Of a stretch of 64,000 nucleotides of DNA, positions 1 to 64,000 are shown piece after piece (the first letter of the stretch is position 1; every line of letters starts with the position of its first letter). The notes under the pieces are model-generated. The model ran no database searches. It was given only the letters and a program-made list of their open reading frames with translations, and was not told the DNA's origin. The position numbers and the translations under genes were made by a program. Source of the DNA: Cloeon dipterum (Eukaryota > Arthropoda > Insecta > Ephemeroptera > Baetidae); the NCBI RefSeq assembly GCF_949628265.1, contig NC_088789.1, positions 2,480,001 through 2,544,000 on the forward strand, read 5' to 3'.

Positions 1-69
1 TCCACTTTACCCAATTAGACCTTCAAGAATCGATTGGTGTGCTCAGAAACTTCCTCAAAGACGATCTTT
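1..69. repeat. Right end of fold-back MITE family A (cut by window edge)
   Basis: The first 69 bases match the right arms of the elements at 5218-5592 and 17260-17630, including the shared core AATCGATTGGTGTGCTCAGA and the end CAAAGACGATCT. It is followed directly by TTAA. Only the right end of the copy is inside the window. Confidence 0.8.
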
Positions 70-2709
70 AACAACAATTGTGTTTTGTACCAGCTTCATT
101 CTTGCTGTTGGAATTAACTCACAAACAAACTCATTCAATTAAATCCGGATTTGCACACTTCCAGTATAGAAATTGCGCTTGTTGTTAAATTATGAAAATT
201 TGATTCTAGCCGCAGACGCAGTGGAAAAGGGGCAAAAAGTCGTCATCACTGCGGTGAGGGGATTGTGTGCAAAATCTCGTCGTTTCCAGCCGAAACTATC
301 ACGGCGACGACGCGCGCGATACAAAATAGCTCGGGCAGCGGGTTTGTTTCAAGCCAATTTCCCTTGGCGGTGAAATAAATCGCGTCGAGCGAGCGAGAGA
401 GCGAGCGAGCTCTTCTTCCTTGCTCGGCTGCTACCTGGGCCGGCCGGCGAGTCAGAGGGCTTTTTAAAAAGGTTGTCAGGACATCCGGCGAGTCGGAATC
501 AATGAGGTGGCAAGCAGCGAGAAGAATTTTTCTTTCGCACGCTGTGTGTGTGTGTGCCGTTTCACTTTATCGATCTCGTGCCGCAGACCATTATATCTGC
601 AAGAGAGCAGGTCGAGCGAGCAGAAAAAAGCAGCCGGCTCTTGCTGCATAATATTAGACATGCGATGAGCATCAGGCGAGATTTCGCATCCTGTCCTTTC
701 TCCGTGTGTGAATTTCTCCGGAGGCACAAAGTCGAAGAGATAACTTTTTGGTCAGACCAGTTGTATTGAGCTGCTTTTTTATTCGTTATAGGTACAGGAA
801 AAAGGATCCATGTACAACTTATGAAGCACACAAACAATATTAATTATTCTAAATTGCTTTCCGAAAACGAAAATTATTTTCCACGTTTGTCTTATTTTGT
901 TTATTTCTATTTTGTTCTGTTTAAGTATTTTGTTTTTTTTTCTGGTCATTTTCAGTGAGAGAAATTTTGTTGTTAGTGAATTTTTGGCCACATGCACTCG
1001 TCGTCATTAATGTCACTAGGAAAAAACGGATAAGAATTAGGACGTAGGATACGCTTACATTACATTTTACGCGTGATTTTCCATCAACTTGCTCTTGTCT
1101 CCATTCGCATGTATTGATTGAATCAGTTAGAGCCTTTCAGAGATAACAATAATCTAAAATAATAGGTATAAAAGTCACGAGCAATTTAAATTATAAAAAT
1201 TTTTTCTGCAGCAAAATTAATGGCAATTTTATGATACTAATCAACTGCAATTAATAATTTTACTTCGTATTTCGAAAATTTATTTGATCAATGGATAAAA
1301 ATAGTCGGTTTTGCTGAAAAAGTAGTCGGCTTAAATAAGAAAAAAATATTTTTACCGTTGGGGTTTCATTATCAGTCATGATTTGCCACCTAAAAAGTTT
1401 AGAAAAAAGTAGGATATCGACAAAAATTGCTCGATTTCACATTTTTGTAATTTACCAGCAGAGAAATAAAGCAATTATGAAAATTTAAACATTTTCCTGC
1501 TTATTTTGAAGAGATTAAAGCTTAAAATTTATGAAGGTTCAAGATAAACCACTAAAAATTACGAAAATAAGGGGAAGGGTCCTAAAATACTTCAAAATAA
1601 ACGCGCATAAGAGTAGCAGACGGTCTGGAAATTGAGTCTGCTGCCTGTCAATACTATACATATGTATTACTATAGCCAGCGGCGTGAATAATGCCATTAC
1701 AGTCGTGATGGGGGTGGATACCCTCCGAAATTCATCCCCATATCTGGCCCGGAAGCGATAATCACGTGAATCACACTCTTGAGGCCTTAAAAAAATCGCG
1801 CCTTTCACTTCGAAAGTGCAAAAAATGTATTGCGCCCGCGAGGAAGAAATTTTTCATTTGCCTTTGCTGGTGCGAGAGGAAAGAAATTTGCTTCCGCTCA
1901 GCCTCCAGGGGCGCATATCTGGCATCTGCATCTGCATCTGCGGACGTGTTAATTAAGAGTCGTCGTCAGCCGGCCGGCTGGGGAAATGCAGCCCCGCATC
2001 ACTTGCTCGGCATTATTGCAAGCAAGCGGCGCGTGCCGCTCAGGCCAGCTTGCTTTACATTTACGCTGCAGTTGCATCTATGAGCAGATCGTTGTCAGTC
2101 GATAAAGCCGCCTTTTCTAACACTGTGAGTGTTAAGTAAGATGTATAGCCTGAACAAGCGTACACGAGGGTGCGGAGACAAAGCTAATTTGGTCATAAAA
2201 GGGGGACGTGTCCCTTCAAAGAGTGGTTTTGGGAGTATGAGTAAGAAGTGCTGAGAGATTGTTGCACGTGTAACAGTCATGTGAAATTGTACCCTACTCT
2301 TTACTAAGGCTATGATGGATTGAAAAATTAAATATTTTTAAAAATCCTGCTGATGCTGGAAATTTTGCAGCATCATTGGAAAGTAATTTGTTCACTTTTC
2401 TAATTTCTTTCTAGAAAAATAAAATGAATAGATTAGTACATTGAGGAGCATTATTGGACTGCCATTAAAATGAGAAATCAAGTGGAAGAAGGTAAAATGA
2501 AGATAATTTTGTATAGAAAATGAAATCTTTTTTTATCGAATATTTACTCCAGATCATTTATTCATTTAATCGGTGAGGCCTGTAGTTGCAATTAAAATTA
2601 TTAAGAATTTTCCAGTTCTTTAATTACTTCCGTTTGGCAAGCAATATCGTAAAATACGAAAAAATCCTGGTTTTCCTGCCTTTGATATTTAATTCGTCAA
2701 TTTTAATCT
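70..2709. other. Intergenic, no gene seen
   Basis: No open frame here shows splice-consistent extension or a recognisable domain. A GC-rich island with GAGCGAGC-type runs lies at about 290-620, and a second GC-rich stretch lies at about 1,890-2,060. The rest is AT-rich. I see no RNA gene. Confidence 0.5.
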
Positions 2710-3046
2710 TGATTGTGGAATCAATTGTACAGTAAAATCGAAAAATTTCAATTATCCTCCAAAATATCCAGCACTTGAGCACATTTTCTTGGCAGATTTC
2801 AATTCCTCTCGTCGAAATCTGTTCACCAGCGCATGAAATCTTTTAGGGAAACTCTTTGTTGTGAAATATAATCGGATTTCAAGTAAGGAGATAGTTCTCA
2901 CCATTTGAAAAGCATGTTAACTTTGCAGCCACTTTTCTAAAAATAAAAATGTTAGTGCTACTTAGGTCAATTTTGGCTTCAACTGAATCCTAAGAGATGC
3001 GTTCATGTATTAGCAATAAGGATTTTCCAGGGTTTTCCGTCTTTAA
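2710..3046 (+). repeat. Degenerate copy of TTAA-flanked MITE family
   Basis: This stretch shares long blocks with 9719-10106, 14600-15007 and 63538-64000, for example GGCAGATTTCAATTCCTCTC, CTCTTTGTTGTGAAATA and AACTGAATCCTAA. The left end is eroded. The right end finishes near a TTAA at 3043-3046. Confidence 0.75.
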
Positions 3047-5217
3047 ATGTAAAAAAATCGTTTTAAATAAATCAAATTATTTGCATTTTAGCTGGAAACC
3101 TTTTTTATTTTGTAAATAAAGCAAACAAACCGTTTGTCGTGCCAAAAAGCCTATCAGCAAAAAGGCGAAAATAATAATTAAAAAAGACACCTCAATTTGC
3201 CAGCCCGAGTTGAGTCACAGAAGGCACGGGGATCGAGGAAATCAGCTTGCCTGTCTGACTGGGCGAGAGTCCCTGTGGCGCGGCGGCAAAGCGATTTTGC
3301 TCGGCGGCGGCGGACCCAGATGTTTTCCCATTTCCGACGACACCTGCTGGACCGGCTGCTTAATCCCATTGAAATCCTACGGGTCGGCCGGCGTCTGTGC
3401 CTGAGCCAATTAATAAACGGCGCCCCCAGCCCTTTATGACGAACAGCCAATTACCAGCAATCCAATATCGGGGCCGATCGCGCGCGCCAATAAATCGAGT
3501 AATTGCGTGTACGGCCCGCTCGCCCATGTGCCGCGCGCGCGTTATGTAATAAGGCACCCACGCTGCCGCTTCAATACTTTCGCTGAATAGCCAAGTCGGC
3601 TAATTGAAACTAGGCCACCTCGTAAATACTTTCCGCTTGGTCAATCAAGAATGTGCGTAATGTGCGTTATATTGGACTGCGGATTTTTTCAATTAATTTC
3701 ATACGCACGGAACGGAGTTTTCCTTTCGTGATAAATTAATTAAAATCAAATTCAAACGGTCTAAACTTGGTGGATTTGTCTATTTTGCAAAAATCCCTTG
3801 ATTTGTTTGAATTCTAGTTAACGTAATCTCCAATTATTCTATCAAAATAATTCACAACTTCCCTTTAAAGTTTTTTCTCATTTAATTTTTGTTCGAAACA
3901 AAGTTAAAAGTCAGGCCAAAATTCCTCTTGTGAATGTTTTTAACTTGCTCTTCGCGGAACACAACAAGGAAAAATGTTTCAAATGCAGGCATGTAAAAAA
4001 CTACCCGTGGAAAAGCAGCTAACACTATTCCAAGTCTTTTGTCTCGCTTTTAGTCAAACAGGCAAGCAAGAAGTATCATGTGACTAAGGGATGCAATGAA
4101 TTCGCTGGAAGTTCGTGAGTGTGCAAATATTTGGTGCAAGACTAGGCGTGGTGGCAGAGAAGACGGAGTCTGGAGACGAGAGCGGCGCACTAGCTTTTTG
4201 GTCTTTTGAACCGAAAAGCACCTAATATAAATGAAATGAACATAAATATGATAAGCCCAGATCTGGTTGCAAAGGGAGACGGCGGCAGTTTTTGCCGTTT
4301 TTGCCGAGCCGAAGCAAAGTAGAGAGAGCGCCGAGCAGAGCGGCGAAGCACCCCTTTGCCGACTCTTATTCACGCATAAAAGGAGGAAAATCTGCTTAAG
4401 CTCAAAAGAATTCGGATTCGCATTAAACGCGTCGCTCTTCACATAAACAGTTTTCGCATGACCTGTTTCGCCTCTGCGATTCCATTTCAAGCGCGAATTT
4501 TGCGCTTCGCGACCAGACAAATTATCTCTCTCTCTTTTTGCACTCTACCGACGTGCACACGGATAAATATTAATTGAGCTGGTGCACGCTGGAATAAAAA
4601 AGAAGCGCTCTTTTTGCTGCTTTTTCACCCCGCCTGCCCGCTTCTCTTTCGCCACGGTGCATTCCGTTAAACGGCGTATTATGTGTGTTTGCTTTGCCGG
4701 CACGCTCAGATGGCTCGCCTGCGAAAAATTCTGAACCCCGCTCGTGAATATCGGGTAAACAGATGCGTAGCAAAACGCGTGTTTGAGTTGCGTAGGTGAG
4801 CAAAAACATCATTAAAAATCCTCTAACGACTCAAGGTTTTCCACGGATTTTTTAATTGAGCTATTATTTTAAGTTGCATCTTGTTGCAAAGAGCATTAAA
4901 AAATAATGAACTTCATATTAACCTCTCTTGCTTTATTTTTATGACATTTTTGCTTTCTAAAAATTAATCAGCTATCTAGCCTTTAGTAAGTAATTGCGCT
5001 TTTCATTTTAAATTAACTTGATTTGGTTCTGATGAGGTGTTGAGACACTTGAAGGATAGTGAACTGTAATTGGAAAAATATTTTACAATGACTTTTCTCG
5101 GAATGGGTGACTTCAGGTCCGCTTTTTTTCTAAATTCAATGACCATCATTCTCACAAACTTGCTTTACCAGCCCCGCAGGCATCATCAGCAACATCAAAA
5201 CTACGTTCCACAATTAA
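3047..5217. other. Intergenic with GC-rich islands
   Basis: A GC-rich island at about 3,190-3,560 contains homeodomain-like AT motifs (CCAATTAATAAACGG, CTTTATGACG, CAATAAATC) set in GC-rich DNA. A second mixed-composition block lies at about 4,050-4,750. I see no supportable gene. A cis-regulatory role is only a guess. Confidence 0.4.
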
Positions 5218-5592
5218 AGACCGTCTTTGACGTAGTTTCTGAGTACACCAATCGATTCTTGAGGGTCGAATTAGGTAAAGTGGATATTTTTCCTACCAAA
5301 AAGTCCAGCGCGACGGGTGAACTTTTGTTCCCGCCAAAACAATATGAATGCGAGAAGTGCGCTTGCGTCAGAGCTGGTTTTAGCCCTTTCAGAGAGACCG
5401 CCTGTACGGATGACTTCTTCGTCACATCCAGTCACCTCTGACGCATGCGCACTTCTCGCATTTATATTGCTTTAGCGGGAAAAAAGTTCGCACGTACCGC
5501 TGTGAATTTTTGGTCGCAAAAGATATCCACTTTACCTAATTCGACTCTCAAGAATCGATTGGTGTGCTCAGAAACATCATCAAAGACGGTCT
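5218..5592. repeat. Complete fold-back MITE, family A
   Basis: The two halves are inverted copies of each other. The left arm starts AGACCGTCTTTGACG and the right arm ends CATCAAAGACGGTCT, with further pairing inward through CACCAATCGATTCTTGA and the GCGAGAAGTGCGC segments. The element could fold into one long hairpin. It encodes no protein. Copies also lie at 1-69 and 17260-17630. The left flank is TTAA, but the right flank is TATAAA, so the target duplication is uncertain. Confidence 0.88.
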
Positions 5593-8202
5593 ATAAAGAG
5601 TAGTATTACAAAAACTGATAATTGTTACTAGCAAAGGGGAAGAAGGTTCATTTTCTCCACCAGAGAATAAAAACTGGCTTTTTAGGGCATATATATAGCA
5701 TCAGAATTTAAATTAAATTTTTATTTCAGTCGCATAATTATTAATTTAGAATGGTTAATTGGCATCCCAAGGACATAAAAAACTGCTTTCGCTTGTCACA
5801 AGAGAGATAAAAATAATTAAAAAGTGCTTTTTAGAGTTGACTCTTAGCATATATTGAGTTGTGGTTTTGTTACAAAAGTGACTTTTGCCATTCTAAATCA
5901 AAGGATGGCAGAAGCGTAAAACACAGACCGGTGGAAATCAACAAACAAACAAACAAATAATATTCTCTATCCACCATAAATATACTAAACGGGTTCAGTC
6001 GTTTTTAATCTGCAGTAATTAGCGTGCACAGATTCAATCCAATCAAAAAGCAAACAACCACGACCGCATTCTGTTTAACAGTAATTAAAAGGATCAACAT
6101 GTGGAACTGCCAAATTTAGAGCGATTGGCAACTCGTTGTCACGCACGATTCACGAGTCGAACGCGCAAATCGGTGGCAAAGTCACTTTTCCACTGCGAGC
6201 GAGCGAGTGAGAGGAAAAGGCTTTACTTCGCAGCACAGCACACATTCGGAGCATCAGAATTTATTATTTTCCGAATCAATGGGCAAGCGCTGCAGGCAGC
6301 GAGGCGGAGGGGCGGAATTTATTTCGCCGGCAGCACACGCGCCGCTTAATTAGTTAAATTGCTCAGAAATAAAGAACAATCGGAGTCGGCCGACAATAAA
6401 AGGCCCCGATGCGGATGAATATGAGCTGCACTGACTAATAACGTATGTGTCTGCTCTGCTCAGCTCCGCGCCGGGCGCACAATTCCACATCCACATACAC
6501 GCTGCTGGTCGGCCGGTCGGCGTGTGTGCACATGTGGCACAGGAAACTTTTGTTCTATGCAACACACACACATTATTTCACGCTGGATGAGGCACAGGCC
6601 TCGTAAAAATCAGAATAATAGGCACGGTGGTGCGGATGATAAGGTAGTGGACAGGTACTTTACGATTTTTTTTTCAACTCGCCTTAATCCGTTTGATGCA
6701 CATTTAATTTGAAAACAACCGTTAGCTGCAGGGAGTTTTGAATCAACGATAAACAGAGCACTAGGAACAAATCGGAAAGTTCTGATGCTAATTTTAACGA
6801 AAAATGAGCATACCAGAATTACCCAAATTTTTGCTTTGACGCTCAGTCACGGTTAAAACACGCAGAGTAAAGCCAATAAACCATGTTAAATTAGGGCTTA
6901 AATAGGTTTCGACACGTGCATGCTGATTGATTTTTCCCGTGATTTTCTAAATCAACATAGCATTAGAATATTTGTTGCTTTTGAGTTACTAGAAAAATAA
7001 ACGTCGATTTTATGTTTATCTCACTTATCTCTCAAACCATTATTTTCCCTTTTTTCGTTTACAGAGCTTTCAATTAGACGTACACATAACTTTGGAGATA
7101 TCAAAATTAAATCACGATTTTTTTATTTCATCTGATACTAATCAGCACTGGATGTTGTTGATCAATAAATAAAATTTTTGTAGCAGATTTTGATAATATC
7201 GTAGATCTATGAAAACCATTGGAAGTCTGATTGACCTAGTACATATTTATATTCCCAATGCTTATATGTTTTCATCCTAAAATGATTAAAACTCGTCAAA
7301 GAAGCCATCTGAATTCTTACTTAATTGAAACCCTCCCTTGAAGCTTTGATGTTGATTGAAAAATTATGAAATGGTAAAGATTGATTTGATTGATTGTTAA
7401 TGGAAATTGGCAATTATTATGAAGGTCCATGAATTGAAACTCTGGTTTCGTCACAAATTTTGCAGCCTCTAAAAACCTAATAGCAATATGTATTTCATAG
7501 TAAGCAGACCACCCAAGGAAAAGTAAAATTTGATCTAATTGTAAACTCGCCTTTTGTTTCCTCCAAACATTTTTTAAACAAAGAAAAGTTGTCTTTGTTC
7601 ATTGAAACAACGAATAAAATCTCTAACCCTTTTTGGAGTGCTTGATGCTGAAGTATGAATTTGATTTTTTATTCGGTTCTTTCAGAATGAGCTTTTGAAC
7701 ACCCTGCAAAGAATTTAATGAAAAATTCTTTCCTTCCTTCCTCCACAAACCTTTCTGCTGGTGGAAACACAGAGAGATCTCATTCTCATTCGGAAGAGAA
7801 GCAGATTCTCTAGGCACTAAAGTTACGCCAGTGAATCGCCATTCGTGCTGGAGGCCATCTGTCCAAAAGACTCCTCGGCGCGGGAGTGCGGAAATTGCGC
7901 GCTGCACGCAGCAGCCAGCTAGCTTGCTGGGCCAAAAATTACGAGGTGCGGATCTGCCGAGCCTGATGGTTGGCGCAACACGAACCGGCCATCACGCCGT
8001 GCACCCCCGAGGAATGAATTTTTCCCTGCTGCGCGCTGAGAGCCCGCTCCAGCGAACGCGTTTGCTTTTCGCCAACTAATTTGAGGCTTAATTGTCGAGA
8101 AACTGCATGGTCATCTCTTGGGGGAGCGAAACCAAATTTTTCCAGTAAAATATACCATTATTAGTTCCAATTTTTCATATTTATGTTACGTACATTTACG
8201 TC
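5593..8202. other. Intergenic with GC-rich islands
   Basis: GC-rich islands lie at about 6,110-6,560 and 7,800-8,080, separated by AT-rich sequence. The first contains ACAATAAAAGGCCCCG and CTTAATTAG motifs. A short CAAA repeat occurs at about 5,940-5,960. No exon structure is supportable. Confidence 0.4.
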
Positions 8203-8355
8203 TAGAGGTCTCAACCGCGAGATTTAGGCGACGGCTGTCAAAAGACATTTTTTTCTCCTGCACTTTTAATTTTTGACCCTTTTTTACTGGCGGCTGCCCA
8301 CTTAACCCAAAATTTGCCGGCTGGCTCAGCGCAGCACGGCTGGCTAAGACTTCTA
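8203..8355. repeat. hAT-type MITE, TAGAGGTCTCA family
   Basis: The element begins TAGAGGTCTCAACCGCGAG and ends GGCTGGCTAAGACTTCTA, which are imperfect terminal inverted repeats. It shares the internal block TTTTTCTCCTGCACTTTTAA with the copies at 57830-58017 and 16156-16278. No clear 8-bp target duplication remains at this copy. Confidence 0.8.
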
Positions 8356-9281
8356 GATATTATTATTGTGTCACATCTTCGTCACGCTTCAGTCTCTCCA
8401 AACTCATTCCGTGGCTGTATTGTCTTCGGTCTTTTATTTTTGAACAAACTAAATTTAATTTAGGGCCCTCTTGCATCCAATTTCGTTTTATTTATATCTC
8501 TGCTAAAGACAACAAACAGTGTGAATTTTGCCAAAGGATTAGTTCGAAAGTTTCAAAAAGATTTGCTTGAACCACTGAGGATGTTGACAAAAAACTTAAC
8601 AAGCGCGCTGGCAAACACAAAACGCATTTCAAGGCAGCTAATGAAAGAGGAGGCAGCAACTCTTCGCAAAGCCCCACTTTTGTTTGCCGCTGGAGTTTGG
8701 TAAAGCAAATAATGTATCAGACAAGAACACTCTCTCTGTGTAATTATAAACAATGTTGAGTTTCCTATGCAGATTAGACTAAAGGCGAATAAATGCCAAT
8801 TTAAAAGTTAAATACACTTGTGCTGCATTTATAGTTCTCAGGAGAGAATAAACTGTGCATTTCCTGAACATGTTGAGCAAGCACTGCAATGAAACGACAA
8901 ATGCCAACACCCTGAAAAAATATTTTCTGATTTAATATCTAGAAAAGGAACTTTAAGAAATCCATTCATAATTTTTAAGTTCGTAGCATAAATTTACGTC
9001 CGTTGGAGCATTTTATCAAGGGCAAAGTGTGGTTTTAATATTGCAAAAAAATGTAAATAGATTTTTAACAGCATGCTCTGCATGTCTGCTGCACCAAACA
9101 ATTTTATTACAGCACGTTAGATAAATTTTGCAACGATCGACGTAGTATACAGAAACGGTCGCTCCACTTCTGCTCGAGAATGGCGAATCCGTCATTTCTG
9201 CAGTGCAGCAGAGCGTGCCATCCGCCTCGCGCGCATATCATATATGCAACCCGCATGTTGTACATTTACTGCCAGCGAGCG

Positions 9282-9321
<40 letters not shown>

Positions 9322-9718
9322 TGTGCGCGGAAAGGGCGCGAGGGCAATAAACAGGCGCTCTCGCGTCTTTGCGGTTTTTGTCGTCGCGCGCGCGAGATGA
9401 ACGAATATATGAGAAACCATCGTGCAGCCACCGCGTGCATGCACATACACACTCACACACCGCACTTGCTCTCATCCCTCGTTCGCAAATGAACAACGCG
9501 AACTTGTTTGCAATATTACGAGATGATACCGACCGACAAGAGAGCAAACCGAAGCCTTCGTTCTCACATTTAATAATTCTACCCTCGTTGACCGAAATGG
9601 AGACTGTGGTTTTCAACTTTGTGTTCATTGCGCTCGTTGTTTAAATGGAATAATTAGGAACGGTGGTTTTAAAATTTTGTTTTTGTGACTTGTGGAGAAT
9701 TTATTAGCTTAAAATAAA
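8356..9718. other. Intergenic, no gene seen
   Basis: AT-rich sequence with one GC-rich island at about 9,170-9,480 that surrounds a dinucleotide repeat. Open frames across the repeat are low-complexity artefacts. Confidence 0.5.
9285..9326. repeat. (GT)n microsatellite
   Basis: About twenty GT units with one GTAT interruption near the 3' end. It lies inside a GC-rich island. Confidence 0.97.
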
Positions 9719-10106
9719 TTAAAGTGGAAAGATGCTGGGTGGCAATTGAAAATTTTTGAATTTTTGATAGACAAACAATTTTTTTATAATAAAAAGGACA
9801 TTGCTACAGTAAAAATTCATTTTTTTCCAAAATTTCCACCACTTGACCAAATTTTTTGGCAGATTTCAATTCCTCTCTTCGAAATTTATCCAACAGCGTA
9901 TGACACCTTTTAGGAAAACTCTTTGTTGTGAAATAAAAGAGGATTTCAAGTAAGGAGACAGTTCTAACCATTTGAAAAGCATGCTAACTTTGCAACTACT
10001 TTTCTAAAAAAATAGGTCAATTTTGGCCTCAACTGAATCCTAAGGGATGATTTCTTGCATTGGCAACAAAGATTTTTCTTGATCTTACAGTATTAAACCT
10101 CTTTAA
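9719..10106 (+). repeat. TTAA-flanked MITE (piggyBac-like target), complete
   Basis: TTAA is present at both ends (9719-9722 and 10103-10106). The inward termini are inverted and imperfect: AGTGGAAAGATGCTG at the left, and AGAGGTTTAATACTG read from the right. The interior matches 14600-15007 (opposite orientation), 63538-64000 and 2710-3046. There is no coding capacity. Confidence 0.85.
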
Positions 10107-12613
10107 GTTGTTGCAAAGTTTGTACGAAAGAAACAAAAAAATTTAAAAAAGATAAGTTAAAGGTGATGTGGCGTGAGCGGCTGAAACAGCCGGCTGTATA
10201 TCATGAGGACAGGCCAGAATTCTTTTCAAATTAAATTTTATCCACTCTTATTCCTTTTAAAGGGAAGAGGATATGGCGTAGAGATATTAATGAAATGGAT
10301 TTAGTTTATATTTTTAGCAAAATTACATACAAACTCACCGACCCTCTCTGAAATTTGGAAATATTTTTATTTATTATTTTCGCAACAAGCGCTGCTTTTT
10401 TTATCAAAATAGGTTATAATTTTACTTCTTTTCGGTAAATATAACGCATATAACGTGTTCTAATGAACTTTATAAGTGGAGGGGTTGGGTTATTAAGCCA
10501 AATGAGAGGGAATTTGCCAGGGTAAGGGGCCTATGGAGCCCAAAAGAGCATCGCCAAAGCCTCTCAGTGACCGATGGTCGGAACAAAAATGACAAGAAGG
10601 CTAACGACACACAATTTAAAGAAACCATAAGGCTTCAGCGGCTTGTAGCTGAGGTTTTTTAGGATAAGAGCTTCATTCTTTGAGGCTCAATTGTCTTCCC
10701 TTTTTAAAAATTTATTTCTGATCTTGGAAATCAGGACCAAATTTTGAAAAACAGGCCTTTCTTCCTCCTGACAATTAGACCTAACTTTACAACAACACAA
10801 ACTCACTTCTTTTGTAACAGTTTTTACTGCGGAATATTTTTCTAACTATTTTAAATTTTGTTTGCAAATCATTTGCATATTAAACCAGTCTGATCGAAAT
10901 TACTAGGTCTCAGGGAGCTGCAGGCGATCGTTTCCACCTCGAACAATATTTGCGGTCAATCGAGATACACCTAATTGCATATATGCAGCCCTGTATGACG
11001 ATGCTAGACTAACCAAATCATGGTGGGCGTGATGGGAACGCGTGCATTCAGCCAAGAGGTGCATCAAATGCATTATTCGCTAGGCTCGGATGAGAGCAAA
11101 CACCTAGTTTCGCTCCAGCTAATGAGAAGAAGCATAAAGCGGCGCTGCGGACCATGCTGCCTTTGTGCGCCGCTCAAAATTCAGACGCCCGCCTTTGATG
11201 TGGATGGAAATTAGAACACAGGTGCGATTCAAATTAACAAGAGGCCCTCTCCGCCTCCGTCGGCGCATGCATAAAACGAGAATATGTGTTACTATACTGC
11301 CGCCGAGATATATTACACACGACGACGGGCGCCTCTTCGCCCGCTGTTGCCGCCATGAACTCTTATCGTTTTGACGGGCTGACTGACTGAGACGCGCGTG
11401 CATAAATCTCGCATTTCCACAGTCCTGGCTTTGCACCGCCGCTAGTTGCCAATTCGACAGGGAAGTGAGTGTTTGCTCATGCAGGAGACGACGAAATATG
11501 TATGGCGAAATGAATTCAAAGAACGGAACAGCAGATTCTGTGAATTGAAATATCAGTAATATTTTGGTATACATATCACTGCCTCCCTCATAACTCTCGA
11601 TACAAATTTATATTTTAATTTTTCTGGCTGAAAAACAAAACAAACGAAATGGCATGTGTTCCAAAATCACGTGGAAAATAATATTTTCGATTATTGAAAC
11701 AGAAATTACTGAATAGTTGTGAAATCAAGCTGACCTATTAATTATTTTCCCAACTAAAAATAAATAAATTAAATTTTAAAATTAGTAACTTAAGTATTTA
11801 AGCCTGTAAGAAAACACTCGGTTGAAAACACTCGGTTAGTGTTTTCACCCAAATTTAACAAATGCAGTAAAATATTACAATAAAAATATGTTAAAAAAAT
11901 TAAAAAAAAACTCCGGGAAATCATTAAAATTTTAATTTGGTCAGGTTTTTTCTTAAAAATCTTGACCTTTTGTTTCAAGTTCTGCGTTGGTTCGTTGGTA
12001 GAGGTTGAATTAAAGCTGGAATCGCGCGAGAAGAGGTCATTCGCGTGCGTCATGTGTTTTTCTCCCTCAGCGACATTATTTTTCGGTTTTTTGTTTTGAA
12101 TGAATGGGAATGTAGCGAAAGAGCGCGTGTCACCATCCCAGCCTTGCACAACAGTGTACAAACGAGAGCACACACACCTCTCATTAATTTCGGATGCTCT
12201 CATATTTTTAATGGACCGCGACAAATTTTCAGAACTGCAGTCGGGAGGTTTTTTGTCACACGTCAGAGAGGAATGCAAACATGAAAATGAAAAATAATAT
12301 GCCACTGCTCATCCTGTATAAAGGTGCGATAAATTGGCAGGTTCTGTTTCCCTGAAATATTTTTGTCTCATTTTGTTTTTCTGAGAGGAGTGACAGTGGT
12401 TAAAATGTAACATTTCTTTTGATTCTGAAAATCTATGTGCATCTCTACCGCAACCATGGCAATCCTTTATTGGATGACATTTCAAAGGTCTTTAAAATTA
12501 AACAAAAATTATTAATTGCAAACTAATAATCTCGTTTTTTTCTATTTATGCTTTCTCTGATTTGTTAGGACAAAATTGATATTTTTAGCGCCAAAATAAT
12601 AATAAAAAATCCA
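10107..12613. other. Intergenic, no gene seen
   Basis: AT-rich sequence with a GC-rich island at about 11,000-11,460. Two longer minus-strand open frames (11,119-11,574 and 11,790-12,305) have no recognisable domain or splice context and are not called as genes. Confidence 0.45.
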
Positions 12614-13046
12614 CCAGTTGTATAAACCCTTAGTGTTCGAAGCCGCCAACAGATGGCGCCACCTTAAACTTTAGTAATAAATTTAAATTTAAGGCACTTC
12701 CGCTGCAATTTCAGACTCAATCCTGACACTGTGCATTCTTCACTTAAAATGCATTCTTTAGACGTGCTGAATATAAAAATCAGCTAAGCAAACCGCCGTA
12801 CAATCTAAAAAAACTATTTTTTGAAATATAAAATATTTCCAACGTTTCTACGGCGAATGGCTCGACTGATTTTGGTTTTCAGCATGCCCAGCATGTCAAA
12901 AGAAAGAATTTTAAGTAAAGAATGTACAGTAGCAGGATTGAGTCTGAAATCGCAGTGGAAGTGACTTAAAATTAAATTTATTACTAAAGTATACGGTGGC
13001 GCCATCTGTTGGCGGCTTCAAACACTAAAAGGGTTTATACAACTGG
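12614..13046. repeat. Fold-back element family B with CTCF-like motif in each arm
   Basis: The left arm runs from CCAGTTGTATAAACCC through about 12,780. The right arm is its inverse and ends GGGTTTATACAACTGG at 13046. The arms are about 160-170 bp each, with a spacer of about 100 bp. Both arms contain the 22-bp stretch at 12640-12661 and its inverse, with core CCAACAGATGGCGCC, which closely resembles the CTCF consensus. No coding capacity was found. Confidence 0.85.
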
Positions 13047-14599
13047 AGAATTGATCACAAACGAACAAAAATACAATTCAAGCAAATAGAGAGTCCGCGT
13101 TTATGAGTTAATGTGAAGAAAACTTCAACTCCCACACTGTACAATCTCTTTTTGCTGCAGAAATGTAGTTGTTTGGTGAGTAAAATGTTGTTGCACAGTG
13201 ATACAAAAGTAGCAAATAATTTAGTAGAGTGAGCTTGATCTTAAACGCACACAGAGAGAGAAGGCAAAAGTGGCGAGCCCTGGAGACAAGAAGAGGAGTA
13301 CAGCGCATGATAATTCCAGCCACGCCTGCTCAGCGATGCTTTAATTGAAATTAATTTGGCCGCTCGCATTTCTTAATGCCCGTTCGTTAAGGCGAGCGAC
13401 GTGCCAAATGACTTGATTGCCCGCCGCTGCGCTGCCACTGACCTTTCGGATTAGCAATAAAAGGCAGCGGGCGAGAGCAAGCCGGCGAATCGAATTATCC
13501 CTCCGGCCGGCCGGCCGGCCGGTCGGTCGGAGGGAGCTCGCCGACCGCTTCGTGACTGGAAAACAACAACAAACTCACTCGGCGGGTGCAAATCAGAGCC
13601 ATGACGCGGGGTAAAAAAGCAACCCTTTCTTCCAGCCACTCGCCGCCGAGTTGCGCGCTTAAAACTTTTGGCAACAAGGCCACCGCCGCCGCAAAATTGG
13701 AAATTTCGACCGCCCGCTTTTTGTCTGCATCCTTGGACCGCTGATTTGTGATTCTGGATACGCGCCTCGTATCTTTCACCGAGAAAAGTTACGATTTATT
13801 AATATTTTTCGAGTATGCTACACTAAAACAATCGAGCAAAAAGACACTCTTGTCATTGGGAAGGCATGACCGATGAAATTGAATTTTGCCTGGCTTACAA
13901 ATTGATCTAGTGGCGACCGACATAATTAGGGTTACCAACCACCAAGCAAAATGAGGTACGATAGAGCAAATACATTACTTAACCAGAGACATGGAATGGA
14001 GACGTGAGGCTTTAGCAAACAATATGCAAGCACTAACAATGTCACAGAACATGCTTTATGAGTTTTGAGGTGATTTATTTGTTGCTCAGTTCTACACAAA
14101 TCCACGCATTGCTTTATGAATTTGAAATAGAGCAAAAGTTCTTTTGGCACTTCTGTAACAAGTCACTGAATTATGAGGGTAGCTTTGTTCCGGTTTTCAT
14201 TACTTTAGTACGACCTTTCCAAACGGCATGTTTCCATCGTTTTTTTTTTCATTTTATTTAAAGTGATCACCAACTTTTTACGTGCAGTAAATATGTGTGC
14301 ATTGTAAATTTGCCTTTTTCTAGTGCAGTGCAGAAAGGAAAACGTTTACTTTAAAATTTCATTTCTTTTTTTCTTGAGCGGAAATGCAGTTACAGATTAT
14401 TTTTTTATTGGCAGCGATCGATATTTTTTATAATAATTTGACAAAATGCTTGTTAACGATGAAGTCCATGAATTAAAATAAAAGTGAAAAGTTTCATATG
14501 GTTTGGTAGTTTGAATAATTATTCCTAGAATGTTCATCCTCTCAAGCTCATGCAATATTTCTTTTTGTTTATTTAAATCTTCTTGAAACGCTTCATCTG
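13047..14599. other. Intergenic with GC-rich island
   Basis: A GC-rich island spans about 13,330-13,770. It includes a GGCC/GGTC tandem run at about 13,503-13,530 and the motif AGCAATAAAAGGCAGCG. The rest is AT-rich and gene-free as far as I can see. Confidence 0.45.
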
Positions 14600-15007
14600 T
14601 TAAAGAGGATTGATACTGCAAAATCCTGAAAATTGCTTGTTGCCAATGCATGAACTCATCCTTTAGGATTCAGTTGAATCCAAAATCTACCCAATTTTGT
14701 TAGAAAAGTGGCTGCAAAGTTAGCATGCTTTTCAAACGGTGAGGACTGTCTCCTTACTTGAAATCCTCTTTTTTTCACAACAAAGAGTTTCCCTAAAAGG
14801 TGTAATACGCTGTTGGATAGATTTCGACGAGAGGAATCGAAATCTGCCAAGAAAATCTGGTCAAGCGCTGGAAATTTAGGGGAAATTTTGGATTTTTACT
14901 GTATCAACGTCCTTTTTTTATTAGAACAAATTTTTATCGATCAACTGCTTATTGCATCCAAAAATTCAAATAATTTTTAATTGTCAACCTGTATCGATCC
15001 ACTTTAA
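14600..15007 (-). repeat. TTAA-flanked MITE (piggyBac-like target), complete
   Basis: TTAA is at both ends (14600-14603 and 15004-15007). Inward termini are AGAGGATTGATACTGCA at the left and AGTGGATCGATACAGG read from the right, giving a terminal inverted repeat of about 17 bp. The interior matches the inverse of 9719-10106. This is the best-preserved copy. Confidence 0.9.
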
Positions 15008-16155
15008 CCATCTACCATGAATAGAGTAATTATAAAATGAAGCAAAAAAATATAAAGTTTCAGCTAACTAACTACTTTCTACGGACTACATTAGCAAGGG
15101 AAACTTCATAAAACTCCAACTGCTAGAGGAAAAGTTAATTTATTGCAATTTAGAAACAATTCCAATATTGAGTTTTGCGCAATTTGTTGCGAGGCGAAGC
15201 TACAAGGACGCGATTCAATCTGCGAACTTTAACGCACAACACACACGCCTGTGTGCCGGGCGTAGCGCCTGCCAAGTTAGCTTATGCAATCCGCTCGGCG
15301 TATTTGTCAAGGCGTCTGCCTAATGTACGAAGCTGCCGTCTTCGCCGACGCGAGCGCGGCTTGAAAAGCGGGCCGAGCAGAGCAACGCAGCGGCGGCGTG
15401 TCTGCGTGCCTCGCGTTCGTTCGCACACAGAATAGAGAAGTCAGACGCGATCACTCTATCAAGTTTTCAGGCGAGACAAGTTTGTTAATTACCGAGCCGG
15501 CGGGGCATGTTTTCTTGATTATTTGCTCGCGCGCGCGCGCGCGCGTGTGTTGATCGCAAAAGCGAGAACAAAGTCAAATGTGGCGATTGTTCTAAGAGGA
15601 TAAAAAGAGATGCTCGCTGCTTCTTAATTAATGAGACCTTTCGCTGTTGATTCGATTTTGAAAGCTTTGAAACTAACAAGCTCGGATGAGTCGTCTTTCA
15701 GAAAGGAGTACAAAGAGATTATTCATGCAAGTGTAACAATAGTAAAAATGAAGGCAGCGCATTTCAAAAGAGTGTGATGATATCTTTTGTCTCATTCAGA
15801 GCGCGTACATCAATCCGTCTAATTTAATTAATAAGGCAACTGTATGCTTTTCAGTTGGATAAGCTCATTATTATTTATGGTTGTCACGAAGTTTCTCCAT
15901 TAATTTAAACTTGGTAAATTTTCATACGCTTGCAAAACTGGAAATATAAAGATAATTCAGTGAAAAAAGCTAGTAATTGATTTATCTAGACCTGATTTAA
16001 CGGTTTTTAATCGTAATGAAATCAACTCGACTAAAAAAGATTCCAGGTTTTGTGAAATATTTTTTTTCTCCAAAAAATCAACCCTACAAAGGGGATATGT
16101 CTACCATTTGCAAATAAAATTAATTCGGCTATATGAATCTGGGATTATGATCTCC
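15008..16155. other. Intergenic, no gene seen
   Basis: A GC-rich stretch lies at about 15,175-15,430, and a (CG)n run lies at about 15,529-15,546. No exon structure was found. Confidence 0.45.
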
Positions 16156-16278
16156 ACAAAAATTAAAAAGTGCAGGAGAAAAAATGTCTTGGTTCATTAA
16201 TCACAATCAAAAACTTCCCGTTTAAAATATTGTCAGTTGCGCCAGCCACTGCCTTAAATCTCGCGGCTGAGACCCCTA
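16156..16278 (-). repeat. Truncated hAT-type MITE, TAGAGGTCTCA family
   Basis: Read on the minus strand it starts TAGGGGTCTCAGCCGCGAG (end at 16278) and runs to the shared block TTTTTCTCCTGCACTTTTTA. The other terminus is missing. Confidence 0.7.
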
Positions 16279-17259
16279 GGATGAAGAGATATTAAAAAAA
16301 TAGTTGAAGAACAGCAGATTTAAATATATTTTACTTTACAAATTAGTTTTTGGTCCAAAACTCTTGAGCATTAATCCATTAGCAATTTAAATTGCAGCAT
16401 CTAGCAGCAAAAGCCAGTTAACTTGCGGATCCTTGGAGTGCCAAAATCTAAAAGGCCACTCCTCCCTAAACGTTGCAGAGATGCAGGCAATATCTGCGGG
16501 TCTATATATGTATATCTTAAACGAGATTAATTATTTAGCTACATCACGAAATTATGCATAAAGGGCCTCTCTCTCTCGCAAAAGGGGTTCGTTTTGGTTT
16601 GCAAATAGGACATGAATTTGCGAGAACGCGATGAATATGCAATGGTGGCACACTCGGGACCGATCGGCCGCTGTGCCGGCGCGGCGCAAAGTCTTTTGTC
16701 GTGTCAGATTGCGGATATCAGCCCGGGGGCTGCGTGTCGTCTACAAGCGAGAGTACACAGCACGTCTCGGGCCTGCGAGCGAGTCTCACACGGCTGGCTG
16801 CTTGCTTCGAGCACGTAATAAATAAAGTTGACCACTGGCCCCGGCCGTGCTTGGCGATAAATACACGCGCGCCGCTGCTTGAAATCCGAGCCGCACCGAA
16901 AACAAGCCCGCTGGCCGGAACTAATTCCACCAGCTGATATTTTTCACTCACCACGAATGAGACGTCTTGCGAAAGTTAGTTTTGCCTTTGAGGATGTGCG
17001 AAACCGAGGAGAGAGGAAACTGCCGAGGCTTGCGATCGCTCCCGAGCACCGCAATTTAAGGCTGAAATAATCTCGACGCACGCACGCATGATTTAACTGT
17101 GCCTAACCGAGGAATCGAAACGATGAAAATTTCATTTTTAAAAGAGATACACTCGCAGATCCCATTTTCAGAAAAAAAAATATCAATGAACGCAACCAGA
17201 GGAGGGACAAAAATAGTTGTACACATATTTGAGATAGAAATAGGGTTGCGTTGTCTGAA
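16279..17259. other. Intergenic with GC-rich island
   Basis: A GC-rich island lies at about 16,610-17,060. Overlapping open frames in several frames reflect base composition rather than a gene. Confidence 0.4.
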
Positions 17260-17630
17260 AGACCGTCTTTGACGTAGTTTCTGAGCACACCAATCGATTC
17301 TTGAGGGTCGAGTTAGGTAGAATGGATATTTTTCCGACCAAAATGTCGAGCACAACGTGCGTAGCACAAGTAGAACTTTTTTCCCGCCAAAACAAAATGA
17401 ATGCGATAAGTGCGCATGCGTCAGAGCTGGTTTGAGCACTTGCGGAGAGACCGCAGCTATACGAATGACTTCTTTGTCAGATCCAGCCAACTCTGACGCA
17501 TGCGCACATCTCGCATTCATATGGTTTTGGTGGGAAAAAAGGTACGCACGTCGCGCTGGACGTTTTGGCCTGAAAAATATCCTCAGTACCTCAAGAATCG
17601 ATTGGTGTGCTCGGAAACTTCGTCAAAGAG
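17260..17630. repeat. Fold-back MITE, family A
   Basis: This is homologous to 5218-5592 along its length. The left arm is AGACCGTCTTTGACGTAGTT and the right arm ends TTCGTCAAAGAG. Both arms carry TGCGCATGCGTCAGAG or a close inverse. The outermost bases of the right arm are lost. Confidence 0.85.
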
Positions 17631-18689
17631 GAACCCAAACATCCTGTAGATGATCCTACTTCTACATCTGAATTTTCGTGTTGAATTGATGTTAATATTC
17701 CAATTTTACCCGTTCGCGTGAAAACCTTGACCAATAAGGAATGAATATAATTTTTAGAAATGGAAAAGCCTTGTTCTTATTTAAAAATTATTCAGTTATA
17801 AGGGGTTTTATTTGACTTACTACTATCACATAGAAACTGTCGATCAATCTGTTGCTACGTTCCTTACGCAGATAGATATGCATAAATATAGTCGTTGAGA
17901 ATTGTAGGCTGGCGAAGACGTCTTATTTAAAAGTCAATACTCAGCAGTGTCCTTATTCGCAGGACAAATGCGCGCATAATTTCATAATAGCTGTGCAAAA
18001 GGGCCAAGAAGAAAAGTTGTGCTCAGCCGAGGCGAATATGGAGCTGCATCATCAGCCAGCCAGCAGGCCATGCCAGTTAATATGTATTTGTCAAGCCATT
18101 GGGGCCGTTTTCTAATCCCGGGGCCAAATAGCAGAATAAAAGCATTGGTGGTGAGAGGGACGAGCTGGAGATCGAGAAAGAGAGCGTTTGGCACCCGTCC
18201 TGGCCTCATTTGGCGGGCCAATCTCCGCGGCCCATTGCACACGCCCGCAGGCCTCTTTTCGAGAGCCGACCTTGATTTGCATTTTAAAAGAAAATGCCCC
18301 GTTGTTGCTCCCTCGCGAGAAAATTGAAAAGCGACTCTTGGCGAGCCACCCGCAGTGCGAAAATCGAGTTTTCATTTCATTTTTGCACATTACGCGCCCG
18401 CCGGCGGGGAGCGACCGACAATTACTTTCAGATTCAGCTCCTAGGCTGCTCGCAACTCGCAGGATTTCAGGGAAAAGCGCAGGCAGTGGCTGGGTCCCGG
18501 AGGTGCCCACTCTGTGATGATGACAATAATGCCGAGCTGCACAACTAAACGCTAACTGTGCCTCTGGGACAAACACGCGCGCATGAAGAAACAAAACGAC
18601 ACCGCCAGAAAAGCCAGGAAGCGCGCTGCAGTCTAGTGTGCACCGCAGTTTTATTTACCCGCAGCTAGGAATTCCGGGCATTGGAGGCC
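17631..18689. other. Intergenic with GC-rich island
   Basis: A GC-rich island at about 18,000-18,660 contains a perfect octamer ATTTGCAT (about 18,274), TCTAATCCCGGGG and AGAATAAAAGC. I see no supportable exon. It may be regulatory, but nothing here proves it. Confidence 0.4.
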
Positions 18690-19044
18690 CTCTTCTATTT
18701 ATTATACCGCTTACGTGCTCGGGGCATCTAAATAATTGCAGCCCTTTGGGCAATGACAAGAATCTTGAAAATGAGAAAATATTATTTGTCCTTAATATAT
18801 AGTCTTTTTAAATTTTGATCTAAAATGTGGAAAGAACCAAAGAAGAAACACATTATTCGATTTTAATGTTGATTTTGTATTTCAAGATCTAAAATTACTA
18901 TGTACAGATATAGCTGGATTTCTAAAATCTTTTGTTTTCCACGATGTTGATGGAATTGTATACATTTAAAAGTAATAGTCAAACAATTATAAAATTGATA
19001 GGTCATTTATAGACCTCGTGTTCGTATGATAATTTCTTTTCCTC

Positions 19045-19077
19045 TATATAAATGAAGAAGTACACTTTTACGTCAGT
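19045..19077 (+). promoter_or_regulatory. Core-promoter-like TATA plus initiator, antisense to SDR-1
   Basis: TATATAAA at 19045-19052 is followed 30 bp later (first T to A) by an arthropod-type initiator TCAGT at 19073-19077. It faces the 3' end of SDR-1, 96 bp before the stop codon. The same arrangement occurs downstream of SDR-2 and SDR-3. Function is inferred from spacing only. Confidence 0.45.
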
Positions 19078-19170
19078 TGACGCCATCTCTTAGTCAGCAA
19101 TGCAGTCAGACTCTTGAATTCGATAAAATCCATTGGATAAAATTGGTCTATATTCACCATTCATTGACGT

Positions 19171-20098
19171 TTACAAATATGTCATATGCGATGATGGATG
19201 GTCTATGGAGACAGCATGGCAAATTGCTCTAGCGATGTCCTCTGGGGCAATGTCGTGTATTGGGATATAATCTTCTGGCTTGGTACTCACTAACCTATGA
19301 GAGGTTCTAATGTTCTGAAATAAGAGAATTATTGCTTATATTCTATATATGTTCTCTATAACACATTAAAAACTCACGTTGACTTGAATTGGTAGAAACG
19401 ATTCCTTAACTTCGGCCTCTAGAACGGCAGTCAGTCGTCTCACAGCATCGTGAGTTGCAAGATACGCTCCTGAGAATGCTCTCATATCTTGCTTCCCGAC
19501 CAAGCTAAAAGTTGGACAAATTTACAAATCATTAAAATGCGTCAACTTCATTTACAGAAAGAAACAGAGTAAATTACCAATTTTAAAATTTAGAATTGTT
19601 TGCTATATTACCTGGAAATGGTAATGATGTGGCCATTTGTAGTACCATTGGCCATCATTTCCCAAACGGCCGCTCTGGAAAACAGGAGTGTGCCAATGAT
19701 GTTGGTTTCATACATCTTCTTCAACGTTGCAGGATTGCTCGCTAAATGAGGAAATTCTTTAGAGTGCTTACTAAAAATACGTTAATAACATTATTACAAG
19801 TAATAGTACAGTTGTGGAACAATCCAGCGGCATTCACGAGCACATCAGTGCGGCCAAACTCTTTCCTTGTCCAGTTGAGAATCCTACTGATGTCGCGTAG
19901 TTGGGTCACGTCACCATACACAAAGACCATCTTGCCCGTGTGGTCCTCTTCATCCCACTGGGGAGTTCCAACCAATTTACGGGAAACTCCAACCACCTTC
20001 ATGCCCAAATTAACCATTTGGCGGGCCGTGGCCGCTCCAATACATGACCTGGCTCCAGTCACAATAGCAACGCGATTCGCCAAGTTTTTCAGTATCAT
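19171..20098 (-). CDS. SDR-1: DHRS11/farnesol-dehydrogenase-like, Lys lost (YxxxH)
   Basis: Four exons at 20098-19798, 19741-19612, 19504-19378 and 19314-19171 join in phase to a 233-residue protein, close to the usual 240-255 of classical cytosolic SDRs. The N-terminal Rossmann segment has VAIVTGARSCIGAA, where the canonical GIG has become CIG. It also has VVGVSRK, whose Arg fits NADP(H) preference, and LVNAAG in place of NNAG. Of the catalytic tetrad, Asn (ETNIIG), Ser144 (TISSLVG) and Tyr158 remain, but the lysine is His162 (YLATHDAV). Family members oxidise or reduce small alcohols and carbonyls. With Lys gone, normal hydride-transfer chemistry is doubtful. The frame is open and all splice sites are canonical, so this is not an obvious pseudogene. 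It is the last unit of a five-gene array. Confidence 0.85.
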
Positions 20099-20714
20099 AT
20101 TCGAATTATTGCTGTGACTTTAGAGAAGTTTTAGCTAAGTAAGGTGGTGAGGTTATCAAGTGCTCACAGGTACGCTGACAGGATGAAATTAAATGCGATT
20201 TTTGCTTATTCTAGCCCTTAATAACATATTGGCTTTAGAAAAAGAGGGGGTATAGATATTCAAGAAGTCAAAGCACTCTTGGTGAGGTCTGCAAATCATT
20301 AACAGAAAATAGTTGAAATTCACGAGGGTGATAAATTCCTGGAATCACTGCGATGGAAAAATATTTGACCACTGTCAGACCGCTTGCGTGCTCGAGGCAT
20401 CTAAATAATTGCAGCCCTTCCGGCAATGACAAGAATCTTGAAAATGAGAAAATAATTTTTGTTCTTGATACAAAGTCTTTATAGATTTTGATCTAAAATG
20501 GGGAAAGAACAAAGAAGAAACACATTTTTCGATATTGATGTTGATTTTGTATTTCAAGATCTAAAGTTACTATGTACAGAGATAGCTGGATTTCTAAAAT
20601 CTTTTGTTTGTACGACGTTAATGAAATTTTATAAATTTAAAAGTTTTAGTCAGACAATAAAATTGATTGGTCAATATTAGACCTCGTGGTCGGATATGAT
20701 ATTTTCTATTCCTC

Positions 20715-20749
20715 TATATAAATGGAGAAGAGTACACTTTTACGTCAGT
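20715..20749 (+). promoter_or_regulatory. Core-promoter-like TATA plus initiator, antisense to SDR-2
   Basis: TATATAAA at 20715-20722 and TCAGT at 20745-20749, 32 bp from first T to A. It lies 88 bp before the SDR-2 stop and faces it. This is the paralogous position to 19045 and 22514. Confidence 0.45.
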
Positions 20750-20834
20750 GGACGCCACCTCTTACAATTAGTCAGCAATGCAGTCAAACTCTTGAATTCG
20801 ATAAAATTGGACTATTTTCACCATACATTGCCGT

Positions 20835-21761
20835 TTACAAATATGGCATTATTGGATGGTCTATGGAGACAGCATTGCAAATTTCTTTAGCGATGTCCTC
20901 TGCGGTAACTTGGCGTATTGGGATATAATCTTCTGGCTTGGTAGTCACAAACCAATGAGGGGGTTTAATGTTCTGAAATTAGAGAATTGCTTATATTGTA
21001 TGTTCCCTACTATAGCACATTAAAAACTCACGGTGACTGTAATTGGTAGAAGCGATTCCCTAACTTCGGCATTCAGCTTTTCAGTCAGTTGTCTCACACT
21101 TTCGTGAGTTGCAATACACGCTACTGAGATTGGGCCAATATCTTGTTTCCCGACCAAGCTAAAAGTTGGACAAATTTACAAATCATTAAAATGCGTCAAC
21201 TTCATTTACAGAAATAGATAGAGTAAATTACCAATTTTAAAATTTAGAATTGTTTACTATATTACCTGGAAATGGTAATGATGTGGCCATTTGTAGTACG
21301 ATTGGCCATCATTTCCCAAACGGCCGCTCTGGAAAACAGGAATGAGGCAGCTACGTTGGTTACATACAGCTTCATCAACGTTGCTGGATCGCACGCTAAG
21401 TAATGAGGAAATTTTTAAAAGGGCTTACTAAAAAAACGTTAGTAACGTTCTTACGATTAATGTTGTGGAACCATCCAGCGGCATTCACGAGCACATCAGT
21501 GCGGCCAAACTCTTTCCTGGTCCAGTTGAGAATCTTTTCCACGTCGGGTGGATAGGTCACGTCACCTTGCACAAAGACCATCTCACCCGTATGGCCCTCT
21601 TCGCTGGTAACTTCTTTCCGCTGGGGAGTTCCAATCAATTTACGGGAAACGCCAACCACCTTCATGCCCAAATCAACCATTTGGCGGGCAGTGGCCGCTC
21701 CTATACCTGTGCTGGCTCCAGTCACAATTGCAACGCGATTCGCCAAGTTTTTCAGTATCAT
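20835..21761 (-). CDS. SDR-2: DHRS11-like SDR with Tyr and Lys both lost
   Basis: Exons at 21761-21455, 21395-21266, 21158-21032 and 20972-20835 give a 233-residue protein. It is the only copy that keeps the canonical cofactor glycine motif (VTGASTGIGAA), and it retains VVGVSRK, LVNAAG, the tetrad Asn (VTNVAAS) and Ser146 (TISSLVG). The active-site pair is gone: Tyr is Cys160 and Lys is His164 (CIATHESV). So it should fold and may bind NADP(H), but should not catalyse the classical SDR reaction. Exon phases (1, 2, 0) match its paralogues. The start ATG aligns with the starts of the other units. Confidence 0.85.
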
Positions 21762-22127
21762 ATTGAAATTATTGCTGTGACTTTAGAGAAGTTTTGGCTC
21801 AGGTGGTGAGGTTATCAAGTGCTCACAGGTACGCTGACAGGATGAAATTAAATGCGAGTTTTGCTTATTCTAGCCCTTAACATATTGGCTTTAGAAAAAG
21901 AGGGGGTAGGTATTTTAGAATTCAAAGCACTCTTGGTGAAGTCTGCAAATAATTAACAGAAAATAGTTGATATTCCTGAGGGTGATACATTACTGGAATC
22001 ACTGCGATGGAAAAATATTTGGCCACTGTCAGACCGCTTCCGTGCTCGAGGCATCTAAAAAATTGTAGCCCTTTCGGCAATGACGAGAATCTTGAAAATG
22101 AGAAAATATTATTTGTCCTTAATACAC

Positions 22128-22269
22128 GACCAGGTCCCGGGAAAATTGCGCAACTTTCAACAACCAAACGCGAATTTCCTTGTTGCAAGAAAAGGTCAAC
22201 AATCAATTCAACAATGAAAATTTGTGTGTTTGTTGAACGTTGCGCAATTTTACCGGGACCAAAATGGTC
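22128..22269. repeat. Small MITE inserted in the SDR-2/SDR-3 spacer
   Basis: The element has terminal inverted repeats GACCA..GGTCCCGGGAAAATTGCGCAAC and GTTGCGCAATTTTACCGGGACC..TGGTC, about 35 bp each. The paralogous spacer downstream of SDR-1 (about 18,790-18,812) lacks it and reads straight through as CCTTAATATATAGTC. The insertion is flanked by ACA/CAC-type 3-bp repeats. Confidence 0.88.
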
Positions 22270-22513
22270 ACATAGTCTTTTTGAATTTTGATCTAAAATG
22301 TGGAAAGAATCAAAGAAGAAACACATTATTCGATGTTGATTTTGTATTTCAAGATCTAAAATTACTATGTACAGATAGAGCTGGATTTCTAAAATCTTTT
22401 GTTTTTCACGATGTTAATGGAATTGTATACATTTAAAAGTTATAGTCAGACAATTACAAAATTGATTGGTCAATATTAGACCTCGTGGTCGCATATGATA
22501 ATTTCTGTTCCTC

Positions 22514-22548
22514 TATATAAATGAAGAAGAGTACACTTTTACGTCAGT
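22514..22548 (+). promoter_or_regulatory. Core-promoter-like TATA plus initiator, antisense to SDR-3
   Basis: TATATAAA at 22514-22521 and TCAGT at 22544-22548, 32 bp apart from first T to A. It lies 92 bp before the SDR-3 stop codon and points toward it. In units 4 and 5 the region is degraded (for example CAATATAAAG at about 24,121). Confidence 0.45.
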
Positions 22549-22637
22549 TGACGCCACCTCTTACAATTAGTCAGCAATTAATGCAGTCAAAATCTTGAAT
22601 TCGATAAAATTGGACTTTTTTGACCATACATTGACGT

Positions 22638-23540
22638 TTACAAATATAATGGCAATAATGGATGGTCTATGGAGACAGCATTGCAAATTTCTGTAGCGAT
22701 GTCCTCTGCGGTAACTTGGCGTATTGGAATATAATCTTCTGGGTCGGTAGCCACTAACCTAAGAGGGGGTATGTTCTGAAATAAGAGAATTGCTTATATT
22801 GTATGTTCTCTATAACACATTATAAACTCACGGTGACTGTAATTGGTTCAAGCGATTCCCTAACTTCGGCATTTAGAATTTCAGTCAGTTGTCTCACAGT
22901 TTCGTGAGTTGCAAGATACGCTCCTGAGAATGCGCTCATATCTTGTTTCCCGACCAAGCTAAAAGTTGGACAAATTTACAAATCATTAAAATGCGTCAAC
23001 TTCATTTATAGAAAGAAATAGGGTAAATTACCAATTTAAAATTTAGAATTGTTTACTATTACCTGGAAATGGTAATGATGTGGCCATTTGTAGTACCATT
23101 GGCCATCATTTCCCAAACGGCCGCTCTGGAAAACAGGAGTGTGCCAATGATGTTGGTTTCATACATCTTCTTCAACGTTGCTGGATTGCTCGCTAAATGA
23201 GGAAATTCTTTAGAGTGCTTATTAAAAATACGTTAATAACATTATTACAAGTAATAGTAAAGTTGTGGAACAATCCAGCGGCATTCACGAGCACATCAGT
23301 GCGGCCAAACTCTTTCCTGGTCCACTTGAGAATCTTATTGATGTCGCGTAGTTGGGTCACGTCACCTTGCACAAAGACTATCTCGCCCGTATGGCCCTCT
23401 TCATTCCGCTTGGGGGTTTTACGGGAAACGCCAACCACCTTCATGCCCAAATTAACCATTTGGCGGGCCGTGGCCGCTCCAATACATGAGCTGGCTCCAG
23501 TCACAATAGCAACGCGATTCGCCAAGTTTTTCAACATCAT
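22638..23540 (-). CDS. SDR-3: DHRS11-like SDR, Lys lost (YxxxH)
   Basis: Exons at 23540-23249, 23192-23063, 22958-22832 and 22775-22638 give 228 residues. An upstream in-frame ATG at 23564 would add eight residues, but 23540 aligns with the starts of the paralogues. The cofactor loop is TGASSCIG (Gly to Cys). Asn (ETNIIG), Ser141 and Tyr155 are kept, and the lysine is His159 (YLATHETV). Exon 1 is slightly shorter than in SDR-1 because of a deletion after VVGVSRK. The protein is closest to SDR-1 in exons 1-2 and to SDR-2 in exon 4, which suggests gene conversion or mosaic unequal exchange. Confidence 0.85.
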
Positions 23541-24246
23541 ATTGAAATTAGTTGATAAATTCAAGTGCTCACAGGTACGCCGACAGGACGAAATTAAATG
23601 CGAGTTTTTCCTTTTCTAGCCCTTAACATTGGCTTTAGAAAAAGAGGAGGTAGGTATTTTAGAATTCAAAGTACTCTTGGTGAGGTCTGCAAATAATTAA
23701 GAGAAAATAGTTGAAATTCATGACTGACAAATTCCTGGAATCACTGTGATGGACAAATATTTTTCTATTGTCCGACCGCTTGCGTGCTCGAGGCATCTAA
23801 ATAATTGCAGCCCTTTCGGCAATGACAAGAATCTTGAGAATGAGAGAATATCACGCACAGTGTTCAGATTATTTTCAAATCCTAACAGAAATTTCGGTTT
23901 TAAAGTGTGCAAAGAAGAAGCATATTTTGATTTGGAATATTTGGATGTTTATTTTTATTTCAAAAGATCTAAAATTATTGCAGATAAATAGCTGGATTTA
24001 TAAAATCTTTTGTATAGTTTTTGGGCACGATGTTCATAGTATTAAAATTACATTTAAAATATATAGTCATAAAATTTAAATGGATAGGTCATTTATAGAT
24101 TGTGGTTAATTTCTGCTTCTCAATATAAAGAAGAGAAACACTTTTTCATCATCTCTTACAGTCAGAATTTCAGACAAACCCTTGAACTCAATAAAATCCA
24201 GTAAAATAAAAAAAATGGAATATTTTCCCATACATTGGCGTGTGCA

Positions 24247-25325
24247 TTAATTAATGGACGGGTTTCTGCGAGAGATTACCGGGAGAGAGATAGCGTTGCA
24301 AATTGCCTTAGCAACGTCCTCGGCGCTAATGTTGGGCCATGGGGAATCTTTGTTCTCATCATCTTTTTTACTCTCATCCACTAAATTACGAGGGATAGGA
24401 ATTTCCTGAAATTTTGAAATTATGGAACTGATCATCATTTATGTTCTCTAGACACAACAAATACTCACGGTAACTCGAATTGGTAGCTCCGAGCTTTCAA
24501 CTTCGTTTTTTAGAACTGAAGTCAGTGATGACACATATTCTTGAGTTGCAAGATGCACTAATGCATATGATCTCAAATCGTGTTTCCCAGCGCTAAAGGT
24601 TGAATAAATTTATAAATCATTAAATGCGTCATCTTTAAAGGCAAAATAATGGACAAACTATCGAGCTTTTTCTCTGGGGAGCCAAGATAGTAAAATTTAT
24701 CATTGAATAGGAAAACATTTCTGCAGAGGCTGGCTTATTCAAATTTGTAGTAGTATGACGATATATTTTGATCGTTTGAGTTTCACCAGAAAAATTAAAA
24801 TTTATATAATTGTATGCTATTACCTGGAAATGGTAATTATGTGGCCATTTTTAATTTGTGTGGTTTTCATGTCCAAAATGACCGCTCTGGAAAACAGGAG
24901 TGTGCCCAACATTCGAGTTTCAGCCATCTTCATCATCATTAATTGATCGCACGCTACATAGGAAATTTTTTATGGAGCGCACTATAAACGTATAATATAC
25001 AATGCTTACAAAGTATTTCGTAATTGTGGAATGATCCAGCCGCATTCACAAGCACATCAGTGCGGCCGAATTTCTCCCTGGTCCATTCGATAATTCGACT
25101 GATGTCGTTTTGCTTGGTCACATCGCCTTGGATAAAGAACATCTCGCCTGTTTGGCCCTTTTGGCTGGAAAAAATATCATCCTGCTGGGCAGCTCCAAGC
25201 GATTTACGGGAAACGCCAACCACCTTCATGCCCAAATTCACCATTCTGCGGGCCGTGGCCGCTCCCACGCAAGAGGTGGCCCCAGTCACAATTGCAACGC
25301 GACCCACTAAGTTTAGGAAACTCAT
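24247..25325 (-). CDS. SDR-4: DHRS11-like SDR with Asn, Tyr and Lys lost
   Basis: Exons at 25325-25010, 24953-24824, 24592-24469 and 24405-24247 give 242 residues. The cofactor loop is TGATSCVG. The catalytic tetrad is almost gone: Asn is Arg (AETRMLG), Ser149 remains, Tyr is His162, and Lys is Gln166 (HLATQEYV). One codon is missing from the loop between Ser and the Tyr position. The last exon starts EIPIPRNLVDES and is unrelated in detail to that of SDR-1 to SDR-3 but shares its start with SDR-5. The frame is intact, with canonical splice sites. A non-enzymatic role is likely if it is expressed. Confidence 0.83.
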
Positions 25326-26071
25326 AATTATTGCAATTATTATTGCTGTGACTTTAGAGAGAAGTTTTGGCTAAGATGGTGAGGTAATCAAGTGTTAAAA
25401 AAATTAACTTTAGAAAACGAGGGGGTAGTATTTAAAAATTCAAGGCCCTCTTGGTGAGGACTACACTCGCAAAAAATGAACAGAAAATAGTCGAAATTTA
25501 TGAATGATGCATTCCTGAAGTCACTGCGATGGACAAATATTTTTCTATAGTCAGACAGCTTGCGTGCTTGAGAGGCATCTAAATAATTGCAGCCTTTTCG
25601 GCAATGACGAGAATCTTGAGAATGAGAGAATATCATGCACTGCGTTCAGATTATTTTCAAATCCTAACTCAATTTCGGTTTTAAAATGTGCAAAGAAAAA
25701 ACATGTTTTGATTTGAATGTTAATTTTTTATTTCAGAAAATTAAAAATTTTTACAGATGTGTTTAGCTGGTTTTATAAAATCTTTTGACTGTGCAAGTTT
25801 TGGACACCATCTTAATGTTCTATATAACTACATTTTAAAAGATCTAGTCGAAAAATTTAAATTGATAGGTCATTTATAGACGCATTGTTGTTTTATGGTA
25901 ATTTCCGTAATTTCTGCTTCTCAAAATGGAAATGAGAAACACTTATTCACATCATTATATCGTCATCTCTTATAGTCAAAAATGCAAACAAACCCTTTAA
26001 TTCGTAAAAATCAAGAAAAAAAATATAAAATTGGAATATTTTCCACAGATATTGACGTGTACATTAATTCC

Positions 26072-27137
26072 CTAATGAATGGACAGCAAGTTGTGAGCTA
26101 CCGGGACAGAGACAGCGTTACAAATCACCTGAGCGACGTCCTCTGCGGTAACGTCTTGCCATTGGAATTTCTTTTTCATCTCTTTTATTTTATTCTCATC
26201 CAGTAAATTACGAGGGATAGGAATTTCCTGAAATTTTGGAATTATAGAATTGCTGATATTATTAAACACCATAATACTCACGGTAACTCGAATTGGTAGC
26301 TCCGACCTTACGACTTCGTTTATTAGAACTTTAGTCATTAATGCCACACATCCTTGAGTTGCAAGAAAAACTCCTGCATGAATTCTCCAATTTTGTTTCC
26401 CAATTACGCTAAAGTTGGAAAAAATTATTAACCATTAATACACGTCAACTTTAAAGGCAAAATAATTAACACAAACAAATAGCATAAATTAACCCTTTGG
26501 GGAGTCAATAAGATGGTAAAATGTATAATTGAATAGAGAGGCTATACTGTATGAAAATTTCTGCAGCGGCTGGCTAATTTTGTGTTTCACTAGATAGATT
26601 AAAATTTATATAATAAATTGTTTGTTATATTACCTGGAAATAGTAATTATGTGGCCATTTTTAATTTTTGTGGCTAACATGTCCACAATGACCGCTTTGG
26701 AAAACAGGAGTGTGCCCGTAATCCTGGCTTCAACCATCTCCTTCATCTTAACTTGATTACTCGCTATAAGAAATGTTTATATAGCGCACTTTAAACGTAT
26801 AATTATATGTACAATGCTTACGAATTATGTCGAAATTGTGGATCGATCCAGCGGCATTCACGAGCACATCAGTGCGGCCAAACTCTTTCCTGGTCCATTT
26901 GACAATCCGATTGACGTCGTCTGGCTTGGTTACATCGCCTCGCACAAAGAACATCTCGCCTGTTTGACCCTTTTGGCTGGGAAAAATAGCCTCCTGCTGC
27001 GCAGCTCCAAGCGATTTACGGGAAACGCCAACCACCTTCATGCCCAAATTCACCATTTTGCGGGCCGTGGCCGCTCCCACGCAAGAGGTGGCCCCAGTCA
27101 CAATAGCAACGCGACCCACCAAGTTTTGGAAATTCAT
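26072..27137 (-). CDS. SDR-5: DHRS11-like SDR with Asn, Tyr and Lys lost
   Basis: Exons at 27137-26822, 26763-26634, 26408-26282 and 26227-26072 give 242 residues. The cofactor loop is TGATSCVG, followed by VVGVSRK and LVNAAG. The tetrad reads Arg (VEARITG), Ser149, Phe163 and Gln167 (FLATQGCV). It is the first unit of the array and lies 494 bp from the stop codon of the adhesion GPCR upstream of it, which is on the same strand. It is the sister of SDR-4 (same exon-4 type and same exon-1 length). The open frame across four exons argues against a decayed pseudogene. Confidence 0.83.
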
Positions 27138-27630
27138 AATTAGTGTGACTTTCAGAGAAAATTTGGCTAAGATGGTGAGGTATTCAAGTGCTCAGGTACA
27201 CCGACAAGAAATAAAATGCGAGTTTTACTTTTCCTAACCCTTAACATTGGCTTTAGAAAGAGAGGGGGCAGGTATTTTAGAATTCAAAGCACTCTTGGTG
27301 AGGTCTGCAAATCATTAACAGAAAATAGTTGAAATTCATGAGGGTGATAAATTCCACTCTTGGTGAGGTCTACACTCACAAAAAAATTAACAGAAATATT
27401 TGACTGCTAAATTCCTGGAATCTTTTGGGAAAAATGAAATCTTTGATATATTTATATAAGCTACCTTTATTTCTATTATATTAAAATTCAACAAAAAAGG
27501 CTATAAATGGGTTATAAAATCTTACAACTACATGTGGCACATTTTTGGTAACGATATTTATGAAGTGCCTCGAAAAATATCAGCACTAAAAAGATCAGAT
27601 CACAATTCAGAATTCAGATAGTTTGAAAAT

Positions 27631-30600
27631 TCACTGGCTGGAAGCATTTCTGTTTGTGCTTTCAGTCAAGTTCTGTGTTGAAGTCTTTTGCCTCAGAGGA
27701 GCCCTCTCGTCTCGGACTCTTGAAGAAGAATGCGAGTTGCTTTCACTGAAGGCTGTACTTGATGTGGTTGGCCTTGAAGGTCTGGTCGGCGCGAATCGCT
27801 CTGGAAGGGCCGTCAGCCACATTTGCCGCGTTTTCTTCTCCCACACGATGAAGAAAATGAAAAGCGCCAGCCCTTGCAGGGTTGCGGTGGTGCAGAAGAG
27901 GTACGAGAAGGCGACCCTCCAAGGCGCCAAGAAGGGAGCCACCATGGCCAGAAGGCCGAAAATCCAGGTCAGTCCAAGCAGGAAAAAGAGCAGCACGCTC
28001 ATACGCAACTGCCGCAAGGCAATCACTCGCCTCTCTGCCATGGTGCTGATGGTCAAATTCTTTGGCCGTCCACACGACACTCGGTAGACAATCAAGCAGA
28101 AAACCTAAAAAATTACTTAAGAGATTAGGATTTCACAAAGCAAATAAAATCGTCATAACATAAGGACTTAACATTTTGACAAAGCGCGAGTTAAATAAAT
28201 AAGTTTTTCCTGTCATGGTAAGTGAAGCAAAGTTCACTAGTCAAAGTTTTGATGATTCCTCTTATTAAATTAAGATTTTTTCAACTGTAGGAATTTAATT
28301 TAATTTTTTACTATTTCATATTTGATTTTAAATTATAATTTTGTTAATAGACATTTTTAAACGAGAAAAATGGATTACTTCTGAACCTTTGAGACTTTCA
28401 AAATCATTTTATAAAAAAACGCCTTTTCTCAATGTTGATGAACTACCCCATTTTTCATCTAGATAAAAATACCATCCAAGTTTCCGACATAGCAAAAAAT
28501 TTAATGTTTTAATTTAAAAACTTAATTCTTGCTCACCAAAAGATTTCCGATGACCGCACAGGCAACAGGAATGATGACTCCCAGAATTAGTGACAGCTCT
28601 ACAGGATAGCAGAAGTTGGAGGAGCTGTTTGTGCGAGGGTAGCTCTTTGCAGGCCCGATTGACAGCAGGACGATGACCGGCACGGTGGGAAGAACCCAGC
28701 CAAAAAGCACGCCCTTGAGCAGGAAATGCGGTGGACGCGCGGATAGAACGGATACAAAGCGCAGGAACTGCAGCAGAGCCGAGATGAGCATCCAGCAGAA
28801 GGACGCAAGGATAGAGTAGTGCAGGAGAACGCCCAAGGTTATGCAGGATGCGTCCGAAGCAGCGCCTGCGTCCAACGCGATGGACAAAAACACGGCCATT
28901 GTCAAACCAATCGACGCAGAGAGGTGAAGCAAAATCTGCAAAATAAAAAAATAGAGAAATTGCGATCAATGATAAAATTTGCAAAACATAACGTAATAAA
29001 TAGTAATTATGTACAGTAGTGGAATGCAAAACAACAATTTCCTCGTCTCATTATTTTGCTACCGTAATTGCATGCTACGGGAAGTGATGCTATTTATGAT
29101 TGAATCGCGTCTGCCTTTAAAGGAAAGCGGCTTTCAAGTGATCAATCACTCTCGCTCAACATGCAAATCAATTTGTTCTAATTAGCGCACCTTGTTGCCG
29201 AGCCGTGACCTCCAGTGTTCAAACATCGCAGCTGTGGCGGCGATTCCCAACAAACCGATCAGCGAAAGGGAGCAGCCAACGATGGATATGATGTCCAGGA
29301 TCTTGTCATCGCCAGACACACCGATGATCTCGCCGAAGTGGGTCAAGTGGTTGCACTCGCACACGTCCAAATCACCCTCTTTCCCGACGAAAGTGCAGCC
29401 GTCGGTCTTCCAGTCGCTGTTGTAAATGTCCCAGTACGCGCACTTGACCAACATCCCCTCCGAGGGGTTGGTTGGTTTGAACTTGAGCCGGATGACTGGC
29501 TCCTTAAGCTGGTGCCAAGGGTGCTGGCCGTCGATACTCACACCAAGCACTTTGCTGTTCAGGGTCAAGTTTTCGTTCTTGGCCTTGAAAAGGCTGTCTT
29601 CGTTTCCCAAGAGGACGAAAGCAGCTCTGCCGGATGAAATTTGTAGGAAACTGGCTGACGTAACCGCGCCAGATTCGGCGGTGAGAGGCACGATTTTCGA
29701 GTCGGAGATTTGCACCCCTTTCACGCCGCTCAGCGATAGGTCGGCAGCCATCAAAGAAGTGGCGTTGGAGTGGGCTCTGGCGATGCCGCTCTGGTCCAGT
29801 TGAACTTTGGCCAAAATCGTGTCAACACTCTGCGGATATATTTATATGTTATTTAGAAATGTAACGCATAAGTTAGGAAATAATTTACTCTCAAAATAGA
29901 GTTGGTAGCGGTTTGCAAATTTATCGTGTCAAAGTTGTTGACTTGGCTGGAAACTGACACTTTGTCCAGAACTGATGCCACGTCATTCAGACTATCTTCT
30001 CTCAAGTGTTGTGCGTGTTTTGTGATTTCAACAAGGACATTGTCCACAACCATCACATCAGAAGCGGAAGGAACTGCTTTGGAACTGAGGATGGTCGCCA
30101 TGTTCCTGGTCACCTTAACCACAGTTTCAGATGACACGGCATCCTAAACAAACGAGGACAAACGGTAAAGTTTATATATAAATCAAAAGGAATAAAATAC
30201 TTTTCTAGTGAATTCGTACAGCAAGAAGGTGGTGTTGGACACGGCGTTTGGATCGCAAGTGCCGTTTTTCTCTGCCCAGCGTGCAATGCCATCGATGAGT
30301 TTGCACTCTCTTGCCACAGGCAGGAAGTCAGAAGTAAAACACGGCTGGGTGGGAAAGGCTATTTCGCCCACTTCCGTCTCTGGCCAAAAAATGGGATGAA
30401 CCACACTGGAAATACTTGTATCCCAATAAGAAGGACAAGAAGTTCCCATCCGTCTCGCCTGAACACTTTGGTCCAAAAAGGTCGGGTTGACTTTTTCTGT
30501 GGTTGTCGTTTCCACTGGTTCTTCAGCAGGGGTGGTTGTTGGGGGCTCAGTTTCTATTTCTTGAGTCGTGGGAACATCTGAAAACATTTTTAGTAGTTTG

Positions 30601-31351
30601 AACGTTCAAAATGTTGACTAGACTCACCATATTGAATTATTGGTTTAGGAGGGATTGTAGTCAATTCCTCATAATCAGTGGTTGTGGTAGGTTCTGGGGT
30701 TGTAGTGGGTGCTAGCGTTGTATGTTTTCGAAAAGTAGTGAGCTTCCCAGGTTGAATAAAGACGTCACCATTTACTGGATTTGCTAACAATGGGATTGCC
30801 TTTGCAGCGGGTGCGCGTGTCGTGGTTTTGATGATGCGCTCACCATAGTGGCCTATCCTGGAATTCAAAGTGTGCCACCAACTTTGCATCAAGTGCCTGT
30901 AAGGGGGAAAAATAATTACTCCCACATCTTCGTAAAATAATTTTAGTGAAAATGTTTGCAGAACGTACAAGAAACTTTGGATGTAAAGTTTAATTATTAA
31001 CTTTTTTAAACTGGACCATCATATAAAAAAGGCAATCTAATTTACCGTAAATGATCGATAGAAAATTAATAAAAGATAAGATAACTTATTAATTAAATTG
31101 AAAACATGTACGTATTATTCTTCTTTTAAGTCCTAAATTTATAGCTAATGGGTATAATATAAAAAATATCGTAGGCCATATTGCACTCTGTTCTGTAACT
31201 CATAATTCATAATGTAAATTGACAAAAATTAATGGAAGATAATTTAAATTTAAGGGAATTTAAAGACTCACCCATGAGCAGGTCTGGTGCGCTCTTTATC
31301 GGCCAGAACGGCGAAAATACCGGCCGTAAAAAGCAGCGGCAGCAGTCTCAT
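27631..31351 (-). CDS. Adhesion G-protein-coupled receptor (HRM-GAIN-7TM)
   Basis: Seven exons (31351-31272, 30896-30628, 30577-30201, 30143-29889, 29829-29191, 28935-28537, 28104-27631) join in phase to an 830-residue receptor. In order there is a signal peptide (residues 1-17), a Thr/Pro-rich mucin-like stretch (about 45-145), and a Cys/Trp-containing hormone-receptor-motif-like block (about 165-225, CPSYWDT and WAEKNGTCD). A GAIN domain follows, ending in the GPS: CAYWDIYNSDWKTDGC, then CECNHLTHF, with predicted self-cleavage between Leu489 and Thr490. Seven membrane helices run from about 504 to 745, and a Ser/Thr/Arg-rich tail completes the protein. Adhesion GPCRs couple cell contact or matrix binding to G proteins through the tethered Thr-starting peptide. 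The N-terminus is short for the family, and I cannot assign a subfamily or ligand. Confidence 0.9.
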
Positions 31352-34339
31352 GGCAGCAAAGAGTCATCTGCGTTGTGCTGTTCAGAGAGCTACTTCCGTG
31401 CGTCGCTGTGGATGCAGTACCTACAAGACAAAAGCATTGCTTGTATAATAATTACTGCTTCTCGAGCTATCCGATAATCAGAAGTGACGTGCGAGATTAG
31501 TAAAACATGAGTGAGTCTAGTGGCGCAGGAGCAGCGCGCCTGCCGAGGCGGCGCTTTCATGAGATAAATCAAGACCGCTTTTAGGTCAACTTGTATTATA
31601 ATTAAGTTGCTGCTCTCTCGAAATTACATGCAAGCGCGCTCGATAATAATTGCACGCGACATGTCTCAAGGTGCGTGTGCTGGAATTCGCAGGTTCAGTC
31701 TCGACAGCACCCAAGGAAACCGTCCATTTTTTATTTCAAACTAGCCGTAATTCATAATCAATTTCCTCAGCGCGCAAATTGATTCAACATTGAAAATTTA
31801 CACCTCTTTCGGGGAAAGGTTACTCCGGCAAAAAAGGCTGAATTTGGTCGAGAGACTTCACTTTTGAAGGATGGGCGTTAATTTTTTTAACAGTTTCTCT
31901 GTAGTGATTCTGAGAAATGTGCTGCTCCGCTATCAGTCAGTCAATCACGTTCCTTCTTTTCTGAGAGTCACTGAGTCATTCCCGAGTCCGCCGAGCGAAA
32001 ATCAAACAAGCAGATAAGCAGACGTGCACTCAATTCACTACTTTTCCGCACAGCCGGGCCACATGTTTCTCTTCTTTCTCACGCACGAATCACCGAGTCC
32101 AAATCCAGACCGTCTAATGTTCTGTTTGAAAGTCGGATTTGTGAGAATAAAAAGAGTATGCTCGCTTTTAAATCGCCCAGCGTGCTGACAGTTTCAGCGC
32201 AGATGTCACTCTGATTATATAAAATATTTATATTGTGACTAGACTGTTCCAGCATGCAGCCTGTTACGAAAATTATGTAGATGAAAAAGCAGAGGCGCGG
32301 AGTATTGGCATTGAAAATAATGACAGCTGTGCGTGTACGCCTGAATGAAGGAGCACGCACTTTCCCAGGAAAACTAGCATCAGGTTTCAATCTTCGCGTC
32401 TAAGTTAGCGAGCAATCACGGAAGCATTAGCGAAAATTACGATTGGTCCACGCACGAGAGATTATTGCACGTCTCAAAATAGTATCTAAGTAATGGAGCA
32501 AATAATAGCTCTTGCACTTAGCCGGCGCACAGCCGTGTGCTGAAAAAAAGATGTCTCTCTCGCGCGAGCCAAGGCTGCGCTGCGTTCAAAGAATGTTTGC
32601 AATGAAACAAACTTTAATTGGTAAAAAAGCTAAATAAGTCATTCGGAATGTTATACCGCTCAGAAAAATACAGCTGAACGCGCGCAATTAGCCGAGAGGT
32701 GCAAGGTAATGGATTTTTCCTCACCTTCATAATGAGATGCACTTCGAAGGAGTGATTAAAATTGATTGGTTTTTTCACGTGGAGACCGCGAAAGCGGCAA
32801 ATTTTTCAAAGTAAAGTTCAAATCTCAATAGAGTGAGCAAAATTATGGCGCCGAGGAAATAAAGAGCCCCGGGGAATTTCGAGCTCATAAAACATAACAC
32901 CAATTATACGGCGTGTCGGAGAAAAAATCAAGGTTTGTAAATTAATGAAAGAAATAAGTAGAATAAAACTGTAAAAAATAAATAATTCATGGTAAGAGCT
33001 AATTATTGTTTGTTCAAAGGCTGTTTAAAATCCTCATATTATAAAAACGTCACTTTACTGACGCTGAGGGACAAAACAATAAAATGCAAGATTTAAAACC
33101 TGAAGCTGTTAAATAATGACATTAATTAACATACAAATTGTTACATAATTATTCAACGATTCCAACTTTTGAACCAATAAAATGGAAACAAAATAATTAA
33201 ATCTGAAATACAGTGAGATGTTGAAAAGGTTTGAAAAAGTTAAAGAGCACTTACACTTACAGGCACTAGAGCAAAAGTGGTCCTCGATCCAATTGGAGCC
33301 CATGCAAAGAGCGAGCCCATCCGCCGATAACTGATAAGCGTCTGCCGGCGCGCCTGCCGCCGCACGTCTCCCTCAATGGTCCGCTCCTTCCTTCACGCCA
33401 ATTTGGACTGACGCGGAGGCCTTGCATCGCGCGCGCACCACTGCATGCCGCCGCCGAGACCTCCACAGATCCTCTCGTGATCGACTTTTCTGCACGCACA
33501 CGACTCCCGGCCGTGGTGCGAATCGGCATGTTATGCTTGCTTGCGGTGGCTGCCCGATTTTTACCATTTTCTATCGCACGTGTCAATTTTATTGCCTCGA
33601 GCACTGCAATATTGTGCAATTTTACTGCTCGATCGTGTATGCGGAAAATACAATAAAAGTGTATTGATTGTTTTTGCGTTTGCGCGAAATTGCAGGCACG
33701 CACGCTGTCACGGTGAATTGCGAATTGGTGATTCAGCTTTGCAAATCACAGTAGCGGCCTTAAATACGCGTGAGAACATTTGATAACGCTTTTAGGCTTC
33801 ACATATATGTACTATGTATGATTAAGAGGCTTTTAGTTAAGCTTTTTATTTCCTAAATTAAATCTTTTTCAGATAAAACCACCTGGTTTATTATTATGGA
33901 GTTGAACGTGTTATTTTACTATACCGAAGTTTGCCCTTATATTAAAATATGGTTTGAAACATTTATTTATAAAATTTAATTTGAGGCAGGCCTGATAACT
34001 AAAATTATTCTTTCAGAAAACTCAACGCTATAGTGTAAATTAAATGTTCAATAACATTAAATCCAGAATTTACTCACTTCCACATAATTTATTTTACTCA
34101 CAAAATTAAAATGTAATTTTAACTCAAGTTCTTTTGAATTAAAAGTTATGTGTATCAATGATTACGACTATTCCAAATCACGTAAAAGAGCTGTAGTCAG
34201 AACAAATATATCCGATTCCATGAGCACAGGAGGAAAGCAGCAGCGCCTGTAACAAACACGCAATCGACCTAATTAAAAACTGGTGGAAACGTGGGTGGCT
34301 GGCAGTGGGAAATCGGCCAGCAGAGCAAATCGCAGAAAA
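31352..34339. other. Intergenic, divergent promoters of aGPCR and FkbM genes
   Basis: This lies between two divergently transcribed genes and so should hold both promoters. A GC-rich block at about 33,330-33,520 stands out. A minus-strand ATG at 33,303 (MGSNWIEDHFCSSA) ends at a good donor (CCTGTAAGTG) and could be an alternative first exon, but nothing downstream confirms it. No other gene is supportable. Confidence 0.4.
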
Positions 34340-36407
34340 ATGGCACAGCTGCCGTTCGGTATGCACCGATCAACTTTTTCGCTTTTCCTTTCAGCGATCG
34401 TGGTTCTTTCACTCGTCTTTTACCACATTCACCAACTGAGGGTGGAGATTGGAATGGTGCACCACAGAATATTCGCCTCGCTCAGAGACTTGGAGACAAA
34501 GTATAAAATAGAGTTTCAATTTGGGCTACTGTACGGGATGTGAATGTATCATTTTCAGAGCAGTGGTGGCGGACCAATATTTGGAGCAGCGCGTAGCAGA
34601 CAACCTGAGAAGAGTGCAGAACAGCCAGCTCGAAAGGGAAAAAGGAATAATCCAAAATAAAGCATTAGCCGCTGCCGAACAAAAAATAATGGAGAAAATC
34701 AAGGAAATGGCCGGATCGTTTGACGATAGGAAACGTAACAGTGAACTCAACGTTTTAGCCTTTGTCAAGGATTACGTGCACAACTTCATTACCAATGAAA
34801 TACCAATAGGTTTCGTTACATTTTTAAATACGCTTTCTGGCATTGATCATTTTGATTTAAAACGCAGATGTGAAAAAATGGTTTACTCTGGTGAGCAAAC
34901 AAGGCAAGTTGAGAGCATATTAAAAGCATTAATGCGTAGTAACAAAAATAACTGCAGCTCATCAAATCTGCACACTGAACCACGACGATCCAGTTTTAAT
35001 TAAATACATCAGAGAGCAGCTTCTCATCCAGCCATCTGCTAAACAAGCCCCTTCACAGCCAAAGAAAGGCAACTACTCAGATGAGATCACCGAGCTGCTT
35101 GGTATATTAAAAAACAAGGTGAGCACTTCAAATTGTTTTGATCATAATGCTAATTTAAAATTAAAAAGACCAACGGCACATTCGTTGAGATTGGCAACCA
35201 CTTCAACAGATCGCTGATACTAGAAACTGACTTTTCTTGGAATGGCATGCTCATCGAAAAAGATCCAGATAATGTGAAAGATTTGCTCGACAAAAGCAGA
35301 AAATCTTGGATAGCCCCTACATGCATCAGCCGAAAAGCTACTCCTGAGCTGGTAATCTCAGTGGAATTTTTTATACTCTTTAAAAGCCGAGAAAAAAACC
35401 GAATGAGAAAGTTGTGTTGGAAGGATGTGATTTTTAACTTAAAAAAAAGAAAGATAAGAATTTTGGCAAGGAATATTTTTGCATCAACTTCAGAGAAACA
35501 CTCATTTTTAAGAGTTGTTACAATCCATTGTAAGTTGGGGCAATGGCAAAGTTGGCTAACACGTAATTGTGTAAAATAATTCATTTATTTTTGTAAAAAA
35601 TCCCCAACTGCACAAAACTTTTGACCTGGTTAGGCAGAGAATGGCGGCGGCTAGCGAATGGAGCGCTTGGCACTATAGCAATTAGCGAGCAAAATATTTA
35701 CAGCTCACTCTAAAAAAATAGCACAAACATTCGCTGGCTGGCGCGGCGCAGCGCGGCTGGCTCACCTCTAATAATCTTGAAGGGATTTTAACAAATTAAA
35801 ATAAATTAGCCTTCTCTGTTTGAATGATTTACGTATCAGTCCAGTCTAAAAAGCCAAATCAACCAATAAAATTATATGATAATGCAAAAATACCCTAAAA
35901 AAGATTAAATGACTCATCAAAGTTTATTATGCTTTTGAGAAAACTTATCTTACTTTCAATGTCTCCACTCAGACTTCAGACTTTAGCACTAGGGCTGGTT
36001 TGCTTGACATTTGAATGACTTAAAAAATTGTTTTTAAAGGTTCCTTTTGGACCAGCAACAAAAAAAGGAGCCAAAGAATTGGAAATGCTATGCATGCCAT
36101 TTGAGGCACTTTGCTTGGCAATGAATATCACAAAATTGGACTACTTGCACCTCAACGTTAAGGGGAATGAGCTGGAAGCCTTCAAAAAGATTGACTACGA
36201 CAAAATACGCATAAGAGTTGAGTGTTTAAATACAACTAAAATGTGATCCAACTGAGAAAAAATCGATCGCAGGTTGTAGAAATCGGATCAAACGTGGAAA
36301 AGTCGGAGATTGACGCAATTAAGAATAAATTGCTAGAAAGTAACTACCGGCTACACAACCTAACAGTCAAAGCTGACGACAGACTGATATTTGTGAAAAA
36401 AATGTAA
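34340..36407 (+). CDS. FkbM-type methyltransferase family, membrane-anchored
   Basis: Six exons (34340-34500, 34559-34890, 34958-35118, 35169-35351, 36040-36216, 36273-36407) join in phase to about 382 residues. The start MAQLPFG has a good context (AAAATGG). A signal-anchor helix (about residues 13-30) is followed by a coiled-coil-rich stem, then an FkbM-like SAM-methyltransferase fold: LNHDDPVLIKYIREQ, then TNGTFVEIGNHFNR (SAM-binding loop), NGMLIEKDP, and KLDYLHLNVKGNELEAF. The usual Asp of the DVEG motif is Asn (LNVKGNE). Arthropod genomes carry many such proteins, including the Star-like group, and substrates are mostly unknown. The segment between WIAPTCISRK and VPFGPAT is about 20 residues shorter than I would expect, so a small exon in intron 4 may be missed. 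Confidence 0.72.
35640..35770. repeat. Partial hAT-type MITE in intron 4 of the FkbM gene
   Basis: The right end GCGCGGCTGGCTCACCTCTA and inner GCTGGCGCGG blocks match the TAGAGGTCTCA family seen at 8203, 16156 and 57830. The left end is degenerate (GGCGGCGGCTAGCG). Confidence 0.55.
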
Positions 36408-36423
36408 TATCAGACTACCTTCA

Positions 36424-37961
36424 TTAATCCCAACTGTCATCCAACGAAATGCTGACCGCTTGTGCTTTGTCGATCAGCCTCGATCCCTTGGATGTACTTC
36501 CCTTCTTCTTCAACTGACCCACCTGAGTTGTACCTTTCTTAGGCGATTCCAAAATGCCAAATTTCCAAAAGTCTGTAAAATAGCAGCTGTTAAGCTGTCA
36601 CAAATGACGAGATAAATTTTTAAATCACCTTCAGGCGTGTTTCCAAGAACTGGTTGCACCTGTCTGTGTTTGCTACACTTGTTGATCAAAGCTCTTTTTT
36701 GCTGTGTGTCCATCCCGTCACAAAAGTTTTCATAAAACTGTCCCAATAAAACAAGAAAGTATTAAATAAAATGTTCATTTCTGTGTAAATTCTTACCTTT
36801 TGACAATCATGGCACTCCCACCCAGGAAGTTGATTTCGCTCGTCCTTCTTCCTTACAACCTCACCTCGGTAGAAACCGAATTTTTTGTCCCCACTGTCAT
36901 CAATGGATTTCTTTGCTTCCATTTTTCTGTGCAGAAGAACAAAATTACATTAATCGATCTAATATATTTTCAAATTGCGTGCCATTACTTTTTTTCCTTC
37001 ATGGTCTTGGGACTGTCAAAGAGCTTGAAATCGTCATTGTCATCGTCATCGTCACCTCCCTTCTCAAAGAAGGTTGACTCAAATTCACTTGGAGGTGACT
37101 GCTCTACAGCCTTAGCCTTTGACTGTGCTGCATAGCTGAGGGACAGCTTGGAAACCTTCTTCTCATCTTTTGGTATTTGGGTTTTAGGGGGTATATTCTG
37201 GCTGTTGCACAGGCTATGTGAAGCTGGACTCTCTGAACTAGCGGAAGCGGAAGCGGAAGAAGTACAGCGTCTGACGGTAATTATTGGGCTCTCTAAAAAG
37301 GCGGTTTCCAGCGAGCTTTCTTCTCCTCTTGGAGGCGTACGAAGCAGGAATTCATCACGCTCCAGTGTCTCAGGAATGGTGGTCTTATGACCAGGAGATG
37401 GGGAGTTAAAATCGAAATTGGTATCAGGCACAAAGAAGTCTTTCTCTTTTTTCACTTCCACTTTCAGTCTTTTCTCGTCCAGCTGTTTGTATTCATCGGA
37501 GTTTCTCTTAAGTTTCAAATCTCTCAGACTAAAAGAAAAACTTAAGCATTAAAAAAGATAATATTGCCAGAAAATATTTTATTAACCTTTGATTTTCCGA
37601 TTCCAGCGCCTTCAATCTCTCTTTCATCTTTGCCACATCGGAATTTAGAGTTTCATTTTTTCTCCTCAAATCATCTCCCTTAGCACGTTCTATTTCGAGT
37701 TTCCTATTCGACTCAGAGGCCTCTGCAATTCTACCTGGAAAATATATGCAAAATAAGCTTCTTAAATATTGTTCTAGCGGCAGTAAACTCACCCCTCAGT
37801 TCAGAGAAAATGACTTTAAGCAACATTTTGGCTTTCAACGTATGAACAGATGAGCTGTTGTTACTGTTGTTTGTTTGCGACAAGTTAGAGACAATTTCGT
37901 CCGTCAGCATTCCGGTCCACATTGTCCTCCAGTCTACTCCGTTTTTTTCTGTCCCTGCCAT
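36424..37961 (-). CDS. CtIP: CtIP/RBBP8/Sae2-family DNA end-resection factor
   Basis: Six exons (37961-37793, 37734-37587, 37528-36989, 36926-36797, 36737-36629, 36572-36424) join in phase to 414 residues. The N-terminal about 110 residues are helical and heptad-like, matching the CtIP tetramerisation and coiled-coil region. The middle is Ser/Glu-rich and disordered. The C-terminal Sae2-like domain is clear: LPGWECHDCQKFY (CxxC at 324-327), CSKHRQ (350-355), and GNTPEDFWKFGI, with Thr363-Pro matching the CDK-phosphorylated Thr-Pro next to the FW motif in vertebrate CtIP. The protein activates MRE11-RAD50-NBS1 to start resection of double-strand breaks. It is short compared with vertebrate CtIP (about 900). 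The gene is convergent with the FkbM gene, with 16 nt between stop codons. Confidence 0.9.
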
Positions 37962-38709
37962 TTTCCGTGTCCTGAGTTTTCATTCAGAAATCATCCAATT
38001 TTCACATGCAAACACAAACGTAAGAGGAAAGAATGTGAAGGCGGTAAGCGCCAATCGGTTCAACAACTGTGGTGCTGTTGACATTGACGGTGGCGCCTCT
38101 ACAGTAGCCTTCGAGTAGTAAAGGAAAATTTAGGCGGGAGGGGAAATTTGGGTCTCTGACAATTTAATGAGGTGGAAGTTGCGTGGCTTTTATACCTGCC
38201 TCTGCCTCACTATCTGGTACACCCGATCTGTTTTACCGTTTTCAAAATGCTGGGGTTTTTCCCTTTTTAAATTCCTTTGAGTGTACACATCTGGATAAGC
38301 AGAGAAGATTGTATTTTCATTCTCAAGCACACGCACGCAGTCGCACACCCTTCAAAGACGCAAAACCCGGCAAAATAAATTGAAACAAGTTTTAATTTTA
38401 AAGAATTTATTTTTCAAGCACAAAAATACTTTTTGCGGTCATTAAAGTCACATTACAAAATATTTTTTCGTTTTTTCCTTTCCAGAAAAAGCTATTTAAT
38501 ATAGCCACAATTATTACAACGTTTGTGAAGCAGTCAACAAGACGAATCAATGAAATAAATGATCAGCATAAATAATTAAAAGTATTTGCAACTTCTAAAA
38601 TTGATGAAGAATAATTTATATATTGTGATATATACCATACATTCATCCAGGATGTTAACTAATGATTCATTTCAAAGATTTTGCTTGCCTCAATTTGCTA
38701 GAGGAATTG
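37962..38709. other. Intergenic between CtIP and sugar transporter
   Basis: Both neighbours are on the minus strand, so this holds the CtIP promoter and the 3' UTR region of the transporter. I see no further gene. Confidence 0.5.
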
Positions 38710-41700
38710 TTAAACGGAGCCATTGGCCGGCTCCTTTACTCTCGTTTGCCAGATCAAATTGCTTCCACTGAAATAGTCTTCAATCTCTGAGAGAGTTCTA
38801 CCCTTGGTTTCCGGCACAAACAGGTACACAAAGAGGGTGCCGAGTAGAGCGCACAGGCCAAAGAAGAAAAATAGGCCGTGCGGATGAAGCACGTGCACGG
38901 CCCACGGGTACATCTTGGTCGTGATGAACAGGGTCGTGTTGATCACAGCGAAGGTGAGACCGCCAGCTGGTCCTCGGGCCCGCGCCGGCAGCATCTCTCC
39001 CAGCATCAGTCCGGGCAGGACGAAGAATCCGTATGTGTTGCAGCCGACGTAGAGAATGACCAAGGTGGATGGCAGCCAGGGCAGGGTGCCTGGGGCCGGT
39101 GCCACGTACAGCCAACAGCCCAAAGCCACCGCAGCAGCTGCCGAACCTAAACCAGAGCTGATGGCCAGTGGTCTTCGGCCAACCTGAATTTAAATTTAAA
39201 AAAGACTGTAAATTAACACGATCTTTTGAAATAAATATTAAGCTAAAAATTGAAAATATTATTTTATAATGCAGAGGGGATTGGCAGATTTAAGTAAGAA
39301 ACAAATATGAATAATTCATAATGAATTTTTCTTGTGTAAATATCCTCTTGCAAACATCCAGTAATATAGCAAGAGAAGATTTTTAAGTCCCAAGCTTTTT
39401 ACTTTCATTGCTGCACGTGCTATAAGATTATAATTGAGGATTTTTCTGCAACTTGATTGCGGGAAAAATTCATCATACATATTTTTTCTTTGCTATCTAA
39501 CTCACCACTAGACATTTTGGTATAAGTAGCAGAATATTTGAAATTGGATGTTGCCTTAACTCTTTTAATATTTTTGAAAAACGATCAAAAAGACGTGTCA
39601 AAGTTAGCGTGTTGCAAAACACAAGGGTAAATATTGGCAGTTGGAGAGCTGAAGGTCGCATAAATTTAAAATTTTTCATGCCGGAATGACGCCATGCATA
39701 AAAGAAATACAACCGAAAAAACTAACGTGGCAACTGTCCGACAACTGAATCGATTTACTAGCTGCTTCCAATTCTTGACAGTCTGCCAAAATCTCTACGC
39801 CCCACAAAGTTAAAAGCTCTTAACTTCAGTCCCCTTCCCATGGAAATCAATAATTTTTACAGTTAAAGAAAGCCTTGATTTTTAAAAGTTTTCCATCTAA
39901 TTACCAGAACTTTATTTAATCCGTCGAAAAACTTTGATTAATTTTTAAACACGCGAAAATCATAGGCCGAGGGAACTTTCTCTATTACGTATTCTCACCT
40001 TGAGCAAAAGCAGGCAGGCCAGGACTGTTATGACTGTTCGGACGAGAGCTGTCAGCACCGCGGTCTCCAGTTCTGCCTTGCGGTCCGTCTCGGCGCCGCC
40101 CTCGGCTTGTTGCAACACGTCCACCGCGTAGAAGATGATTGTGTACGTGCCAGACAAGATTTGCACGATGTTGAACACGTTAACCACGATCAAGGGCTTG
40201 AGGACCAACCTGGACAGTATCGGAGACTGCCGCCACGAGTTGGTCCAAGATATCCGTCTGTTTTTCTGCTTCGCCAAAGCATCCTGAGTTTTTTTTTTAA
40301 AGGAATACACGTGCTTAAAAAATAACTCTTTTCCTCTAGTCTCCTTTCATACCTTCTCTTCCTGCTCCCTGCGATTAGCCAAAACGGCAAGTTCACTTCT
40401 AGCCTGCGCCATTTGGCCGCCCCGCAGCCAGGTCAGCGCTCTAAGTGCTTCCTGACCGCGACCCACCTTGGCCAGCCAGGGTGGACTCTCAGGAAGGTTC
40501 ATCAAAGCCACTAGGGCGAATATGGGCAAAATCGCACACAGACCGGCCACGGTTCTCCATGGCAACATCGAGCCCATCGTGTAAACGATCAAAATGCCTA
40601 GAGAGTAGCTTGCAAACGGAGCACCTAAACACAATTTAAAACAAATACTAAAATTATTGATTTGGATTTGATATATAACAAATAAAAAGTGCCATGTAAA
40701 AACAATAAATATGGACTTAATTTTCCGTTTTGGATGTAGACTTATTTAATAGAGTTCACTACAACTTGAATAAATATCAGTACAAATTTGAACAATTGGG
40801 CAAAAACATAGCTAATAGTTTATAAAATAATTCGCGGAACTTAAAGTTTTAAATATACCCTGTGTGACATTTCCCTTTAACACGATCAAAGCTACAAATT
40901 AAAAACAAAGAAGAAAAAATTCAGACGAACCGACAAGAACTCCTCTGAGCTTTGGTTCAGCCACTTCACCCAGCAGGACCTGCGAAGGCGCAGCGGCCAA
41001 ACCGACGGCCAGGCCGCAGAAAAGGCGGCCGATAAAGATGAGGACGTGGCCGCCGGCGAAGGCGAGCACGCTCCAGCCAACGAGGAAGGGCAGCACGCTG
41101 AGGCGAAGGGTGTTGCGGCGGCCCCAGTTTTCCATCAGGGTGCCGCTCAGCAGGGAGCCGATGGGCGTCGAGGCCGAGTGGATGCTGGCTGCAAGGTCGA
41201 GGAAAGCGTATCGTAAATCGCATCATTGGCGTCGCGCTCTGAGGGCCTTGAACTTGCCGCGACGGCCGAGATCGAGCACGCGACAAACAAGAGGCGATGC
41301 ATGGAGTCAATTTCAATTGCCATGCACGCGTTCATTTCTTTTGGTATCTCAACTTCCTAGTAAGTGACAATCATTCCCACGGTAATATTAAATGAACTTG
41401 ATTTTTAAAAGACCTTGGAAGTTAGTGCTATCGCTGCCACTAGTTTTGATAAGATTTGAATTTTGTTGCAGCGTGGATGATGAATGATGAATCTAAATTT
41501 TGCGTGCAAGTCACTGCAAATTGATCCTTGCGATGACTTTGCAATAAAAAACACATGCAGCTTTTGGACCATCTAGGAATAGGAGTTCCAATTTATTTAT
41601 GTTTATTAATTAGGTAAATTAAACCTTTGATAGAAAATAGATTAAAATGAACGCGATATTTATTTCCTTATCAAGTGGTTTCATTCTGTTATGTTATAAT

Positions 41701-44700
41701 CGTTTCATTGACCTCTATTTGGAAAATATTTGATATTATTTTGCTGCATCTAGGATTGACTTTCAAAATTCGTGTTCATGACCTCTTTATGTGGAGCGAA
41801 TGGTCACATAATAGGCGCGCGTGTTTGCTGAACATATTGGAGATTTCTGACAGTAAAAAATCGATCAATGCGAGCAGCGCCCGATGCGTTAATGAAGATG
41901 GACAGCACGCTGTGAAAACAAACAGGCTGTTCACACCATAGGGAAAAAGGGGAATTATTATTAGATAAGTGTTTGCGATCATCTCCAAAGGTCTATTGCA
42001 CGAGAGAGGTCATTCGCACAGCGCGGGTGACGTTTCCGTTAGTGGATTAGAATTTGAAAAAGGCCCGGATCATTAAAAATTTGCAAATTCAACCAAAAAA
42101 ATAAAAAGGTAACTTACCAATCCAGGATCCTACTTCTTCTGAGGTGGGAATTGTGCTGTTTGGCGTCTGAAGCTGGGGCAGAAGTACTGCGGAAAAGCCA
42201 ATGGGCATTCCGCATCCTGCAGTGAGTAAAAATACCGCTCCGGCAACTAGACTCTGCAAATTAAAGTGTGAATCCCATAAAAAAATTATAATCGTATCCA
42301 AGAATAATTAGAAAATTGACGGAGTTTGCCCAAAAATTGAAAAAAGCGAAAAGACCTGTTTCCCCAGTTTTCATTTCCGTGTTCTATCACAACAATTTTC
42401 TACTCATCAATTTAAATTCCCTCTCTCGTATATTCTTTATAATGCTTTATTCATTTTGTTAATTTTATTTAAATTAGAATGCGACCCGTCTCTACGATCT
42501 AAGGTAATTTCAGCAGCCATTGTATTGCTACAAAATTAGTCAGCAGAACCGAGTCGTTTCGATTTTCATTTGCAATACAATAGATGGAAACGAGAGGGGG
42601 ATCTAGTACGACTCGAGCTAATAAACATCAGAAATAAAGCACTCGCTCGCTCGCGAGCGGAATAGCACGCACCCCTTGAAACGGAGAGGAAGTTCGAGAG
42701 AACACCTTGCCGGCAGCGGACAGGTGGCACAAGCCACAGTTTGTCGCGGGGGCGGCCGAGCATGAATCCGCCCTCGTGCCGCCGGAATATATGTTTGATG
42801 TTTAAAAAAGCATGACCAACCCGTGCGAGGAGTGAGAAGTAGCCTCTTATGAAGTTTTATTATTTGCCATTGCAGTGCCGGGTCTCGATGACCCTCGATT
42901 GCCGAGAGGACACACACTTGCACGCCTGTTAATACCGGTTAAACGAGATGAGAAACAAAAGGACTCGCGCGCAAATTATAATCAGCCAGGGGCCGCGCAA
43001 ATTTTCGAATTCGGGTCAATGACGAGATCAAAATTTTATTTCCTTTTGCGCGTCAACTCATTATTGGAGTTGTGTGTCACGTAGGTCTAGTAGTGGTAAG
43101 CGATCTACGAAGATTTTTTAAAATATTATATATATATATTATATTGATATTTTTGAATCAACGAACACACCCTTCCAAGGGGGTGATGCACTTTTGCGGT
43201 GAGCCAATATCTTCATTAATGTCATTTTCTAATTTTGTTGAGGTAGATTATTTTTATTTTTGAGGTATATGACCTTAAATATTGCTATTTTGATATGAAC
43301 GTGTGACTTCACATTTTTTTTATTTGCACTTGTTTTGGTAAATATAATTTTATCTTGAATAGAGTATAAATAGATGACATTTGTTTTTCATACCGGATTA
43401 ACAGACGATATTACAAAGAATTTCATCAAAATTTTTGGTTCTTTCTCTCAGACCACAAATTTAACATTTTCACTTTCAGACGACGTAATAATTTTGATCA
43501 TGGATTAAACCTTAATCATTTATCCTGAATCTGGAGTACAGCACAAGGGTTTGGCAAACAAATAATGAGTGCAGGCTGCTGTTTACCTGTATGAATCAGT
43601 TGCCTGTAAGTACCGATAAGGAGGCCGCGAGAGGAAACTAAAGCCGTGAAAAGCGTGTGCTTTTGTCGCTGTGTGTGTGTGTTGGCTTGATTATCTCTCG
43701 TAAACATGACTGGTCGAAATACAACAGAGCGCTTCAAAGTATTAAAGGTCAATTATGCGATCAACTCTTTTTCATTTTGTCCCATTCCGCCGGCGGGCTA
43801 GATTTCGAACACAGTTTATTTACTGCCAAATGAGCCATGTGTGCGTCACATAGCGCCAAGGTCGCCAAACGTGTGCATCACAGGTTAAATGACATGTGTA
43901 CTAACTGCGCGAGACGGCGAATAAATAGGCGTCCTAATTTGAATGCGATCGCGAGAGCCTCTAATATTGTCTCCGCGTGCTTCATCAGTTCACTGGCCTG
44001 TTCCGCTCGGTCCAAATTTGTAGCGCACGAAGAAAATATATAAATCTTTGCTTTTGAAATCATTTGAAGATTTTAATGAGATAGAAAAACAGTGCAAACT
44101 AATCTTCCTTCCGCGTTTTTATTTGTTTAACCGAGACGTGAAAAATGTTGGTTTCCCTTTCGCTTACCTGCGCAAAGATGGCTTTGTTGGAGCCTTTCGT
44201 GAGATCTGAGACACTCTTGACCTTCCCTATGGTCGTTTTCACCTCTTCCAGGCCGATCATAGGCCCCGCCTCCTCCTCATTCTCGCACCTGTGTCAGAGC
44301 AAACATAATATTAGCGTTGTTTGACAAGTGAACCAACTACAATTTGGCTCGACAACAAAGTGCTTGTCTAAATAATTTGATAAAACCAAGCAACCTGCAA
44401 ACGACTCTGAAACCTTTGTTAAAAATAGACGTAAAAGTAATAAATAAAGTTTGCTCTCTTGGCTCAAATCCAAAAGATCAGCTGAGGATCAGAGCGAGAA
44501 ACGTACAATGTAACAAAACAAAAATTGAGTTCACAGATAATATTGACAGAATTATATATCGTAAGAAAATATAAACTGTGAACAAGCGTGGGATTACTGT
44601 TCAAAGTCCGAAGTTCATGCTATCAGTTTTGGAAATCCCGGAATCGGCAAAAAGTTGATAGTAAATTTAGAGATTATCCTCTAATTGTACTTGTGTTTGT

Positions 44701-45020
44701 AAAAAGGTAAAAATTAATTCTTGGCAAATGCCAATGAAGGCAGAAGTCGGCGAAGTTAACATAATTGTCAGAAGAATTTAATTTCTTCTGAGTTCTGAGT
44801 ATAATAATGAATGTATCTAAATATTTATTAAAGCATATTTAATGAGAATTTTAAATGCAATAGCGGGACCTAATCTTAAAATAAATCTCTCAAATAGTTT
44901 AAATAAACAAAAATTAATCAAGAATTAAGAGCACTAAAAGCACAAGATTGTGAAAGGAAACAGAATAATAATAATAATAATTGCTTTTACTCACTGTTGC
45001 TTTTTATTGAGAGCCTCCAT
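38710..45020 (-). CDS. Tret1-like facilitated trehalose/sugar transporter (MFS)
   Basis: Seven exons (45020-44995, 44288-44168, 42253-42118, 41188-40931, 40624-40353, 40283-39999, 39183-38710) join in phase to 523 residues, the normal size for the family. A cytosolic N-terminus of about 48 residues leads into 12 predicted membrane helices. Sugar-porter signatures include GSWIASIHSASTPIGSLLSG, ENWGRRNTLRL (GRR after TM2), PESPPWL (after TM6), VGRRPL (after TM8) and the C-terminal PETKGRTLSEIEDYF. The TM7 motif, canonically QQxSGxN, reads VQILSGTYTIIFYAVD, so the second Gln and the Asn differ and substrate choice may be altered. The Tret1 family exchanges trehalose or glucose across the plasma membrane. 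Introns 1 and 2 are long (about 0.7 and 1.9 kb). Confidence 0.9.
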
Positions 45021-47504
45021 GTCGGTAGTAGTACGTTGTCTTCGCTTTGGTGCTCAGTCCATGACTGATATTGGAGCTTGCTCTCTGCTGCGAACACTCG
45101 CCCAAGACTAACGCAGTCGGTCTCGTGTGGCTCACTTTGGTCGCGCTCTGGCGGCGCAACTCGCGAGTCGCAACGCCGGCAGTGTTGGGGCGCGGGCGAA
45201 AAAAATCCGCCCAAACGTCAAGACGCGGAGAAAGCAGCGAGAGAGGCGTTTATTCTCGCTTTTTCTATGCGAGGCCAGTTAACATGCGCAACTCATGCAG
45301 ATGAGAAGAGAGATCGACTGATCGAATGCTGGGTTAAGCCTTCGATCTTAACTGAAATTGTGTTTGTCCGTGGCGTGCCCCAAAAAAATGGCAAAGCACT
45401 TAAGTGATGAGACCCAATTCTTTTGTGATGACTGCACGTGGGCTTTTGTCAACAAAACTTGTGCTCTGTCCATCTCATCAAAATTCAGCTGTCGTTCGAT
45501 CAGGTTCTAAGCAATTTTTCTTTCTTCTTCTTTCGCAATCTAATCTAATCTTATCGCACTTAAGCTGATTCGCGCAGCAAAGTGGATTATATGTTGCGGT
45601 GGAATTTCTCTGGGAACCCATGGATTGCGCACACCACGAGCTCAATATCCCACTCAGTCTCTGTCCAGGTTCCCATCTGATAAGGCCCTAAATCGATTAA
45701 ATTAGAGATTGTGAATCTGCATAATTTGGTCTAAGCCATATTGAGAGATTTCCCAATTGTGAATGCACTCATCTCTTTTATCAGATATTATATAAGTATA
45801 TACACGGCATTTTCAAGGCCGAAATCTGGAAAATTAATGTTCAAATCTCATTCACCAGTTTTTTTTCTTTTGGAATTCCCAGCACGAGTTGCGTTAAAAG
45901 TCACGTCGTCCAAATCTATTGGCCAAATAAACCACACCAGATAGCATTGAACGCAATGTTAAGGCCATGATTTTTTTTGCCAAGCAAAAATAAGGTTGAG
46001 GCGAAAGGTTAATTTCACCATATTCTAGGATCCTGTTTTTTAATTCTAAATAATTATTTGCAGTGCGGGAGATTGTAATCGCAATTTCTATTAAATTAGC
46101 CTTTCTTGAAATAGAAAATTAAAGTATTAACGGTGTAGTAAGGACTGGATTAGATAAGTTAAAGCCCGGCATATATGAATTATTATGAGATTGTTCAGTA
46201 GGCAAGTGTATCCCTTGCTTAACGTAAACTAAATATCATATTATAATTCTGTGTTAATGTATCCCCTGCTGACAGCTCATGTCTTGACGACTATTTTAGG
46301 AGTCACTTACACAGCATTTTTGCACCTTGGAAACTCCCAGCATGAGATCTCGTATCAGCAATAAATCCAAAGACGCGAAATAGCGATATAACTTTCGCCT
46401 CAGCACATACGAAACTCCATTAAAATTAATCATTCGGCGTTGCGTTTGTAGCAAATGAAATCCAACCAGCCTACCTTGCACAGTGTCGTTTGCATCAAAC
46501 AGAGTTCGAGGCTGAAAATAAATTTTACTTTGATGCTTCAATCATGCAAGAGTTGCGGGTCAGAGAAATGAAATAACGCAATTCGAGAGACATATTCTCG
46601 TTCTGGTTTTCCTCCAGATTTATTGCGCAGCAGCATGCAGTACACGTTGATGCACAAATTGAATGAGAGAGAGCTACTTTAATGCAATGGTGTGTGTGTG
46701 TGTGTGGACGCTCCGCACATTTCGCAGTGGCACTTGATCCACTCGGTGCGGAGCTTCGGACGGCCAGCAGGGCTCGATCTGACGCGTGAATCAAACTGCT
46801 TCACGTAGATGACCCCATCGACGCGACGACCCTTTTAGGAATCAGGACAAAGACACGCACTCGTCACCTTCCACCGGGGTCGCGCGACCATTTTACAATT
46901 ATTCCAAAGATTTACTGAGCAATTGACACAAAAAGACTGCTTGCTGCGTCAAGTGGGACGGAAATTTTCTTGAGTGCTGGTTGTAAAGAGAATTTGTCTA
47001 ATTTTTGGTCCCTAGTTTTTATACTCTTTAAAATATTCGATAAATAAGGCATTCGTACTGCTACTTTGTGCGCCGAAGTTAACAAAATTTATAATCGACA
47101 ATATATCCTTCCATTGCTGGGGATTTTGGTTTGGATAAAAATAAACTGTACACATTATTATTTTGTCTCCATCACATGTATATACTGCTCACTTTTCTAT
47201 TGGGTTTTCTCTTAAAATTGAACACAAAAACACTCACAAATCTCTTAAAACTGACCAGAAAACTCAGAATTAATGAGAAATTACACGAACTAAAGAACAG
47301 CATATTTTATTATCAAGCGGCTTTCAAACTATTATTAAGAGTGAGAAACCTTTGACTAGTGAATATCTATAGACTAATAATTACAAAATATTACTTTTGT
47401 TCGTTGGACGGGGTTTACTGACTAAGGAACATTTTATTTGTTGTTTAATAAATCAACGCAGGAGTGTCTCTGCTTTCGTTTTCAGTCAGTGTCACTCACT
47501 CAGG
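45021..47504. other. Intergenic, upstream of sugar transporter
   Basis: This holds the transporter promoter and 5' UTR. A minus-strand stretch at about 46,300-46,510 is open and bounded by splice-like signals (TTTTCAG at its 5' side, CAAGGTAGGC and TGTGTAAGTG further on). It could be a 5' exon, but no frame or homology supports a call. A short (GT)n run lies near 46,690. Confidence 0.4.
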
Positions 47505-50440
47505 TCACAGTCGGATCACTAGTTCTGAAAGAAGCTGTGAGTAGCTGCTGTCCAACGACGGCAGCATTGTTTTCTCGCACTCCCTAGTCGGTATTGTAAC
47601 CACCTGTAAAAGCAAAACGTGTGAAATTCAATAAATCCAAGATAGAGTTTGCAGATACTATTTCAAACCTTAAATTTATATTTAATATCGAAATAATAAA
47701 AATCTCTTAAATAAATAATATGACAGATGCAATTTTGTCGATGAAGATGCAAATGAAGGAAAAAACACACGAGGTTGTAATTATTTTCCAGTTGAAGTTA
47801 AATGCAGCTTCCTGGGTTCAAGCTTATAATTTAAGGCTGCAACCAGTTGAGCACGATATTTCAGTAGAAAAAACAGCTTGCACACCGAGGAAGCTGAATT
47901 TAAATTCTACTAAAAATTTATGACTCGTACACAATTTACAATTTTATTGAATTGGGAGTTCAGTGAAGATAATTAATATTATAATTTGAAATTGTTTAAA
48001 AATGTATTTTCTTCTTATTACGATAATCTCATTTTTTTTGTTTTAGGTCAAATTTTACAGAAAATCACGACTAGCAATCTTTTTGGGAAAAATAAGCCAA
48101 GTTGATGAAAAAGTGACATTGCTGTGGTAACTACTAAATGAAATTAAAACTTAACTTAATGAATTAATTAAGAATGCATTTATTTGTTTTAAAAGGAACT
48201 TTCTCATCATATAATTTAAATTCGACCATCCATAATGTCCTGTTCTCATTTAAGCTTACTTGACTATGCAGTGGAATCTTTTCGTAAAAGGTGGGTTGCC
48301 TGAGCAGCGGCAGGGCAGCGTGGTCGTTCGCACTGCCCAGGCAGGGGTCATCGTCCTTCATAACCCTGGCCATCAGGGTGGACGGAGTCTTCTTCTGTCG
48401 CCCTCTGCGCACCAAGGGAGGTATCGAGGCGAGCTCTTGCTCAACGCCCTTGAAGAGGCTAAAGAGCAGATCGGTGTTGGCGGGAGTCACAATGGACATC
48501 TCAGGCCGCTGATCAGATGAATCAGGCTCGCGCGTTAGCGGCGGAAGCACCGGGTACACGGATCCTGGCGAGACGTTCGCAGGTTTGTTCGGCTGAATCC
48601 AGAACGAGTGAGGAAGAGCTCGCAGTTTCATCGGTAGTGGATCTGCGACAAAAGGATTTTGTTAGAAATTGTCATCTAATTACTAAAAAAAATATTATTT
48701 ATTTATTTGTATTCACACAACAGTACATAAATTGAAGCTCCTCGGTTCCTATTACCACGCATTTACGAAAAATAAAGTCATATGAAATTAAATGAAACAA
48801 AGAAGAAAAAGAAACATAGTGTGTATTCATTTGAACTGTTTGTGTCGCAATTGCATGTGCATGTTTTGCTACATAGGTGGCCTGAAAACGAGAAACACAT
48901 CGTAATTATAGAATTTGTTAGTGCATTAACGATGCTCTCGACTGTTTAATGTTTTAGTTCTGTTATTTTTTGTCTAAGCAGTTGGGTTACTTGGTCGGCC
49001 GCCAGCCTGTCGAAATTTTAGCTTTGTATATATACAGTTGCTTCGCTAACAACCGCTTAATATAGAAAAAAAACATGCGCCTGTGATTGTGATTTGTTGA
49101 ACATATTAAATAAACTGACCAATTTTCTAGCTCTTCGAGGATTAATTTTTAAGAGTAAGAAAATATATATTTTGAAGGTGATTTAGAAACTATATTAACT
49201 GCGTTCTGTTACTCCATATGCTCTTTAAAGTGTCAGTTGTTAGTAACTTAATACCTCCTAAATAAATCCGATTTTGTATATCCATATTTTTTGTTCCATT
49301 ATTTCAAAATCTTGTAATGATAAGCTATTGCTAAATCGCAGCGTAAGCCCTTCTGGTCAGCACCCAAACATTTTATCGCGATTGAAAGTAAAAGTGTGAT
49401 ATTTGGTAATAGATAAAAGCTGCGTGCATGTATATATAAACTAGCTGAAATCGATTTATGTTAAGCGTGTGCTAACGTCTTTTATAGAAACTGGTCGATT
49501 AGTCCTGTGACATATTTTATAGTCTCTATTCGTCTTCATTTCGCCTAATGGTGTTCTTGAACCCAACTTTGAACTCTTTTTAGGAGGCAGAAAATCAACA
49601 TTACAGCGTATAATATTTTTAACAGGAAAGCACGAGAGCAGATGCGTGACGCGATTAGAATTAGAACAGGCGATTTGTGCGCGGTGACGCGAATGGCACA
49701 CTGTACACGCAGTCGTGAGGGGGTAGGGGGAAGAATTAAACAGCGCGTTAACTATGACGTTGAATATATTTAAAATACAAAAATGAATGCTCCTTCTGGC
49801 GGTTTATCTAGATTTCGGGATGAGCTGGTGCGAGACGAGAAAAACGCGGGAAAGTGAAAGTATATAATAATATCCTCATAATATTGGTAAATTTTATTTT
49901 ATTTTGGGAAATTTGTGGGAAATCGAAAAATGGGAACATTTAGGATGTATTCCTGACAGCTCAAAACTTCTAGTTTCATAAGATCTGTGCTAATTTTAAA
50001 CATATTATTTTTATAGTAGAATAACATAGAAGATAATAATTTCAGAACGTGTTGAAATCTAAATTTGCATTATATTGATCTTAAAAAGCAATTGTTCACG
50101 AAATGTCCAGAAAAATTCATGTCAGATGGAGTTAAAGAATTTTACTAAATCTCTCAAGTTTAAAATCTAACTAAAAATAAAATGGATTCAGTGGGTGCAG
50201 GGTGAAAAAAGACGGCTGACCTCTCTTTAGCTGCTGGGGCCGTGGTTGCTGCAGTTGCTGCTGCTGCTCGGTGGACTTTTTCACGCTCTTCTGGTGCGCG
50301 TGCAACTTGAAGCCCGGCCGCCGGGGCCCATAGGTTGGCCCCGAGCCGCAGCTGTCCGGCGAGCTGCAGTCTTCGACCTCGGTCAGCGAGTCGTCCTCGA
50401 CGGAGCGCGCCTCAAGCACGGGTTTCCTCTTGCCGCTCAT
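47505..50440 (-). CDS. Disordered protein with YAP/FAM181-type TEAD-binding omega-loop
   Basis: Three exons (50440-50221, 48642-48260, 47603-47505) join in phase to 233 residues, with donors and acceptors in good consensus. The splice between exons 1 and 2 creates PMKLRALPHSFWIQP (residues 77-91). This aligns with the TEAD-binding omega-loop of YAP (MRLRKLPDSFF), keeping the Met, Leu, Arg, Leu-Pro and Ser-Phe positions, with Trp at the last aromatic as I recall for vertebrate FAM181 proteins. About 40 residues later NTDLLFSLF holds an LxxLF (133-137), like the TEAD-binding helix of YAP but placed after the loop instead of before it. There is no WW domain, so it is not Yorkie. The rest is polar, Gln-rich (59-70) and disordered. 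The predicted role is nuclear binding to Scalloped/TEAD. I do not recognise an established orthologue. Confidence 0.68.
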
Positions 50441-51030
50441 GCCTTCTGCAGGTCATGCTGCGCACGTCCGCACCTGGGAACACCTAGCGCGCCGACTGGC
50501 ACCAAAAAAGAACACGGCGGACGGACAGGGGTGCGATTCGCCAGCTGGACGCGCTCGTTCGGCACACCTGCCACCTTTGCGTCGACCTGCTGCGTTGCTA
50601 TGTTGGGTCCAAAGGACGCACTCGGTTGCTAGGGTCGCGGCGTGACGCGTGCACCCCGCCGGGGTCACGTGACTCTGCCAGCAGCGCGTCCGAAGGGGTG
50701 CCTCTTGCCCAGACCGTGAGTGGTCATCTTGATTTGCCCGGATCGTGTGGCTCGCGGTCATTCGTGACGATCTAGACTTGGATATTAAGCGGATGAAGAC
50801 GCGGTCCTCCCTTTTCCAAGATGCGGAATGCACTCGTCCGAAGACAAATCAACTAATCAATGATACCAAAAATTTAAATTTGAGCGAGATACAAAAAATT
50901 AGATGTACTGCATGTATTAGAATAACGTTAAGATAAAGATACTTAATAGCTCAATTTTCTGAGAAATATATCAAAAAAGAAAATAAATATCAACAAAATA
51001 ATTTTATTTTTTGACAAGATTGGTCTGAAA
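50441..51030. other. Promoter-side intergenic region
   Basis: Directly upstream of the omega-loop gene. GC-rich for the first 350 bp and AT-rich beyond. No gene seen. Confidence 0.5.
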
Positions 51031-52037
51031 TAGAGTGTATTTCAAGAAAAAGACCGAAAAAAACAATACCGGATTTCCGGTAATGTTCTTGTTTTGCCGG
51101 ATTTTCTTTTTTTAAATTACATTATGTATGACTATGCCATAAAATAAATAAAGTTTGAATTTGAATTTGAATTCAATACCAGAACAATACCAAACAATAC
51201 TTGAAAAGACAATACAAGAATATTGTTTTTTCCTGAATTCTTTATGGTGGAAAAATTTTCATTGAAAAAAATCTTCTGATTTTAAAAAAATCCGTATTTT
51301 TGGTCGTGTGAATTTTTATTTTTGCAATGAGGTGGGTTTTTTTTCTGAAAATATGCGTGTTTTGGCGAAGGCTGTACTGGTTTTACCAATAGACCGAAAT
51401 TTTAACTCTCATCGCAATATTCCAAAATTTCTGACTATTTTGGCACGAAAAAACTCTTTCGGGGTAAAATTCCGAAAAATGCTGATAAAACCAAAACAAG
51501 TGTTTTTCCAGCTGTTTTTCCGCAAAAAACCAGTGTTGCATTTTTGCTTATTGCAAAATTGGCGAACCCTGATTGCTTCCTTTCCTCCACGAACTGACAA
51601 ACTGAGAATCTTTAGGCTTTTAATGCTGCCATTGCTGCCGATAAAACTGTCCCTGTCCCGTCCCTGTCTCGAAATAAAAAATTCGACCCGTACCTCAGGG
51701 AATCCCTCAGGGACGGGGCGGGAATCCCGTAATACCAGTCCCTGGTCCCCTCTCTAGTTTGTTTCAATTTTAAAATATATTTAATCAAGCAAAATGACAA
51801 TTTTATTAAAATGCCAAAGCTAAAGATTTGGTAACATAAAACTTAAGAAAGGTGTCTTTCAGAAAAACAATGCCAAAGACAATAATTTTTTCAAAAAACA
51901 ATACCGAAACAAGAAGGTTTGAAAAACAATACAAGACAAGAAAATTTAAAATATTCCTTGTAGAAACAATACCAGTTCCGTCAAGAAAAGTTCCAGACAA
52001 TATGTAATACAAAAGTTTGGTATTGAAATACACTCTA
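51031..52037. mobile_element. Non-autonomous hAT-type element with perfect 8-bp target duplication
   Basis: Terminal inverted repeats TAGAGTGTATTTCAA (51031-51045) and TTGAAATACACTCTA (52023-52037) match at all 15 positions. They are flanked on both sides by GTCTGAAA (51023-51030 and 52038-52045), an exact 8-bp target duplication as made by hAT transposases. Both ends carry many copies of an ACAATAC(C) motif, resembling subterminal transposase-binding repeats. A GGGAC-rich patch lies at about 51,640-51,760. The one longer open frame inside (51,308-51,757) shows no transposase motif. Confidence 0.93.
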
Positions 52038-52045
52038 GTCTGAAA

Positions 52046-52589
52046 ATGAAGAAAAAAAATGTAATTTCGGTAATTTCCAATAAATATAGTTTCATTTTTC
52101 AAGATGTAATACATATCAGGGAACAAACTGTATCAGAGTGATCAGGAGCCACTAAATTACTGAAATAAATAATTAATTAAGAAACTAATTGAGAAGCTTA
52201 AGTGCTGAAATAAATTCAACTTTATTCAATTGGCTGAGAATTTCTTGACTTTTTTAAGGCACGGACTTGATCTTGACCAAATTTTGAACAATCAACTATG
52301 GAGTGGACGAGCTTGCCGCCTGCCTATGTCACAAGAAAGACGAAACAGGCTCCTGGTCCTGTGGATACTTTCCCGCCCATTCGAGATAAACTGTATGGTT
52401 GGCATCAGCGTCACAACACACGTTAGATTGGTAATAGTGTTTCAATATGGCGTGCTAAGGAGACATGGAAAAGTAGTGACTCGCAGACCAAACCGCTTTC
52501 GCTTCTTCAATCCTAGCTTTTATTCGATTAAGAACGCTTCCTGCTCGTTATTTTGCGATAACCAACGTTTAGCTGAATTTTTAATTACA
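52046..52589. other. IWS1 promoter region and 5' UTR
   Basis: Between the hAT element and the IWS1 start codon. An open frame at 52,230-52,619 runs into the first coding exon but shows no domain, and I treat it as leader sequence. Confidence 0.5.
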
Positions 52590-55500
52590 ATGGATACTGG
52601 TATGTTGAAAATCGCTTGAAATGACGTGCAATTGGCCTAATTTTGTATTTTCTCGTGCATGTAAACAACAGGCGAAGAAGAGGCACTCTCGCCGAATTCG
52701 GGGGACAATTCTGCCTCCAGCCCAATGTCTAATGATAATAGGTAAGTTTAATACTGTGAATATAGTAATTTAAATATTTGATTTGGCAATAAAACGAAGA
52801 TTGCTGCATAATAAACGATAGATCTTCTATTTCCAAAAAGGCAACGGTTCTAACTAAACTACAAATTACAACAAATCTCGGCTGAATAGAGCATTTATTT
52901 GATTATTTTTGTTACAAAAATGGAGAAAGGGCCAGATTCGATTTGAGTAAGCAGGAATTAAAATTTTAATCCTTCTTTCTGAAGCTATTGATGCATTGGT
53001 TTTTCGAATTCAGTAATTTATAACATACATTTTTTCATCAATTTAAAGTGTCTTTCATGTAACGTATCTTCACAAATATTTGATAAATGTTAAAAGCTTA
53101 TTTTACCTTCCCTTATCACACGATGTGGCACTTAAATATATATGTTTTGTGCTATTTAAATTAGACTGTCCTCAATCGTAAGACCGAAGGAATAATATTT
53201 TATGATGCTGTCTTTTTCGTAGTGCTTCAAAAGCGAATAGCCCGCCAGCATCACCTACCGCATCTGCATCTCCCCGGAGCGCATCTGGATCGTCTAGGTC
53301 ACGCAGCAACTCGCCAGCCAACCCTAAATCCCCTGATTCTGAAAGGTAAAAAAATAATACTATAAAATTTCCTTTCTCGGAATCATGACTGTATTGCGGT
53401 TTGCAGGTCGAATGATGGAGTTGCGTCCCCAGCCAGATCCAGGCAGGCATCCGAGTCCCCAGACAGGAATGGAAATGAATCTCCTAGTAGCAGGCAAGGG
53501 TCTGCGTCCCCAAGGTCATCAAGAAAAGGCTCAAGGTCTCCAAGATCTCCTGTAGGGTCAAATCGATCCAGGTCTGCTTCAGGATCCCGCTCTCGTTCTG
53601 GTTCGAGGAAAGGCTCTGCTGCAGGCTCAAGGGCGTCTTCAAAAGCTTCACAACGAGGATCGCCAGCCCCTGACAGATCGCGCTCTCGGTCAGGCTCCAG
53701 AGCCGCCAGTGCGGCTTCAAGGTCCAGAAGTCGTTCAGCAAGTGGTTCGAGGAAAGCGTCAAGGTCGCCAAGTGGCTCAAGAAAAGGATCCAGATCGCCC
53801 AGTGGCTCCAGGAAAGGGTCCCGGTCAAGAAGTGGGTCAAGGGAAAGATCAGCCTCACCTGCCAGGTCACGGTCTGGTTCTAGAAAAGGTTCTAGATCAC
53901 CCTCTGGATCACGGTCAAGATCAAGGTCAGGAAGTGGCTCCAGGCGTGGCTCCCGATCTAGGTCTGGATCTCGATCAAGGTCTGGTTCTCGCAGAGGCTC
54001 CAGGTCGCCCTCTGGGTCTAGGAAAGGCTCTAGGTCTAGGAGTGGCTCAAGGTCTGCCGCTGGTTCTAGGAAGGGATCAAGATCTAGGTCTGGGTCAAGA
54101 AAAAGTTCCCGGTCACGCTCAGGCTCTAGGAAAGGGTCTAGGTCTCGCTCAGGATCAAAGGCATCAAGGCGCAGTTCAAGGTCAAGGTAAATAAGTGAAA
54201 TTTAAATATACAAATGAGGAATTTAATAAAGTTTAAATTCATTTTTTTCTTTTGATTGCTGGATGCAAAATGTTAAGTTTTTCGCTTGTATTTTTATAAA
54301 TAAATTCGGCATCTCTTTGGTCAATTTGCCCTTAGGTCTGCGTCCAGTCGACGTTCCAGATCTGGCTCGCGTGGCAGCTCTCGTTCTAGAAGTAGGTCTC
54401 GGTCGGGCTCTCGCTCAAGATCAGGAAGTCGCCGGTCTAGGTCTAGGTCTGGCTCGCGGTCCAAGTCTAGATCTAGATCTCGCTCTGGTGGAGGTGAGAA
54501 GTGTTTCATAAATAAAAATCAGGGTTTGTTGATTTTACATAAGTGTGTAGTTATTTTATCGCTGTATAGAGATAAATCATATTTTGAAAACAGGATCTAT
54601 AAAATTGTACAATTGTATCAGTCGGCACTTAATATTGACAAAGATTCAAGGACTAAACCAATGTTTAGTCTCAAGACAATTTTAATTTCTTTCAGACCAG
54701 TTTTGATGTTAACAAACCTCTAAATAGACATAATTTTAATTCAGTTTAAGAATGACGTCCAAAAAAATGATGAATGTGTTTTTGCTCCTTCTAGAATCAG
54801 AAATTGAGGAGCGTCGTTCTGTTGTGGACTCAGATGAAGAGGTGGGCGGTCCATCGCCCAAAAAGAAAAAGAAGCGCAACGCAGTGAGCGATGATGAAGG
54901 AGAACAGCGTGCAGGAGGAGGCGCTGAGGAGGGTGAGCAGGGTAAAGAAGAGGCCAAAGCAGACACCTCTGCGGCTGAGGGCGCTGCTGCCGCTGCTACT
55001 GCCGTCACCGCCGCAGATGGGTCAGACTCAGATGAAGGACCTGTTTATGATGGCGACCGGGACCAGGGTCTGTCCGACTTTGAAATCATGCTTCTGCGCA
55101 AAAAGGAAGGCCGCGGCAGGAGAAAAAGAAAGGACATCGAAATCATCAACGATAACGACGACATGATTGCGCAGCTGCTTGGCGACATGAGATATGCTGC
55201 CGAAGAGGACCGCATGCTGAACATAGCCAAGAAGCCGGCCACAAAGAAGATAGCCTTGCTGCCAAAGGCAATGTCACAGATCAAGAAGAGGGACTTGCAA
55301 CTGGCGTTTGTGGAGCACAACATGCTAGCCGTTCTCACTGAGTGGCTGGCGCCAATGCCAGACAAGTCGTTGCCTGCGCCAAAAATTAGAACTGAAATTT
55401 TAAGACTTCTAAAAGAGGTAATAATATTAATTTTAAAGTCAAGTATCAGAAGTTTAAATTTAGTTAAATTCAATTAATTCTAGATTCTAGTTAAAAAGAA

Positions 55501-56187
55501 AAATCAAAAACATTAACTCATAACCGTAAATTGTATCAAATTTCAGTTTCCTTCTGTCGATCAACAAACATTGAAACAAGCGGGCATAGGAAAGGCTGTC
55601 ATGTACTTGTACAAACACCCTAAGGAAACTAAGGAAAATCGAATCATCGCTGGAAAGTTGATTAACGAATGGGCGAGGCCAATTTTCAACGTGTCAGCTG
55701 ATTTTAAAGGTAATTCCTGTAAAATCTAACTTTATTAGTTTCCTCACAAAGGCATTATTTATTGTAGCAATGAGTAAGGAAGAACGCGAACAGAGAGATT
55801 TGGAGCAGTGTCCTAAGCGGCGGCGCACTTCAGACTACGATGGCGGGGAAGGACCGTCCAGAGAAAACATTGAAGGCGCTATGACAGGTGATAGATCCAA
55901 GGGTGGTCCTGGCCAGCCTGGTTGGGTGCCCAGGGCTCGCGTGCCGATGCCATCGATGAAAGATTACGTTGTTAGGCCCAAGTGGAAGGTTGAGACCGAC
56001 ATAAGCAAAGTAAGACCGACACCTTGTACCACAAATGTGAGATCTTATTTTTTTTCAATTTCAGTCCACCAAGAAACAGATGAACAGATTTGAGAAGCAT
56101 CTCAAGAACTTCCAAGACCTGAAAAGAAGCAAAGAAGCGAGACGAGCCATTGATATATCAATCGAAGGTAGGAAGATGGCGCTTTGA
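52590..56187 (+). CDS. IWS1: IWS1/Spn1 transcription elongation factor with long SR/GS-rich N-terminus
   Basis: Nine exons (52590-52599, 52672-52741, 53223-53345, 53407-54186, 54336-54493, 54795-55417, 55547-55709, 55768-56009, 56065-56187) join in phase to 763 residues. Residues about 28-380 are almost wholly Ser/Arg/Gly/Lys repeats of the type [12 protein letters not shown]. An acidic, KKKKK-containing linker follows. Then comes the conserved IWS1 core, a TFIIS N-terminal-type helical domain: [58 protein letters not shown], and [19 protein letters not shown]. The family C-terminus is clear ([10 protein letters not shown]). IWS1 acts with SPT6 on elongating RNA polymerase II and helps mRNA processing and export. 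The first coding exon is only 10 nt (ATGGATACTG). Confidence 0.93.
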
Positions 56188-56888
56188 AAAATTTTATTGT
56201 GATTTTCCGTACTATCACAAAGGCTGCAATTTATATTAGCTTATATTGGAGACAAACTGGAAATGTTCGTAGTATGGCATTGTTTAATGGGACTACCAGG
56301 ACCACACCTTAATATTTTTGTTGGAGTACGCAATTCATTTTTACCTTTGGCCTCGCCGTGAATGACCACACGCTGGGTTGATTAATTCAACAAGCCCAGA
56401 AATCAGTATCTGAATAGCATAAATAATTTAAGTATCAGCCATAATGACATGAGTTGATACTGACAATATTCTTGTACAGCTGGACTAATTTTAACTTTAT
56501 TTGTAATTTTGCATCAGAAAAGTCACTCAATGCCATTTTCCTAAAAATTTCTAAGGGGATTGTTTCCCTTCCCTTGAATTGTGGAAGTTAATAAAGAATT
56601 ATTCAGATTGGTAAATAACTCAGTTTTATTCATCTCTTACATTTCATAATTTACTGTTAGATCGTGGTTGCGGACAAAAATCTGATACTTTACTCCCCGC
56701 GTCAATTTTTATGGATCAAGTAGTGCGGCATCCAATTTTCCAGCGACTTGCGTAGAATGTTTTGTTAGAATCATAGAATTTATATATAATTTTAATAGAA
56801 ATTATAAATCGTATGCAACTTATTAAAAGTTAATAATAAAATTCAAAATGGAAACTTTTAATTAATAACTCAAAATTTGGCAAAATTG
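56188..56888. other. 3' flanks of IWS1 and PTPR (convergent)
   Basis: The two genes end toward each other. TTAATAAAGAA at about 56,590 is a plausible plus-strand poly(A) signal for IWS1. No gene seen. Confidence 0.5.
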
Positions 56889-59800
56889 CTACTGATAATT
56901 TCCGTAAGTTTCAAATTCTTGGAGATATATCGCAGCGGCTTGATACAAAGTCTCAAATTGTTCCTGAAACAAACCGAGACCACGTTACCTATCATGTAAC
57001 ATGCTTGAAATGTGGACTTACCTGATGCGCAATAAATTTAGGCCTCGACTGCCTGAGTGTGCGCATCGCAAGAGCCGCGTCTACTTGCTGCTCCAGCTTA
57101 ATTTTTTCTAAAACGAATCCGACTCCAAGTAAGAGACCTGACGCTGTCACTCCGTCACTGTAGAAAAACAGATTTTTATAGAGTTAATACAAATCAAAAG
57201 AACAATCTTACTGGCACACAACAAGGCGGATTTTGTTGTCGTTAGACTTTTCCGCGCATTCCCATATGTCGACTAGGTCTTTTGCACCAGGTCCAGCAGC
57301 TTGGCCTACAGGCCAGTTGTAGGACGCAATGTACGCCACGAATGGTTGATTGTTTCCCTGAAATAAAGCGTTAGATAGTGAAGCAACTATCTATTGAAAT
57401 AAGATATACTGGTGCGATGTTGACTGTCTTGACGTAGCAATGTTTTGTTTCAACCTCCTTCATCGCAGTTACTTTAAAATCGCCAAAAGCAAGATGTTCT
57501 CCGATTTGTGGCAGATAGTAGCCCTATAGAAGGTTTCCTTGTTGAAAAAATATTAAATAACTATTTCAAACTTAACCTCCATCGGACCAGGTCTGTTTAA
57601 GACTTGAATGTACTGTATTGTATGTTGTTGCACTAAGCGCCAGAATTGTTCGACAGTGTTTGGCAAAGGCGCTTGCGTTGCGATAAACTGTCGTTTTTTC
57701 TTTAATCCATCAACATACACTCCGTTGAAGAATGTCACTCGGCTGATTGAGCCGTAGGGATAAATCTTCACAAGATGGCTCGCGGCTATTTGAAGGAAAA
57801 ATATTTAACACCGCGGATTTAATAAACGGTAGAGGTCTCAGCCGCGAGATTCAAGGCGGCGGCTGGCGGGACCGGCTTAACCGAATTTTTTGCCCGGCGG
57901 CTGGCGCGGCTGACAATATTTTATACGTGAACTTTGATAGTGCTTAACGAAGACATTTTTTCTCCTGCACTTTTTAATTTTTGACCCTTTTTCAACGGCG
58001 GCTGGCTGAGACCTCTAATAAACAGAAATTTCTAATACCAGCAACGATGTCTGGATATCTGCACTTGTCCGCTTCAACCACGGATTCACTAGTACCAGAT
58101 CCACTGTTCCACCCTTTTTCGCAGATCTCGTTCAGTGTCTCGAATTGCTTTGTTATTCGTAAGTTGTTTCGCTCCTAGATGTAACAGAAAATTTAATTTA
58201 ATAATACCATTAAATCAAAATGGTTGGTATTACGGTCAGCGATGCGTATTCGCTGTGGAAAACTGAGCAAGGAATTGAGAATTGTGGCACCACAAGTGTT
58301 TCGTAGAGCACCAAGTGAACAAACTCGAATTGTTGCTGGAAAAATCATGTCATTTTTGGGTTGTGAAAATTGTGTAAACTTTTACTTCATTGTCGACCAA
58401 GTTAGCTCTTTGGCTTCGAATTTTTGCCAACAGTCCCAGAACGTCAATATTTCCCTCAGCATTCGCCATTCGCAAACACGCGTCTATTAAAATGACAGTG
58501 CCCGTCCGGCCAACTCCAGCGCTGCAATTCAAAATAATAAACAATTTAAATTCTGCTTTCGACGCGTACTAATTATTCGTACCTGCAGTGGACTATCACT
58601 GGTGCATCCGATTTTATAGCAAGCAGTGTCTTGGCAAATGACGTAATCGATTGCGGATACAAGGGAACGCTGTGGTCTGGCCAAGACGAGTAGTGATATT
58701 GAACAACCTACAACATATTCCAATCGTTAATGACTCGAATATTTTAAACGTAACCGAAAAACCTTTAGGCTAGTATTATCCAAAGAAACTGATAGGGTGC
58801 GGACCACGTAGTCAGCAAATATCTCCTCGTGCGTGTTATGAACAATCAAAGGTCCGTGCTGGACATGCTTTTGTAGATCCGGCCAGTATTTTTCGCATTT
58901 GGTCTGCGGTTGAGATTTAAATTACAGCTCGTTTTTTCATTTTTTTTTTATTTTTCTTTGGGATTACCTTTCCGTTCTCAACAAGGCTGGCAACCATGAC
59001 GACAGCCTCAACCTTTTCCTGCCAAATCATACGCCAGAAATCAACAACTGTCTGTGGTTTTGGCCCCTGGGTTGCGATATAGGCTCGCGGTCTCTTGTAT
59101 CCCTTTGAAAACAAACGTAGAGCGCGTTGAAGCGTCAAAAATTAAATTGTTACGTCTATGTAGTTCGCGTTTATGTAGTCAGATTGCTCCTCAACGCCTG
59201 CCAAAGGTTTCAATTCAACCCTGGTAGCGTCGTAGGCCGCCAAGTTGGCGTAGCGGTTTTTCTTTTTATTCGCCGGGTCGACGCCCACCGTCCAGGGGCG
59301 AGTTTGGCCTCGTGGAAACAGCTTTTTGATCAAAAATATTTATTCTGAAAAGTATGTTTTAATTTCTGTGGCAATACCTCGTGCTGCCTTTTGAAGAGAC
59401 CACTTTTCTTGGCATTTTCCACGTATTCGCCCAGCTCCGAGACGTTTATCACCTTGCTAAATGGATCCTTTGTCGGTTCGCCCATGGCTGGCCTTTCAGG
59501 AGCAGGCACCAAATCTAACTCCACCGCGTTTGCTTAAAATTTTTGTTCCTCTATTGAAGGGATTTAAAAAAATTTATGTGAATATTTACCAGGTTCGTTC
59601 TGGGGTTCTTCAACTAATTTTTGGTTTGCCTCGTTAGTTCTGTGCTTTGCTTTTCTCCAAAGGATCATGATAGCGACGAGAGCGAGAATGAGAACCGCGA
59701 CTATGCTAGTTATAATCATCCACAAATCTAAAACAGCGTGTCAATAATAAACTTTTCATTATCAACAAGAGAATAAAAATATCGATTATTTACTTCCTTC

Positions 59801-62800
59801 AGCAATTTCCTTGTGCTCAATAATGTATTCCTGTTCATCTTGACTAAGAATAGTTACTATATAACTGTTTCCAGGCTCAAAAACGAACTCAAGGTTTTCT
59901 GGATACCCTCCGCTTTCCAATCCTGAATTAGAAAACAAAATACGCTTGCCGGTGCGATCCTTTTCCATTATTTCAAATTTCTCCAAACGACACAAATGTT
60001 TCCGGTCCCCCAACACCATCAATTTAATTCCTGCCGGCTTTTCAAAAGTGACACGCAAATTCTTTTCATCTGAAAAATCGATTTTTTTTGCTGTAAAATT
60101 TAAAGCGTTACCAAACAAAAAATGTGCATACTCAACGGGACGCATTTTGTGCGGAAATCACTTATTGTTTGATTTTCTGAACGCTGGCCGTCTTTTTCAA
60201 ATATTCTTAACAGGCAGTAGTACTCCTTCTGAGGATCCAGGTTTTCCAATAGGACGATGGGAGACTCAGTTTGACTGAAATTACGTTCAAAACCATTCTG
60301 CCAGATTCTATCCTCTCCACGAAACTTTATGAGGTCGGTAAAGTTTTTTTTTATAAAAGTCTATATATGAAGGTAATCTTACATAGCATGCGACGGAAAC
60401 GTGACTGAAATGTTCGCTTTTTTGGAAATCGTTGGGTCCGAAATTTATTTCAGCAGAATGAGGACCCAATGCGGTAATGTTAGGCGGCGAGTGAAAGTAC
60501 AGAATCCCTGCAATTTATCAAAATCAAACTTTATATTATGCATATTGAATTTTTTTATATTGGTATCTTACTCTCTTTGCAATCTGGACTCCTATATTCT
60601 TTTTCACAGCCATTTGCGCATAAGCCATCATGATGGCGATTTATTTTCTGGTTGAATTGTCTATTCTTACAGTAACGGTCGTAGTAAGCACAGTCAGGTC
60701 CATAGAAAGGCGATATACATTCTTGCAGAAAATCAATTTACGCAATCTAATTAGCTAGTTTATCTTACTTTTTCGGCATCTACCCCACTGTGGACTTTCA
60801 TCCATGTAACCAGATATACAAAAACATCCTTTGTAATCGCAAATTTCGACCTGTTTACAGTCGGGTTCATGAACTGCATTGCAGAGTGCTTTCGTTTCCT
60901 CCACTAAGAGTGGAAACATATTTTAAATAAAATGACATTTTACAAAATATCGTTTTGATTTTACATGTCAGTGGATGCAGCTCGTCGATAGAAAAATTTC
61001 GTTTTGTTACGGATGTAATGAAAAGGTCATCGTTTCCTCTTCCTAAAATCTCGCAGGATCGTGAAAGTTTATCACTTGATGTCATGAACGTAGTCTCTGC
61101 AAAAAAATATATGTTGCATGATCAAAAATTTAAAATCAAAATTGTCATTACTGCCGGTACAAAAGTAGACGCCTCCTATTAAAGAGCTCTCGCGTTTTGC
61201 ACTTATAATTATGGTGTGCTCTCCAGCTTCTAGTGGCTGAAGTATTCTTTTAGTTGACCAAGTTGTGGCATGAGTTTTTTCCAATTCGTGATGTGAATTT
61301 CCCAATTGGAGCCTAATCCCTTCATCTGGTGCAATGTAGATTATGTCAAAGCACACCGTTTGCGATGGATAGAGTGTAAACTGAGTTGTCATTTTGCTGT
61401 TTGGTTTTTTCGGCTTCAGATATTTATCTTAAAGAGAGGAGAATAAACATAAACACATATAAGACACTGTAAATTTTTCGATTGGCAAAATAAATAATTG
61501 GAATCTTTACGCAGAGAAGAATAGGGGAAACACATTGAAATTCTTTTAACTTCATCTCACCCAGTTTTAGTTTTAAAGATCCGGATTGTGCTGCATAGAT
61601 TTTGTAAAAGTGTGCTGTTTTCATAACTGGAAACTGTACCCATTTTGTATTTTTTGCCCTCTTTCTATAATAATTCTAGGGATTGCCGCTAAAGTTAATC
61701 AAATTCCCATACAAGAATAATATTGAGAGAGTTCAAATAATTATAATTAAAATTTAATTTAAAATATATTCTCGTTAAGCTCATTCTTGTCAACATCTGG
61801 TTTTGGCTTCTCTTGCAACCCTATTCATGAGCAAATATCTTTCGGCTTCCATTTTTTTGTACCTTTGGGATGGGGTCGAAGGAGTTTTAAATTTCAACGA
61901 TATTGATGAAAATGAGCTGCAGAATCTATTGATTGATATCAGGTTTGTCCTTAATTCTTAATTGTATTAAACGGCTCGCTCGTGCACTTCGTTATAATAA
62001 GTTTAGGCCATGAGTGTGTATGCGCCATTCGTCCATTAGTGAATAATTAGCAGCTTTTGAATTATCTAACTTGCAAAAGATACTTACATGCGTGGAGCTT
62101 GAATGTGGCCTTAGCTTTAAACGATTTGACACCAACGAATTTCATCATCTCGCGTGCGCTAAAAATTATTTATTATGGTCTTAAGCCATTATAAAAAATT
62201 TCAGAAATACATATAGCTTGCAACGAGTAGATTTTACCTAGGGTCTGATTCGTTGAATACTGTTAAATTATTGTTGACTGTCAATCGAAATTCTTGATAA
62301 TAAAATTTATTATTGTTGGTTTCTGTGGTGGTAAACTCGTTAGTTAAAATCGTCCATGTATTTCCTTTTTTAAGATACTCTGACTTCTGTGTTGGAAAAA
62401 GAAAATTTGATTCAGATCAAATGACAAACTGTCACACATAGTTGATATTATAATTTGAAAAATTACCTGAACAACGCTCTTTATCTCGGTGCAGCCCGAA
62501 ACAGGGTCGTTTTTTGGTATGCTAGAGCAGTATCTAAATTTGGATGTTCTTATATCAGACCATCCATCTACAGCCATGAGATAGCCACGATCGAAAGCAC
62601 TTCTTGGAGAAAAATGGAACTGAGCGCTATCCTTTGCAAGAACCGACGTGTGAAATCTCACTTTGGTTTGAGTTAATGGATCTCTAACAAAAAATGGTTC
62701 AGGACGGAATTGATGATCTGTCACAACATTACGAAATCCTGGAAAACAGTTTTATCAAACTCTTCATCGTTATATTATATAATAAAAGTATCTTTACTGT

Positions 62801-63374
62801 GCCATCTGATATCAGATACTGGATCAAATTCGTCATCCAAGTCTGGATTAAAATTAGGCAATACATCAAAGTCCTCTGTATTCCAATTTGTACAGTTGTT
62901 TGGAAAACCAGCAGCTAAGTCGCAATTGTATAGATTTAATGACGGGATGGAGTCTAGTTTCAAATCCTTAAATGGGAGCGCATCTCTTGGATCAACTTTA
63001 TACAACGCTGTGAACCCAAAATTTTAAATTAATTACGATTAATTCAATTATTTTCAATTCCGTTTAAAAATTCAAAAAAGGGAATTTAATTTAATTGAAT
63101 TTTGACTATTTTTATAGGTAAACATGTGTTAAGCGAATAGCTCAAAGATGAATAATTATATAAATCTAACCTGGATCCTTGACAAACGCAATGGTCCCAA
63201 TATCTGTTTCATTTGTAATGCAAGCGCTATCATATCCAGAGCTTTTGATGAAAAACAGGTATCCTTAAAAAACTTCAATTTTAGCAATTGTATACATTTT
63301 TTGTCTTGAATTTTACCTTCAATATGGAGAAAACAGGACAAGAAAAGAAATATTATCAATTGGAAAGTCAACAT
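56889..63374 (-). CDS. Receptor-type protein tyrosine phosphatase, inactive second domain
   Basis: Twenty-eight exons, all in phase, give 1,373 residues, from the signal peptide [15 protein letters not shown] (first exon 63374-63317) to the stop at 56889. The ectodomain has beta-rich segments resembling the insect FAMeT-type module (for example [19 protein letters not shown] and [11 protein letters not shown]). Two Cys-rich EGF-like exons (60903-60769, 60721-60572) and fibronectin-III-like sequence (60507-59794) follow. One TM helix (about 736-758) precedes tandem phosphatase domains. D1 has [16 protein letters not shown] (990-993) and [10 protein letters not shown] (Cys1022), all expected for an active enzyme. 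D2 has WPV for WPD and VVCHDGVTASG: Cys1303 remains but the catalytic Arg is Ala1309. Exon 24's intron carries a MITE. The subfamily is not assigned. The exon joins near 61,626 and 60,324 are the least certain. Confidence 0.88.
57830..58017. repeat. hAT-type MITE inside a PTPR intron, with target duplication
   Basis: Termini TAGAGGTCTCAGCC and GGCTGAGACCTCTA are perfect inverted repeats. The flanks ATAAACGG (57822-57829) and ATAAACAG (58018-58025) form an 8-bp target duplication with one mismatch. The element and one target copy account for 196 of the 253 bp in the intron between exons 23 and 24, so the intron was about 57 bp before insertion. Confidence 0.92.
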
Positions 63375-63537
63375 CGCACTTTTTTGTTTCCTCTCTCTTC
63401 AGAACTGAACGTTAAAAGCTATTCAATGCTTTCTTGTTTGACTACAATGCAACCACACGTGACTCATCTCTACCGCATCCGCTAAAATGGTTAGGGAAAC
63501 TTTATTATGCTGTAACATCAAAATAGTCTGAACAAAT
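63375..63537. other. PTPR promoter-proximal region
   Basis: Only about 160 bp separate the PTPR start codon from the next MITE, so the 5' UTR and promoter may overlap the element. I see no TATA/initiator pair that I would call. Confidence 0.4.
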
Positions 63538-64000
63538 TTAAAGAGGATAGATACTGCAAAATCCTGGAAAACCCTTGTTGTTCCTCTCTCTCATATCCCT
63601 TATGATGCAGTTGAAGCCAAAATTGACCTAAGTAGCAAAGATTGCATGCTTTTCAAGTGGTGAGAGGACTCTCTCCCTACTTGTAATCCTATTTTATTCC
63701 ACAGCAAAGAGTTTCCCTAAATGGTTTCACACGCTCTTGGACAGATCTCGACGAGAGGAATCAAAATCTGCCAAAAAATGTGGTGAAAGCGCTGCAAATT
63801 TTGGAGAAAATTAAATTTTAATATTTTAAGCATAGTCCTTTTTGATTAATTCAAATTGTAGAACAACTTATATTGAACATGAAAACAACCTCGAGTGGTC
63901 GCATTTTTCAAATATTGTAGAACAACTTGTTTATTGATCAACTGCTTATTGCATCCAACACTATTCAAATAATTTTCATTTTTTGAAAAACAATTCTTTT
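63538..64000 (-). repeat. TTAA-type MITE, right part beyond or at the window edge
   Basis: It starts TTAAAGAGGATAGATACTGC and continues colinear with 14600-15007, including TTGATCAACTGCTTATTGCA. A short internal duplication (AAATATTGTAGAACAACTT) makes it longer than the other copies. The far terminus is not reached. Confidence 0.85.

Follow-up and report, generated by a model that had tools for sequence, protein, structure and literature searches.

A predicted mayfly protein carrying a putative TEAD-binding omega loop N-terminal to an LxxLF motif

In Drosophila, Scalloped is described as working with cofactors that include Yorkie and Tgi, a default repressor, for growth (PMC13110368) and Vestigial for wing development (PMC5665465). 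A helix followed by an omega loop is the order described for YAP, Yorkie, Vg and VGLL2, and no example of a loop followed by a helix was met in the passages of the TEAD-cofactor literature examined. The interface-3 hot spots of YAP are Met86, Arg89, Leu91, Ser94 and Phe95, and Phe96 shields the omega loop; alanine mutants of the hot spots are said to reduce binding more than 100-fold, although a table in the same source gives 87-fold for Met86 (PMC10146773). Isolated YAP and Vg loops have reported IC50 values against TEAD4 of 98 uM and 160 uM, respectively (PMC7566471), and because they compete this weakly, a loop on its own may be a weak ligand and a useful cofactor would therefore need a second contact or a high local concentration. 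FAM181A (6SEN) is described as contacting TEAD through interface 3 only, and FAM181A and FAM181B as having no interface-2 helix (PMC10146773), but FAM181 is assigned both interfaces 2 and 3 in PMC9710580, and so the sources disagree. The latter source places PERCC1 in protostomes, including chelicerates, reports it absent from hexapods as of 2022, and describes a FAM181 member in an annelid; arthropod species appear in one of its figure legends, and arthropod FAM181 relatives may already be published. Among the literature matches listed, taken as titles, abstract openings and text passages, no arthropod omega-loop protein beyond Yorkie and Vestigial is named.

Within the window, a stretch of 64,000 nucleotides of mayfly DNA analysed as a whole, three exons on the minus strand (50440-47505) splice in frame to encode a predicted protein of 233 amino acids, and the rebuilt gene model agrees with the positions of the original prediction (47505-50440, Phe87 and Trp88). 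Exon 1 (50221..50440, minus strand) encodes residues 1-73, comprising a basic N-terminal start, an acidic serine-rich stretch and a glutamine-rich tract, and opens with an ATG at 50440 that is preceded by an in-frame stop four codons upstream. Splice sites were scored with approximate weights, by which the phase-1 donor of exon 1 (GAG/GTCAGC) ranks 70th among the 3039 GTs of the minus strand; of the nine GTs in the open reading frame, no other scores positively. Exon 2 (48260..48642, minus strand), which carries the omega loop and a candidate helix, is open in its coding frame, whereas the remaining five frames contain three to seven stops each; its acceptor ranks 209th of 3441 and its donor 40th of 3039. 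Exon 3 (47505..47603, minus strand; acceptor ranked 50th of 3441) supplies the final 32 residues, including a C-terminal helix predicted with low confidence at 220-232, and the stop codon, which is followed after 66 bases by an AATAAA polyadenylation-type signal (47433..47438, minus strand), with a second such signal, ATTAAA, at 47449. Two alternative acceptor-like sites inside exon 2, on the minus strand, were considered against the modelled acceptor of exon 2, which scores 2.47. The one at 48592 scores higher (3.24) yet breaks the frame with exon 1 and was rejected, whereas that at 48564 scores 1.16 and keeps the frame; its use would yield an isoform lacking the omega loop.

Codon usage was assessed with two tests, the first trained on 1767 codons from 11 neighbouring open reading frame pieces, six of which have Pfam or solved-structure support, and compared with mononucleotide shuffles; the stricter test used those six supported pieces (1021 codons) and dinucleotide shuffles. 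The score of exon 1 was matched by 0/1000 mononucleotide and 22/1000 dinucleotide shuffles, and that of exon 2 by 0/1000 and 9/1000, while the score of exon 3 was not separable from shuffles, being reached by 173/1000 and 160/1000, respectively. In the stricter test, one antisense frame of exon 1 that contains a stop scores slightly above the coding frame, and one antisense frame of exon 2 with five stops outscores it. Support for the gene model is thus good from the reading frame and splice sites and moderate from codon usage, the latter because the stricter training set and the dinucleotide shuffles weakened the result of the first test.

The surrounding genes fit an animal gene setting and have no visible link to Hippo signalling. 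A piece of an IWS1 gene lies at 54740-55474 on the plus strand (solved-structure matches to 'Protein IWS1 homolog', best E 6.5e-32), and an arginine/serine-rich open reading frame at 53366-54187 on the same strand, which has no Pfam match, may, as a guess, be its N-terminal part. On the minus strand are an adhesion-type GPCR at 28525-29841, in which two neighbouring open reading frame pieces carry a GPS motif (E 1.4e-9) and a 7tm_2 domain (E 5.3e-12), and a sugar transporter at 38713-41222, two pieces of which match Sugar_tr (E 4.1e-19 and 1.7e-15). A short-chain dehydrogenase piece (26760-27191, minus strand; Pfam E 2.1e-16) falls within the region 21399-27191 on the minus strand, and a similar translation at 21399-21782 (minus strand) and an antisense-looking reading at 25024-25371 (plus strand), both noticed by eye, suggest further copies, such that the short-chain dehydrogenases apparently form a local tandem family.

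The omega loop, PMKLRALPHSFWIQP, is interface-3-like and occupies residues 77-91 (48590..48634, minus strand). The original prediction held that splicing builds this loop, which is incorrect, given that residues 76-91 are encoded wholly by exon 2. Its reading of the loop itself was borne out by alignment with the YAP loop, VPMRLRKLPDSFFKPP: with YAP residues numbered as in the literature and the original prediction, the equivalents of Pro85, Met86, Leu88, Arg89, Leu91, Pro92, Ser94, Phe95 and Pro99 are kept, including all five hot-spot residues, and Trp replaces Phe96. A Pfam search of the 233-residue protein against 24736 models matched TEADIR3 (PF15238, TEAD omega loop) with an E-value of 2.5e-4 and, as in every run, at 16/16 positions. 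Against a curated cut-off of 26 bits, the whole protein scored 21.6, the exon 2 open reading frame 22.3 and a native 44-residue piece 25.0, all below the cut-off, and the glycine-flanked loop scored 26.2, marginally above it; the reference loops of YAP and FAM181A scored 36.7 and 40.0 bits, which places PMKLRALPHSFWIQP lower by 10.5 and 13.8, respectively. A nearly reversed control piece had no match to TEADIR3. A search of solved structures with the loop (E up to 10) returned five matches, namely FAM181A (6l9f, E 0.03) and four YAP chains (E 0.67-1). The resemblance to the omega loops of TEAD cofactors is therefore supported by two independent searches, of Pfam and of solved structures. A six-frame translation of the window contains the motif a single time, also when two relaxed forms of it are allowed, and the loop falls in a stretch without secondary structure as predicted by single-sequence AlphaFold2, which fits the placement expected of a linear motif.

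TEADIR3 was the sole match of the whole protein in the Pfam scan (E up to 10), with no WW, Tondu or other domain, and the original prediction of a protein without a WW domain therefore stands. Residues 1-78 matched no Pfam model, although the conserved FAM181 N-terminal region is not known to have a model in Pfam. Patterns for Tondu (a rough form), the Warts-type site HxRxxS, PPxY, CtBP and WRPW did not occur in the protein. The full-length protein had no match among solved structures or in NCBIfam, a prokaryote library, and Rfam gave no match in the window at gathering thresholds. Residues 74-201 gave five pattern stretches in viral contigs and 40 in prokaryote contigs, of which tblastn confirmed none, as expected for an animal gene. 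The literature search on the loop letters or TEADIR3 found nothing.

The reading preferred here, at a probability of about 0.63, is that this is a real protein-coding gene whose small, mostly disordered product is a putative Scalloped/TEAD ligand, with loop 77-91 placed in interface 3; as judged from sequence, the protein is probably a TEAD omega-loop ligand. The loop would seat in the interface-3 pocket of Scalloped/TEAD in the manner of the FAM181A and YAP loops, with Met78, Leu83 and Phe87 filling the hydrophobic pocket, Arg81 pairing with a TEAD Asp, Ser86 forming hydrogen bonds and Trp88 capping the loop. At the Yorkie site its likeliest role would be that of a competitor or an adaptor, since neither a WW domain nor Tondu nor a recognised activation domain is present. 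We infer TEAD binding, a nuclear role and competition, the last of which the original prediction had framed as competition with Yorkie or Vestigial for Scalloped.

A tentative account of its ancestry, compatible with the preferred reading, is that the protein is an arthropod orthologue or other relative of FAM181 or PERCC1 that has diverged, its conserved helix region at the N-terminus and its interface 2 being lost, relocated or not recognised. The closest loop is that of FAM181A, the protein shares with it the lack of a WW domain, and the reported occurrence of PERCC1 in protostomes such as chelicerates and of FAM181 in an annelid is in keeping with such descent, but PERCC1 is reported absent from hexapods (PMC9710580), Pfam matches nothing outside the loop, and exon 1 has no LxxLF upstream of it.

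The original prediction also placed an LxxLF helix second, after the loop. The sequence NTDLLFSLF is indeed present C-terminal to the loop, but it begins at residue 129 and is separated from P91 by 37 residues, not by about 45 as had been stated; 46 is the distance from Phe87 to L133. The LxxLF motif spans L133-F137, is followed by Val140 (LxxLFxxV) and is the only one in the gene model. It lies in a candidate interface-2 helix predicted by single-sequence AlphaFold2 at residues 127-145 (48428..48484, minus strand), with a block pLDDT of 47-57, which is of low confidence and was obtained with no alignment; the mean pLDDT of the protein is 47.2, and the other predicted helices, both short, are at 192-195 and 220-232. 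In 20000 shuffles of residues 92-233, LxxLF arose in 4.7% and LxxLFxx[VIL] in 1.2%, so that LxxLFxxV is only modestly above chance and LxxLF alone is weak evidence. Residues 119-167 had no match among solved structures. Four further LxxLF matches are present on the minus strand between 47400 and 53400, and a canonical order supplied by another exon was considered. Stop codons lie within or near the matches at 51217 and 52181; around that at 49122, in intron 1 (open frame of 41 codons), all acceptors and donors score negatively, and that at 52677 (open frame of 47 codons) has one acceptor scoring 0.92 and only negative donors. Upstream LxxLF exons were rejected because usable splice sites are absent.

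Helix 127-145 is compatible with a possible interface-2 helix in reversed order. A two-site ligand of this kind is unlikely; in it the loop would occupy interface 3, and the chain would turn back after a spacer of 37 residues so that the LxxLF helix entered the interface-2 groove, an inverted order with an avidity like that of YAP. The predicted helix, the valine that extends the LxxLF to a pattern rarer in shuffles and the lack of an upstream helix with usable splice sites argue for it, whereas the frequency of LxxLF alone in shuffles, the low confidence of the helix and the missing structural match argue against it, as do the helix-then-loop order described for YAP, Yorkie, Vg and VGLL2 and the reported fall in VGLL2 affinity with a longer linker (PMC7566471).

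It is likewise doubtful that the motif is a chance or convergent look-alike in an unrelated gene, or that the gene model is spurious, such that the loop does not bind TEAD. The motif is short and was chosen by eye out of a long window, the whole-protein TEADIR3 score lies under the Pfam cut-off, and codon support is moderate; against this, the E-value of 2.5e-4 comes from a scan of the whole Pfam library, every one of the five hot-spot residues is kept, the nearly reversed control has no match, and the solved structures retrieved are those of FAM181A and YAP. An arthropod Scalloped cofactor of inverted order that arose separately from the YAP/FAM181/PERCC1 line, or was rearranged out of it, and competes with both Yorkie and Vestigial is improbable.

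The protein at this locus is small and otherwise not recognised, and with its well-preserved omega loop it may represent a further TEAD partner. If the preferred reading of a putative interface-3 ligand is true, the protein would be a further omega-loop ligand that might compete at the hot spot used by Yorkie. Should the host be a hexapod, the FAM181A-like mode would extend to a group from which PERCC1 has been reported missing. Were the inverted order of loop and helix real, the two TEAD sites could be bridged either way round.

Among the known systems, Vestigial and VGLL2 likewise combine a helix and an omega loop, but their Tondu beta-strand/helix precedes the loop and supplies the hot spot (PMC7566471), whereas the mayfly protein has no Tondu match. 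PERCC1 shares the interface-3 consensus PxxxRxLPxSFFxxP, the second Phe of which is Trp here, as well as an LxxLF, and is shown with no WW domain in the source, but its interface 2 precedes interface 3 (PMC9710580), whereas the LxxLF here follows the loop; PERCC1 is further characterised by conserved N- and C-terminal regions. YAP, TAZ and Yorkie are alike in the omega-loop hot-spot residues, as judged from YAP, and the LxxLF, but differ in that their LxxLF is N-terminal to the loop and in that the protein described here has neither a WW domain nor an HxRxxS site of the Warts type. The closest loop is that of vertebrate FAM181A, which also belongs to a protein without a WW domain. FAM181A differs in having Lys where PMKLRALPHSFWIQP has Leu at the YAP Leu88 position, and its family in a conserved N-terminal region that is not recognised here, where the loop lies within the first 40% of the 233 residues. 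The two loops have P-M-x-x-R-x-L-P-x-S-F-W-x-x-P in common, and because FAM181A also reads Ser-Phe-Trp, Trp at the Phe96 position is not unusual, and the Trp of the putative mayfly loop has a structurally characterized precedent.
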